A DNA stretch of 46,034 nucleotides from an uncultured Prevotella sp. (GTDB lineage: Bacteria; Bacteroidota; Bacteroidia; Bacteroidales; Bacteroidaceae): NCBI GenBank assembly GCA_900318625.1, contig ONLG01000009.1:1-46034 (forward strand), in the 5' to 3' direction. Positions 1 through 46,034 of the stretch are shown in pieces. The notes beneath the pieces are model-generated. The model was not told the origin of the DNA, ran no database searches, and was given only the letters and a program-made list of their open reading frames with translations. A program made the position numbers and the translations under genes. Positions within the stretch are counted from its first letter, which is position 1; every line of letters starts with the position of its first letter.

Positions 1-154
1 CAACTTCCGCGAGGTGGAGGACAAGGTGGAGCTGGTTGCGCTGCCTGCCGCCATCTACGATGCCTACCAGAAGGTGCTGCCCAAGCGCAGGGAGAAACTG
101 TTTGCTGAAGAAGAGAAGCGGAAAGAAACAACAATCCCCACCAGAGATGACTGA
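1..154 (+). CDS. C-terminal end of a probable type III DNA methyltransferase (Mod), partial
   Basis: An open frame enters from the left edge (codons start at base 2) and stops with TGA at 152-154. About 50 residues are visible, ending in a charged tail (LPKRREKLFAEEEKRKE). No catalytic motif lies in the visible part. The assignment as the Mod subunit rests on context: the next plus-strand gene is a type III Res subunit, and mod normally lies directly upstream of res. Another gene of a restriction locus is possible. The tail is coding beyond doubt in base composition, but the function is inferred. Confidence 0.45.
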   Translation, partial: NFREVEDKVELVALPAAIYDAYQKVLPKRREKLFAEEEKRKETTIPTRDD

Positions 155-210
155 GGGGGATGGGAGGAAACAACAAGTTTAAGCGAACTGTTTTTGAATA
201 TATGGGAACG

Positions 211-483
211 TCATTTATCGCCATAATGCCCGTAGGCAGAAAGCACGTCAACATGAATTTCGGTCTCGAAAATGCGATAAACCAATCTATGTTTTTTCGA
301 GATTTGACGACTCCAACGATTTTCCGGGTGCCCTTTAAGAGGTTCAGGATGCCCCGTGCCTGTCATAGGATGCTCTGCTATTTCATTCAGAAGCCTAACA
401 GCCTTCTTAAAGTGAGCCGGCTCACTGCGTTTAAGCTGGGAAAGTCCTTCTTTAGCTTCAGGAGCAAAGGTTATAGCATACAT
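211..483 (-). CDS. yoeB: YoeB/Txe-family toxin of a type II toxin-antitoxin system
   Basis: A 90-aa RelE-superfamily mRNA interferase. The family cuts mRNA on the ribosome at translated codons. The conserved YoeB core is visible: a G-x-G-x-PEPLKG segment around residues 42-50, followed by W-S-R-x-I-x-x-x-H-R-L-V-Y (about residues 57-69), which contains the catalytic-region Arg and His residues, and a C-terminal Y-G-H-Y close to the usual catalytic-tail His-Tyr. Length matches the family (84-90 aa). It starts 2 nt after the antitoxin stop, so the pair is co-transcribed from the promoter at 761-791. It lies antisense within the mod-res locus. Confidence 0.85.
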   Translation of the reverse strand: MYAITFAPEAKEGLSQLKRSEPAHFKKAVRLLNEIAEHPMTGTGHPEPLKGHPENRWSRQISKKHRLVYRIFETEIHVDVLSAYGHYGDK

Positions 484-485
484 CT

Positions 486-734
486 TCAGAGCGAATTAAG
501 CCATACATTCATATCTTTCAGGTTGGTAAAGGTAATTCCCTTGCCATCAGCAATCTCTTTCTCGGCCTTGTCAATACGGGCAAGGAACTCTTCCTCTGTG
601 AGCAGCGTAGGGTCTCCCTGCTTCTCGGCTACAAGTTTGCGCAAGTACCTCGTGGCACGCCTCAGCAGATTATCATCCTCGGCTATGATGCTCATGTTGC
701 GGAGCAATTCTGCATTTAGGTGTAAAGAACTCAT
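486..734 (-). CDS. Antitoxin of the YoeB-type module
   Basis: An 82-aa small acidic protein directly upstream of the YoeB-like toxin (2-nt gap), the classical antitoxin-first order. The N-terminal part (residues 1-35) is rich in short hydrophobic/charged helices and the C-terminal part contains a disordered-looking acidic stretch (LLTEEEFLARIDKAEKEI) of the kind that wraps around a RelE-fold toxin. No clear Phd/YefM signature is recognised, so the antitoxin family is not named. Autoregulation through its own promoter is typical for such modules but is inferred here. Confidence 0.7.
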   Translation of the reverse strand: MSSLHLNAELLRNMSIIAEDDNLLRRATRYLRKLVAEKQGDPTLLTEEEFLARIDKAEKEIADGKGITFTNLKDMNVWLNSL

Positions 735-760
735 AACTCTGATTTATTAAATTGTCATTG

Positions 761-791
761 CAAAAATACAAACAATTACAGAATAAACAAA
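761..791 (-). promoter_or_regulatory. Promoter of the antitoxin-toxin operon
   Basis: Reading the minus strand, TTTG (791-788), a 19-nt spacer and TATTTTTG (768-761) exactly match the Bacteroidetes promoter consensus. It lies 27 nt upstream of the antitoxin ATG and ends only about 9 nt from the start of the divergent res gene, so the module's promoter occupies what would be the res leader. Confidence 0.75.
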
Positions 792-799
792 CAAAATCC

Positions 800-3134
800 A
801 TGAGAGAACTGAAGTTTCAACAAAAGGCAGTGCGGAGGCTGGTCGACATGACGACAGACCTGCTGCGGCTCAGTGGCAGCAGGCAGACACTCATATTCAA
901 GGCTCCCACGGGCAGCGGCAAGACGGTGATGGCGGCGCAGATGCTGGCCGGGCTGGGAGGAGCTGCTGTCGAGGGGCGACAGCCCTTACAGCGAGGTGGC
1001 GCTGATATGGATAGCCCCCAACAAGCTGCACCAGCAGAGCTACCAGAAGATGAAAAGCCTGTTCGCCGAGACGCGGCTGCTAAGGCCCGTGATGTACGAC
1101 GAGCTGGACCAGGCCGACGGCGTGATAAAGCCGGGCGAGATACTCTTCGTGAACTGGGAGAGCATCAACAAGGACAAGAACTTGATGGTGCGCGACTCTG
1201 AGCAGGCGGCCTCTCTCTACGAGATAACGCGCCGCACCAGTCAGGAGCTGGGACTGCCCATAGTGGTGGTGATTGACGAGGAACACCTGTTCTGGTCGAA
1301 GACAGCCGACAAGAGCGCAAAGGTGCTCGGACGCATCAACCCGAAGGTGGAGATACGCATCTCGGCCACTCCCAAGACCCACTCAGACCACATAGTGGCC
1401 GTGAGCCGCGAAGAGGTGGTGGCCGAAGAGATGATAAAGCGGCAGGTGGTGCTCAACCCCGACATCACCAAGGGCTACACCGACGAGCGCGAGCTGAACC
1501 AGCACCTGATAGAGTGTGCTCTGGAGAAACGCCGGCAGATAGCCGAGGCATACAGCAAGGAAGGCGATACCGACATCAATCCTCTGCTGCTGATACAGCT
1601 GCCCAACGACACAAGCGAAGCCATGACCGCCGACGACACGGCGATTGCCGAGCAGGTGAAGACCTATCTGCGCGCCATCAAGGGCATCACCACCGAGAAC
1701 AAGCGTCTGGCCGTGTGGCTGTCGAAAGAGAAAGAGAACCTTGACGGACTGGAGAAGCCAAACTGCATGACCGAAGTGCTGCTGTTCAAGCAGGCCATAG
1801 CCTTGGGATGGGACTGCCCACGGGCGGCAGTGCTGCTGATATTCAGAAAGCTGAATAGCGAGCAGTTTACGGTTCAGACCGTGGGGCGCATCATGCGAAT
1901 GCCGGAACAGAAGTTCTACAAGAACGATCTGCTGAACGTGGGCTATGTCTATACCGACATCAGCAAAGACCAAATCGTTATAGCCACAGAGGATATGGAC
2001 TATCTGAACAAAGATGCTTTGCAAGCAATTCGTCGTGAGAACTTGAATAATGTGGCTTTGCAATCGTACTACAGCGTCTATAAGAGTAGTGACCGTAACC
2101 GCTTAGGGCCAGACTTCAAGAAGGAACTGATAGACTGTTTCCAGCGCAACTGGCTGGTGAAGTGGCAGCAGTTTATTTTCAGCTTTGACGATGAAGAGAC
2201 ATCGGAGCAGGAGCCTGCGCAGAACGTGGCAGAGCAAAACCGGAAGCAAGTAGAGCAGAACCAGCGCATCAAGTTCGACGTGTTGCGGCTGGGCGTGGAG
2301 GTGCCAGAGAACATCGTGTTCCAAAACGAAGTGGGCATCATCGACGTGGACAAGAACAAGCACGAGTTTGCCAGAAGTGCCGGAGAGGTGAGGCGTATCT
2401 ATATAGACTATTGTCGCTCGCTGCTGGGCAGTTTTGAGAAGGCACATAGCACCGACGTGCTGGCCGGCTATCTGCTACAGGCAATGGAAGAACTCTTCGA
2501 GCTGTTCGAGACCGATGCAATGAAGGTGATCCTCTACTATGCCAACAAACCCAAGTTTACGGACATCATCCAGAAGGCGCTGAACAACTACGAGCGCATA
2601 CTGATGCAACGCCAGCAAAAGGCCAGGGAGCGCTCTTTCGAGGCGTACACATGGGAGGTGCCAGCAGAACGGCTATACAAGGATAGCACCCACCATATAA
2701 TAAATAAGGTGGAGGATCATGCGCTGCTGCCTTTCGTAGAACTAAACAATGCGTTGAGCCCTGAACGCCGCTTCCGCGACTTCCTTGAGGCCAACAGCCA
2801 GTACATAGACTGGTGGTACAAGAACGGCGACGAAGGCAAGCAGCACTACTCCATACCCTACGGCAACTCGCGAGGCGAGAAGCGGCTGTTCTATGTAGAC
2901 TTTGTGGTGAGGATGTCGGGCGGACAGGTGTTCCTATTCGACACCAAGACCGAAAACCGCGACCCCGAAGCTCCTAACAAGCACAATGCTCTGGTGGACT
3001 ACATGGAGGGCAAGGGGCTGATGGGCGGCATAGTGGTGGAGCAGCAAGGCGTGTGGCACTACTCACGCTTCCACATCGACACCACCGAGAACACCACAGG
3101 CTGGGAAGCCTTCTTCCCCGACCAGTACAGATAG
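800..3134 (+). pseudogene. Type III restriction endonuclease Res subunit, interrupted by a +1 frameshift
   Basis: The intact product would be about 777 aa, an ATP-dependent helicase plus nuclease that cuts after collision of Mod-Res complexes. Start ATG at 800. Walker A is A-P-T-G-S-G-K-T (residues 35-42); the DEAD-like box is VVVIDEEH; motif III is ISATP; motif VI is QTVGRIMRMPEQ; a C-terminal PD-(D/E)XK nuclease is seen as YVDF (Asp about 700) and FDTKTE (about 713-717). The reading frame from 800 breaks at the G run 955-957: removing one G would join QMLAGL to EELLSRGDSPYSEVALIW. As it stands, frame one carries Walker A and ends out of frame at about 1201, and the remaining frame (first ATG at 996) lacks Walker A. 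Unless this is a sequencing error, Res is inactive. The toxin module separates it from mod. Confidence 0.85.
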
Positions 3135-3205
3135 CTGGGGCAAGGGAGCAAGGGGCAAGGCCACAGGGCTGGCCCTGCACTATCAAGCTGCCTTGCACAT
3201 CTTGG

Positions 3206-4393
3206 CTATTTTATCACTCCGAGCTTCCGCCCCACTTTTATGAAGGCCTCGATGCATCGGTCGAGCTGCTGGCGGTCGTGGCCAGCCGAGATCTGCACGC
3301 GGATGCGAGCCTGTCCCTTAGGCACTACGGGATAGCTGAAGCCCGTGACGTAGATACCCTCTTGCTGGAGCAGGGCGGCATACTGCTGTGAGAGTCGGGC
3401 ATCGTAGAGCATCACGGCGCAGATGGCACTCTGTGTGGGCTTGATGTCGAAGCCGGCCTGCATCATGCGGTCGCGGAAATACTCGACGTTCTCCACCAGT
3501 CGGTCGTGGAGCGCATTGCTCTCCTTCAGCATACGGAACACTTCGAGGCTCGCTCCGATGACAGCCGGAGCCAGCGAGTTGGAGAACAGGTATGGACGGC
3601 TGCGCTGACGCAGCATATCGATAATCTCCTGCCTGCCGGTGGTGAAGCCTCCCAGGGCTCCTCCGAAGGCTTTGCCCAGTGTGCCTGTGTAGATGTCAAC
3701 ACGGTCGTAGGTGCCGAAGAACTCGCTCACGCCGTGGCCCGTCTTGCCCACAACGCCTGCCGAGTGGCTCTCGTCGACCATCACCAGGGCATCGTACTTC
3801 TCTGCCAGTTCGCAGATGCGGTCAACCGGGGCCACATTTCCGTCCATTGAGAACACTCCGTCGGTGACTATTATGCGGAAGCGCTGCTCCTGAGCATCCT
3901 TCAGGCACTGCTCCAACTCCTCCATATCGGCATTGGCATAGCGGTAGCGCTTGGCCTTGCACAGGCGCACTCCGTCGATGATGGACGCATGGTTGAGCGC
4001 ATCGCTGATGATGGCATCCTCAACAGTGAGCAACGGTTCGAACACTCCGCCGTTGGCATCGAAGCACGCGGCATAGAGAATGGTGTCGTCGGTGTGGAAA
4101 TAGTCGCTGATGGCGCGCTCGAGCTGTTTGTGAATGTCCTGAGTGCCGCAGATGAAGCGCACCGACGACATTCCGTAGCCGCGCTCGTCCATCATCTTCT
4201 TGGCGGCCTCTATGAGCCGCGGATGGTCGGATAGGCCAAGGTAGTTGTTGGCACAGAAGTTGAGCACAGGCTTGCCGCCCACCTCTATCTCTGCGCGCTG
4301 CGGACTACAGATAAGGCGTTCCTCCTTGTAAAGACCGGCCTCGCGAATGGCTGCAAGCTCCGAGGCAAGGTGTTGTTTCAGTTTTCCGTACAT
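3206..4393 (-). CDS. kbl: Glycine C-acetyltransferase (2-amino-3-ketobutyrate CoA ligase)
   Basis: A 395-aa PLP enzyme of the alpha-oxoamine synthase family, standard length. It cleaves 2-amino-3-ketobutyrate with CoA to glycine and acetyl-CoA in the cytosol. Visible landmarks are [14 protein letters not shown] near residue 45, the [13 protein letters not shown] segment near 100, the cofactor-contacting [11 protein letters not shown] (about 205-215) and the PLP lysine in [14 protein letters not shown] (Lys about 241). It is transcribed away from the threonine dehydrogenase gene at 4603; the two enzymes run consecutive steps of threonine breakdown, which strongly supports the kbl call over the related KAPA or serine palmitoyl transferases. 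Confidence 0.93.
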
Positions 4394-4551
4394 AGTATTG
4401 TTTATTTGGTTAGCAGTTTACTCGTCCAAGCTTTCTATACGTCCACAAATTAACTCATATTTCCGCAGACTCAGGCCGGTGTGAATGTTATTTTTGTTTA
4501 ACGACAGCTATTTTTATTGCATTTTTATACAACCGAATAAGAATTTATCGC

Positions 4552-4559
4552 TTACTTTG
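4552..4559 (+). promoter_or_regulatory. Possible -7 element for the threonine dehydrogenase gene
   Basis: TTACTTTG followed by C matches TAnnTTTG in 7 of 8 positions, 43 nt before the ATG. No TTTG lies at the expected distance upstream, so the promoter is only half supported. The whole 209-bp divergent gap 4394-4602 is A+T-rich and holds the control region of both kbl and this gene. Confidence 0.4.
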
Positions 4560-4602
4560 CAATATAGGAAAAACACCTTACTAACCTTTTGAAAAACACA
4601 CA

Positions 4603-5553
4603 ATGAAGAACATCCTTGTTATTGGCTCAACGGGCCAGATAGGCTCTGAGCTGACGCGCGAGCTCAGGAACATCTACGGCGGCAGTCATGTAGTGGCTGG
4701 CTACATCGCCGGACATGAACCCAAGGGCGAACTGCGCGACGGCGGTCCGATGGCTCTGGCCGACGTGACTCGCCCCGAAGACATTGCACGGGTAGTGGAA
4801 CGCTACGACGTGGACACCGTCTACAACCTCGCCGCCCTGCTCTCTGTGGTGGCCGAACAGAAGCCTCTGCTGGCATGGAAGATTGGCATCGACGGCTTGC
4901 TGGGAGTGCTTGAGGTGGCTCGCGAGCACGGCTGCGCCGTGTTCACACCCAGCTCGATAGGCTCATTCGGCCCTACAACGCCACAGGAGCATACTCCGCA
5001 GGACACCATACAGCGACCGAAGACCATCTACGGCATATCGAAAGTGACCACCGAGCTGCTCTCGGACTACTATTATAATAAATATGGTGTAGACACAAGG
5101 TCGGTGCGCTTCCCCGGTATCATCTCGCACGTCACCCTGCCGGGCGGCGGCACCACCGACTATGCTGTCGACATCTACTATCATGCCGTGCGCGGCGACC
5201 GCTTCGTGTGCCCACTGAAGCCCGGCACTCGCCTCGACATGATGTATATGCCTGATGCCCTGCGTGCTGCCATAGAGCTGATGGAGGCCAACCCCGACCG
5301 GCTGGTCCACCGCAACAGCTTCAACGTGACGGCCATGAGCTTTGCGCCGGAAACAATCTACGAGGAGATACGCCGCCATCTGCCCGGCTTCGAGATGGTA
5401 TACCAGCCCGACCCGCTCAAGCAGAGCATAGCCGACAGCTGGCCCAACAGCCTCGACGACACCTGCGCACAACGCGAATGGAACTGGAAACCGCGCTACG
5501 ACCTCGCCATGACCACCGAGGATATGCTCGAAAACCTGAAGCGGAAACAATAA
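4603..5553 (+). CDS. L-threonine 3-dehydrogenase, SDR (epimerase-like) type
   Basis: A 316-aa extended short-chain dehydrogenase. The N-terminal NAD-binding glycine motif is IGSTGQIGSEL (Gly8, Gly11, Gly14), and the catalytic Y-x-x-x-K is YGISK (Tyr143, Lys147), with the upstream Ser in PSSIGSFGP. The family oxidises L-threonine to 2-amino-3-ketobutyrate using NAD. The PGIISHVTLPGGGTTDYAV segment and the DMMYMPDA segment resemble SDR-type threonine dehydrogenases rather than sugar epimerases, and the divergent kbl neighbour supports this. Zinc-dependent MDR-type Tdh is a different family. A generic UDP-sugar epimerase is the less likely alternative. Confidence 0.85.
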   Translation: MKNILVIGSTGQIGSELTRELRNIYGGSHVVAGYIAGHEPKGELRDGGPMALADVTRPEDIARVVERYDVDTVYNLAALLSVVAEQKPLLAWKIGIDGLLGVLEVAREHGCAVFTPSSIGSFGPTTPQEHTPQDTIQRPKTIYGISKVTTELLSDYYYNKYGVDTRSVRFPGIISHVTLPGGGTTDYAVDIYYHAVRGDRFVCPLKPGTRLDMMYMPDALRAAIELMEANPDRLVHRNSFNVTAMSFAPETIYEEIRRHLPGFEMVYQPDPLKQSIADSWPNSLDDTCAQREWNWKPRYDLAMTTEDMLENLKRKQ

Positions 5554-5563
5554 AGGCAACGCA

Positions 5564-6328
5564 TCAAGGCGCTGACTCGCCCTCTACGTAGTTCTCCATG
5601 AACAGGTGTTCGCCGTCGAACACGGCGTAGGTGAACTGCCATATCCAGTCGCCGAGGATTATCATGCGTGTTTTCTTGTTCAGCATGAGGTCGAGCTCAA
5701 TGTGGCGATGGCCGAAGATGAAGAAGTCTACATCCGAATGAGCCTTGAGATAGTCCTTGGCATAGAGCACCAGATGCTCCTTCTGCTCACCCATGTAGGG
5801 CGGTTCCTTGCCGTCGGGGCGCTTCATGCGGCTGTGCTTGGCCCAGTTCAGTCCGAAACTCATGCCCCAACGCGGATGGAGGGCTGAGAAAAGGCACTGG
5901 CACAGTCGGTTATGGAACACGGCGCGGATAATCTTGAATTTCTTGTCGGGGTCGCCGAGGCCGTCGCCGTGGGCAAGGTAGAACACCTTGTCGTATAGCT
6001 CCAATGTCTCCGACTTGCGATGAAGTATCACCCCACATTCCGTGGCCAGATAGTCATAGGCCCAGATGTCGTGATTGCCCGTGAAGTAGTGTACCTCCAC
6101 GCCACTGTCGGTCAGCTCCGACAGTTTGCCGAGGAAGCGCGTAAAGCCTCGCGGCACCACATATTTATACTCATACCAGAAATCAAACATATCGCCAAGC
6201 AGATACACGGCGCTTGCCTTGGTGCGTATCTCGTCGAGGAAGCGCACCAACCGGCGTTCCTGGGTGCGTCGGTGCTCCACGGCCAGCGACCCAAGGTGGG
6301 CATCAGACAGGAAATATATGTTCTTCAT
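5564..6328 (-). CDS. lpxH: UDP-2,3-diacylglucosamine hydrolase (lipid A synthesis)
   Basis: A 254-aa calcineurin-like metallophosphoesterase. Metal-binding motifs occur in order: D-x-H in FLSDAHLGS (residues 6-14), GDMFDFWYE, GNHDIW, AHGDGLG and GHRHIELD. The DFWYEY and the LHPRWG/KHSR region in the middle are typical of LpxH-type enzymes, which release lipid X from UDP-diacylglucosamine at the inner membrane. The start is taken at ATG 6328 (MKNIYFLSD); the frame extends three codons upstream only to a TTG. It is the last of three minus-strand genes, downstream of the S23-type element. Confidence 0.85.
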   Translation of the reverse strand: MKNIYFLSDAHLGSLAVEHRRTQERRLVRFLDEIRTKASAVYLLGDMFDFWYEYKYVVPRGFTRFLGKLSELTDSGVEVHYFTGNHDIWAYDYLATECGVILHRKSETLELYDKVFYLAHGDGLGDPDKKFKIIRAVFHNRLCQCLFSALHPRWGMSFGLNWAKHSRMKRPDGKEPPYMGEQKEHLVLYAKDYLKAHSDVDFFIFGHRHIELDLMLNKKTRMIILGDWIWQFTYAVFDGEHLFMENYVEGESAP

Positions 6329-6356
6329 ACTTGTCAATTTATAATGAATAAGGAAT

Positions 6357-6810
6357 AAGGAATAATTAATAATTATGATTAGTACACCTTGCTTATAATA
6401 AACCGAGGTTTTGCTTTTTCGTCTTTACTATACTTGTGAGCAGCTTGATTAGCTCTTCGTTGTCTCCCTTCATTGAGGCAAACTCTTTTTCGGTTAAAAA
6501 GTCACCCACCCTAAGCTTGGACAACCAGTAAAGGGTTTCGTTAGCCTCTTTCAGAGCAATGCTGTATTTACTCAAGAAATCCATAGGGCTCTGGGCATAC
6601 TCCCCTTCCGAGATATTGGCACCAATGCTCGTACCGCTGCGTAGCACTTGCTTAGAGATTATATATTCACCTCTCACCTCGCGCAAGTGCCTGTACATCT
6701 TCACCACCCTGTCGGAAAAGGTATAAGCTTTAAGCTTTACTATGTTTTCCTTACGCTTCATCTTAATCGTATTAAGTTGCTTATGTAATCATAATTATTC
6801 ATTATTCCTT
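6357..6810. repeat. Element bounded by a 25-bp inverted repeat enclosing the S23-type gene
   Basis: Bases 6357-6381 and the reverse complement of 6786-6810 agree in 24 of 25 positions (AAGGAATAAT, then T or G, then AATAATTATGATTA). The similarity continues imperfectly outward into 6342-6356 and 6811-6825 (TAATGAA-AAG/GAAT pieces). The only gene between the arms is the four-helix-bundle protein. The arms are A+T-rich, unlike the GC-rich genes around them. The arrangement resembles intervening sequences of 23S rRNA, whose ends pair into a stem and which encode this same protein family, but here it is intergenic. Confidence 0.7.
6393..6761 (-). CDS. Four-helix-bundle protein of the S23 (23S rRNA intervening sequence) family
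   Basis: A 122-aa, basic, all-helical protein. The diagnostic segment RSGTSIGANISEGEYAQS (about residues 42-59) is the signature of the family, followed by FLSKYSIALKEANETLYWL and a C-terminal helix ELIKLLTSIVKTKK. Members are encoded in rRNA intervening sequences and many free-standing loci; the related Avd protein works with reverse transcriptase in diversity-generating retroelements. No reverse transcriptase or variable repeat is present here. The gene sits between an inverted repeat pair and interrupts the DUF59-lpxH gene run. Its molecular role is not known from this sequence. Confidence 0.85.
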   Translation of the reverse strand: MKRKENIVKLKAYTFSDRVVKMYRHLREVRGEYIISKQVLRSGTSIGANISEGEYAQSPMDFLSKYSIALKEANETLYWLSKLRVGDFLTEKEFASMKGDNEELIKLLTSIVKTKKQNLGLL

Positions 6811-6827
6811 GTTAATTCTTCATTAAA

Positions 6828-7148
6828 CTAATCGAACCCCAGCTCCACGCGTGCCTCCTCGGACATCATGCTCTGGTCCCAGGCCGGCTCGAACACGAGG
6901 TTGATGTTTGCCGAACGGATGCCTTCAAGACTCTCTATCTTTGTCCTCACGTCGTCGAGGATGAAGTCTGCGGCAGGACAGTTGGGAGCCGTGAAGGTCA
7001 TGTCGAGGTCAACGGTGAAGTCATCGGCCACCTCGATGCGGTAAATCATTCCCAGGTCGTAGATGTTTACGGGTATCTCCGGGTCGTAGACGGTCTTCAG
7101 CACATCCACAATGCGCTGCTCTATGTCGGTCTTTTGTTTCTGCTCCAT
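6828..7148 (-). CDS. DUF59/MIP18-family metal-sulfur cluster assembly factor
   Basis: A 106-aa single-domain protein. The hallmark DPEIPVNIYDLGMIY (about residues 22-36) and the downstream TFTAPNCPAADFI with the conserved Cys are those of the SufT/PaaD-like family, which helps mature iron-sulfur proteins in the cytosol. Length is standard. It carries no paa or suf neighbours, so the specific client is unknown. A TATCTTTG element lies upstream at 7191-7184 on the same strand. Confidence 0.85.
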   Translation of the reverse strand: MEQKQKTDIEQRIVDVLKTVYDPEIPVNIYDLGMIYRIEVADDFTVDLDMTFTAPNCPAADFILDDVRTKIESLEGIRSANINLVFEPAWDQSMMSEEARVELGFD

Positions 7149-7183
7149 GATGGGTTAGGTATTATTTCAGTTGTTTGATGCAA

Positions 7184-7191
7184 CAAAGATA
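7184..7191 (-). promoter_or_regulatory. -7 element upstream of the DUF59 gene
   Basis: On the minus strand TATCTTTG fits TAnnTTTG, 36 nt upstream of the ATG. A TTTG at the -33 position is not present, so support is partial. Confidence 0.45.
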
Positions 7192-7319
7192 GCTATTTTT
7201 TCCAAGCCGCATTGATGCTGTCCCGCTTTTATTTGCATCATGTCGGCCTGTGGCTGCTGCTTTCATGCCAGGTAAACCACAATCCAACGCACGTTCTTGC
7301 ATCAAAACCCTACGAAAAA

Positions 7320-7351
7320 TTTGCGCCTTCACGGGATAAAGAGTATTTTTG
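7320..7351 (+). promoter_or_regulatory. Promoter of the ThrE-like exporter gene
   Basis: TTTG (7320-7323), a 20-nt spacer and TATTTTTG (7344-7351) form an exact Bacteroidetes-type promoter, giving a leader of roughly 60 nt before the ATG at 7417. Confidence 0.75.
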
Positions 7352-7416
7352 CAACAGAAATAACGAAACACATAACACGTTGTTCTGTAGACTGTTGACA
7401 ATCAAATAAGAAAAAA

Positions 7417-8781
7417 ATGGATAACACTACTTACGAAACCGAACGCACAATGGTGCTGCGCAAACTGCGGCTAACCCTCCACACGGGACGCCTGCTCATG
7501 GAGAGCATGGCTGACACGAGCCGCATAGAGCGCAACATGATGCGCATGGCCGACCATCTGGGGCTGCCAACAGAGAAGATGCACATCTTCACCGATTTCC
7601 ACAAGCTGGGGCTTAGCCTCGACACAGAAGACAACAACCCCATCACGCTGTTTTGCCCAGGCGAGCGCAAGGGAGTGAACATGGCAGTAATCAACGACGT
7701 GAGCCACCTGTCGTTCAAAGCTATCGACGAAGAATACACCGTGGAACGCTGCGAGGAAGAACTCAAACTCATTGAAAGCCGGAAGCGCAGCTACTCGCCG
7801 TTGCTCACGGTGCTTGGCGGCGGTGCGGCCTGCGGCGGCTTCTGCTTCCTCTTTGGCAGCGACTTCATCGGAGCAGTCTATGCCTCGCTTGCTGCAATGA
7901 TGGGTCTGCGCCTGCGCCAGATGCTCCACGCCAGGAAGCTCAACGGCTATTTCGTCACCTGCGTGGTGACATTCTTCTCCACGCTGATAGCCTGGATGCT
8001 GGCTCTTCTCTCGCAGCAGGCGGCTGTGTCGGCCAATCTGCCTGACTTACTTTCAAGCCAGACACCCTGGCATCCGCTGATGGCCTGCACGCTGTTCATC
8101 ATTCCCGGTATTCCGCTAATCAACTTCGTCAGCGATATGCTCAGCGGCCACACCCTTGTGGGCATCGGGCGCGCAGTGATAACGCTGCTCACCGTGCTGT
8201 CGATGGCTTTCGGCATAGCTTTCGCCATAAAAGTATGCGGCATCGACAACTTCGTACACGACCTCAGCATGACTCCACACCACTCCTACTTGGGCTATTC
8301 GCTGGGCGCAGCCACGGCGGCAGTGGGCTTCTCCATGCTATTCAACACACCTCCACGACTGTTGCCCATAGTAGCATTGGGCGGAATAGTGGCCGTCTGC
8401 ACGCGCAACTTCGTCAATCTCGATGCCTCGACAGGCAACATTGGCCTCGGCCTCGGCCCCGTGTTAGGTTCCTTCGCCGGCTCGGCACTGGTCAGCCTGC
8501 TCTGCACACGAGTGGTGCGACTGCTCAACACTCCCCACCACTGCATCTCCATTCCCAGTGTCATCCCAATGGTTCCGGGAGTGCTCATGTACCGTGCGCT
8601 GTTTGCCTTCATCGACATGAACGGAGTGGTGGGCGAAGTCACCTACGCCATGTTCAACGCCATCAACGCCTCGCTGATAATCTTGTTCATTGCTGTTGGC
8701 GTAGCCATCCCCAACATTTTCTTCCCACGCATGATGGACGGCTTGCCTAATATAATAAATAAGGTAAGAAGAAAGTGGTAG
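7417..8781 (+). CDS. Threonine/serine exporter family protein (ThrE, fused form)
   Basis: A 454-aa inner-membrane protein. Residues 1-125 form the soluble N-terminal part of the DUF1212 family (GRLLMESMADTSRIERNM, and KAIDEEYTVE before the membrane). About ten hydrophobic segments follow from residue 130 to the end, in two blocks: a five-helix ThrE block and a five-helix DUF3815-like block (PSVIPMVPGVLMYRALF is characteristic). In many bacteria the two blocks are separate genes; here they are one. The family exports threonine and serine by proton antiport. The threonine catabolic genes 2 kb away make a shared role in threonine balance plausible. No charged targeting tail is seen. Confidence 0.85.
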   Translation: MDNTTYETERTMVLRKLRLTLHTGRLLMESMADTSRIERNMMRMADHLGLPTEKMHIFTDFHKLGLSLDTEDNNPITLFCPGERKGVNMAVINDVSHLSFKAIDEEYTVERCEEELKLIESRKRSYSPLLTVLGGGAACGGFCFLFGSDFIGAVYASLAAMMGLRLRQMLHARKLNGYFVTCVVTFFSTLIAWMLALLSQQAAVSANLPDLLSSQTPWHPLMACTLFIIPGIPLINFVSDMLSGHTLVGIGRAVITLLTVLSMAFGIAFAIKVCGIDNFVHDLSMTPHHSYLGYSLGAATAAVGFSMLFNTPPRLLPIVALGGIVAVCTRNFVNLDASTGNIGLGLGPVLGSFAGSALVSLLCTRVVRLLNTPHHCISIPSVIPMVPGVLMYRALFAFIDMNGVVGEVTYAMFNAINASLIILFIAVGVAIPNIFFPRMMDGLPNIINKVRRKW

Positions 8782-8789
8782 CCTCGGGG

Positions 8790-9518
8790 CTACAGCCGTC
8801 CCTGTTCTTGGTAGCTATAGTAGGCTCCGTCTGTGACGATCACGTGGTCGAGCAGATGGAGCCTCATTGTTTCGCAGGCTTTCCTCACCTTCTCGGTCAC
8901 GCCGTCGTCCTGTCGGCTGGGCTTGATGTTGCCCGAGGGGTGGTTGTGGCAGAGGGCCACCACGGTGGCATTGGCCAGCAGAGCCTCGCGCATCACCACG
9001 CGCACGTCGATAGCCGTCTCGGTGATGCCGCCCTGCGAGATGCGCACGGCCTTGATAAGCCTCAGGTGCTGGTTCAGCAGCAGTGCCCATGCCTCTTCCT
9101 GATAGAGGTCCTGCATCCGTGGGTGCATATAGTTGTATATGCTGACGGCATTGTCCATGCATGGTCGCTGCTGTGCTTTCTCCATGGCGCGGCGCTTGCC
9201 CAGTTCACAGGCGGCAAGCAGGCTTACGGCTTTAGCCTCGCCAATGCCGTTATAGGCACACAGCTCGCGCAGAGTTTTCTTGCCCAGCGTGTTCAGGTTG
9301 TTGTCGCAGTCGGCAAGCAACCGTTTCATCAGTTCCACAGCCGTTTCCTTGGTGCTGCCCGACCCTATCAGTATGGCCAGCAGCTCGGCGTTGCTCAGCG
9401 CCTCGGCACCGAGCGACATCAATTTCTCGCGTGGGCGATCCTCGGCTGCCCACTGGTTTATGTTAAGCTTTAAGCTCCCCTCCTCCTGGGAGGAGGGGAG
9501 CGAAGTTACGTTCTGCAT
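8790..9518 (-). CDS. radC: RadC-family JAB/MPN domain protein
   Basis: A 242-aa protein. A helix-hairpin-helix region (SNAELLAILIGSGS, about residues 42-55, and YNGIGEAKAVSLLAA) precedes a JAB domain with the JAMM metal ligands HNHPSGN...S..D near residues 190-205. RadC proteins are widespread; the old DNA-repair assignment is not established. Residues 5-15 (TSLPSSQEEGS) are encoded by the palindromic repeat at 9477-9499, and the family normally begins around KLNINQWAAEDRPREKL, so the N-terminus looks repeat-derived. No other ATG lies between, which is why this start is kept. Confidence 0.88.
   Translation of the reverse strand: MQNVTSLPSSQEEGSLKLNINQWAAEDRPREKLMSLGAEALSNAELLAILIGSGSTKETAVELMKRLLADCDNNLNTLGKKTLRELCAYNGIGEAKAVSLLAACELGKRRAMEKAQQRPCMDNAVSIYNYMHPRMQDLYQEEAWALLLNQHLRLIKAVRISQGGITETAIDVRVVMREALLANATVVALCHNHPSGNIKPSRQDDGVTEKVRKACETMRLHLLDHVIVTDGAYYSYQEQGRL
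9474..9502. repeat. GC-rich palindromic repeat inside the 5' end of radC
   Basis: The sequence is CTCCCCTCCTCC and its mirrored complement GGAGGAGGGGAG with a 1-2 nt centre. It belongs to the same loose family of C-run/G-run palindromes seen at 14976-15002, 35290-35440 and 44965-45000. Here it is translated as part of RadC. Confidence 0.65.
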
Positions 9519-9566
9519 TTTAAAGTCATATACGAATGATACCAGATTTTCTTGGCGTTTTCCTCA

Positions 9567-9674
9567 TCAGATGTCAGTGCTTACGCAGAAAAAAGGGGGA
9601 CCATGACGGTCTTCGGTATCACTACTGCATCCAATAAATAGTATTGTCAGAAATGCAAGAAATAGTTTTCTCAT
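9567..9674 (-). CDS. Very small putative lipoprotein, 35 aa
   Basis: Its ATG (9674-9672) overlaps the TGA of the glycosyltransferase gene (9673-9671) in an ATGA junction, so translation is probably coupled. The product starts MRKLFLAFLTILFIGC, a textbook lipoprotein signal with the Cys at residue 16, followed by only 19 residues (SSDTEDRHGPPF then FCVSTDI). It may be a genuine small lipoprotein or the remnant of a longer one shortened by mutation near the T-rich stretch 9587-9596. The downstream radC starts 48 nt later on the same strand. No homolog is recognised. Confidence 0.5.
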   Translation of the reverse strand: MRKLFLAFLTILFIGCSSDTEDRHGPPFFCVSTDI

Positions 9675-10702
9675 TTATAGAAAGTTTTCTCGTAGGCCTG
9701 GAACTCGTCCTTGCCCAGCACCGAGCGCTTCCACCAGCTTTCGATGAAGCCCGTTCCGTAGCCGGTAAGCTGTATGAAGGCGGCAGGAACCGACAGCAGA
9801 CCCACCTTCAGGCTCTTGCTGGCCAGCGACGAGTCAGCAAAGATGATGAAGCTGTAGAGCAGCAATGGCGAAAGTGCAGCCAATGCGCCTTTCCAGCAGC
9901 CCACAGCCAGCAACACAACAGCGAGCAGCAGCAGTGTGGCAACACCCAGAGTGAACACCGTTGGGAGCAGATGCACGAGCTTGAGGGTGCCGGGATGGCG
10001 CTTCTCAAGGTTGATGCGGGCTATGCCGCTGTTGTAGACTTGCCGCCAGAACTTGCGGAAGTCGGTGCGCCGCTTGTGCCACACCCATGCGCCGGGGAAG
10101 AGCTGTGGCTCGTAGCCCGCCTCGACGATGCGGTAGGAGAAGTCGATGTCCTCGCCAAAACGCATCCGCGTGAAGCCTCCCAGCTGCCGATACACGTCGG
10201 CACGTATGCCCATGTTGAACGAACGGGGATAGAACTTGTCGAGCTTCTTCTTGCCGCCGCGTATGCCGCCGGTGGTGAAGAAGGAGGTCATGGAGTAGGA
10301 AATGGCTTTCTGCACGGGGGTGAACGCCGGGTGAGCGGCATCGGGACCGCCGAAAGCGGCTATTGGAGTGGTGTCATTGCTGCCCGAAGCAAGTGCCTCG
10401 TCGACAGCCTTGATATAATCATGGGGCAGAACGACATCCGAGTCGACCACCAGCAGGTAGTCACCCGATGCTCGTTCTGCCCCATAGTTGCGGCTCTGCC
10501 CCGGGCCGCTGTTGGGTTTGGCGAAATACTTCAGGTCGAGGCGGTCCTCGTAGCTGCGGCACACGTCGCGGCAGTCAACCGTCGAACCGTCTTCAACGAT
10601 GATAACCTCAAAGTCGCCGCTGCTCTGCGCGGCAAGGCTCTCGAGCAGCTCTGCCACCTCGTCGGGGCGGTTATACACCGGAACAATAACCGAGTATTTC
10701 AT
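9671..10702 (-). CDS. Family 2 glycosyltransferase with C-terminal membrane segments
   Basis: A 343-aa protein. The GT-A fold starts at the N-terminus (SVIVPVYNRPDEVAELLES), with the EDGST motif near residue 36, the metal-binding D-x-D in VVDSDVVLP (about 86-94) and the acceptor-site ED in MRFGEDIDFSYR (about 180). From about residue 240 two to three hydrophobic helices follow (LLPTVFTLGVATLLLLAVVL and the next). Such enzymes add sugars to lipid or surface polysaccharide precursors at the inner membrane face; donor and acceptor cannot be told from sequence. It lies 30 nt downstream of efp and overlaps the small lipoprotein gene. Confidence 0.85.
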   Translation of the reverse strand: MKYSVIVPVYNRPDEVAELLESLAAQSSGDFEVIIVEDGSTVDCRDVCRSYEDRLDLKYFAKPNSGPGQSRNYGAERASGDYLLVVDSDVVLPHDYIKAVDEALASGSNDTTPIAAFGGPDAAHPAFTPVQKAISYSMTSFFTTGGIRGGKKKLDKFYPRSFNMGIRADVYRQLGGFTRMRFGEDIDFSYRIVEAGYEPQLFPGAWVWHKRRTDFRKFWRQVYNSGIARINLEKRHPGTLKLVHLLPTVFTLGVATLLLLAVVLLAVGCWKGALAALSPLLLYSFIIFADSSLASKSLKVGLLSVPAAFIQLTGYGTGFIESWWKRSVLGKDEFQAYEKTFYK

Positions 10703-10732
10703 CTTTGCAGAGTCAAAAAAGCAACCAGCTCC

Positions 10733-11299
10733 TTACTCCTTCACGCGCTGCAGGTAGCTGCCGTCGCGAGTGTCAACCTGAATGAGGTCGCCCTCGTTGA
10801 TGAACAGCGGAACGCGCACCTCTACGCCAGTCTCCAGCGTAGCAGGCTTGGTGGCATTGGTAGCGGTGTCGCCCTTCACGCCCGGCTCCGAGTGGGTGAT
10901 GCGCAGGTTGGTCTTCACCGGCATCTCGGCATAGAGGATGGTCTCGGTATCGGCATCGCTGACAACTTCAACCACGTCGCCCTCCTTCATATAGTCCACA
11001 CCGGTGATGAGGTCGCGAGCGATGGGAATCTGGTCGAACGTTTCCTGGTTCATGAAGATGTAGTCGCTGCCCTCCATGTAGAGGAACTGATAGGGGCGAC
11101 GCTCCACGCGAACGTCCTCGAGAGCCTCGCCGATGTTGAAGCGCTTCTCGAGTACGCGACCGCTGACAACATCTTTCAGCGTGGTGCGCATGATGGTGTT
11201 ACCCTTGCCCGGCTTAACGTGCAGGAAGTCGATGCAGAAATACAGTTTGCCATCCATGCGGATGCAAGTGCCCTTCTTAATGTCTTGTGATTTAATCAT
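10733..11299 (-). CDS. efp: Translation elongation factor P
   Basis: A 188-aa protein with the three beta-barrel domains of EF-P, standard length. It helps the ribosome through polyproline stretches. The conserved loop is HVKPGKGN with Lys32 at the tip, the residue that is modified in bacteria using EpmA or rhamnosylated (Arg) in others. The C-terminal VDTRDGSYLQRVKE is typical. No modification enzyme gene is in the window. It leads the minus-strand run efp, glycosyltransferase, small lipoprotein, radC. Confidence 0.95.
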   Translation of the reverse strand: MIKSQDIKKGTCIRMDGKLYFCIDFLHVKPGKGNTIMRTTLKDVVSGRVLEKRFNIGEALEDVRVERRPYQFLYMEGSDYIFMNQETFDQIPIARDLITGVDYMKEGDVVEVVSDADTETILYAEMPVKTNLRITHSEPGVKGDTATNATKPATLETGVEVRVPLFINEGDLIQVDTRDGSYLQRVKE

Positions 11300-11402
11300 A
11301 ACGTGTTATTCTATAATGTGTTACTAATAATCAGTCCGATTGTGCCCTGTCCAGACCCGGAACAACTGCTCCGGCTACCGGCATGAGCCCCGAAATGCGG
11401 CG

Positions 11403-11410
11403 CAAAGGTA
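11403..11410 (-). promoter_or_regulatory. -7 element upstream of efp
   Basis: TACCTTTG on the minus strand, about 104 nt before the efp ATG, fits TAnnTTTG. No good TTTG is seen at -33. The implied leader contains a hairpin-capable GC-rich stretch (11354-11384). Confidence 0.45.
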
Positions 11411-11461
11411 CAAAGAAATAATAGAAAAACAGATGATTTTTCAACTAAAAATAACTTTCCC

Positions 11462-11493
11462 TTTGGTTGTTTGAAAATAAATAAGTACTTTTG
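11462..11493 (+). promoter_or_regulatory. Promoter of rpmH
   Basis: TTTG (11462-11465), 20 nt, TACTTTTG (11486-11493): an exact match to the Bacteroidetes promoter pattern, with about a 50-nt leader before the rpmH ATG. Confidence 0.8.
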
Positions 11494-11549
11494 CACCCCA
11501 AATGCACTGCTTACGAGCGCAAATAATAACATAAAAAGCATATAACACA

Positions 11550-11705
11550 ATGAAAAGAACATTTCAGCCGCACAATCGCCGCAGAGTGAACAAGCACGGT
11601 TTCCGTGAGAGAATGGCAACAAAGAACGGTCGCAGAGTACTGGCTTCGCGTCGCGCCAAGGGCCGCAAGAAGCTTACTGTTTCTGACGAGCATCATGGAA
11701 AATAG
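11550..11705 (+). CDS. rpmH: 50S ribosomal protein L34
   Basis: A 51-aa very basic protein beginning [19 protein letters not shown] and continuing [20 protein letters not shown], the unmistakable L34 sequence; the last residues TVSDEHHGK are lineage-specific. L34 is part of the large ribosomal subunit. It stands alone here, not next to dnaA or rnpA as in many bacteria, with its own promoter and terminator. Confidence 0.97.
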
Positions 11706-11743
11706 CTTTCGCCAAGCGGCGGAAAGCTCATTTGAGACAAAAG

Positions 11744-11788
11744 AGCGGAAAGAAGTGAAGCACTGACTCCACTTCTTTCCGCTTTTTT
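11744..11788 (+). terminator. Rho-independent terminator of rpmH
   Basis: A perfect 14-bp stem (AGCGGAAAGAAGTG, 11744-11757, with CACTTCTTTCCGCT, 11770-11783), a 12-nt loop and a T run. A second smaller hairpin overlaps the stop codon (11704-11728). Confidence 0.9.
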
Positions 11789-11921
11789 GTCGTTTCCGCT
11801 GCCCCAGGGCCATCCTGCAGCACGCTCTTCAGAAAGCCACAAGCCCCTCGTCTCACGGCAGCAAAGTCCTCCGCGTGCAACGGTCTGAGCCTCACGACGT
11901 TACAAAAGCTACTTTTTCATC

Positions 11922-12009
11922 GACCAAAACAACTTGTTTTGCCTTGCAATAAGGGCCTAATTGCATTGCAATAAGCACCAAATTGGAGACCAAAACAACT
12001 TGTTTTGGT
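11922..12009. repeat. Two direct copies of a palindromic 20-mer with an internal 10-mer repeat
   Basis: GACCAAAACAACTTGTTTTG occurs at 11922-11941 and 11988-12007, 66 bp apart. The second copy is a palindrome with 10-bp arms around one base (11989-12009). Between them TTGCAATAAG occurs twice (11944-11953, 11966-11975). The remainder of the 11790-12060 gap shows no gene. Confidence 0.7.
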
Positions 12010-12060
12010 TGAAGGCAGCTAACTGGCTGGCAAAAAAAACAAAACTTTCAGCCGTTGCTT

Positions 12061-12091
12061 TTTGCTTTGTACTCACTTATTCGTACCTTTG
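12061..12091 (+). promoter_or_regulatory. Promoter of the PASTA protein-rluD-ddl run
   Basis: TTTG (12061-12064), 19 nt, TACCTTTG (12084-12091), about 65 nt before the ATG at 12156. Exact match to the lineage's promoter consensus. Confidence 0.75.
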
Positions 12092-12155
12092 TCAGCAGTC
12101 TGGGCAACAAACTTGCCTGCCATGACACCTATAACTATTATACGATAGCACCGCT

Positions 12156-12872
12156 ATGACTATAAAAAAGCTTCTGAAAAAGTTTTCCAGCACCTACGTA
12201 TGGGGGCACGTCGTTGCCGTTGCCATAGTCGTGGCTCTGCTGGCGATAGGCGTTAGATACGGTCTGGCTTCCTATACCAGGCACGGAGAGTCGATTGTCA
12301 TTCCCAACGTGGTCCACATGCAGTATGCCGCTGCCAAGGCCAAGCTCGACTCTCTTGGGATTGCTCTCGTGGTTAACGACACTGCCTACTTCAAGAACCT
12401 GCCGCCCGACTGCATCATCGAGCAGGCTCCAGTGATGGGAAAGAGGGTGAAGCCGGGCCACACCATCTACATAACCATCAATTCGGCAGGCTCGCCGACG
12501 CTCGTCATTCCCGACGTTATCGACAACGGCTCGTGGCGCGAGGTGCAGGCAAGGATGATGTCGCTGGGCTTCAAGCTCGGCGAACCGCAGTACATCCCCG
12601 GCGAGCGCGACTGGATATACGGCATCACCGTCAACGGACGCCCGATAAAGACGGGCGACAGGGTGTCAGCCGATGCCAAGCTGATATTCCAGGTGGGCGA
12701 CGGCACGCGCAGCGCCACCGACAGCATAAGGTCGGAGTTCAGCCAGGACGACTTCCAGTACGAGGAAGTAGAGGTTGAAGAGCCCATCTACGAAGATGTC
12801 TACGAAGAAATCGAGGTGCCTGCCGACGAAGAGGAAGGCGGCGCACCAGCCGAAAAACCTGCCGCCCCATGA
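12156..12872 (+). CDS. PASTA-domain membrane protein
   Basis: A 238-aa protein with a short cytoplasmic N-terminus, one membrane helix (about residues 18-40, VVAVAIVVALLAIGVRYGLA) and an outside part with PASTA repeats: IPNVVHMQYAAAKAKLDSLGI (from about 48) and IPDVIDNGSWREVQARMMSLGF (from about 118), then a third weaker one. PASTA domains bind muropeptides or peptidoglycan in other proteins. There is no kinase or penicillin-binding domain. The last 40 residues are strongly acidic (EEVEVEEPIYEDVYEEIEV). Its stop overlaps the next start (ATGA at 12869-12872), and ddl is close downstream, which fits a cell-wall context. Confidence 0.8.
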   Translation: MTIKKLLKKFSSTYVWGHVVAVAIVVALLAIGVRYGLASYTRHGESIVIPNVVHMQYAAAKAKLDSLGIALVVNDTAYFKNLPPDCIIEQAPVMGKRVKPGHTIYITINSAGSPTLVIPDVIDNGSWREVQARMMSLGFKLGEPQYIPGERDWIYGITVNGRPIKTGDRVSADAKLIFQVGDGTRSATDSIRSEFSQDDFQYEEVEVEEPIYEDVYEEIEVPADEEEGGAPAEKPAAP

Positions 12873-13942
12873 CAAGCAACGCCTTCGACAACGAGGAAGA
12901 GCTGGCCGAGGGCTGCGGCCTTGATGCCGCCGACGAGGACCTGCTCTACGAGCACTTCCGCATCACCGTGGACCGCGGACAGGTGGCCACGCGCATCGAC
13001 AAGTTTCTGAGCGAGCACTTGCAGCACTCGAGCCGCAACCGCATACAGAAAGCAGCCGAGGCAGGTGCCATCTACGTCGACGGAACACCCGTGAAGAGCA
13101 ACTACAAGGTGAGGCCGGGCAACGTGGTGACACTGATGCTCGACCGTCCGCACCACGACACGTCGATAGAACCCGAGGAGATAGCCCTCGACATAGTCTA
13201 CGAGGACAGCGACCTCGTAGTGATAAACAAGCCGGCAGGCATGGTGGTGCATCCGGGCGTGGGCAACTTCCACGGCACTCTGGTCAACGCCATAGCATGG
13301 CACCTGCGCGACAATCCCGACTACAACCCCAACGACCCGGAAGTGGGGCTGGTGCATCGCATCGACAAAGACACCAGCGGCCTGCTCGTGGTGGCCAAGA
13401 CGCCGGAAGCAAAGCGCAGCCTGGGTCTGCAGTTCTTCAACAAGACCACCCACCGCAGCTACAACGCGCTGGTGTGGGCCAACTTCGTGGAAGACACCGG
13501 GCGCATAGAGGGCAACATTGCGCGCGACCCCAAGGACCGCCTGCGCATGACGGTGCTGCCGCCGGGCTCTGAGCTGGGCAAGCCGGCAGTGACCCACTAC
13601 AAGGTGATGGAGCGTTTCGGCTATACCACGCTCGTGGAGTGCATACTGGAAACCGGGCGCACCCACCAGATACGTGCCCACATGAGGCACATTGGCCATC
13701 CGCTCTTTGCCGACGAACGCTACGGAGGCATGGAGCTGCTGCGCGGAGAGCGCACGGCAAGCTACCGGGCATTCGTGCAGAACTGCTTCAAGCTCTGCCC
13801 CAGACAGGCGCTCCACGCCCGCACGCTGGGCTTCGTCCACCCAAGAACGGGACAGCAGATGGACTTCACGTCCGAACTGCCCGAGGATATGCAGCTGCTC
13901 ATAGCCAAGTGGAAAAGATATATAAAGACAACACACACATAA
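12869..13942 (+). CDS. RluD-type 23S rRNA pseudouridine synthase
   Basis: A 357-aa RluA-family enzyme. An S4 RNA-binding domain (about residues 35-85, RIDKFLSEHL...SRNRIQKAAEAG) precedes the catalytic domain; the active-site Asp is in HRIDKDTSGLLV (about 164-175), and ETGRTHQIRAHM is the conserved later motif. Proteins of this shape make the pseudouridines of helix 69 in 23S rRNA, but exact target is inferred. The N-terminal 35 residues are acidic and extra. Translation is probably coupled to the PASTA gene by the 4-nt overlap. Confidence 0.88.
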   Translation: MTSNAFDNEEELAEGCGLDAADEDLLYEHFRITVDRGQVATRIDKFLSEHLQHSSRNRIQKAAEAGAIYVDGTPVKSNYKVRPGNVVTLMLDRPHHDTSIEPEEIALDIVYEDSDLVVINKPAGMVVHPGVGNFHGTLVNAIAWHLRDNPDYNPNDPEVGLVHRIDKDTSGLLVVAKTPEAKRSLGLQFFNKTTHRSYNALVWANFVEDTGRIEGNIARDPKDRLRMTVLPPGSELGKPAVTHYKVMERFGYTTLVECILETGRTHQIRAHMRHIGHPLFADERYGGMELLRGERTASYRAFVQNCFKLCPRQALHARTLGFVHPRTGQQMDFTSELPEDMQLLIAKWKRYIKTTHT

Positions 13943-13962
13943 AAAAAAAGACAAACACTATT

Positions 13963-14964
13963 ATGGAAATTTTGAAACGCAAGATAGCCATCGTCTGCGG
14001 AGGCGACTCGTCGGAATACGAGGTGTCGCTCCGCTCGGCACAGGGCCTCTACTCCTTCTTCGACAAGAACCGCTACGACGTGTATATCGTAGACATGAAG
14101 GGACAGGACTGGCACGTTGAGCTGGACAACTACGAGACGGCACGCATCGACAAGAACGATTTTTCGTTCAAGGTCAACGGCAAGACCGTGTGGTTCGACT
14201 ATGCCTACATCACCATCCACGGCACACCGGGCGAGAACGGCTACCTTCAAGGCTACTTTGAACTTATCGGCCTGCCCTACTCAACGAGCAATGTGCTGAT
14301 AGAGGCGCTCACTTTCGACAAATACATCCTCAACAACTACCTCAAGGGCTACGGCGTAAACGTGGCTCCGAGCATCCTTGTGCGCCGCGGCGAAGAGGAC
14401 ACCCTCGACGAGAAACGCATCGAACGCGAGATAGGCGTGCCGTTCTTCGTGAAGCCGGCAGCCGACGGCTCGAGCTTCGGAGTGTCGAAGGTGAAGGACA
14501 TCGACCAGCTGGCTCCTGCCCTGCGACGGGCTTTCATGGAGAACAACGAGGTGATGATAGAGAGCTTCATGGAAGGAACCGAAATCACCTGCGGCATCTA
14601 CAAGACGAGCACAAAGACGGTGGTGCTGCCCATAACGGAGGTTGTCACCTCAAACGAGTTCTTCGACTATGATGCCAAATACAACGGACAGGTGCAGGAA
14701 ATCACTCCGGCACGCATACCGGAGGACACCGCTCGCCGCGTTGCCGAGGAGACAAGCCGCATCTACGACATACTCCATGCCAACGGAATAATACGCATCG
14801 ACTACATCATAACGCGTCAGCCCGACGGCACCGACAAGATTATGATGCTCGAGATAAACACCACGCCCGGCATGACGCCTACCAGCTTCATACCACAACA
14901 GGTGAAAGCAGCCGGCCTGAACATGACCGACGTGCTCACGGACATCGTGGAAAACCAGTTCTAA
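13963..14964 (+). CDS. ddl: D-alanine--D-alanine ligase
   Basis: A 333-aa ATP-grasp enzyme joining two D-Ala for peptidoglycan precursors. Seen are the N-terminal VCGGDSSEYEVSLRSA, the HGTPGENGYLQGYFEL segment (around residue 87), FVKPAADGSSFGVSKV (about 162), EITPARIP and the metal-binding EINTTPGMTPTSFIPQQ near the end. The start is ATG 13963, 20 nt after the rluD-type gene; the frame is open further upstream but that part is antisense to nothing real and overlaps the previous gene. MurF, which uses the product, is also in the window (21948). Confidence 0.95.
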   Translation: MEILKRKIAIVCGGDSSEYEVSLRSAQGLYSFFDKNRYDVYIVDMKGQDWHVELDNYETARIDKNDFSFKVNGKTVWFDYAYITIHGTPGENGYLQGYFELIGLPYSTSNVLIEALTFDKYILNNYLKGYGVNVAPSILVRRGEEDTLDEKRIEREIGVPFFVKPAADGSSFGVSKVKDIDQLAPALRRAFMENNEVMIESFMEGTEITCGIYKTSTKTVVLPITEVVTSNEFFDYDAKYNGQVQEITPARIPEDTARRVAEETSRIYDILHANGIIRIDYIITRQPDGTDKIMMLEINTTPGMTPTSFIPQQVKAAGLNMTDVLTDIVENQF

Positions 14965-14975
14965 GAAAGCCTACC

Positions 14976-15002
14976 CCCAGCCCCTCCCCAAGGGAGGGGA
15001 GC
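14976..15002. repeat. GC-rich palindromic repeat in the ddl-acyltransferase gap
   Basis: CAGCCCCTCCCC-AA-GGGAGGGGAGC forms a C-run/G-run palindrome like those at 9474, 35320 and 44970. It lies between two co-directional genes and could attenuate transcription; no T run follows. Confidence 0.6.
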
Positions 15003-15046
15003 ATGGAAAACACTCACCAAGAACACCAATCACCACTCAAAACGCC

Positions 15047-16222
15047 ATGAACTTCGACAACATACGCCCCTTTGCTCCCGACGAGCTGCCCGCGGCCTAT
15101 GACCGCCTGCTTGCCGACCAGCAGTTCCGCAGCGTGCTGGCCTACCTCTATCCCGGAGTGGCCATCGACGACATCGCAGTAAAGATGCACGGCTGCAAGA
15201 CAAACCTCGAGTTCCAGAAAGCTTTCTGCTATCCCTTCCTCAAAAACCTGATGCAGAAAGCCTCGAAAGGACTGGAGATGGACTTCACGGCTGTCGACCG
15301 CTCGCGCTGCTACACCTTCGTGAGCAACCACCGCGACATAGTGCTCGACTCGGCTCTGCTCGACGTACTCCTCTTCGATGCCGGCTTCACCACCACCGCC
15401 GAGATTGCCATCGGCGACAACCTGCTGAAGCTGCCGTGGGTGAAGGACCTGGTGAGGGTCAACAAGTCGTTCATCGTGGAGCGCTCGCTGCCTCCGCGGC
15501 AGATGCTCATGGCCTCGGCACGGCTGAGCAGCTATATGCACTATGCCATAGGCGAGAAAAACGAGAACATCTGGATAGCCCAGCGCGAGGGACGCGCCAA
15601 GGACTCAAACGACCGCACGGCTCCTGCCATACTGAAGATGATGGCTATGGGCGGCGAGGGAACGCCCTTGGAGCGGCTGCGCAGCCTGCACATCGTGCCG
15701 CTGTCGATAAGCTACGAGTACGACCCGTGCGACTTTCTGAAGGCTCGCGAGATGCAGCAGCGACGCGACAATGCCGACTTCAAGAAGGGTCCGATGGACG
15801 ACGTGGTTAGTATGCGCACCGGCATAATGGGCTACAAGGGACGCGTGTTCTACCGCTCGGCACCGTGCATCGACGAGTGGCTCGCCTCGATAGACGGAAC
15901 TACGGCCAAGAACGACCTGTTCGACATCGTGGCAAGGCATATCGACCAGGCCATATTCCGCGGCTATCAGGTATATCCTGTCAATGCAGTTGCCCTCGAC
16001 ATTCTGCTCGACAGCGGTCAGCTGCCTGCCGCCGAAGGCCTGAAGGTTCCGTCAGGATTATATACTCAGGCCGACAAGGATGCCTTCGAGCAGTATCTCT
16101 CGGCACAGATGGCAAAGATAGAGCTGCCCCAGCCCGACCTGCCTTTCCTGCGGCTGCAGATGCTCAAGATGTATGCCAACCCCTATCTGAACTACTTATC
16201 TGCCACGCAACATGAGCAATAG
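15047..16222 (+). CDS. Putative glycerolipid acyltransferase (PlsC/PlsB superfamily)
   Basis: A 391-aa soluble-looking protein. FVSNHRDIVLDSALL (about residues 89-103) is the His-Asp acyltransferase motif in a variant form (spacing one longer than the usual H-x4-D), and IWIAQREGRAKDSND (about 173-187) corresponds to the glycerol-phosphate binding EGxR block; LHIVPLSISYEYDP matches the later VP.S block. Members acylate glycerol phosphate or a related polar lipid. Which acceptor it uses is not visible. It overlaps the NigD-like gene by 11 nt, so both are probably translated from one message with ddl upstream. Confidence 0.7.
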   Translation: MNFDNIRPFAPDELPAAYDRLLADQQFRSVLAYLYPGVAIDDIAVKMHGCKTNLEFQKAFCYPFLKNLMQKASKGLEMDFTAVDRSRCYTFVSNHRDIVLDSALLDVLLFDAGFTTTAEIAIGDNLLKLPWVKDLVRVNKSFIVERSLPPRQMLMASARLSSYMHYAIGEKNENIWIAQREGRAKDSNDRTAPAILKMMAMGGEGTPLERLRSLHIVPLSISYEYDPCDFLKAREMQQRRDNADFKKGPMDDVVSMRTGIMGYKGRVFYRSAPCIDEWLASIDGTTAKNDLFDIVARHIDQAIFRGYQVYPVNAVALDILLDSGQLPAAEGLKVPSGLYTQADKDAFEQYLSAQMAKIELPQPDLPFLRLQMLKMYANPYLNYLSATQHEQ

Positions 16223-16904
16223 CCACCCGATAGCTGCCGCAATGGCTACGGTCGCGGCTACTGTGGTGGCGACGATGCTCACCGCCTGCAGCCACGACGC
16301 ATACGAGTCGGGCGATGGCAGATACTCCTATATGCGCTCGGACATGGTGATGGCCGTCACGGGCAACAGCAAAGAGCTGACAGGTGCCACTACCGACGAC
16401 GGCAGCAAGCTGACATTCGACAAGCCGCTAAGCTGCCAATGGGCAACAAAAAACGACAGCGCCTATCGCGCCCTGCTATATTATAATAAGGTGGAAGACA
16501 AGGTTTCGCCCATCGCCGCACAGCAAGCCCTGTGGCTGAAGCCACGCAAGCTGAAAGACAAAGAGCAGCTGCACGACGATGCCGTGACCCTTCAGAGCGC
16601 ATGGCTGAGCTGCGAAGGCAAGATGCTCAACCTCTGTCTGCTGGTTAAGACAGGCATTGCCGAGGGACTTGATGCCAAGCAGGTGTTTGGCTGTATAGCC
16701 GAGAAAAGCGAGGAAGAGTTGGCCGACAACGAGGACATACGCCTCACCCTGTTCCACAATCAGAACTCAGTGCCAGAGTATTATTCCTCGCGCATCTACG
16801 CCACTATCCCCCTCACGGCCTTTCCCGCAGGCCACGACGTGGTGCTGAAGGTCAATACTTACGACGGCGAGGTAAGCCACAGGTTCTCAGCCGCAGCCCA
16901 TTAG
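16212..16904 (+). CDS. NigD-like secreted lipoprotein
   Basis: A 230-aa protein with a lipoprotein signal (residues 1-26, hydrophobic AAAMATVAATVVATMLTAC; lipid-anchored Cys in LTAC). The mature part YSYMRSDMVMAVTG...LTFDKPLSC followed by beta-strand-rich sequence resembles the NigD-like family of Bacteroidetes, originally found next to a bacteriocin gene. No bacteriocin gene is seen here. The assignment is from remembered family pattern and is moderate; otherwise a lipoprotein of unknown role. It closes the plus-strand run before a bidirectional terminator. Confidence 0.6.
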   Translation: MSNSHPIAAAMATVAATVVATMLTACSHDAYESGDGRYSYMRSDMVMAVTGNSKELTGATTDDGSKLTFDKPLSCQWATKNDSAYRALLYYNKVEDKVSPIAAQQALWLKPRKLKDKEQLHDDAVTLQSAWLSCEGKMLNLCLLVKTGIAEGLDAKQVFGCIAEKSEEELADNEDIRLTLFHNQNSVPEYYSSRIYATIPLTAFPAGHDVVLKVNTYDGEVSHRFSAAAH

Positions 16905-16971
16905 AGCGGCGAAAGGCAGCAAAGCAACAGACACGAAACAACAAGGAAACCCTTTTTTATGTATGTAAAGC

Positions 16972-17010
16972 AAGGGGCAAGAGAATGACATCATCCTCTT
17001 GCCCCTTCTT
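16972..17010. terminator. Bidirectional terminator between convergent lipoprotein and ackA genes
   Basis: A 12-bp perfect stem AAGGGGCAAGAG (16972-16983) / CTCTTGCCCCTT (16996-17007) with a 12-nt loop. T-rich on the plus side (CTTTCTT) and A-rich before it (TTTTTTATGTATGTAAAG), so it can serve both strands. Confidence 0.75.
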
Positions 17011-17042
17011 TCTTGCTCCTTGCTATTGGAAGAGCCGGAGAG

Positions 17043-18245
17043 CTAAAGCCCTTTCACGAGTTCCATCGTGTCGCGGGCAATGACTATTTCCTCGTCGGTG
17101 GGCACCACATATACCTTCACTTTCGACTCGGGAGTGGATATAAGCTCCTCGCGCGAGCGAACGGCAGCGTTCTTCTCGCGGTCGATTTCGATGCCAAGGA
17201 ACTCCAGTCCCTCGCACGCATCGGCACGCGTTCCTGTCTGGTTCTCGCCCACTCCGGCTGTCCAGACAATCACATCCACTCCGCCCATAGCGGCGGCGTA
17301 TGCTCCGATGTACTTCTTGATGCGGTAGGCATACATCTGCAATGCCAGCTTGGCACGCTCGTTGCCTTCCTTGGCGGCAGCTTCAACGTCGCGCATATCG
17401 CTCGATATGCCGCTGATGCCCAGCACGCCGCTCTCCTTGTTCAGGTAGTCGGCCATCTGCTGCGGTGTCTTGCCGAGCTTGTCCATAATATATGTCACGG
17501 CAGAAGCATCGATGTCGCCCGAACGGCTGCCCATCATCACACCGGCCAGAGGCGTCAGTCCCATCGAGGTATCCATCACCTTGCCGTCCTTGATGGCTGC
17601 AACGCTGGCACCATTGCCTATGTGACAGGTAATGATTTTCAGGTCGCGGATGTCGCGTCCCATGATTTCAGCCACACGGTGAGACACGTAGCGGTGGCTC
17701 GTGCCGTGGAAACCGTAGCGGCGCACGTGGTACTTCTCGTATATTTCGTATGGCACGGCATAGAGATAAGCGTATGCCGGCATGGTGCTATGGAAGGCAT
17801 TGTCGAACACTGTCACCTGCGGCACGTTGGGCATGAGGTGGTCAACGGCGCGGATGCCCTTCAGGTGTCCGGCGTTGTGCACTGGCGCGAGGTCGCAAAG
17901 GCTCTCTATGCCGTCCTCAACCTTCTGGTCCACGAGGCAGCTCTTCTCGAAAAGGTCTCCGCCCTGCACTATACGGTGCCCTACGGCATCAATTTCGTCG
18001 AGGCTGCTGATAGCTCCCAGCTCGGGGTCGAGCAAGGTTTGGAACACGAAGTTGACTCCTTCCTTATGGTCGGGCATATCGTGCATGATTTGTTTTTTCT
18101 CACCGTTGGGGAGCGTAAGCTTCAGAAACGCGCCCTCAATACCAATGCGCTCCACGCCTCCCTGGGCCAGAACGCTCTCGTCGTCCATGTCGTAGAGTTT
18201 ATACTTTATCGACGAACTTCCACAATTAAGTACTAAAATCTTCAT
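17043..18245 (-). CDS. ackA: Acetate kinase
   Basis: A 400-aa cytosolic enzyme of standard length, making ATP and acetate from acetyl phosphate. Signature NCGSSSIKYKL at the start (residues 6-16), the second signature FHGTSHRYVSHR (about 178-189), and GNGASVAAIKDGK and GVGENQTGTRA further on. It follows pta after 112 bp in the same orientation; together they convert acetyl-CoA to acetate, including acetyl-CoA that the Kbl reaction yields. Confidence 0.97.
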   Translation of the reverse strand: MKILVLNCGSSSIKYKLYDMDDESVLAQGGVERIGIEGAFLKLTLPNGEKKQIMHDMPDHKEGVNFVFQTLLDPELGAISSLDEIDAVGHRIVQGGDLFEKSCLVDQKVEDGIESLCDLAPVHNAGHLKGIRAVDHLMPNVPQVTVFDNAFHSTMPAYAYLYAVPYEIYEKYHVRRYGFHGTSHRYVSHRVAEIMGRDIRDLKIITCHIGNGASVAAIKDGKVMDTSMGLTPLAGVMMGSRSGDIDASAVTYIMDKLGKTPQQMADYLNKESGVLGISGISSDMRDVEAAAKEGNERAKLALQMYAYRIKKYIGAYAAAMGGVDVIVWTAGVGENQTGTRADACEGLEFLGIEIDREKNAAVRSREELISTPESKVKVYVVPTDEEIVIARDTMELVKGL

Positions 18246-18272
18246 TTTTAAGGTTTATGTTTTAAGGTTAAA

Positions 18273-18347
18273 GGTTGATGTATTGCGCTTTGCGCAAGGC
18301 TTTGTTTTACTTAATATGTGCAAAGCACAATACTTAATACATCAACC
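18273..18347. repeat. Inverted repeat between pta and ackA
   Basis: GGTTGATGTATT (18273-18284) pairs perfectly with AATACATCAACC (18336-18347). Inside, ATTGCGCTTTGCGCA and TGTGCAAAGCACAAT can also pair with two mismatches. The structure would form in the pta-ackA transcript and may be an intergenic repeat or a processing/attenuation site. Confidence 0.65.
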
Positions 18348-18357
18348 CTAATCCCTC

Positions 18358-19365
18358 CTACTTAGAATCCATTGCCTGACAAGCGGTTATTGCTACCATA
18401 TAATATATATCTTCCACCGAGCAGCCGCGGCTGAGGTCGTTCACGGGGCGTGCTATACCCTGGAGGATGGGGCCCACGGCCTTGGCATCGCCCAGTCGCT
18501 GCACAAGCTTATACGAGATGTTGCCCACCTCGAGGTTTGGAACCACCAGCACATTGGCATGTCCTGCAATCTCGCTTCCCGGTGCTTTTTTTGCAGCTAC
18601 AGCCGGAACGAGGGCAGCATCGGCCTGCAACTCACCGTCTATCTTCAGCTCGGGAGCCATCTCCTGGGCCATACGGGTTGCCTCAGTCACCTTGTCTACT
18701 ACCTCGTGCTTGGCACTTCCCTTGGTCGAGAAGCTCAGCATAGCCACACGCGGCTCTGCGAAGCAAGCCACACTCTTGGCCGTCTGTGCCGTGCAGACTG
18801 CTATCTGTGCCAGCTGACTGGCATCGGGCACTGGTGTAACGGCCACATCGCCTATCACGAGCACACCGTCTTCGCCATAGTCCTTCTGCTTCGATACGAG
18901 AAGCATGGCTCCGCTGACGCACGAAATGCCTGGGGCACACTTGATAATCTGCAATGCCGGACGCAGAGTCTCGCCCGTTGTAGAGAGCGCACCGCTGATT
19001 TGTCCGTCGGCATCGCCTGTCTTTATGATCATGCAGCCAAGGTAGAGCGGGTTCTTCATAAGCTCGCGGGCCTGCTCGATGGTCATTCCCTTCCTCTTGC
19101 GCAGCTCAGTAAGCAGCTGTGCATACTCCTCGCCCTTGGGATTGTTGTCGGGATCGATGATTGTAGCCTTGTCAAGATGGGTCAGTCCCCACTGTTCAGC
19201 CAGGCCGGCAATCTCTTCCGGATTGCCTATAAGGATGATGTCGGCCACCTCGTCGGCCAGAACCCAGTCGGCAGCCCTCAGTGTACGCTCCTCGGTAGCT
19301 TCGGGGAGCACGATGCGCTGCTTTCGTCCTTTAGCGCGTGCTACGATTTGTTGTAATAGATTCAT
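18358..19365 (-). CDS. pta: Phosphate acetyltransferase, short form
   Basis: A 335-aa enzyme consisting only of the PTA_PTB domain (the long enterobacterial form with an N-terminal DRTGG region is about 700 aa). It interconverts acetyl-CoA and acetyl phosphate. Visible: VLPEATEERTLRAADWVL at the N-terminus, the GALSTTGETLRPALQ segment (about 125), MLSFSTKGSAKHE (about 208) and GHANVLVVPNLEVGNISYK with the C-terminal RPVNDLSRGCS. It is the first gene of the pta-ackA pair. Confidence 0.95.
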   Translation of the reverse strand: MNLLQQIVARAKGRKQRIVLPEATEERTLRAADWVLADEVADIILIGNPEEIAGLAEQWGLTHLDKATIIDPDNNPKGEEYAQLLTELRKRKGMTIEQARELMKNPLYLGCMIIKTGDADGQISGALSTTGETLRPALQIIKCAPGISCVSGAMLLVSKQKDYGEDGVLVIGDVAVTPVPDASQLAQIAVCTAQTAKSVACFAEPRVAMLSFSTKGSAKHEVVDKVTEATRMAQEMAPELKIDGELQADAALVPAVAAKKAPGSEIAGHANVLVVPNLEVGNISYKLVQRLGDAKAVGPILQGIARPVNDLSRGCSVEDIYYMVAITACQAMDSK

Positions 19366-19404
19366 GATTAAAACGTTTTATTGGTTGTTCTTTTTCATTG
19401 TATG

Positions 19405-19412
19405 CAAAATTA
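19405..19412 (-). promoter_or_regulatory. -7 element upstream of pta
   Basis: TAATTTTG on the minus strand followed by C, 39 nt before the pta ATG, fits TAnnTTTG; no clear TTTG at -33. Confidence 0.5.
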
Positions 19413-19670
19413 GTAATTTTCCGATTACTAACATCGGATTAGTTCTTAAAGTTTATTTCAGAATGTATCTGAACGGAAGTTTGCATCGACAGACGCGCCA
19501 CAAATGCGGACAGGCAGGCTGCAACAATCGCTGAAGAATGGCATTTGTAAAGGGAAAAAAACACGCATAAAACCAATAAATGCCAATAAATCAGCTTGTA
19601 ATACGAATTAAAAAGATAACAAGAAAGAACAAATAAGATATGTTTTCAGATGTTAGTAACGATTTGTTGC

Positions 19671-19678
19671 TATCTTTG
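19671..19678 (+). promoter_or_regulatory. -7 element upstream of the AraC-type gene
   Basis: TATCTTTG, 39 nt before the ATG at 19718, matches the consensus; the -33 half is weak. The 350-bp gap 19366-19717 otherwise contains only A+T-rich leader sequence for the two divergent genes and no recognised RNA gene. Confidence 0.5.
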
Positions 19679-19717
19679 TTTAAATTTGCAACATATTAAC
19701 GGTTATCAATATTAAAC

Positions 19718-20071
19718 ATGCCCATGATCGACAACGACGAATTGCTTTTCAAGCGAGCCGAAAAAGCCATCCTGTCTCACAAGCTTTATCTACGGGAGGA
19801 CATGTCAAGGAAGCTCTTAGACAAGTATGTCCATATCCCGAAGAATAAGTTTGCATCGGTTTTCCGCAACCATACTGGGATGGGATTCCCCCGCTACATT
19901 AACTCGTTGCGGATGGAACGTGCTTCAAAAATGCTGATAGAGAATCCCGACTTCACCATTGAGAGTATCGCAACCGACTGCGGTATGCCCGTTGCACAGA
20001 CCTTCTACCGTCTGTTTATGGCTCAATTTGGAGTGACTCCTACTGAGTACAGGCGTCAACACGCCAAGTAA
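19718..20071 (+). CDS. Stand-alone AraC-family helix-turn-helix regulator
   Basis: A 117-aa protein that is essentially just the AraC C-terminal DNA-binding domain: first HTH in MSRKLLDKYVHIPKNKFASVFRNHTG (about residues 28-55) with GFPRYINSLRMERASKML, then the second HTH in FTIESIATDCGMPVAQTFYRLFMAQFGVTPTEYRR. No ligand-binding or receiver domain is attached. In this lineage such domains usually end hybrid two-component proteins; alone it could be a constitutive or partner-dependent regulator. Targets are unknown; the divergent pta-ackA is one candidate by position only. Confidence 0.85.
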   Translation: MPMIDNDELLFKRAEKAILSHKLYLREDMSRKLLDKYVHIPKNKFASVFRNHTGMGFPRYINSLRMERASKMLIENPDFTIESIATDCGMPVAQTFYRLFMAQFGVTPTEYRRQHAK

Positions 20072-20166
20072 CCACTAAGCACTTATTAGTTTTTTCAGGC
20101 ATTTTCAACATCATTAAGCCTGCTATCAAGCATCTGTGGCAAGCTTAATGTGTGTTGATTATTGTT

Positions 20167-20943
20167 TTAAAGCCCAGCCTCTTCCGTCAGCACACGCTCC
20201 AGTTCCTCTGCCGAAAGGCGCAACTGGAAGTTGCCGTCGATAGCCACACTTATTCGTCCGGTCTCCTCCGACACCACAATAGCCATGGCATCGCTCTCCT
20301 GTGAGATGCCCATCGCCGCGCGGTGGCGCAGTCCCAGGTGCTTGGGTATGTCCTGATTGTGGCTCACGGGCAGTATGCAGCCTGCGGCCTTGATGCGCTT
20401 CTTCGACAGAATCATTGCCCCGTCGTGCAGCGGCGAGTTCTTGAAGAAGATGTTTTCAATGAGTCGCTGGTTGATGCGCGCGTCGATTATGTCACCCGTA
20501 TCGACAATATCGTCGAGGGGAATACTGCGTTCTATCACTATCAGCGCGCCCACACGGCTGCGGCTCATGCTCATGCACGACATCACGATGGGCATGATGC
20601 TCTCCTTGTCGGCAGTGCGCTCGCGACCACGCGGCATGAAAAACTTCATCACCTTGCGCACTTTCTGATGGGCACCGAGGTTGTAGAAGAACTTTCTTAT
20701 CTCCTCCTGGAAGAGCACTATCAAGCCTATCATACCCACGCTGACGAGCTTGTCCATGATGCTGCCGAGCAAACGCATCTCGAGCATACGGCTTACGAAG
20801 AGCCACACCAGCACAAATACCATGATGCCGACGAACACATTGAGCGAACGCGACTCCTTCATCAGTCGATAGGCGTAGTACAACATCAGTGCCACGAGCA
20901 CGATGTCGATTATGTCTTTCACACCAAATTCAAACAGACCCAC
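20167..20943 (-). CDS. cdaA: Diadenylate cyclase CdaA (c-di-AMP synthase)
   Basis: A 258-aa protein, standard length. Three membrane helices lie in residues 10-85 (IIDIVLVALMLYYAYRLM, VFVGIMVFVLVWLFVSRML, VGMIGLIVLFQ), followed by the DAC domain with the catalytic LHDGAMIL (about 175) and LRHRAAMG (about 207) motifs. It makes the second messenger c-di-AMP from two ATP. It sits 55 nt downstream of folP on the same strand, a pairing that recurs in Bacteroidetes. The usual glmM and cdaR neighbours of Firmicutes are absent. Confidence 0.93.
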   Translation of the reverse strand: MGLFEFGVKDIIDIVLVALMLYYAYRLMKESRSLNVFVGIMVFVLVWLFVSRMLEMRLLGSIMDKLVSVGMIGLIVLFQEEIRKFFYNLGAHQKVRKVMKFFMPRGRERTADKESIMPIVMSCMSMSRSRVGALIVIERSIPLDDIVDTGDIIDARINQRLIENIFFKNSPLHDGAMILSKKRIKAAGCILPVSHNQDIPKHLGLRHRAAMGISQESDAMAIVVSEETGRISVAIDGNFQLRLSAEELERVLTEEAGL

Positions 20944-20998
20944 TTGTTTTCTTCACTTTAAAGGGTTATCAGCTAAAAAGGGCAAGCACCGGGAAGGG

Positions 20999-21853
20999 CT
21001 ACGCCTGCATACTGCCCACTATCTTAACAGCCTCGACACACTCCCTCACGTCGTGTACCCTGAGCACCGAAGCACCCTTCATCAGCGCAACGGTATTGGC
21101 TACGGTGGTGGCATTGAGTGCCTCCTCGGGAGTAGTTTGCAGCGTTTTCCAGAGCATCGACTTGCGCGACAGCCCCACGAGCAGCGGCAATCCGAACACG
21201 TGGCACTTCTCCAGCTCGCCGAGCAACCGCAGGTTCTGCTCCACGGTCTTGCCGAAACCGAAGCCCGGGTCGAGCAGAATGTCTTTCTGTCCGAGGGCAT
21301 GGAGCTGGGATATCTTCTTCGAGACAGGCAGCACCATAGCCTCTGCCGTCGGCTGAAGAGCCGTCAGCACGTAGGCCACTCCCATCTCGGCAACCGCCCG
21401 GAACATGGCAGGCACATCGTCGTCGGTGTCGTCGGCAAGCTGCTCAGCACCGAACACGCCATTACGGTTGCCGCCCGTCACGTCGTTGATGATGGCCACG
21501 CCGAACTCGCCGACCACCATCCGCGCCACCTCGGGGCGGAAAGTGTCGACCGAAAGGCACACGTCGCCGCACTCGCTGCGCACTGCCTGCAATGCCGAAC
21601 CAAGGCGGTCCATCTCCTGCTGCTCGCTTACCGGTTCTCCGCCGGGGCGAGTGGAATAGGCTCCCACGTCCAGAATGTCGGCACCCTGGGCCAGCATCTC
21701 GGCAGCCCTGCGCCTTATGCTGTCGGCTGTAGTGGTGCGGCTCTGGGCAAAGAAGCTGTCGGGGGTGACGTTGACGATGCCCATCACCTTGGCAACCGAC
21801 AGGTCCATCAGCCGTCCACCCGTGTTCAGCGTACCAGATACTCTGTTTTCCAT
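20999..21853 (-). CDS. folP: Dihydropteroate synthase
   Basis: A TIM-barrel enzyme of folate synthesis joining p-aminobenzoate to pterin diphosphate; the sulfonamide target. Seen: VMGIVNVTPDSFF, DILDVGAYSTRPGGEPVSEQQE, NDVTGGN, ILLDPGFGFGKTVEQN and VGLSRKSML near the end. The start is set at ATG 21853 (284 aa), which gives standard length; the open frame continues 15 codons upstream through A+T-rich leader sequence, and a later Met (MDLSVAK) would give 269 aa. Co-transcribed with cdaA. Confidence 0.93.
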   Translation of the reverse strand: MENRVSGTLNTGGRLMDLSVAKVMGIVNVTPDSFFAQSRTTTADSIRRRAAEMLAQGADILDVGAYSTRPGGEPVSEQQEMDRLGSALQAVRSECGDVCLSVDTFRPEVARMVVGEFGVAIINDVTGGNRNGVFGAEQLADDTDDDVPAMFRAVAEMGVAYVLTALQPTAEAMVLPVSKKISQLHALGQKDILLDPGFGFGKTVEQNLRLLGELEKCHVFGLPLLVGLSRKSMLWKTLQTTPEEALNATTVANTVALMKGASVLRVHDVRECVEAVKIVGSMQA

Positions 21854-21858
21854 ACGGG

Positions 21859-21866
21859 CAAAAGTA
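21859..21866 (-). promoter_or_regulatory. -7 element at the folP start
   Basis: TACTTTTG on the minus strand ends only 5 nt from the chosen ATG at 21853. If used, the message would be almost leaderless or start at the later Met. No -33 TTTG is seen. Confidence 0.35.
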
Positions 21867-21909
21867 CTAAAAAAAATAGTTTCTCCGTCATTATTCAAAC
21901 TATATGTTG

Positions 21910-21917
21910 TATTTTTG
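21910..21917 (+). promoter_or_regulatory. -7 element upstream of murF
   Basis: TATTTTTG, 30 nt before the murF ATG, fits TAnnTTTG. The -33 half is not obvious. Confidence 0.5.
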
Positions 21918-21947
21918 TGCAGTGTTTACCTAACTTTATAGACCGTC

Positions 21948-23282
21948 ATGGAAATAAAACAGCTCTACAAACTATATCTCGAACACCCCGTAATCACCAC
22001 CGACAGCCGTCAGCTCACGCCCGGAAGCATCTTCCTGGCCCTCAAGGGCGCATCGTTCAACGGCAACCTCTTTGCCCAGGATGCCCTGCTCAAGGGGTGC
22101 AGCTATGCCATCGTCGACGAAGATGTCGACGTGAGCGAGCAACTTGCCGACAGGGTGATACGCGTTGACGACTGCCTGCAGACCTTCAAGCTGCTGGCAC
22201 GCGAGCACCGCAGGCAGTTCAGCATACCCGTGATAGGCATCACGGGCACCAACGGCAAGACCACAACCAAGGAACTCGTGGCGGCAGTGCTCGCACAGCG
22301 CTACAACGTCATGGCCACCGAGGGCAACTTCAACAACGACGTGGGCGTGCCCAAGACGCTGTTCCGCCTCAACAGCTCGCACCAGATTGCCATCGTGGAG
22401 ATGGGAGCGAGCCATCCGGGCGACATAAAGACGCTCGTCGAGACGGCTGAGCCCACCTGCGGACTGATAACCAACGTGGGAAGGGCCCACCTGCTGGGCT
22501 TCGGCTCGTTCGAGGGAGTGAAGAAAACCAAGGGCGAGCTCTACGATTTCCTCGCTGCCCGCAACTCGCTGGTGTTCCTCAATGCCGACAACGAGCACCT
22601 TGCAGCTATGGCAGCCGAGCGCAACATCACTAATATATATAGGTACGCGAGCAGCAACCAGCATCAGCCGCGCGTGGTGGGCGAGGTGGTTTCGTGTGCG
22701 CCGCTGCTGCGCTTCCGCTGGAGGCTCAACGACGAGGTGCAAGGGGCATCGTGCCAGCAGCCGTGGCACGAGGTGCAGACCAACCTAATAGGAACCTACA
22801 ACCTCGACAATCTGCTCGCTGCGATAAGCGTGGGCCTGCATTTCGGTGTGGAACCCGGCGACATCAACCGCGCGCTCGAAGCCTACAGGCCCAGCAACAA
22901 CCGCTCGCAACTGGAGCACACGGCCAGCAACCACCTCATAGTGGATGCCTACAACGCCAACCCTACGAGCATGGCAGCGGCTATCGACAACTTCCAGCGC
23001 ATGGAGGTAAGCCCCAAGATGGCTATCCTGGGCAAGATGGGAGAACTCGGCGAAGTGTGGGAGGAGGAGCACCGCAAGGTGATTGCCCGCCTGCAGCAGG
23101 CCAACTTCGACTGTGTGTGGCTCGTTGGCGAGGAGTTTCTCGGAGTGGAAAGCCCCTACAGGCGGTTTGCCGACGTAGAGGAGGTGAAGGCGGCCATTGC
23201 CGAGGAGCAGCCTAAAGGCTACTACATACTTATCAAGGGCAGCAACAGCGTGAAGCTCTTCCAACTGAAAGACCTGCTGTAG
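21948..23282 (+). CDS. murF: UDP-N-acetylmuramoyl-tripeptide--D-alanyl-D-alanine ligase
   Basis: A 444-aa Mur ligase that adds the D-Ala-D-Ala dipeptide (made by Ddl) to the muropeptide precursor. The N-terminal substrate domain has TTDSRQLTPGSIFLALKG (about 18-35); the ATP loop is GITGTNGKTTTKELV (about 98-112); NNDVGVPKTL and EMGASHPGDI follow; the C-terminal domain has DAYNANPTSMAAAI (about 330). Length is standard. It stands alone, not in a dcw cluster. Confidence 0.95.
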   Translation: MEIKQLYKLYLEHPVITTDSRQLTPGSIFLALKGASFNGNLFAQDALLKGCSYAIVDEDVDVSEQLADRVIRVDDCLQTFKLLAREHRRQFSIPVIGITGTNGKTTTKELVAAVLAQRYNVMATEGNFNNDVGVPKTLFRLNSSHQIAIVEMGASHPGDIKTLVETAEPTCGLITNVGRAHLLGFGSFEGVKKTKGELYDFLAARNSLVFLNADNEHLAAMAAERNITNIYRYASSNQHQPRVVGEVVSCAPLLRFRWRLNDEVQGASCQQPWHEVQTNLIGTYNLDNLLAAISVGLHFGVEPGDINRALEAYRPSNNRSQLEHTASNHLIVDAYNANPTSMAAAIDNFQRMEVSPKMAILGKMGELGEVWEEEHRKVIARLQQANFDCVWLVGEEFLGVESPYRRFADVEEVKAAIAEEQPKGYYILIKGSNSVKLFQLKDLL

Positions 23283-23298
23283 AGTTCTTTTGTAAACA

Positions 23299-23402
23299 TT
23301 ACGGAAGCCTCCGTAAAATTATTCCAGCAGCCTTGGAGCAACCTTACAGCTATTCTGGAGCATTACTCCAGGATAGCTGTAGCAATGTTACGGGGCTGCT
23401 GG
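23299..23402. repeat. Nested inverted repeats in the murF-HhH convergent gap
   Basis: An outer pair CCAGCAGCC (23324-23332) / GGCTGCTGG (23394-23402) encloses a 15-bp hairpin ACAGCTATTCTGGAG (23346-23360) / CTCCAGGATAGCTGT (23366-23380) with one G-T wobble and a 5-nt loop. Just before lies a 7-bp hairpin TTACGGA (23299-23305) / TCCGTAA (23310-23316). It lies between the convergent ends of two genes and may work as a structured terminator, but no strong T run follows the outer stem. Confidence 0.75.
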
Positions 23403-23473
23403 AGAAACATTCCCAGCCTTTTTCGACTTTCAGGCGGATAACTTAGGCTTCTAATTAGCCCATAGAAGAGCCG

Positions 23474-24379
23474 TCAGAAGCAGACATACGGTCTGAGTCT
23501 TTCTATGTCTTCGGGCTTGAAATCGCGGTGCAGGCGCAGGTCGTCGAGGCTGTGCAGCGGCCCGCGCAGCCGTCGGTAGTCGTCGATGGCCCTTGCCTGA
23601 AAGAAGTTTATGTACGGATGGCGGCGCATCTGCGCCACGGTCAGCTTGTTCAGGTTCAGCTTCTCGGGCGCAGGAGAGTCTACACGGAAGTAAGCCAGAG
23701 CCTCTTTCGGAAAGTCGTCGAGCTCGAGCAGCTGCCCCACAGCCACATATCCGCCCAACCGCTTGCCGTAGGCTGCTATGCGCCTGGCCCACGCCGGACC
23801 TATGCCGGGCACCCGTCGCAGCATGGCAGTGTCGGCACGGTTGAGCGCAACCTGCTCGCCGGCAGCAATCTTTACGGGAAACTTCAGGGTGTCGCGCTCC
23901 GAAACCTGTAACGGCTTGCGCTCGCCCACCAGCTCGGAGGCAGGCCGGTAGTCGTCGGAAATGGTGATATACGGTCGCAGCGCGCGGTATTCCTTCTTGC
24001 TTAGTCCGTATATCCGCGCAAAGTCTTCGGCCTTGCGAAACACTCCTCCCTTGGCGCGGTACTTGTAGATGTTGCGCACCTGCCACGGCTTCAGGCCCAG
24101 ACGCAGCAGCTCGGTGCTGTCGGCAGTGTTGGGGTCGAAGGCGAAAGGCTTGGCTGCAACGTAGTCCTGACGGTAGGTGAGCTGCTTTCGCGCCTTGCTT
24201 CTACCCCCCCTGGTTGTTTTTCCTGCAAACAGCATCGAGTCGGTTTCGGTGAAAGCAGTTTCCACCGGATGCCTGCCCACGAGCCACGCCACTGCTGCAA
24301 CCGCCAGGCCAAGGACGAGCACGAAGGCGAGGATGAGCCTGTCGGAATGAATCAGGGAATAACGCGAAGACCACTTCAT
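23474..24379 (-). CDS. Membrane-anchored helix-hairpin-helix protein
   Basis: A 301-aa protein with an N-terminal membrane helix (about residues 17-40, LILAFVLVLGLAVAAVAWLV) and several ComEA-like helix-hairpin-helix units: FDPNTADSTELLRLGLKPWQ (about 95), LNRADTAMLRRVPGIGPAWARRI (about 177) and LNLNKLTVAQMRRHPYINFFQA near the C-terminus. Such units bind DNA without sequence preference; in ComEA they help take up DNA. Topology would place the domain outside the cytoplasmic membrane. Role here is unknown; it follows the two transporter genes on the same strand after 56 bp. Confidence 0.8.
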   Translation of the reverse strand: MKWSSRYSLIHSDRLILAFVLVLGLAVAAVAWLVGRHPVETAFTETDSMLFAGKTTRGGRSKARKQLTYRQDYVAAKPFAFDPNTADSTELLRLGLKPWQVRNIYKYRAKGGVFRKAEDFARIYGLSKKEYRALRPYITISDDYRPASELVGERKPLQVSERDTLKFPVKIAAGEQVALNRADTAMLRRVPGIGPAWARRIAAYGKRLGGYVAVGQLLELDDFPKEALAYFRVDSPAPEKLNLNKLTVAQMRRHPYINFFQARAIDDYRRLRGPLHSLDDLRLHRDFKPEDIERLRPYVCF

Positions 24380-24435
24380 TACTAATAGCTTTAATATTCA
24401 CCCCGCTGCACCTTCGGCAGACGTGCGGCAAGCGG

Positions 24436-25794
24436 TCAGAACAGTTGCAGCTGATGGCCGAAGATGAGCAGAATGGCTATCGGGCAGACCACTCTCACGG
24501 CGAAGAGCCACAGCCGATAGATGCGCAAAGAGACGGTTCCGCTGTTGGTCAGCTCGTCGAACACCACGGCCTTTGGCACCACCCAGCCCACAAACAGGCA
24601 GGTGAAGAACGACCCTATGGGCAGCAGATACTGCGAGGTGAGGGTATCGCCAAAGTCCATAGCCGACAATCCGAACAGCCGCAGACCCGGAACGGCTCCC
24701 ACAGAGAGGGCACACACCACGGCGAACACACCGCAGATGGCCGACACGATGGTGGCTGCCGCGCGGCGCGAGAGGTGTAGCTCCTCATGGAAGAACACCG
24801 TTGCTATCTCGTGTATCGAGATGGTAGAGGTCAGCGCGGCCATCGAAAGCAGGGCATAGAACATCAATGCCACCACATTGCCGAGCATGGGGATGCCCGA
24901 GAAAGCCTGTTGGAACACGTTGGGAAGGGTGATGAACACGAGCGAAGGGCCGCTGTCGGGGTTCACTCCCACTGCTGCGGCTGCCGGGAAAATCATCAGT
25001 CCGGCGAGGATAGCTATGACGCAGTCAATCAGTGCCACCTGTGTGGCCGACTTCATAAGGTCTGTTTTCCGGTCGAAATACGAGGCGTATGTACACAGGC
25101 AGGCTGTGCCGAGGCTGAGCGAGAAGAACGCCTGTCCGAGCGCTTCGAGTATAGTGGACGACGTTATGACTGAGAAGTCGGGCTTGAAGAGGAACTCAAT
25201 GCCCTTGCCCGCACCCGGAAGCAGGCACGATGCCACGACAATGCCCACGAGCAACAGCAGCAACGTGGGCATGAGAAGGTTGGAGGCACGCTCCACTCCG
25301 CCCTTCACGCCGCGAGTGACAACCACGTGTGTGACGGCGATAAAGGCCAGTGCCCACAGCGCGGGCTTGACGGGATGGGTGGAGAAGGTCTTGAAATAGT
25401 CGGCCACATAGTCCGGGTCGCCAAGCACACTGCCCGAAAACGAGGCAAAGAGGTATTGCAGACACCAGCCCGCAACGACCGCATAGAACCCCAGGATAAT
25501 CATTGCCGTAATCACTCCGAGCACTCCCACCGCGCCCCAGCCTTTGCTGCGGCTCAGCGACGCGTATGACCTGAAGGCATTGCTGGCACCGTGACGGCCA
25601 ACAACAAACTCCGCAACCATGCCCGGTATGCCCAATATGAGCACGCAGCCGATGTAGAGCAGTATGAAGGCGGCACCGCCGTTGTGACCCGTCATATACG
25701 GAAAGCGCCACACGTTGCCCAGTCCTACGGCACTGCCGGCTGTGGCAAGTATCACTCCCAACTTCGAGAAGTTGGCTCTGTTGCTTGTTTTCAT
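24436..25794 (-). CDS. Sodium-dependent transporter, NSS/SNF family (second copy)
   Basis: A 452-aa inner-membrane protein with about eleven to twelve helices. The family opening LGVILATAGSAVGLGNVWRFPYMTGHNGGAAFI (here described by LGNVWRFPY, about residues 25-33) forms the sodium and substrate site in LeuT-type proteins; SLSLGTACLCTYASYF and LTSTISIHE are the matching later unwound helices. Members import amino acids or related compounds with sodium. The substrate cannot be named. It is a tandem paralog of the gene at 25807 with a 12-nt gap. Confidence 0.9.
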   Translation of the reverse strand: MKTSNRANFSKLGVILATAGSAVGLGNVWRFPYMTGHNGGAAFILLYIGCVLILGIPGMVAEFVVGRHGASNAFRSYASLSRSKGWGAVGVLGVITAMIILGFYAVVAGWCLQYLFASFSGSVLGDPDYVADYFKTFSTHPVKPALWALAFIAVTHVVVTRGVKGGVERASNLLMPTLLLLLVGIVVASCLLPGAGKGIEFLFKPDFSVITSSTILEALGQAFFSLSLGTACLCTYASYFDRKTDLMKSATQVALIDCVIAILAGLMIFPAAAAVGVNPDSGPSLVFITLPNVFQQAFSGIPMLGNVVALMFYALLSMAALTSTISIHEIATVFFHEELHLSRRAAATIVSAICGVFAVVCALSVGAVPGLRLFGLSAMDFGDTLTSQYLLPIGSFFTCLFVGWVVPKAVVFDELTNSGTVSLRIYRLWLFAVRVVCPIAILLIFGHQLQLF

Positions 25795-25806
25795 TTCACC
25801 TTATTA

Positions 25807-27168
25807 TTATATTACGCCCAGCTGGTGCAGGAACACCGCCAAGATAGCTGTCGGGCAGACAAACCGAATGAGGAAATAGAACACTCCGAAGAGGCTTCCG
25901 CGCTGGGTGCCCCAGTTGGTGTATTCGTCCTTGACGAGCTTCTTTGGCACATACCAGCCCAGGAACAGGCAGGTGAGGAAGCCTCCGATGGGCAGGAATA
26001 TCTGGCCGGTGACGAAGTCGAAGAGGTCGAACAGCGACTTGTCGCCTATCGACAGCACGTCGAGCTTGCCCAACGAGAGCGAGCAGAACGCGCCTATCAC
26101 ACCACAGCTGAGCGTCACTATCCATGCCGCACGGTTGCGAGTGATGTGCATTTCTTCCTGAAAGAAGGCGGTGCTGACCTCGTGGAGCGAGATGAGCGAC
26201 GTGAGAGCAGCAAGCCCAAGCAGCATGAAGAACATCACGGCAACCATGTATCCCACCACGGGAACACTGCTGAAAGCCTGCTCGAACACGTTGGGCAGGG
26301 TGATGAATATCAGCGACGGGCCGCTGTCAGGGCGCACACCCACCGAGGCGGCAGCCGGGAAAATCATCATTCCGGCAAGTATGGCCACCAGAAAGTCTAT
26401 CACGCTGATCTGGATAGCCGACGATGCCAGATTGGTCTGGCGGCTGAAGTAGCTTGCGTAGGTGCAGATGCAACCCATGGCAATGCTCAGCGAGTAGAAC
26501 GACTGGCCGAGAGCGGCAAGGAAAACATCGCCCGTGAGCTTGGAGAAATCGGGCCGGAACAGGAACAGCAGGCCGTCGGTGGCTCCCGGAAGCATACACG
26601 CTGCCACCACGATAATCAGCAACAGCACGAACAGCAGGGGCATCAGAATCTTTGAAGCACGCTCGATGCCGTTGCGCACGCCGTGGATTATCACGTAGTG
26701 GGCTACTCCCAGTATCACTGCAAGCCACAGAACGGGTCGCCACGGGTTGGCTGAGAACTCCTTGAAGTAGTCTGCAAAGTATTCGGGTCCGCCCTTCATG
26801 GCTCCTGTTGCCGATGCGTAGAGATACTCAAGACACCATCCCGACACCACACCATAGTAGCCGGTGATGAGAAATCCGGTAAGCACACCGAGGTAGCCCA
26901 CCCATTTCCATGCCGTTCCGTTGGACAGCTTGGTGTAGGCTCGGGCCGTGTTCGAGGCGGCATGGCGGCCAATGATGAACTCACAAATCATGCACGGCAG
27001 TCCCAAAAGCAGCACACTGACGATGTATATGCAGATAAATGCGGCTCCACCGTTGTCTCCGGTCATGTAGGAAAAGCGCCAGACGTTACCCAGTCCGACT
27101 GCTCCGCCAGCGGTGGCAAGTATCATTCCCAGCTTGCTTCCGAAGCTGGCTCTCTCTGTTTGCGGCAT
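25807..27168 (-). CDS. Sodium-dependent transporter, NSS/SNF family (first copy)
   Basis: A 453-aa inner-membrane symporter with the LGNVWRFSYMTGDNGG sodium-site segment near residue 25 and SLSIAMGCICTYASYF around 240. It differs from its neighbour at LGNVWRF-S-Y versus -P-Y and through the C-terminal half, so the pair is an old duplication with possibly different substrates. Start taken at ATG 27168 (MPQTERASFG); the frame extends two codons to a TTG. A promoter element lies 24 nt upstream on the same strand. Confidence 0.9.
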   Translation of the reverse strand: MPQTERASFGSKLGMILATAGGAVGLGNVWRFSYMTGDNGGAAFICIYIVSVLLLGLPCMICEFIIGRHAASNTARAYTKLSNGTAWKWVGYLGVLTGFLITGYYGVVSGWCLEYLYASATGAMKGGPEYFADYFKEFSANPWRPVLWLAVILGVAHYVIIHGVRNGIERASKILMPLLFVLLLIIVVAACMLPGATDGLLFLFRPDFSKLTGDVFLAALGQSFYSLSIAMGCICTYASYFSRQTNLASSAIQISVIDFLVAILAGMMIFPAAASVGVRPDSGPSLIFITLPNVFEQAFSSVPVVGYMVAVMFFMLLGLAALTSLISLHEVSTAFFQEEMHITRNRAAWIVTLSCGVIGAFCSLSLGKLDVLSIGDKSLFDLFDFVTGQIFLPIGGFLTCLFLGWYVPKKLVKDEYTNWGTQRGSLFGVFYFLIRFVCPTAILAVFLHQLGVI

Positions 27169-27187
27169 AAACAAATTGCATTTAGTC

Positions 27188-27219
27188 TTTGCAAAAGTAA
27201 GAATAATTATCTATTTTTG
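27188..27219 (+). promoter_or_regulatory. Promoter of the VanZ-like gene
   Basis: TTTG (27188-27191), 20 nt, TATTTTTG (27212-27219). It overlaps the oppositely oriented element at 27192-27199. Confidence 0.75.
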
Positions 27220-27224
27220 CACAA
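27192..27224 (-). promoter_or_regulatory. Probable promoter of the NSS transporter operon
   Basis: On the minus strand TACTTTTG (27199-27192) lies 24 nt before the ATG at 27168; a TTGT at 27224-27221 is a weak -33 candidate. Both divergent promoters use the same 30 bp. Confidence 0.5.
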
Positions 27225-27262
27225 TCAGTAAGCAAAAACACCTGATTTCTTTGTTTTTTGAA

Positions 27263-27685
27263 ATGAAAAACCTTAAAGATTTCACAGCCGCATACGCTTT
27301 TTCCATACTGCTCAACGTGGTAGTATGGATTATTTGCCTCATTCCTGTGCCCGAAACACCGCTCGACAATGTCAGCATGATTGACAAATGGACTCACATA
27401 GTGATGTTCCTCACCATGGCTCTGGTGCTGCTTGTCGAACACATAAGGCACGAAAAAAAGGCAGGGTTGCCTGCCTTGGAACTGCGCTTGAGCAGCATGA
27501 GGTTTCTCTTTTCCTACTGCTGGATCATCCCTTCGGCCATGGGCGGCCTCATAGAGCTGGCCCAAGCCTACCTCACCAACGGTGTGCGAAGCGGCGATTT
27601 CAGGGATTTCCTTGCCGATATGCTCGGTGCAGCAGTGGGAGTAGTTATCGGTATTCCGGTCGTAAGGCTTCTTTCCAGAGCTTGA
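27263..27685 (+). CDS. VanZ-like family membrane protein
   Basis: A 140-aa protein with four hydrophobic segments. The family pattern is DKWTHIVMFLTMALVLL (about residues 37-53, with the conserved K-x-x-H), then IIPSAMGGLIELAQAYLTNGVRSGDFRDFLADMLGAAVG, where E-x-x-Q and R-x-x-D-x-x-D-x-x-x-N/D are the conserved polar positions. VanZ itself gives teicoplanin resistance; most relatives have unknown function. Start at ATG 27263; the open frame upstream runs through promoter sequence. Its 3' end overlaps the convergent CYTH gene by 41 bp. Confidence 0.8.
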   Translation: MKNLKDFTAAYAFSILLNVVVWIICLIPVPETPLDNVSMIDKWTHIVMFLTMALVLLVEHIRHEKKAGLPALELRLSSMRFLFSYCWIIPSAMGGLIELAQAYLTNGVRSGDFRDFLADMLGAAVGVVIGIPVVRLLSRA

Positions 27686-28142
27686 ACGGCTTCATGCGCA
27701 GATAGGTGTTGTAGAACCGGGGATCGCCGGTGACTTCATCTGCAATGAACTCGGGCTTTTCAAACGTTTCCTTCGTGTCGCTGAGCTCCACTTCGGCCAT
27801 CACCAGCCCTTCATTGTCGCCGTGGAACTCGTCAACCTCAAACACATGACCTGCGTAAGGCACCAGATAGCGGTGCTTGTCGACTATTCCATCCTGACAA
27901 AGCTTCAGCAGTTGCAGTGCTTCCTCGTGCGTAATCTCCTTCTCGAACTCGTATCTGCTCAAGCCGCCATCGTGCGAGTGGCCCTTTATAGTAAGGTATC
28001 CGCGGTCGTCGCGCAGCCTCACCCTTACTGTATTGAAAGCGGCCATATACCCTTGACGTATATGGCTGCTCTCGGTAGCAAGCTTCTTCCAGTCCATCTG
28101 CTTGTGGACAAGAAACTTGCGCTCTATCTCCATGCCGCTCAT
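27645..28142 (-). CDS. CYTH-domain protein (triphosphatase/adenylate cyclase class IV-like)
   Basis: A 165-aa protein made of one CYTH domain. The defining EIERKFLV (residues 5-12) is at the N-terminus; RVRLRDDRGYLTIKG, YEFEKEI and AEVELSDTKETF supply the alternating charged residues that bind triphosphate and metal inside the beta tunnel. Family members hydrolyse triphosphates such as tripolyphosphate or ThTP, or make cAMP; a small bacterial enzyme like this is most likely a triphosphatase. It starts 3 nt after the stop of the 47-aa membrane protein gene. Confidence 0.85.
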   Translation of the reverse strand: MSGMEIERKFLVHKQMDWKKLATESSHIRQGYMAAFNTVRVRLRDDRGYLTIKGHSHDGGLSRYEFEKEITHEEALQLLKLCQDGIVDKHRYLVPYAGHVFEVDEFHGDNEGLVMAEVELSDTKETFEKPEFIADEVTGDPRFYNTYLRMKPFKLWKEALRPEYR

Positions 28143-28145
28143 AGC

Positions 28146-28289
28146 TTAGCTGACGATGAACATGGAATAAACTGCGAAGGCCAGCGCGAGCACTACCAGC
28201 ACTCCGAAAATCCAGTTGACAACTTTCTTTCCATCTTCTTCCTGCCGCTTCTGATATGCTGCGCGGCGGGCATTGTTTTTCTTACTCAT
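28146..28289 (-). CDS. Small single-pass membrane protein, 47 aa
   Basis: The ORF reads MSKKNNARRAAYQKRQEE, then DGKKVVNWIFGVLVVL and ALAFAVYSMFIVS. A very basic N-terminus is followed by one 20-residue membrane helix, giving an inside N-terminus by the positive-inside rule. It is 3 nt upstream of the CYTH gene, so they share a message. No named family is recognised; a conserved small membrane protein of this lineage is plausible. Confidence 0.7.
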   Translation of the reverse strand: MSKKNNARRAAYQKRQEEDGKKVVNWIFGVLVVLALAFAVYSMFIVS

Positions 28290-28381
28290 AGCTTTAATAG
28301 TATTTTTAGGTTCTTAAAATCGTTTTTCTATATACTGCTGCCGTGCCTGTCGTGATGCACTACGGCCCCGGCAGGTCGGCC

Positions 28382-29503
28382 TCAGCCCTCGTCAGCCACG
28401 GGGAACTCCATGAGATAAGCCTTTATGAAGCCGTCTATCTTGCCGTCCATCACGCCGTCCACGTCAGAGGTCTGGTAGTTGGTGCGGTGGTCTTTCACCC
28501 TGCGGTCGTCGAAAACGTAGCTGCGTATCTGGCTGCCCCACTCTATCTTCTTCTTCGAAGCTTCGATCTTGGCCTGCGCCTCGAGGCGTTTCTTCATGGC
28601 GCGGTCGTAGAGCTGCGACTTGAGCAGGCGCATGGCGTTGTTTCGATTCTCGAGTTGCTTTCGCGTTTCGGTGTTTTCGATAAGTATCTCTTCCTCTTCG
28701 CCCGTGTCGGGATCAACGTACTGATAGCGCAGGCGCACTCCCGTCTCCACCTTGTTGACGTTCTGTCCGCCGGCACCTCCGCTTCGGAAGAGGTCCCACG
28801 ACACCTTCGACGGGTCGACATACACCTCGATGGTGTCGTCGACGAGCGGCGAGACAAATACCGATGCGAACGAGGTCATGCGCTTGCCCTGTGCGTTGAA
28901 CGGCGAGACGCGCACCAGACGGTGAACGCCGTTCTCGCTCTTCAGGTAGCCGTAGGCATACTCGCCACCCTCAATCTGCATGGTAACGCTCTTTATTCCG
29001 GCCTCGTCGCCGTCCTGAAGGTTGGAAATGGTGACGCGATAGCCATGCGCCTCTGCCCACCGCATATACATACGCATGAGCATCTGGGCCCAGTCCTGGC
29101 TCTCGGTGCCACCGGCTCCCGAGTTGATTTTCAGCACACAGTCCATCGGATCCTCCTTCTGGCGCAGCATATTCATCAGCTCCAGGTCCTCGATAGCTTT
29201 CACGGCATTGCGGTAGTCGGTGTCTACCTCCTCCTCTGTGACCATCTCGTCCTTGTAGAAATCAAAGGCGAGGGCAAGCTCGTCGGTGCAAAGCTTGGCC
29301 TGTTCGTAGCCTTTCAGCCACTTCTCAATGCCCTTGACCTTCTTCATTTGCTCCTGCGCACGCTTCGCGTCATCCCAGAAATCGGGAGCCTGAGTGCGCA
29401 GTTGCTCCTCCTCGAATTCTATTTTCTTTGCATCAATATCAAGGTAACGGTGCAGGTCCTGGCACCGTTGCTGAATGTCTTTGAGTTGTTCGGCAGTTAT
29501 CAT
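28382..29503 (-). CDS. prfB: Peptide chain release factor 2
   Basis: A 373-aa class I release factor for UGA and UAA stops. The stop-codon recognition tripeptide is SPF in VRVSPFNAQGKR (about residue 204), and the catalytic GGQ is in RSGGAGGQNVNKVETGVRL (about 245). Start at ATG 29503 (MITAEQLKD), 1 nt after the stop of the acyl-CoA ligase gene; the frame runs further only to a TTG. At the site where many prfB genes have an in-frame UGA and +1 frameshift (after ...YL), this gene reads CTT GAT without interruption, so autoregulation by frameshifting is absent. Confidence 0.95.
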   Translation of the reverse strand: MITAEQLKDIQQRCQDLHRYLDIDAKKIEFEEEQLRTQAPDFWDDAKRAQEQMKKVKGIEKWLKGYEQAKLCTDELALAFDFYKDEMVTEEEVDTDYRNAVKAIEDLELMNMLRQKEDPMDCVLKINSGAGGTESQDWAQMLMRMYMRWAEAHGYRVTISNLQDGDEAGIKSVTMQIEGGEYAYGYLKSENGVHRLVRVSPFNAQGKRMTSFASVFVSPLVDDTIEVYVDPSKVSWDLFRSGGAGGQNVNKVETGVRLRYQYVDPDTGEEEEILIENTETRKQLENRNNAMRLLKSQLYDRAMKKRLEAQAKIEASKKKIEWGSQIRSYVFDDRRVKDHRTNYQTSDVDGVMDGKIDGFIKAYLMEFPVADEG

Positions 29504-29504
29504 A

Positions 29505-31313
29505 CTACGCTTCGTACATCTTGTCAATAGTGTCCTTGAAGTTCTTGTAGATGACAGAGCGCTTGAGCTTAAGCGTGTTTGTCAGCTCGCCCGACTCCAT
29601 AGAGAAGTGGTGGGCCATAAGGGTGAACTTCTTAATCTTCTCGTAGCTGGCCAGTCCTTGGGTGAGAGTCTCTATGCGTTCGGCCATAAGCTTGTTCACG
29701 CGGCGGTCCTGACACAGCTCTTCGCGGTTGGCATAGCTGACTCCGTTGTCGGCGGCCCACTCCTCAAGTATCTCGAAATCGGGGACGATAAGTGCCGAGA
29801 CAAACTTCCGCTGGTCGGCAACCACACACACCTGCTCTACAAACTTGTCGACAAGCAGCAAGCCCTCAATCATCTGCGGGGCAATGTACTTGCCGTTGGA
29901 GGTCTTGAACAGGTCCTTGATGCGCTCCTTGAGGAACAGCTCGCCGTCCTTCATGTAGCCTGCATCGCCTGTGTGGAAGAAGCCGTCAGCATCGAACGCG
30001 GCGGCATTGGTGGTGTCGCGCTTGTAGTAGCCCTGCGTAATGGTGGGACCCTTGAGCAGTATCTCGTCGTTCTCACCTATCTTTATCTCGATTCCTTCGA
30101 TAGGCCGGCCCACCGAACCGATGGTGTAGCCTTCGTCGAGATGGTCGCACGACACGGTGGCAAGGCTCTCCGTGAGGCCGTAGCCCACCACCATCTTCAG
30201 GCCGATGGAGTGTACGAACTCCTCCACTTCGGGCGAAACATAGGCTCCTGCCGTGGGGAAGATGTTGGGATTGGTCAGTCCGAGCTGCTTGCGCACAAGG
30301 CTGAGCACGGTCTTGTTCATCAACTGATACTCCATCTCCACATTCAGGGGCACGCGCTTAGCCCGCGACAGGTATTCTATATTGCGCTTGCGGCCCACTG
30401 CCAAGGCTCTTTGGAAGAGTTTGCGGCGCATGGGGCTGGCATTGTCTATCTTGGCTTTCACTCCTGCATAGAGCTTTTCCCAGAAGCGCGGCACCGACGA
30501 CATACACGTGGGATGGGTCTGCACCATCGACTCAAGTATCTCTTTAGGATAGGTGTTCACTATCAGCTCGGCTCCCATAGTCAGGCTAAGGTAGGCCCAG
30601 CCGCGCTCGAAGATATGAGTGAAGGGCAGAAAGTTGATTACTTTGTCGTCCTTAGTCACGGGCACACACTTGCCGTTGGCCTCGAAAGCGGCATGGAACT
30701 GCCCGTAGGTGAGCATCACGCCCTTCGAGTCGCCGGTGGTTCCGCTCGTGTAGAGGATGTTGGCAAGGTCGTCGTAGCTGGCCTGAGACCACAGCTCTTC
30801 AACCTGCGACTGGCGCGGAAAGTCCTCGCCCAGCTTTATGAAGTCTTCGAAATAGAGTGCATTGGGGTCGTGGCGGCTGATGCGCACGCTTGAGTCGAAC
30901 ACGATGATACGCTCCAACGAGGGGCACAGAGGGAATATCCTGTGCGCCTTGTCGTACTGTTCCTGCTCGCCTACGAACAGCAGGCGCACCTCGGCATCGC
31001 GCACCATGTGCTGCACTTGCTGCTCGGAGCTGGTGGCATAGAACGGCACGCTGCACAGCCTGATGCCGTAAGCGCCGAAGTCGGTGTAGAGATACTGAAC
31101 GCAGTTTTGGGAAAACACGCCGATGCGCTGCTGTGGTTTCATTCCGAGATTGAGCAAAGCGTTTGACACTTGCTTAACTCGCAGCGAGAATTGGTTCCAT
31201 CCAAGCGAACGCCACTGAAGACTTCCGAAATTGCGGAACGTCAGCACAGGCTTCGAACCGTAGCGCTTGGCTTGCTCATGGATAAGAACCGACAGATGAC
31301 AATTATTCTGCAT
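29505..31313 (-). CDS. Long-chain fatty acid--CoA ligase (AMP-forming)
   Basis: A 602-aa ANL-superfamily enzyme that activates fatty acids as acyl-AMP and then acyl-CoA. Motifs: the phosphate loop YTSGTTGDSKGVMLTY (about 190-205), the VGYGLTES segment (about 365), FHTGDAGYM (about 445) and the catalytic-lysine region LFKTSNGKYIAP (about 465-476). The length and SNGKYIAPQ ending fit FadD15-like enzymes of Bacteroidetes. It has a strong promoter and is followed immediately by prfB. Confidence 0.9.
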   Translation of the reverse strand: MQNNCHLSVLIHEQAKRYGSKPVLTFRNFGSLQWRSLGWNQFSLRVKQVSNALLNLGMKPQQRIGVFSQNCVQYLYTDFGAYGIRLCSVPFYATSSEQQVQHMVRDAEVRLLFVGEQEQYDKAHRIFPLCPSLERIIVFDSSVRISRHDPNALYFEDFIKLGEDFPRQSQVEELWSQASYDDLANILYTSGTTGDSKGVMLTYGQFHAAFEANGKCVPVTKDDKVINFLPFTHIFERGWAYLSLTMGAELIVNTYPKEILESMVQTHPTCMSSVPRFWEKLYAGVKAKIDNASPMRRKLFQRALAVGRKRNIEYLSRAKRVPLNVEMEYQLMNKTVLSLVRKQLGLTNPNIFPTAGAYVSPEVEEFVHSIGLKMVVGYGLTESLATVSCDHLDEGYTIGSVGRPIEGIEIKIGENDEILLKGPTITQGYYKRDTTNAAAFDADGFFHTGDAGYMKDGELFLKERIKDLFKTSNGKYIAPQMIEGLLLVDKFVEQVCVVADQRKFVSALIVPDFEILEEWAADNGVSYANREELCQDRRVNKLMAERIETLTQGLASYEKIKKFTLMAHHFSMESGELTNTLKLKRSVIYKNFKDTIDKMYEA

Positions 31314-31343
31314 AGCCTTTCAGAATTGTAAGATGTAGTACTG

Positions 31344-31375
31344 CAAAGGTAGTGTAATCAAAGGGAAACTCCAAA
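31344..31375 (-). promoter_or_regulatory. Promoter of the acyl-CoA ligase-prfB operon
   Basis: On the minus strand TTTG (31375-31372), 20 nt, TACCTTTG (31351-31344), 30 nt before the ATG. Exact consensus match. Confidence 0.75.
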
Positions 31376-31626
31376 TTTATTTTCGTTTTTAGGACAAACG
31401 GCAGACGACAGGCAATTCTTTCTTTTGTTCACACCCCGACATTGGAGGACTGGCAGCAGTGTTAGTTCTTGGACAAGCCGAGCGGCAGCCTACTTCTACC
31501 ACGCATAATATAAATTAAAGGTAGGAAGTATTCGGCACACTCACCGCCGTAGGCCGACAGCACGTTCTTCTCATATTTCTGCAAATCCTACTTCTGCGAT
31601 TTCTCGAAACAATTCACTACACCAAC
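31376..31626. other. Intergenic stretch without a recognised gene
   Basis: About 250 bp between the acyl-CoA ligase promoter and the end of the 350-aa gene. No convincing open frame or RNA gene is seen. A loose inverted repeat (TACTTCTACC near 31492, GGTAGGAAGTA near 31520) could serve as a terminator for the operon to the right. Confidence 0.4.
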
Positions 31627-32679
31627 TTAATCTCCACTGTCAATCTTCTTCTGGTTGTCGCCTTTATAACGATGGTCAGAGAGCGTAATCTGCGATGAAA
31701 GTTTTCGCTTAACTATAATTGAAGCCTCCCGCTGCTTTGGCCTGCAATAAGAGGAATACAACTCTTCATTTTCAGCACGGAAGGAACGGCTGTCAAATTG
31801 CATCACGGTCCTGGCAGAAGTGTAACTGACGGATATTTGCTTGGAATTTACTTTCTCTAAGCCATACCTCTCCATACGCTCACGTAATCTCATTCTTAAT
31901 TCGGTTATTTGTTCCTCTATCGCAATCTTTTCGTTAAACAGTCTTACCAATTCACGCTCGTATTCATCAAACCAACCTTCTGGGACTGCTTCCTTGGGTG
32001 TGGCTGTTGGCTGTGCCTCTGTTTCAAATACAGTCGCAGCCAGTTTGAAATGTGCTCCCTCATATTCCAGTCCCAGTGAACAGGTGATGAACATAGTGCC
32101 TTTCTGCCCTACAGCCCGTTGACCTAATCGGAGGCCGGCCTGATAGCACGGGTCGGTTATAGGGAAATCATATTGGTGTCCGTGATAAATGAAACTGATG
32201 CGATAGCGAACCTGTCCGGAATATCCTTCGTCAGCATAGACTTCAGCATGTTCGACTCTGATAAGCAGAATGGAATGACTGCCTTGGCGGTAGTCAATTG
32301 GAAGAATGGCTTTTCCATAGTTGTAGAACACATGGCGATGGCTATCGTCCATAAAGCGCTGGAGTAGTTGCGAGGTTATCGCATAATGCTTGCCCATGGA
32401 AGTCATCTTCTGAAAAAACACATTCTCCTGCTGCGCATACGAAGGACAAGGCACTACTCCTTCAAGTCTGACCACGTCGAGCACATTGATGTGCGAAGCC
32501 TGATGGGTGGGTATCTCGCCGGTCGTTGTTTCTTTACTGACGGGGCGAATCCACTTGGCTGCCCCACTCTGGCCTCTTACCACTTTACTTTTCTCACCAT
32601 CCCACAGCACTTCGATACCTGCGACACACCTGCCACCATGTTTATACGAATTTGCCAAACAGATGAAATACTTGTCCAT
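31627..32679 (-). CDS. Uncharacterised protein of a DUF488 operon, with coiled coil and phage-recombination-like C-terminus
   Basis: A 350-aa protein, third gene of the operon. The N-terminal half (MDKYFICLANSYKHGGRCV, and WIRPVSKETTTGEIP, VEGVVPCPSYAQ-type blocks) is beta-rich with FICLANS and RPV features that I associate with a dual OB-fold-like domain; this is from memory. Residues about 235-270 form a coiled coil (EYERELVRLFNEKIAIEEQ, ITELRMRLRERMERYGLE). The following SKQISVSYTSARTVMQFDS, ENEELYSSYCR and EASIIVK resemble the tail found after coiled coils in phage recombination and YqaJ-type nuclease-associated proteins. No nuclease active site is evident. It starts 12 nt after the second DUF488 gene. 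A nucleic-acid-related role is inferred only. Confidence 0.6.
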   Translation of the reverse strand: MDKYFICLANSYKHGGRCVAGIEVLWDGEKSKVVRGQSGAAKWIRPVSKETTTGEIPTHQASHINVLDVVRLEGVVPCPSYAQQENVFFQKMTSMGKHYAITSQLLQRFMDDSHRHVFYNYGKAILPIDYRQGSHSILLIRVEHAEVYADEGYSGQVRYRISFIYHGHQYDFPITDPCYQAGLRLGQRAVGQKGTMFITCSLGLEYEGAHFKLAATVFETEAQPTATPKEAVPEGWFDEYERELVRLFNEKIAIEEQITELRMRLRERMERYGLEKVNSKQISVSYTSARTVMQFDSRSFRAENEELYSSYCRPKQREASIIVKRKLSSQITLSDHRYKGDNQKKIDSGD

Positions 32680-32691
32680 GGTAATGACTTA

Positions 32692-33132
32692 TTACAAGTG
32701 TACAATCGTTACTTCCTCTGCGGAATGATTCTTCATATATTCTGCCAACAGACGTCGGTGACAGTTCTCTGCAGTAGCCTCACTGCAAAGGAAACATGCT
32801 CTGTCAAACTGCCTTATACCATACTTGCGGAGTATGTCCCGGTCTTTGAGCATCGCGGTGTAGATCTCTTCATATTCCTGCCATGTCACTTCCTGTTTAT
32901 GCCATTTGTCAAGCAGTTCTTTAGTGGGTGCAAAGTCAGTAATGTGATCGTAGGGGATATGGCATATTTCCTTCACAAAGAACTCCAAGTCCTTACCCTT
33001 TGCAAACCCCGAGAGCTGGCTACCGTTGCTGATGCGTACATCAACAAGTTGCTTTACCTGATTGTCACGGAGCAGGTTGAAGAATTGCTCGGCACTTTTC
33101 TTAGTAAATCCTACGGTATAGAGTGTAATCAT
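32692..33132 (-). CDS. DUF488-family protein, short form
   Basis: A 146-aa protein. The family features are YTVGFTKKSAEQFFNLL at the N-terminus, LVDVRISNGSQLSGFAKG (about residues 29-46, the DVR motif), WQEYEEIY and the C-terminal FLCSEATAENCHRRLLAEYM with Cys116, Glu118, Cys124, His125 and Arg126. The clustered Cys/His/Arg look like an active site, but no activity is established for the family. It begins 3 nt after the longer DUF488 gene and differs strongly from it, so these are distinct paralogs, not a recent duplication. Confidence 0.85.
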   Translation of the reverse strand: MITLYTVGFTKKSAEQFFNLLRDNQVKQLVDVRISNGSQLSGFAKGKDLEFFVKEICHIPYDHITDFAPTKELLDKWHKQEVTWQEYEEIYTAMLKDRDILRKYGIRQFDRACFLCSEATAENCHRRLLAEYMKNHSAEEVTIVHL

Positions 33133-33135
33133 TGC

Positions 33136-33768
33136 TTAATAAGTTTCTTCTAACTCGTATTGCGGTTTGTAACCAATCTCCTTGTTCTTTAACCGATAGG
33201 CATCACGTCGCTGGTCTTCCGCCGTATAACTTCCAAAGAGCTGGTCAATATCTGCAAGCTTTGGTTTCCTGGAATGGAGATATTCGTCTATCATCTCCTT
33301 TTCCAGTGATTCGTGCGAAGCCAGCTCCCCATCTTTCAAGATGTGCTGCACGTCAAGTCCATTGTCATAGAAATAGCGCGATACCAGCGAAAACCTGTGA
33401 CACTCCAGAGGGTTGGCCTCAGAACACATCAAAGAAATACAAAAGCCCTTCTGCAGTCCATTCATCAATCGCTCAACACCGCGCTTGAATTTGATTGTTC
33501 TGGCTGCCTGCTCAAAATCAACCTGCCCTTCGGTATTCAGGCTGTCTGTCCGACGCGCACCGAACTCTTCTCCGAAATGCAGATATTGAATATCATTCTT
33601 TTTTAGAAACCATTTCAGTGGATCCATATTAAACTGGGGTGTGTATTTGCTGGCAGGCAAACTCCTCACATCCACGATGCAGTTGACATCGTGTCTTTTC
33701 AGCAATTCAAGAAATTCTTCTTGTGACTGACTGGAATGTCCTACACTGTAGAGTCTGAATTTGCCCAT
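33136..33768 (-). CDS. DUF488-family protein, long form
   Basis: A 210-aa protein, first gene of the operon. Motifs: YSVGHSSQSQEEFLELL (residues 7-23), CIVDVRSLPASKYTPQFN (30-47), YLHFGEEFGARR (62-73), and FCISLMCSEANPLECHRFSLVSRYF with Cys115, Glu117, Cys123, His124 and Arg125. About 60 extra C-terminal residues (EYLHSRKPKLADIDQLFGS...) form charged helices missing in the short paralog. Family function is unknown. The S-V-G-H-S start and P-x-S-x-x-P-x-F are the usual DUF488 pattern. The gene has an exact consensus promoter. Confidence 0.88.
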   Translation of the reverse strand: MGKFRLYSVGHSSQSQEEFLELLKRHDVNCIVDVRSLPASKYTPQFNMDPLKWFLKKNDIQYLHFGEEFGARRTDSLNTEGQVDFEQAARTIKFKRGVERLMNGLQKGFCISLMCSEANPLECHRFSLVSRYFYDNGLDVQHILKDGELASHESLEKEMIDEYLHSRKPKLADIDQLFGSYTAEDQRRDAYRLKNKEIGYKPQYELEETY

Positions 33769-33793
33769 AGGAAATATTATATTCTTCCGTTTG

Positions 33794-33824
33794 CAAAGTT
33801 AGGGAAAATATGTCGAAGGGCAAA
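33794..33824 (-). promoter_or_regulatory. Promoter of the DUF488 operon
   Basis: On the minus strand TTTG (33824-33821), 19 nt, TAACTTTG (33801-33794), 25 nt before the ATG at 33768. Exact consensus match; no internal promoter is seen in the three-gene run. Confidence 0.75.
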
Positions 33825-33856
33825 TTTTTATAATCTTTTATGTCTTAGGTGCATGT

Positions 33857-33897
33857 AAAAGGGCTGTTCCAATTGTTTGTCACAATGAAAACAGCCC
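33857..33897 (-). terminator. Terminator of the alpha/beta hydrolase gene
   Basis: On the minus strand GGGCTGTT (33897-33890) pairs with AACAGCCC (33868-33861), with an inner ATTGT/ACAAT pair, followed by TTTT. It separates the hydrolase gene from the DUF488 operon. Confidence 0.8.
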
Positions 33898-33915
33898 ATA
33901 TTATATTGCTTTTCT

Positions 33916-34986
33916 TTACAGCTTATGCTTCTCCAGCCACCCAGCAATGAGGTCGGCAATCTCGGTGTTGTTCTTCTCCTGGAACATGAAGTGGCTGTTG
34001 CCGTGGATATTCTCTTCGGGCAGATAGATGACCGTGGCATCGCCGCCGTCAGCATTGTACTGCCTGGCGAAGTCGCGGCACTGCTGGAGCACCATCTTCC
34101 AGAAGCCTGTTGACTGGATGTCCCCAGGGCCGTTCTCTATGTAGTCGCCGAAGAGGAACAGCATGGGAATCTTTGCAGCCACTAACTTCTTGTAGGTATC
34201 GCTGCCCACCTCTGGAGCAAAGCCCGGCTCCACGGCAATGACGGCAGCCATATTGTCCGTGTCAGTCGCCCAGCCCACGCGACCGCCCTGCGAGTGGGTC
34301 ACATAGATGCTCTTCCGCCCCGTCATCGTCTGCACATCCTTCAGCACCGCGCTGAGCGCCTTGCCGAACAGCGGCTCGTCATAGTTGCCCGTGTTCGGCG
34401 TCATCTGGCAGAAGAACTCCTCTAAAGCCTCGCTGCCCTCGGGAAACTGCGAACCCTCATAACGCTCCGGTGCCACGCGCCCGATGCGGAAGTGCGTGTA
34501 CCAAGCCTGTTCGCCCACCTTGAACTTCCCGTCAGCCACATCGCCGGGGTCGCTGACAATATTCTCTGTTGCGCCCGCTGCACCGCGTCGCGGTTGGTCA
34601 ACGAGGAACACCGGGTAGCCCTTCTTCAGAAAAAGGTCCGACCAGCCCTCGCGTCCGTCGGGAGTCGATTGCCAGCCCGTGCGCGTCTGTCCGTAGCCGT
34701 GCAGAAAGACTATGGGATTGCCGCTGCCGCCCGCCGGAATCTGATAGAACGTGTTGGCATGATCCACGTGTGTCGTCGTGCCCTTGCGCTCCGGGTCGAG
34801 CCAGTTCTGCTTCGCGTCATATTCGCCGGGAATGGGCTCCGTCACCCATCCGCCAGACGAGAACACGCCCTGCTTCTCAATCACCAGCCCCTGCGCCTTC
34901 TGCTCTGTCTGCCCCTTGCAGGGCACGATGGCGACGGCTGCTAAAGCCAGCGCAACAAAAAGATAGTACTTCTTCTGAGTTTCCAT
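33916..34986 (-). CDS. Secreted alpha/beta hydrolase (esterase-like)
   Basis: A 356-aa protein with an N-terminal signal peptide (about residues 1-25, YLFVALALAAVAIVPCKGQ). The oxyanion loop is FLHGYGQTRTGW (about 93-104); the nucleophile elbow is YVTHSQGGRVGW (Ser in H-S-Q-G-G, about 224); a late Asp in FLFGDYIENGPGD and His in ENIHGNSHFM complete the likely triad. The arrangement, with EEFFCQMTPNTGNYD before the nucleophile, recalls esterase 713-like enzymes; substrate is unknown. The cell location is periplasm or outside. It lies downstream of the SusC/SusD pair on the same strand but has its own control region. Confidence 0.8.
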   Translation of the reverse strand: METQKKYYLFVALALAAVAIVPCKGQTEQKAQGLVIEKQGVFSSGGWVTEPIPGEYDAKQNWLDPERKGTTTHVDHANTFYQIPAGGSGNPIVFLHGYGQTRTGWQSTPDGREGWSDLFLKKGYPVFLVDQPRRGAAGATENIVSDPGDVADGKFKVGEQAWYTHFRIGRVAPERYEGSQFPEGSEALEEFFCQMTPNTGNYDEPLFGKALSAVLKDVQTMTGRKSIYVTHSQGGRVGWATDTDNMAAVIAVEPGFAPEVGSDTYKKLVAAKIPMLFLFGDYIENGPGDIQSTGFWKMVLQQCRDFARQYNADGGDATVIYLPEENIHGNSHFMFQEKNNTEIADLIAGWLEKHKL

Positions 34987-35103
34987 AATTCTACAGTCTT
35001 TATCGTTAGTAATGATGGAGCAAAGTCAGTGCAAGCTGAGAGCAGGGCCGAACTTGTCCGAGCTTTGCCGAGCAGCAGCCCGACTTCGCCGTTATTCAAC
35101 AGC

Positions 35104-35111
35104 AAAGATAA
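35104..35111 (-). promoter_or_regulatory. -7 element upstream of the hydrolase gene
   Basis: TATCTTTG on the minus strand, about 118 nt before the ATG at 34986; -33 half unclear. The intervening leader contains the GC-rich sequence CGAACTTGTCCGAGCTTTGC (35048-35067) and inverted parts. Confidence 0.4.
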
Positions 35112-35222
35112 GCAGATAACCCGAACTATTCTGATAAAAACTTCGGGTCTTTATTCACATTTTACAGAAAAAACGACATTCCGACAATCCACGATATTGA
35201 CAACAGGCAATCGGGCACAAAG

Positions 35223-35284
35223 TAATATGAGTCATATTACCAACCAATATGAGTCATATTACTCACCAATATGAGTCATATTAC
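35223..35284. repeat. Three tandem palindromes with exact 22-bp period
   Basis: AATATGAGTCATATTAC occurs at 35224-35240, 35246-35262 and 35268-35284. Each unit is a palindrome with 7-bp arms around one G (AATATGA G TCATATT). Spacers are 5 nt (CAACC, TCACC). The 22-bp period is about two helical turns, placing all three on one DNA face. They lie between the SusD end and the hydrolase promoter. Confidence 0.85.
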
Positions 35285-35287
35285 AAG

Positions 35288-35440
35288 CCCACCCCCAACC
35301 CCTCCCAAACCAAGAAGCCCCCCTCAATCCCCCCAAGGGGGGGGAGGAGGGGGGTAGAGCTTATAAGTCTTATGGGGCTTATAGGACTTATAAGCCTTAT
35401 GGGAGAGCCTTTCAGCCCCTCCCTTTGGGATTGAGGGGGC
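35288..35440. repeat. Composite GC-run / TTATAAG intergenic repeat, copy 1
   Basis: Contains C-run/G-run palindromes (CCCCCCAAGGGGGGGG at 35333-35345, and CCCCTCCCTTTGGGATTGAGGGGG at the end) around a run of GCTTATAAG, CTTATGGGG, GACTTATAAGCC pieces (35357-35402). The same two modules occur together at 44905-45000. No gene is present. Confidence 0.75.
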
Positions 35441-37099
35441 TTAATAGCCGGGGTTCTGCGGCAGGATGCCGAGCTCCTCGCCCGAGAGTCCTTTGGGGAT
35501 GGGCTGGCGGTAGTGCTTGCCGCTCACGTTGTTGTACTTGGCCACCAGGTGGTTGTGAACCTTCTGGAAGAAAGCCTCCTGTGCACTGGTGTAGGTCGCG
35601 AGCGACTTCCAGTTGTTGGCAAAGTGCTTGTATCCCGACACCTTCTTCACCGACGAAATCAGGTTTTTCCAGCGCAGCGAGTTGAGCAGCGAGAACTGTT
35701 CGTAGGTGAACTCGTAGTCCCACTCGCGCTTGATCTGGTCGAATGTGGGCGCGGCCACTGTCGGCACGCCTGCACGGGTGCGCAGCTGATTGAACGGTGC
35801 GGCGGCTTCACTGTTGCGACCGAGCTGCACGAGGGCTTCAGCCTTGATGAGCAGCACCTCGGCATAGCGTATCTCGATGCGGTCGACGCTGTTGGCGGTA
35901 ATCTCCAGGTTCTCGGCATCGTCGTAGCTGCGGTCTACTCCCTTGCCGTTGATGGGCGTATACACCGGCGAGTAGTAGTGATAGGTGAGTCCGTCCTCTG
36001 GGTTCTTGAGCTGAGTGAAGTAGGTTTCGGCCAGTCGCTTGTCGCCGGGCAGCTCTGCCTTCCAGTCGTCGAAGAGGTTGTCGTCGGCCACTTCGGTGTG
36101 GTTCTCGCTGTATCCCTTGCCGTTCTCTCCGTTCTGGAAGGGGAAAGTCCACGAGCAGTGGGTCTGGTGGTTGCCCTGCGCGTCGTTCTTGTCGCCGTCG
36201 TGGGCTATGGTGAAGAGGTGCTCGTTGGTTCCGCGCTTGTTCGACTCATACTCGCGGCCAAAGAGCTTTGAGTAGTCGGGGTCGAGAGCGAGCTTTCCGC
36301 TGGCTATCACCTTGTCGGCATACTCCACGGCCTTCTCTAATCGCGCATCGTTCTTGGTGAAGGCGGGGTCGGTCTGGCTGCTGGCAATGGCCTGCACCTC
36401 AGCCGACGAGAGCGGATTGTCGCCCCACACGAGGTAGGCACGTGCCAGCAGAGCCTGTGCTGCCTGCTTCGAGGGCACGCGAGGGTCGCCACTGTAGTCG
36501 AGCAGCAGGCTCTCGGCTGACGTAAGGTCTTTCACTATCTGTGCGAACACGTCGTCGATGGGTCTTCTCTCGGTGGTGGAGCCGCCCTCCTCGGTGAACA
36601 CCGGCACCTCGCCCCACAGCTGCACCAGCTTCAGATAGGCCAGCGCACGAAGGAACTTGGCCTTGCCCACAGCTGCATTGTAGCCTGCCTGAGTGACCTT
36701 GCCTGCCTTCTGCGAGTTGGATATGGTGGTGATGGCCTCGTTGTCCTGGGCTATTCCCAGGAGCAGATGGTTGAAAATCTTCACCTGATACCACGTGTCG
36801 GGCTGCTGCTCGAAGCGGCTGTTCACCGGTCCGGCTTCGCTTTCTTCGCCCTCGAAGGAAATGAGCTTGTTCGAGTTGAGTTCTATGATGAACGAGAACG
36901 ACGACGAGAGGGGCTGCCAGTGGCTGTAGACTCCGTTGACGAGCGAGAGTGCGCTGGCATCGTCGGCCACTACGTTGCTGTTGTCGATCTGTTTTCCGCT
37001 GCCGCTGTCTACCACTTCGTCCTTGCTCGAGCAAGAGGTCAGTCCCGACTGCAATGCTACTGCTGCGAAGGCAGCCAAAAGTAATGTCTTCTTTTTCAT
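35441..37099 (-). CDS. SusD/RagB-family nutrient-binding outer-membrane lipoprotein
   Basis: A 552-aa protein with a lipoprotein signal (LLLAAFAAVALQSGLTSC, Cys about 23). The N-terminal tetratricopeptide region (ALSLVNGVYSHW; KFLRALAYLKLVQLWGEVPVF near residue 150; SKQAAQALLARAYLVWG) and the late RIEIRYAEVLLIKAEALVQLG with a C-terminal LNSLRWKNLI are characteristic. It forms the lid over the paired SusC transporter. The ligand is unknown and no hydrolase of glycans adjoins. It lies 213 bp after susC with a -7 element of its own. Confidence 0.93.
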   Translation of the reverse strand: MKKKTLLLAAFAAVALQSGLTSCSSKDEVVDSGSGKQIDNSNVVADDASALSLVNGVYSHWQPLSSSFSFIIELNSNKLISFEGEESEAGPVNSRFEQQPDTWYQVKIFNHLLLGIAQDNEAITTISNSQKAGKVTQAGYNAAVGKAKFLRALAYLKLVQLWGEVPVFTEEGGSTTERRPIDDVFAQIVKDLTSAESLLLDYSGDPRVPSKQAAQALLARAYLVWGDNPLSSAEVQAIASSQTDPAFTKNDARLEKAVEYADKVIASGKLALDPDYSKLFGREYESNKRGTNEHLFTIAHDGDKNDAQGNHQTHCSWTFPFQNGENGKGYSENHTEVADDNLFDDWKAELPGDKRLAETYFTQLKNPEDGLTYHYYSPVYTPINGKGVDRSYDDAENLEITANSVDRIEIRYAEVLLIKAEALVQLGRNSEAAAPFNQLRTRAGVPTVAAPTFDQIKREWDYEFTYEQFSLLNSLRWKNLISSVKKVSGYKHFANNWKSLATYTSAQEAFFQKVHNHLVAKYNNVSGKHYRQPIPKGLSGEELGILPQNPGY

Positions 37100-37147
37100 G
37101 CTTTAATCTCCTTTTACCTTAAAAGTTAATAATCAAATAGTTTCTTG

Positions 37148-37215
37148 TGCCGGGCGCGAAAGCCCCACCACTTGGAGCTGTGATGCCCCGGCATCTTTTT
37201 CTGAGTGCAAAGTTA
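37148..37215 (-). promoter_or_regulatory. susD leader: -7 element and hairpin
   Basis: On the minus strand TAACTTTG (37215-37208) lies 109 nt before the susD ATG; the -33 half is weak. In the implied leader TGCCGGG (complement of 37187-37193) can pair with CCCGGCA (complement of 37148-37154), and GATGC/GCATC at 37182-37195 is an alternative smaller hairpin. Confidence 0.45.
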
Positions 37216-37312
37216 CGGCGAAAACGCATGGTGGGAAATACCCTTCATGGGCCATTCTGCATACCGTTCATGCGTTAGCCTCACTCCCACAAACATGGTA
37301 TATTGCCCTCTC

Positions 37313-40300
37313 CTACAGCTCTATGGTGGCTCCGAAGCTGATGGTTCGCGACGAGGGATAGGCTCCGGCATCGGTGCCGCCGCTCACTTCGGGGTCGTAG
37401 CCCTTGTATGGCGTTATGGTGAAGAGGTTTGTGGCAGTCAGATACAGTCGCAGGCTCTCGACGACGGTAGGCTTCTGCTTTCCGAAAGTGAAGCGGTAGC
37501 CAATGGTCAGGTTGCGCAGCTTCAGGTAGGAAGCCGACTGCACATAGCGCGAGTCGATGTAGCTGAAGGGCCGTGGATTGCTTGCCAGACCGAGGGTGTT
37601 GCCTCCGCGCTCGGGTGTCCACGAGTCTTGGACTGTTGAAAGCACGTTGTAGGAGTCGCCGGTCTGCTCGAGCCGTCGAGCGAGAGCGTTGTAGAGCTTG
37701 TTGCCATAGCTTCCGGCAAACGAGGCCGAGAGGTCGAAGCCACGGTAGCTGAACTGTGTGGAGAATCCATAGACGAGCTTTGGCTGCGCGCTGCCGAGTA
37801 TCAGGCGGTCGTTGCCGTCGATCTTGCCGTCGCCGTTGGCATCCAGGAATTTCAGGTCGCCGGGCTTTGGAGTCTGGCCGTTGACCGTAGGAAGCGCAGA
37901 AACGTCTTCGCCCTGCTGCACTATGCCCAGAAACTGCAGCCCATAGAACGACCCGAGGGCTTCGCCCCGGCGCAGTATCTGCTGCTTGTCGGAGCCTTGG
38001 ATGATGTCGTTGGTGGCTCCCATGTCGGTAATCTCGTTGTGGTTGTAGGCTATGTTGGCAGTTGCTGTCCACGACGGCTTGCGTCCGGCTGCGTCGGGCG
38101 ACAGCAGGCTGACGTCGACGCTCAGCTCGAAGCCTTTGTTCACCACGTTGCCCACGTTCTGCAACTGCGTGGTCACACCGCTGGCGAAGCCCACGGGCAC
38201 CACAAGCAGCAAGTCACTGGTTTTCTTGTAGTAGGCATCGGCCACTATGTTCACCCTGCCGCGTGCCAGCCCCAAGTCTACGCCCAGGTTGTAGCTTGCC
38301 GTAGTCTCCCACTTCAGGTTGTCGTTGGCGGTGTTTTGCTTGGCATAGCTGCTCGAGCCGCCGTAGGACGCAGTGGCATAGCTGGTGGTGAAGGCATAGT
38401 CGGGTATCTCCTGGTTGCCCACAAGACCTGCCGAGAGGCGCACTTTCAGGTAGTCAATGGCTCGCGAGGCGGCGAGGAAGCGCTCCTTGTCGGCGTTCCA
38501 CGACAATCCCAGCGAGGGGAAGTAGCCCCATCGGTGGTCTTTGGAGAAGCGCGAAGAGTTGTCGGCACGGAAAGTGGCAGTGGCATTGTAGCGGTCGAGC
38601 AGAGTATAGTTCACTCGGGCTATGATTGAGTTGAGCGCCGACTCGGTGATGCCGGTCTGCGGGGTGTATATGCCTGAGCCGTCGCCGAGGTTGTACTGCT
38701 TCAGCGTTTCGTTGGTGAAGTGGTTTGTACGTATAGTGCTGTATGTCGAGGTAGAGGTCTGGCGTGTGAAACCAGCCAGTGCGTCTACGTGGTGATTGTC
38801 GTTGATGTCCTTGAAGTAGGTGGCGGTGTACTCCTGCTGCCATACGTCGGTCTGGCGGTTGCCTGTTCCGCCGATGCCTTCGGTGGCAAGGCCCAGCGAG
38901 GTGTAGGCTCCGGCAAAGAAGTTCTGCGTCAGCTTCTCGCTGTTCAGTCCCACGGTGGCTTTCAGCGTGAAGTCGCCGATATGATAGCTGGCCCATACGT
39001 TGCTCAGCAGATAGTTGTTGGTGTTCTCGGCAACGCTCTCTTTCAGGTCGTAGACGGGATTGGCGGCATGGTCGCCGATGGCGAAATAGGCATACTCGTA
39101 GGGATTGCTGAAGTTGTAGGAGCCGTCGGCTTGATATACCGGCACCACGGGCGGCATCAGCAAGGCATAGACAAAACTGTTGGTGATGCCTGCCGAGAAT
39201 GGCGAGGAGTTGTAGACCTGCTCCTCGGTGGTGGTGAGTCCCTGCTGACGCGAGCGTCCGTAGGTGGTGTTCACGCCAAAGCGCAGGTTCTCACGGAGCT
39301 TCCACTCCACGTTGGTGTGGAAGTTATATCGCTTGAAACCCGAGTTCAGCACTATTCCGTTCTGGTTGTTGTAGTTCGCCGAGAACGCATAGCGGGTCTT
39401 CTCGGTAGCTCCGGTGATGCTCAGCTCGTGGCTGTGCTGAACGGCAGTGCGCAGAACTTCCGACTGCCAGTCGGTGCCCTTGCCCAGAGAGGCTGCTTCC
39501 TCGTCGGTATAGCCGCCCTTGTTGCCATAGTATTGCTTCTGGAACTGTGCCCACTGCGAGGCGTTGAGCAGGCTGAGATGGCGGCTGACGTGGCTTGCTC
39601 CCACGTTGAAGGTGTAGCTGATGCGAGGCCGCCGTCCACCCGTCTGGCCGCGCTTGGTGGTTATGAGGATAACACCGTTGGCACCGCGAGAACCGTAGAT
39701 GGCCGTGGCCGACACGTCCTTGAGCACCTCCACGCGCTCTATGTCGTTGGGATTGACTGTCGCCAGCGGGTTCAGACTGCTCTCTATGCCGCCCAGTCCG
39801 GTGCTGCCGTTGGCTGCATCCTTGAAGTAGATGAAGCCGTCGATGACGTAGAGAGGCTCGTTGGAGGCGTTCACGGAGTTTCCTCCGCGTATGCGTATCT
39901 GGCTGCTGGCACCGGGCTGTCCACTGGCTGCCACCACACTCAGACCTGCCACCTGCCCCACGAGTGCCGCATCGAGCGTTGGAGCAAGCGACTTCTCGAA
40001 CACATCGCTCTTGACAGTGGCCACGCTGCCCGTGAGCTGGGTGCGCTTCTGGGTGCCGTAGCCAACGACAACCACCTCAGACAGCCGCCGGGCATCCTCG
40101 CGCAGGCGTATCACTACCAGCGAGTCGCCCTGGCTCACTTTCATACTCTTGCTTTCGTAGCCCACATAGCTCACGCTGATGTCTGAAGGGAAAGAGACTA
40201 TGTCAAGATGGAAACGTCCGTCGATGTCGGTAACGGCCTCAACCTTATTATTATATACTATGGAAGCGCCTATGATGGCCTCGCCTGTCACGGCATCGGC

Positions 40301-40387
40301 CACCTGTCCGTCGATGGGAGCGCCCAGAACGTGGAACAGCGAGCCTGCGCCCGCTACCGTCAACAAAATTCTCTGAAAACTTTTCAT
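37313..40387 (-). CDS. SusC/RagA-family TonB-linked outer-membrane transporter
   Basis: A 1024-aa protein: signal peptide (about 1-22), a CarboxypepD_reg-like domain (IDGQVADAVTGEAIIGASIV...VSYVGYESKSMKV, about 25-90), the TonB-box region RRLSEVVVVGYGTQKR (about 104-119), the plug domain (LTGSVATVKSDVFEKS..RIRGGNSVNASNEPLYVIDG..VLKDVSATAIYGSRGANGVILITTK, to about 245) and a beta-barrel ending ISFGATIEL. It imports a bound oligomer across the outer membrane together with SusD, powered by TonB. The substrate cannot be deduced. It is the first gene of the pair. Confidence 0.95.
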   Translation of the reverse strand: MKSFQRILLTVAGAGSLFHVLGAPIDGQVADAVTGEAIIGASIVYNNKVEAVTDIDGRFHLDIVSFPSDISVSYVGYESKSMKVSQGDSLVVIRLREDARRLSEVVVVGYGTQKRTQLTGSVATVKSDVFEKSLAPTLDAALVGQVAGLSVVAASGQPGASSQIRIRGGNSVNASNEPLYVIDGFIYFKDAANGSTGLGGIESSLNPLATVNPNDIERVEVLKDVSATAIYGSRGANGVILITTKRGQTGGRRPRISYTFNVGASHVSRHLSLLNASQWAQFQKQYYGNKGGYTDEEAASLGKGTDWQSEVLRTAVQHSHELSITGATEKTRYAFSANYNNQNGIVLNSGFKRYNFHTNVEWKLRENLRFGVNTTYGRSRQQGLTTTEEQVYNSSPFSAGITNSFVYALLMPPVVPVYQADGSYNFSNPYEYAYFAIGDHAANPVYDLKESVAENTNNYLLSNVWASYHIGDFTLKATVGLNSEKLTQNFFAGAYTSLGLATEGIGGTGNRQTDVWQQEYTATYFKDINDNHHVDALAGFTRQTSTSTYSTIRTNHFTNETLKQYNLGDGSGIYTPQTGITESALNSIIARVNYTLLDRYNATATFRADNSSRFSKDHRWGYFPSLGLSWNADKERFLAASRAIDYLKVRLSAGLVGNQEIPDYAFTTSYATASYGGSSSYAKQNTANDNLKWETTASYNLGVDLGLARGRVNIVADAYYKKTSDLLLVVPVGFASGVTTQLQNVGNVVNKGFELSVDVSLLSPDAAGRKPSWTATANIAYNHNEITDMGATNDIIQGSDKQQILRRGEALGSFYGLQFLGIVQQGEDVSALPTVNGQTPKPGDLKFLDANGDGKIDGNDRLILGSAQPKLVYGFSTQFSYRGFDLSASFAGSYGNKLYNALARRLEQTGDSYNVLSTVQDSWTPERGGNTLGLASNPRPFSYIDSRYVQSASYLKLRNLTIGYRFTFGKQKPTVVESLRLYLTATNLFTITPYKGYDPEVSGGTDAGAYPSSRTISFGATIEL

Positions 40388-40526
40388 ACCTTTTTACCTG
40401 TTTTTAATTTAACTTTCGGAAACACGGAAGCTGCTGTAGCCAAGCTCGCCCCGCATCAACAGCCTGACGGGAAACCTCTTGCCAGCCCTGCTTCACAGGC
40501 TTGAGACAAAGCCCTAAGCACGACTG

Positions 40527-40558
40527 CAAAGTAACTTCAAAATCGCGTCGTGCGCAAT
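40527..40558 (-). promoter_or_regulatory. Probable susC promoter
   Basis: On the minus strand ATTG (40558-40555), 20 nt, TTACTTTG (40534-40527): one mismatch in each box. It implies a susC leader of about 135 nt, which contains an AGCC..GGCT hairpin near 40484-40504. Confidence 0.5.
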
Positions 40559-40570
40559 CGCCGCTTTATG

Positions 40571-40617
40571 GTATTTCGCATGGTAGACAGGAGGTCTGTG
40601 TTTGGTATGCGAAATAC
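40571..40617. repeat. 11-bp inverted repeat upstream of the lipoprotein promoter
   Basis: GTATTTCGCAT (40571-40581) and ATGCGAAATAC (40607-40617) are perfect complements; an inner AGAC/GTCT pair (40585-40597) extends the structure. It ends 13 bp before the -33 box of the promoter, a position suited to a regulator site. Confidence 0.8.
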
Positions 40618-40630
40618 TACGAATATGGTA

Positions 40631-40661
40631 TTTGGATTACGGCCAAAACATCGGAACTTTG
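40631..40661 (+). promoter_or_regulatory. Promoter of the metal-lipoprotein/TonB receptor operon
   Basis: TTTG (40631-40634), 19 nt, GAACTTTG (40654-40661; one mismatch to TAnnTTTG), 57 nt before the ATG at 40718. Confidence 0.6.
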
Positions 40662-40717
40662 CACCGAGAAAACTAAGTAAGGAAAACTATTTGATAACAG
40701 GTAAAAAGGTAAAAAGG

Positions 40718-41668
40718 ATGAAAATCAAGTATCTTATTATCGGACTGCTGAGCACTTTGGCATTGGCATCCTGCAATTCAAACGACGATCTGGGCACTGC
40801 CGAAATCGAAATTCCGGGTATTACCATCAACGGCGACGTCGACTGCTGCACGGCTGAGGAGGCACTGCAGGTCTACAAGTTTCTGCAAACGCTGCACATA
40901 GTGCCTGAACTGTCGCTGACGGTCGGCGAAAAGTACAATGTGTTTGCATATACCGCCACCGGCAAGTTCCACACAGGCTACAACGAGGTGTATTTCGTAG
41001 CCACAAAGAAGTCGTCAGGCAACTACGTGAAAGACTTCAACATAACGGCCATCACCCCATTGATGACCATGACCAAGATGAACATGAAGCACAGCACTCC
41101 CGTAGGCGCATCGGTGGAGGGCTTCAGCGACGGACTCCCGGCCCTGAAGCGCGGCTGGGTGTCGTTCCTGATGAACAGCGGCGATGCCGGAAGCTGGACT
41201 TTGGCCTACGACGCAAGCGTTCTGGGAACTGACGGCAGCGCCGATGCCACCGAAATCAACGTGGAGCCACTGCCCGACGGTCAGAAATGGCTGCAGTCGT
41301 TCAAGGTTGGCGACGATGCCTACATACTGTCGCTCGTGAAACCTACCGAGTGGAAAACCGGCAGCAACCCCATCAGGGCCTACGTGTCGAAGAAAAGCAA
41401 CCCCATAACCACCCCCTACGCCCTCGCCACCGAACAGTTCACCATAGATATAGACCCGCGTATGCCCGACATGGGCCATCACGGCTCGCCCGACAATGCT
41501 CCGCTGCGGCGTCAAGCCGACGGCTCGTATGCAGGCACTGTCAACCTGACCATGACGGGGCTGTGGCGCATACACCTCACCGTGCGCGACAGTCAGGGCA
41601 ACGTAGTGGCTGGAGGCGACAACCTCAGCGACGGCTTCAGCTCGCTCTACTGGGATGTGACTATCTGA
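40718..41668 (+). CDS. Lipoprotein with a C-terminal Met/His-rich YtkA/FixH-like domain
   Basis: A 316-aa lipoprotein (MKIKYLIIGLLSTLALASC; Cys19). After a linker the protein has two beta-sandwich-like halves; the first contains CCTAEEALQVYKFLQ and TATGKFHTGYNEVYFVATKK. The second has DPRMPDMGHHGSPDNAPLR (Met249, Met252, His254, His255) then DGSYAGTVNLTMTGLWRIHLTV, the pattern of YtkA/FixH-like domains, where the Met/His cluster can bind copper. Start chosen at ATG 40718 because it gives the lipoprotein signal; the frame is open further up through the promoter. It is the first gene of the operon with the OprC-like receptor. Confidence 0.75.
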   Translation: MKIKYLIIGLLSTLALASCNSNDDLGTAEIEIPGITINGDVDCCTAEEALQVYKFLQTLHIVPELSLTVGEKYNVFAYTATGKFHTGYNEVYFVATKKSSGNYVKDFNITAITPLMTMTKMNMKHSTPVGASVEGFSDGLPALKRGWVSFLMNSGDAGSWTLAYDASVLGTDGSADATEINVEPLPDGQKWLQSFKVGDDAYILSLVKPTEWKTGSNPIRAYVSKKSNPITTPYALATEQFTIDIDPRMPDMGHHGSPDNAPLRRQADGSYAGTVNLTMTGLWRIHLTVRDSQGNVVAGGDNLSDGFSSLYWDVTI

Positions 41669-41696
41669 CGACAACAATCAGGAAAGGGCTACGCTT

Positions 41697-43700
41697 ATGC
41701 TTGAAATACTATTGCTTACGGCTACGCTCAGGGGCGACTCGCTGTCCGACAAGACGCAGAACATTGACGAGGTGGTGGTAGTGGCAGAAGCTGGCCGCGG
41801 CCAGAAGCGCGCGGTCAAAGGCTCTGCGGCGAGCATCGACGAGCACCTCGCGCAGCTCAAGGGGGTCAACCTGGTGCGCCGCGGCTCCTATGCGTGGGAG
41901 CCGGTGGTGAACAACATGCAGACCGAACGGCTGTCGACAACCATCGACGGCATGAAGATATTTTATGCCTGCACCGACAAGATGGATCCGGTGACGTCGT
42001 ATGTGGAGAGCGGAAACCTGCAAAGCATCAGCCTCAGCAGCGGACTCGACGGCAATCCGCAGGCCACCGGCAACATCGGAGGAAGCCTTGACCTGCGGCT
42101 GCGCAAGGCTGGCTTCGCCGGAGCACCTCTGCGCATAAATCTTTCAGCCGGACACGAGTGGAACGGACACGTTCAGGTCTACGGTGCCGATGCGGCTGTG
42201 TCGACACACAGCTTCTATGCCAACCTCGGAGCGTTCTACCGCCATGCTAACGACTACACCGTCGGTGGCGGCGGCAGGCTGCCCTACTCGCAATTCAGCA
42301 AGGTGAACGCCTTTGCCAACCTCGGAGCACGCCTCGCCAAGGCCGATGTCTTGGAGGCAACCGTCATCTTCGACCGCGCCACAGACGTGGGCTACCCGGC
42401 TCTCAACATGGACGTGGCGAAGGCCGAAGCCATAATCACCTCACTGTCGCACAGGCATCTCTTCGACGGACACAGCGTGCTGGACGCGTGGGAGACGAAA
42501 GCATACTACAACCGCATCATTCACACGATGGACGACACCCACCGCCCCGACGTGGAAATACACATGGATATGCCGGGAAAGAGCCAGACGGCAGGACTCT
42601 ACAGCCTCCTTACCGGCTCGCTGCGCAGCCACCAGTGGCAGGCCAACTTCGACCTGTACTACAACAGGCTGTTTGCAGACATGACGATGTATCCCGGCGG
42701 AGCCGCCCCGATGTATATGGTGACATGGCCCGATGTCGGCACACTGAACACGGGGCTCTCGCTGACCGACAACATAAGGTTGTCGGCCCGCCACAGGCTG
42801 CGGCTGTCGGCAAAGGTAGCATGGCAGCAGCAACGGCTCAACAGCGACGAGGGCTATAACGCACTCAAAGTGTTTTTCCCGACCATGACCGACGGCTATC
42901 ACCAGCTCACGGCAAGAGCATCGGCACGATACACCTACCGCGCTGAAAGCTGCGAGCTGGGCATAGCGGCAGGCTGGGGCAGCCGCGCACCAACCGTGAC
43001 GGAGGCTTACGGATACTATCTGAACAACACCTTCGACCGCTACGACTACATGGGCAACCCTTCGCTGAAGAATGAGTCAGCAGTGGAGCTGAGCAGTTCT
43101 CTGCGCTGGATACCGACAGAGGGCATCACTCTGGGCATCGAGGGCAACGTGTTCCTCTTCGCAAACTACATCATCGGACTGCCCGAACAGCGGCTCAGCC
43201 CAATGACGATAGGCGCAGAGGGTGTGAAGGTGTACCGAAACATCAGCCGTGCCACTGTTGCCAACACACAGCTGACGGCTGAATGGGAGCCTGCACGGTG
43301 GCTGAAGTGGGACGGCAGGCTCGCCTATGCCCTGGGGCGCGATGCCGACGGCGACCCGCTGCCGCTCATATCGCCCCTCGCCTACCAGACGAACGTGACT
43401 GCAAGTCTCAGCCAATGGCAGGTGGTGGCAACCCTGCGAGGCAATGGCCGACAGGCGAACGCAGCTACAAAGTATGGCGAGGCCGAAACCGCCGGATGGA
43501 TAGTGTGCGACGTGGCTGCATCCACACGCTTTGCACTGGGCAGCCACAGCAACAAATCCACAACGCGGCAAGCTGCCGCCATGTCGCTACGCTTCGGTGT
43601 GGAAAACCTCTTCGACCGACACTATGCCACCTATGCCGACTGGAACAACATTCCGCAGAAGGGGCGCAACATCTATGCTAATATTACTTTTGAGCTATAA
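41697..43700 (+). CDS. TonB-dependent receptor with an OprC-like copper signature
   Basis: A 667-aa outer-membrane receptor: TonB-box-like DEVVVVAEAG (about residues 24-33), plug domain to about 150, and beta-barrel ending YANITFEL. TTIDGMKIFYACTDKMDPV carries Cys92-x-x-x-Met96, and EIHMDMPGK carries His289-Met-Asp-Met292; Pseudomonas OprC binds copper through a CxxxM and an HxM element, so a copper substrate is likely though the second element is not identical. More Met-rich barrel loops follow (FADMTMYPGG, PMYMVTWPD). The N-terminus MLEILLLTATLRG is a poor signal peptide. The gene begins 28 nt after the lipoprotein gene. Confidence 0.8.
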   Translation: MLEILLLTATLRGDSLSDKTQNIDEVVVVAEAGRGQKRAVKGSAASIDEHLAQLKGVNLVRRGSYAWEPVVNNMQTERLSTTIDGMKIFYACTDKMDPVTSYVESGNLQSISLSSGLDGNPQATGNIGGSLDLRLRKAGFAGAPLRINLSAGHEWNGHVQVYGADAAVSTHSFYANLGAFYRHANDYTVGGGGRLPYSQFSKVNAFANLGARLAKADVLEATVIFDRATDVGYPALNMDVAKAEAIITSLSHRHLFDGHSVLDAWETKAYYNRIIHTMDDTHRPDVEIHMDMPGKSQTAGLYSLLTGSLRSHQWQANFDLYYNRLFADMTMYPGGAAPMYMVTWPDVGTLNTGLSLTDNIRLSARHRLRLSAKVAWQQQRLNSDEGYNALKVFFPTMTDGYHQLTARASARYTYRAESCELGIAAGWGSRAPTVTEAYGYYLNNTFDRYDYMGNPSLKNESAVELSSSLRWIPTEGITLGIEGNVFLFANYIIGLPEQRLSPMTIGAEGVKVYRNISRATVANTQLTAEWEPARWLKWDGRLAYALGRDADGDPLPLISPLAYQTNVTASLSQWQVVATLRGNGRQANAATKYGEAETAGWIVCDVAASTRFALGSHSNKSTTRQAAAMSLRFGVENLFDRHYATYADWNNIPQKGRNIYANITFEL

Positions 43701-43703
43701 CGA

Positions 43704-44900
43704 ATGAAGAAAATACTTATCTGGATAGTCGCACTCGCAGTGGGTGCAGTGCTCGGAGTGCTGGGCATAGGCTGGGTAGACCAGCTGATGGAGTTCGTAG
43801 CCTCCACATACACACGGTTGTTCCAGCTGTTGGCCGTGCCAACGATAATGCTGGCGGTAATCACCACCTTTGCCGATTTCGGCTCAAAAGGCTCGGGCAA
43901 AATCTTCGGGCGCACGCTCACCTACACCCTGCTCACCACCTTTGCCGCCACCGCCGTAGGAGCTGCGCTCTACGTGGCCATAGCTCCCGGCAACCTGCCG
44001 TTAGAAACAGTGGCCGAGGGCAGCAAGGCTATGGCTGACACACCCAGCGAAACATACTACGACCACGTGCTGAGTGTGGTGCCGAACAATATAGTGCGCC
44101 CGCTGCTCGAAGGCAATGTGCTGTCGCTGCTGTTGCTGGCGTTCGCCATAGGCATAGCGTTGGCCAAGATGCCGCCGTCCGACAACAAGGCGGTAGTGGT
44201 GAAGGGGCTTCTGGGCCTTCAGGAGCTGCTGTTCATGCTCATCAGGGGACTGATACGCATACTCCCAGCAGGCATCGTGGCGTTTGCGGCACAGCTGTCG
44301 GCACAGCTCACAGCCGGCGTGGTGGCCGACAGCATAGGCCGCTACGTGCTTGTGGTGCTCGGCGGAAACGTAGTGCAGTTCTTCGTGGTGCTGCCGCTAC
44401 TGCTGACGGTGCGAGGCCTCAACCCCATTCGCGTGCTGAGCAGCATGATGCCTGCCGTGCTGATGGCACTTTTCACCAAGAGCAGTGCTGCCACGCTGCC
44501 CGTCACAATGGAGTCGGCAGAGCGCAGACTCGGGGTAGAGCCGCGAATAGCCCGCTTCGTGCTGCCCATCTGCACCACAATCAACATGAACGGCTGCGCT
44601 GCCTTCATCCTCGTGACCTCGCTATTTGTGATGCAAAACGGCGGAACGCCTATCACCCTGCCCACGGTGCTCCTTTGGATGCTCATAGCAGTGGTGGCGG
44701 CTGTGGGCAACGCCGGAGTGCCGATGGGATGCTACTTCCTCACACTCTCGCTGATGTCGGGCATCGGAATGTCAATAAGCATCATGGGCATCATTCTGCC
44801 CATCTACACCATCATCGACATGGTGGAAACGGCAGAGAACGTATGGTCAGACTCATGCGTATGTGCCATGACCGACCACGACAAACTGCTCGGCGACTGA
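43704..44900 (+). CDS. Dicarboxylate/amino acid:cation symporter (DAACS family)
   Basis: A 398-aa inner-membrane transporter related to glutamate/aspartate and C4-dicarboxylate symporters. The first reentrant hairpin motif is FTKSSAATLPVTM (about 254-266), followed by TTINMNGCAAFI (NMxGxx, about 292) and VGNAGVPMG (about 335). About eight membrane segments. It starts 3 nt after the receptor gene, so it belongs to the same message; how an anion symporter relates to a copper-type receptor is not clear. The sequence ends with a soluble CVCAMTDHDKLLGD. Confidence 0.9.
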   Translation: MKKILIWIVALAVGAVLGVLGIGWVDQLMEFVASTYTRLFQLLAVPTIMLAVITTFADFGSKGSGKIFGRTLTYTLLTTFAATAVGAALYVAIAPGNLPLETVAEGSKAMADTPSETYYDHVLSVVPNNIVRPLLEGNVLSLLLLAFAIGIALAKMPPSDNKAVVVKGLLGLQELLFMLIRGLIRILPAGIVAFAAQLSAQLTAGVVADSIGRYVLVVLGGNVVQFFVVLPLLLTVRGLNPIRVLSSMMPAVLMALFTKSSAATLPVTMESAERRLGVEPRIARFVLPICTTINMNGCAAFILVTSLFVMQNGGTPITLPTVLLWMLIAVVAAVGNAGVPMGCYFLTLSLMSGIGMSISIMGIILPIYTIIDMVETAENVWSDSCVCAMTDHDKLLGD

Positions 44901-44904
44901 AATA

Positions 44905-45007
44905 TCCATAAGGTTTATAAGACCCATAAATCCTATAAGGCTCATAAGACCTGTAAGCCTTATAAGTCTCCCTCCCCCTTCTGGGGGGACTAAGGGGGGC
45001 TTTTTTG
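44905..45007 (+). terminator. Composite TTATAAG / GC-run repeat, copy 2, probable terminator
   Basis: A run of CATAAGGTTTATAAGACC, ATCCTATAAGGC, TCATAAGACC, GCCTTATAAG pieces (44908-44967) leads into CCCCCTTCTGGGGGG (44974-44988), AGGGGGGC and TTTTTT (45001-45006). It carries the same modules as 35288-35440. The GC hairpin plus T run would end the transporter operon. Confidence 0.65.
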
Positions 45008-45019
45008 TGCTTTTCCGTT

Positions 45020-45049
45020 CGGTATTTTTCATTTAATACCGTATCTTTG
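45020..45049 (+). promoter_or_regulatory. -7 element and operator-like inverted repeat of the M20 gene
   Basis: TATCTTTG (45042-45049) fits the -7 consensus, 26 nt before the ATG. Directly upstream CGGTATT (45020-45026) and AATACCG (45035-45041) form a 7-bp inverted repeat with an 8-nt centre, covering the -33 region, where no TTTG is found; this suggests a regulated promoter. Confidence 0.55.
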
Positions 45050-45075
45050 CACTCAACTCATTACCACCGAAAGCT

Positions 45076-46034
45076 ATGAAACAATATACTGACGATGCCG
45101 TGCTGCTGCTACAGAGGCTTATCGCCACGCCGTCGGTGAGCCGCGAAGAGGCTGCGGCTGCCGACATCATGGAGAACGCCATGCGCAGCTACGGCCTCAG
45201 CTGCCACCGCGAAGCCAACAACGTGTGGGCCGTGGCTCCCGGCTACGACCCTGAGAGGAAGACTGTGCTGCTCAATGCCCATATCGACACCGTGCGCCCA
45301 GTGAGCAGCTGGACGCGCGACCCCTTCTCGCCCGACATCGTGGACGGCACGCTCTACGGTCTGGGGGCCAACGACTGCGGCGGCGGACTGGTTTCACTCT
45401 TGCAGGTGTTCCGCCTGCTGAGCAATGAAGAGCGCAGCTACAACCTTATTTATCTTGCTTCGGCAGAGGAAGAGGTCTCGGGAGCCAACGGCATAGCCCG
45501 TGCGCTGCCCCTGCTGCCCAAGATCGACGTGGCTGTAGTGGGCGAACCCACCTCGCTACAGCCTGCCGTGGCGGAGAAGGGGCTGATGGTGCTCGACGTG
45601 ATGGCTCGCGGACGGTCGGGACATGCCGCACGCAACGAGGGCGAGAACGCCATCTACAAGGCTCTGGACGACATCATCTGGCTGCGCGACTACCGCTTCG
45701 AGCGGGTGAGCGAGTTCCTCGGCCCGACCAAGATGCAGCTCACGGTAATCAATTCTGGCACTCAGCACAACGTTGTACCTGACGAATGTCGAATGGTTGT
45801 GGACGTGCGCACCAACGAGCTATACACCAACCATGAGGTGTTCGACATCATCTGCCGTCACCTCAGCAGCGAAGTCAAGGCACGCTCGTTCCGTCTGGGC
45901 TCCTCGCACATCGACACCGGGCACCCCATCGTTCAGCGTTGCATGGCTATGGGCATGAAGCCGTTTGGCTCGCCCACGCTGAGCGATCAGGCTCTGATGT
46001 CGTTCCCCTCGCTCAAGCTGGGTCCCGGCGACTC
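45076..46034 (+). CDS. M20-family deacetylase/peptidase, probably ArgE-like, partial
   Basis: A 319-residue N-terminal part, open at the right edge. Zinc-ligand motifs of the M20 family are in order: AHIDTVRPV (about residue 76), LGANDCGGG (Asp about 100), AEEEVSGANG (Glu-Glu about 135), and VGEPT (about 157); the dimerisation insert begins at EKGLMVLDVMARGRSGHAA, and SDQALM follows near the end. In Bacteroidales this type of enzyme acts as an N-acyl-ornithine or citrulline deacetylase of arginine synthesis; the exact substrate is inferred. No arg neighbours are visible. Confidence 0.85.
   Translation, partial: MKQYTDDAVLLLQRLIATPSVSREEAAAADIMENAMRSYGLSCHREANNVWAVAPGYDPERKTVLLNAHIDTVRPVSSWTRDPFSPDIVDGTLYGLGANDCGGGLVSLLQVFRLLSNEERSYNLIYLASAEEEVSGANGIARALPLLPKIDVAVVGEPTSLQPAVAEKGLMVLDVMARGRSGHAARNEGENAIYKALDDIIWLRDYRFERVSEFLGPTKMQLTVINSGTQHNVVPDECRMVVDVRTNELYTNHEVFDIICRHLSSEVKARSFRLGSSHIDTGHPIVQRCMAMGMKPFGSPTLSDQALMSFPSLKLGPGD

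Follow-up and report, generated by a model that had tools for sequence, protein, structure and literature searches.

A mobile operon of two DUF488 proteins and a dual OB-fold protein in an uncultured Prevotella: a member of the candidate defence system PDC-M45 with helicase-associated relatives

By its profile matches, the three-gene operon described here, which lies in a stretch of 46,034 nucleotides of DNA from an uncultured Prevotella sp. (the window), is firmly assigned to PDC-M45, a catalogued candidate defence system. In PADLOC-DB 2.0.0, protein A matched PDC-M45A (E 1.1e-32), protein B matched PDC-M45B (2.4e-55), and protein C matched PDC-M45C (6e-56), and the three matches lie in adjacent genes. 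The first-pass annotation of this DNA had presented the trio as an undescribed system; this claim was withdrawn because PADLOC-DB already lists PDC-M45A, B, and C, and Pfam holds both DuOB and DUF488-N3a. The defence label of the trio is that of a candidate. Our literature search found PDC-M45 named in the main text of no paper, and whole-word searches with DuOB and the Pfam accessions returned no related paper by title. According to an excerpt of one report (PMC12409345), two other candidate systems were tested and no defence activity was found. New in the present analysis are the fusion or adjacency of helicases in relatives, the replacement of B by an SLOG-DUF4326 protein, a weak profile match between DUF488 and rhodaneses, and solitary C-type genes beside uvrA or uvrB. 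The helicase fusions, the SLOG-DUF4326 swap, and the uvr and formaldehyde linkage bear on whether this entry of the defence catalogue stands for defence, repair, or both.

The genes are encoded in the order B-C-A, with gaps of 3 nt and then 12 nt. The features of the operon are as follows.

33794..33824, minus strand: promoter-type motif TTTG-N19-TAACTTTG, ahead of gene B (exact motif match)
33136..33768, minus strand: gene B, DUF488 protein of 210 aa, which opens the operon; PDC-M45B (ORF list, Pfam, PADLOC)
32692..33132, minus strand: gene C, DUF488 protein of 146 aa; PDC-M45C (ORF list, Pfam, PADLOC)
31627..32679, minus strand: gene A, 350 aa, DuOB (residues 4-217), long helix (238-272), and small C-terminal tail domain; PDC-M45A (ORF list, Pfam, PADLOC, predicted structure)
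31344..31375, minus strand: second copy of TTTG-N19-TAACTTTG, ahead of the gene following A (motif scan)
31314..31626, no strand assigned: non-coding stretch past gene A, containing the promoter-type motif of the next gene (ORFs, motif scan)

The first-pass annotation had described a tight operon of two DUF488 genes and a 350-aa gene under an exact consensus promoter and with a non-coding end of its own, and each of these points was confirmed. The motif, which we take to be a Bacteroidota-type promoter, occurs seven times in the window, against 0.11 matches expected, and its second copy supports the trio being a separate transcription unit. The GC content of the operon is 45.7%, compared with 55.2% for the window, and 1.3% of 878 equally long stretches have a value as low as this. 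The trio is flanked by genes for an AMP-binding ligase and an alpha/beta hydrolase, and its neighbours in the window also include prfB and a SusCD pair.

Protein A matched the Pfam family DuOB (PF22557) over residues 4-217 (E 1.7e-38; 133.2 bits, cut-off 27; model positions 2-210 of 210). From its Pfam description, "Dual OB-containing domain", we take DuOB to be a tandem OB domain. In the predicted structure of A (pLDDT 87.1, pTM 0.66), DuOB is followed by one long, coiled-coil-like helix (238-272) and then by a small C-terminal fold. Among the Foldseek matches of this model, the 16 at E 3.9e-5 to 8.2e-4 are mostly HIN, RPA, LEF-3, and SSB chains. An OB-like N-terminus and a coiled coil had been suspected from the letters alone, and both were borne out by the profile and the model. 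HIN, RPA, and SSB OB-fold proteins are among the top PDB matches of the model; however, they have no clear sequence relation to A and the TM-scores are low. Because of these low scores, the two OB folds of A are probably arranged differently from those of HIN, RPA, and SSB proteins. A PDB sequence search with A and B gave no clear relative. The tail of A, which many relatives lack, had been likened to phage recombination and YqaJ-associated proteins. The phage part of this comparison stands as a real but weak resemblance at the profile level (phrog_6244, 1.3e-12; RecE-like phrog_434, 0.0012), and the score against Sipho_Gp157 (PF05565) was under the cut-off (22.7 vs 28.6 bits). YqaJ membership was dropped, since the tail had no such match in Pfam, NCBIfam, or PHROG scans.

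Proteins B and C gave the only two matches to Pfam DUF488 (PF04343) in the whole assembly (2.38 Mb, 85% complete), at 73.5 and 75.1 bits, respectively, against a cut-off of 22.2. C also matched DUF488-N3a (PF22751; 39.4 bits, cut-off 27), and B did not reach this cut-off (16.8 bits); Pfam labels this family "Active DUF488-N3 subclade". The active-site-like cluster that had been pointed out in both paralogues proved to be invariant. C115/E117/C123/H124/R125 and likewise D33/R35 are retained in 45 of 45 aligned rows of B, and C116/E118/C124/H125/R126 with D31/R33 in 39 of 39 rows of C, such that D-x-R, C-x-E, and C-H-R are kept in every aligned row of both proteins. The cysteines are missing in many other DUF488 proteins of the host's phylum. 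The structure of C was predicted with a pLDDT of 91.7 and a pTM of 0.86. Searches of the PDB with the profiles of B and C returned nothing convincing, and no NCBIfam family was above its cut-off for any protein of the trio.

Profile comparisons suggest that DUF488 is a likely, although unproven, member of the rhodanese-phosphatase superfamily. A 95-row profile of cluster-bearing DUF488 proteins scored 29.7 against 17 rhodaneses (P 2.3e-4), compared with 19.1 for the best of 200 column shuffles and 19.4 for the best of 34 unrelated families. The alignment of B with rhodaneses extends across the domain; the VDVR strand falls opposite IDVR, and the MC..CHR region opposite the YC..R loop. C alone aligned over 22 columns, and a mixed DUF488 alignment scored 21.8. 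VIA-align of C showed no rhodanese chain among the 50 rows listed, which does not count against this kinship.

The plasmid and viral-contig versions of the system often have the order DuOB, C, and a DUF4326 protein, with B absent, and both of the two DUF4326 proteins scanned from these versions carry mSLOG and DUF4326. DUF4326 is similar to B in that it occupies the place of B beside DuOB and C, and a C..P..CH motif before a helix is, by eye, common to DUF4326 and DUF488. In contrast, the loop is longer in DUF488, which lacks a SLOG domain, and the two profiles resemble each other over a short span, at or close to the noise level. The C profile scored 27.2 against DUF4326 (P 0.0015; the shuffles covered the 95-row DUF488 profile and rhodanese, so that this score has no exact null), the 95-row DUF488 profile scored 20.4, which is within its shuffles (best 21.1), and the comparison of DUF4326 with rhodanese profiles gave noise. 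An excerpt of one study (PMC9503650) places DUF4326 in the rhodanese-phosphatase superfamily, predicts that it processes terminal phosphates on the ribose of ADP-ribose products, and notes fusions with SLOG, Macro, and NADAR; DUF488 is not mentioned in this excerpt. These predictions, together with the swap of B for mSLOG-DUF4326, favour a nucleotide-signal module, in which the DUF488 pair would process ADP-ribose or another small nucleotide signal, DuOB would sense nucleic acid, and DNA would be the trigger rather than the substrate. We regard this alternative as possible, but rather unlikely. SLOG, Macro, and NADAR were not matched by any of the 15 window proteins scanned with Pfam, and the helicase fusions and uvr linkage presented below point to DNA itself rather than to a nucleotide signal.

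The first-pass annotation had looked to recurrence in unrelated bacteria and a patchy distribution for support, and both were found. One scan of genome contigs with protein C yielded 67 loci, in which B and C were told apart by separate profiles. All three genes, with fused forms counted, are present in 50 of these loci, and both B and C are present in 57 (56 in an earlier test). Several loci short of the full trio reach a contig edge; in L053 and L055, C and A are present but B is not. The titles of the trio loci cover bacteria and archaea, namely, Bacteroidales, Fibrobacterota, Desulfobacteraceae and other deltaproteobacteria, Thermomonospora, Acidobacteria, Planctomycetota, Latescibacterota, Verrucomicrobiales, and Methanoregula. 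Full-trio loci titled Bacteroidales have the order of the window, B-C-A (three with an additional A ahead), whereas A-B-C is commoner under other titles; both orders were seen in the host's phylum and order. Two further samples were drawn independently of C, and in these, 6 of 296 genomes of the host's phylum and 6 of 198 genomes of its order carried DuOB, the host's own genome being counted in each. A B-type DUF488 gene adjoins all ten of the other DuOB genes in these samples, and an open C is present at nine of the ten; in the remaining case (G209), a single stop interrupts the frame of C. In the genus and phylum, distant DUF488 pairs (L168, L172, L173, L174, and L205-L208) precede a gene that resembles DuOB by eye, and the downstream genes of L168, L172, and L207, the three scanned with Pfam, all passed the DuOB cut-off. 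One locus in the genus (L171) has A and B, and no C was found there.

The trio moves horizontally, which follows from its patchy presence, differing flanks, and low GC content. Nine of 150 genomes of the genus had a match to C at 1e-10, and three had a close C (the host's own, G034, and G115). The flanks of G034 and G115 (16 and 19 kb fetched) have no gene in common with the window besides the trio. C-like DUF488 was detected in 126 of 72,556 plasmids, with 81 predicted to be conjugative, and many of these represent the solitary form. The best 13 of 38 viral-contig loci were examined: in 12 of them, C is accompanied by DuOB, B, or DUF4326, and the other (L223) has a single long B-type frame only. 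A phage collection gave no match to C, and no clean empty site was found in 15 relatives, in which the region upstream of the AMP-binding ligase gene lacks not only the trio but also the hydrolase gene seen in the window. The presence of prfB, the ligase, the hydrolase, and the SusCD pair nearby may suggest an ordinary housekeeping operon of the host. However, with a close C in three of 150 genomes, different flanks in the other two, low GC content, and relatives on plasmids and viral contigs, this explanation is extremely improbable.

A helicase accompanies the trio in 15 of the 67 loci, in a search limited to RecQ- and Pif1-type helicases. DuOB is fused to Pif1 in L019, L026, L029, L031, and L067, and to RecQ in L033, L039, and L049. 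Pif1 adjoins A in a separate frame in L032, and a separate Pif1 gene lies upstream in L014 (a shorter frame), L015, L016, L018, L068, and L069. According to Pfam, the single protein of L049 carries a RecQ core, RQC, HRDC, and DuOB, and in L016, PIF1 and HRDC occur together with a helix-turn-helix. After DuOB in L036 (Methanoregula), the RecQ query matched a stretch that we read as HRDC, and the same tail comes next. In a distant lineage of the genus (L172 and L173), a DUF488 pair and DuOB have Pif1 downstream, and the upstream gene of L172 is marginally above the TerB cut-off. In Rhodovastum, the trio, identified by position and annotation, adjoins an SNF2-related gene. The copy in the window has no helicase fused or adjacent, and a Pif1 search gave two Pif1-family matches elsewhere, on other contigs. 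We mapped these associations on a C tree of 88 rows, made by a quick method from few columns and with SH-aLRT only and no bootstrap. The helicase label (helicase versus none, with 11 short-flank loci omitted) changes seven times on this tree, and its well-supported branches force at least two changes for the Pif1 fusion, two for the separate Pif1 gene, and one for RecQ.

Starting from the observed family membership, gene linkage, signs of mobility, helicase association in relatives, and invariant residues, we favour, with somewhat less than even confidence, a module that combines a nucleic-acid-binding protein, often coupled to a helicase, with two cysteine enzymes whose targets are phosphates or adducts of DNA or nucleotides, and that serves in defence or repair. 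We propose that A binds single-stranded or otherwise exposed DNA via its two OB folds. The RecQ- or Pif1-type helicase that is fused or adjacent in part of the relatives may supply exposed DNA to DuOB, and the window copy, without an adjacent helicase, would have to borrow one. B and C may be cysteine enzymes, probably of the rhodanese or Cys-phosphatase kind; their target may be a phosphate, end, or adduct, either on the DNA bound by A or on a nucleotide coming from that DNA. Foreign or damaged DNA would in this way be destroyed or repaired, putatively as a measure against invading elements.

Several copies lie close to known defence genes. On the Allochromatium plasmid pAt1, the trio lies between cas1/csx16 and csm6 of a type III CRISPR locus. 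In Agrobacterium, it is less than 4 kb from a CBASS cyclase, and in Moraxella, the DUF4326 version is close to viperin and an ssb gene. Among 109 scanned neighbours, defence genes near the trio were not clearly enriched, the counts having no random-gene control. These neighbours were selected from 301 non-redundant ORFs near 51 loci with a GC content below 56%, of which 144 were within the size limit; 35 were left out by hand with no fixed rule, mostly short or doubtful frames and two of them DuOB-like. In the PADLOC tally (first 25 of 179 families), PDC-S01 was present in up to seven of the 109 and mad2 in three, and the remaining families among the 25 shown (PD-T4-6, a type II methyltransferase, mad6, NERD+UvrD, and others) in one each. 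The Pfam scan found AAA_14 and DUF4143 in seven neighbours as well, which are taken to be the PDC-S01 members.

Solitary C-type DUF488 genes occur beside repair genes. On an IncHI2A plasmid, such a gene adjoins uvrA, together with fghA and frmR, and on an E. coli IncF plasmid of the same lineage, one adjoins uvrA, together with fghA. In Acinetobacter, Comamonas, and Aeromonas, solitary C-type genes adjoin uvrB with formaldehyde genes. These cases come from five records opened out of well over 100 matches. The 88-row tree sets the Acinetobacter case apart from the other uvr cases by starred branches, forcing two changes, and the uvr and formaldehyde context, therefore, seems to have arisen twice. 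A solitary relative in Shinella lies near rarA, and a formaldehyde-sensitive repressor is approximately 6 kb away; the stretch shown contains no uvr gene. Our literature search found no paper joining formaldehyde, frmR, uvrA, and plasmid.

These solitary copies suggest DNA-damage repair, and the module, or C itself, may be a repair cassette rather than a phage defence system, reversing or removing adducts on DNA or crosslinks between DNA and protein, of the type that formaldehyde produces. We consider this explanation to be unlikely. It agrees with the formaldehyde clusters on plasmids of Enterobacterales, Aeromonas, Comamonas, and Acinetobacter, with the two changes on the tree, and with the RecQ, Pif1, HRDC, and OB domains of relatives, which are usual parts of repair proteins. 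However, the trio is patchy and carried on mobile elements, a pattern typical of defence but not of core repair; the stretch shown around the Shinella relative has no uvr gene; and the tree is a quick one, with few columns and no bootstrap. It is similarly doubtful, but worth stating, that DUF488 proteins of this kind are cysteine-dependent enzymes that process DNA adducts, crosslinks, or ends, and that mobile elements have reused them with uvrA or uvrB for formaldehyde resistance and with a tandem-OB protein and a helicase against other elements. If this is the case, the "phage defence candidate" would be repair chemistry turned on foreign or damaged DNA, and this branch of DUF488 would gain an assigned reaction. 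With an occurrence in 51 of 198 genomes of the host's phylum, DUF488 is common, yet its Pfam name is still "domain of unknown function".

PDC-M19 (A and B) resembles PDC-M45 in that a DUF488 protein precedes a partner whose CxAG...WIR start is similar (L169 and L170). In contrast to the two DUF488 proteins of PDC-M45, it has a single one, whose N-terminal region is weakly Panacea-like, and the relation of its partner to DuOB is suggestive only (hhalign P 0.032, probability 1.6%). The weak SocA/Panacea match N-terminal to DUF488 in this apparently related system (5e-4, 21.4 bits, cut-off 25.7) and the presence of relatives on small plasmids raise the alternative of a toxin-antitoxin-like or abortive module, in which one DUF488 protein would be harmful and restrained by DuOB or the other DUF488 protein. 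This is quite improbable, because the full residue cluster is kept in both paralogues and the trio proteins match no toxin family in Pfam, NCBIfam, PADLOC, or PHROG scans. Both genes of L169 match PDC-M19A and PDC-M19B.

A two-gene relative, in which the gene for a DUF488 protein is followed by that for a 283-aa partner, was found in two of the fetched loci (L169, positions 4728-6544; L170, 4547-6309). The N-terminal region of its DUF488 protein was weakly Panacea-like. In a PADLOC scan of the L169 genes, both matched the two-gene candidate system PDC-M19 (PDC-M19A and PDC-M19B). These two matches suggest that PDC-M19 and PDC-M45, the candidate system of the trio, are related.

C-type DUF488 genes also occurred alone. 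In formaldehyde-related plasmid gene clusters of several proteobacterial groups, the solitary gene was adjoined by uvrA or uvrB at five loci:

L253, 6004-6435
L256, 6004-6444
L257, 7001-7432
L258, 7001-7432
L263, 6001-6432

Three Prevotella-type loci (L017, L021, and L022) carried an extra DuOB (tandem OB) gene ahead of B, giving the order A-B-C-A, and a conserved upstream gene of approximately 443 aa. In several Bacteroidales, protein A (L012, L013, L015, L016, L021, and L022) contained an insert (KWT...N.GAI.SR), which we take to be Myb-like or helix-turn-helix-like, with DuOB on one side and the C-terminal tail on the other.

On an 8.2-kb Salmonella plasmid (L249, 132-5820), an ISEcp1 and blaCMY-31 segment was located between a shortened DuOB gene and the DUF488 and DUF4326 genes; relatives that lack the segment occur on 4.2-kb plasmids.

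Other genes were noted in the window:

20170-20943, a diadenylate cyclase of the CdaA type, with DAC and CdaA_N domains
24439-27174, a tandem pair of neighbouring genes of the sodium:neurotransmitter symporter family
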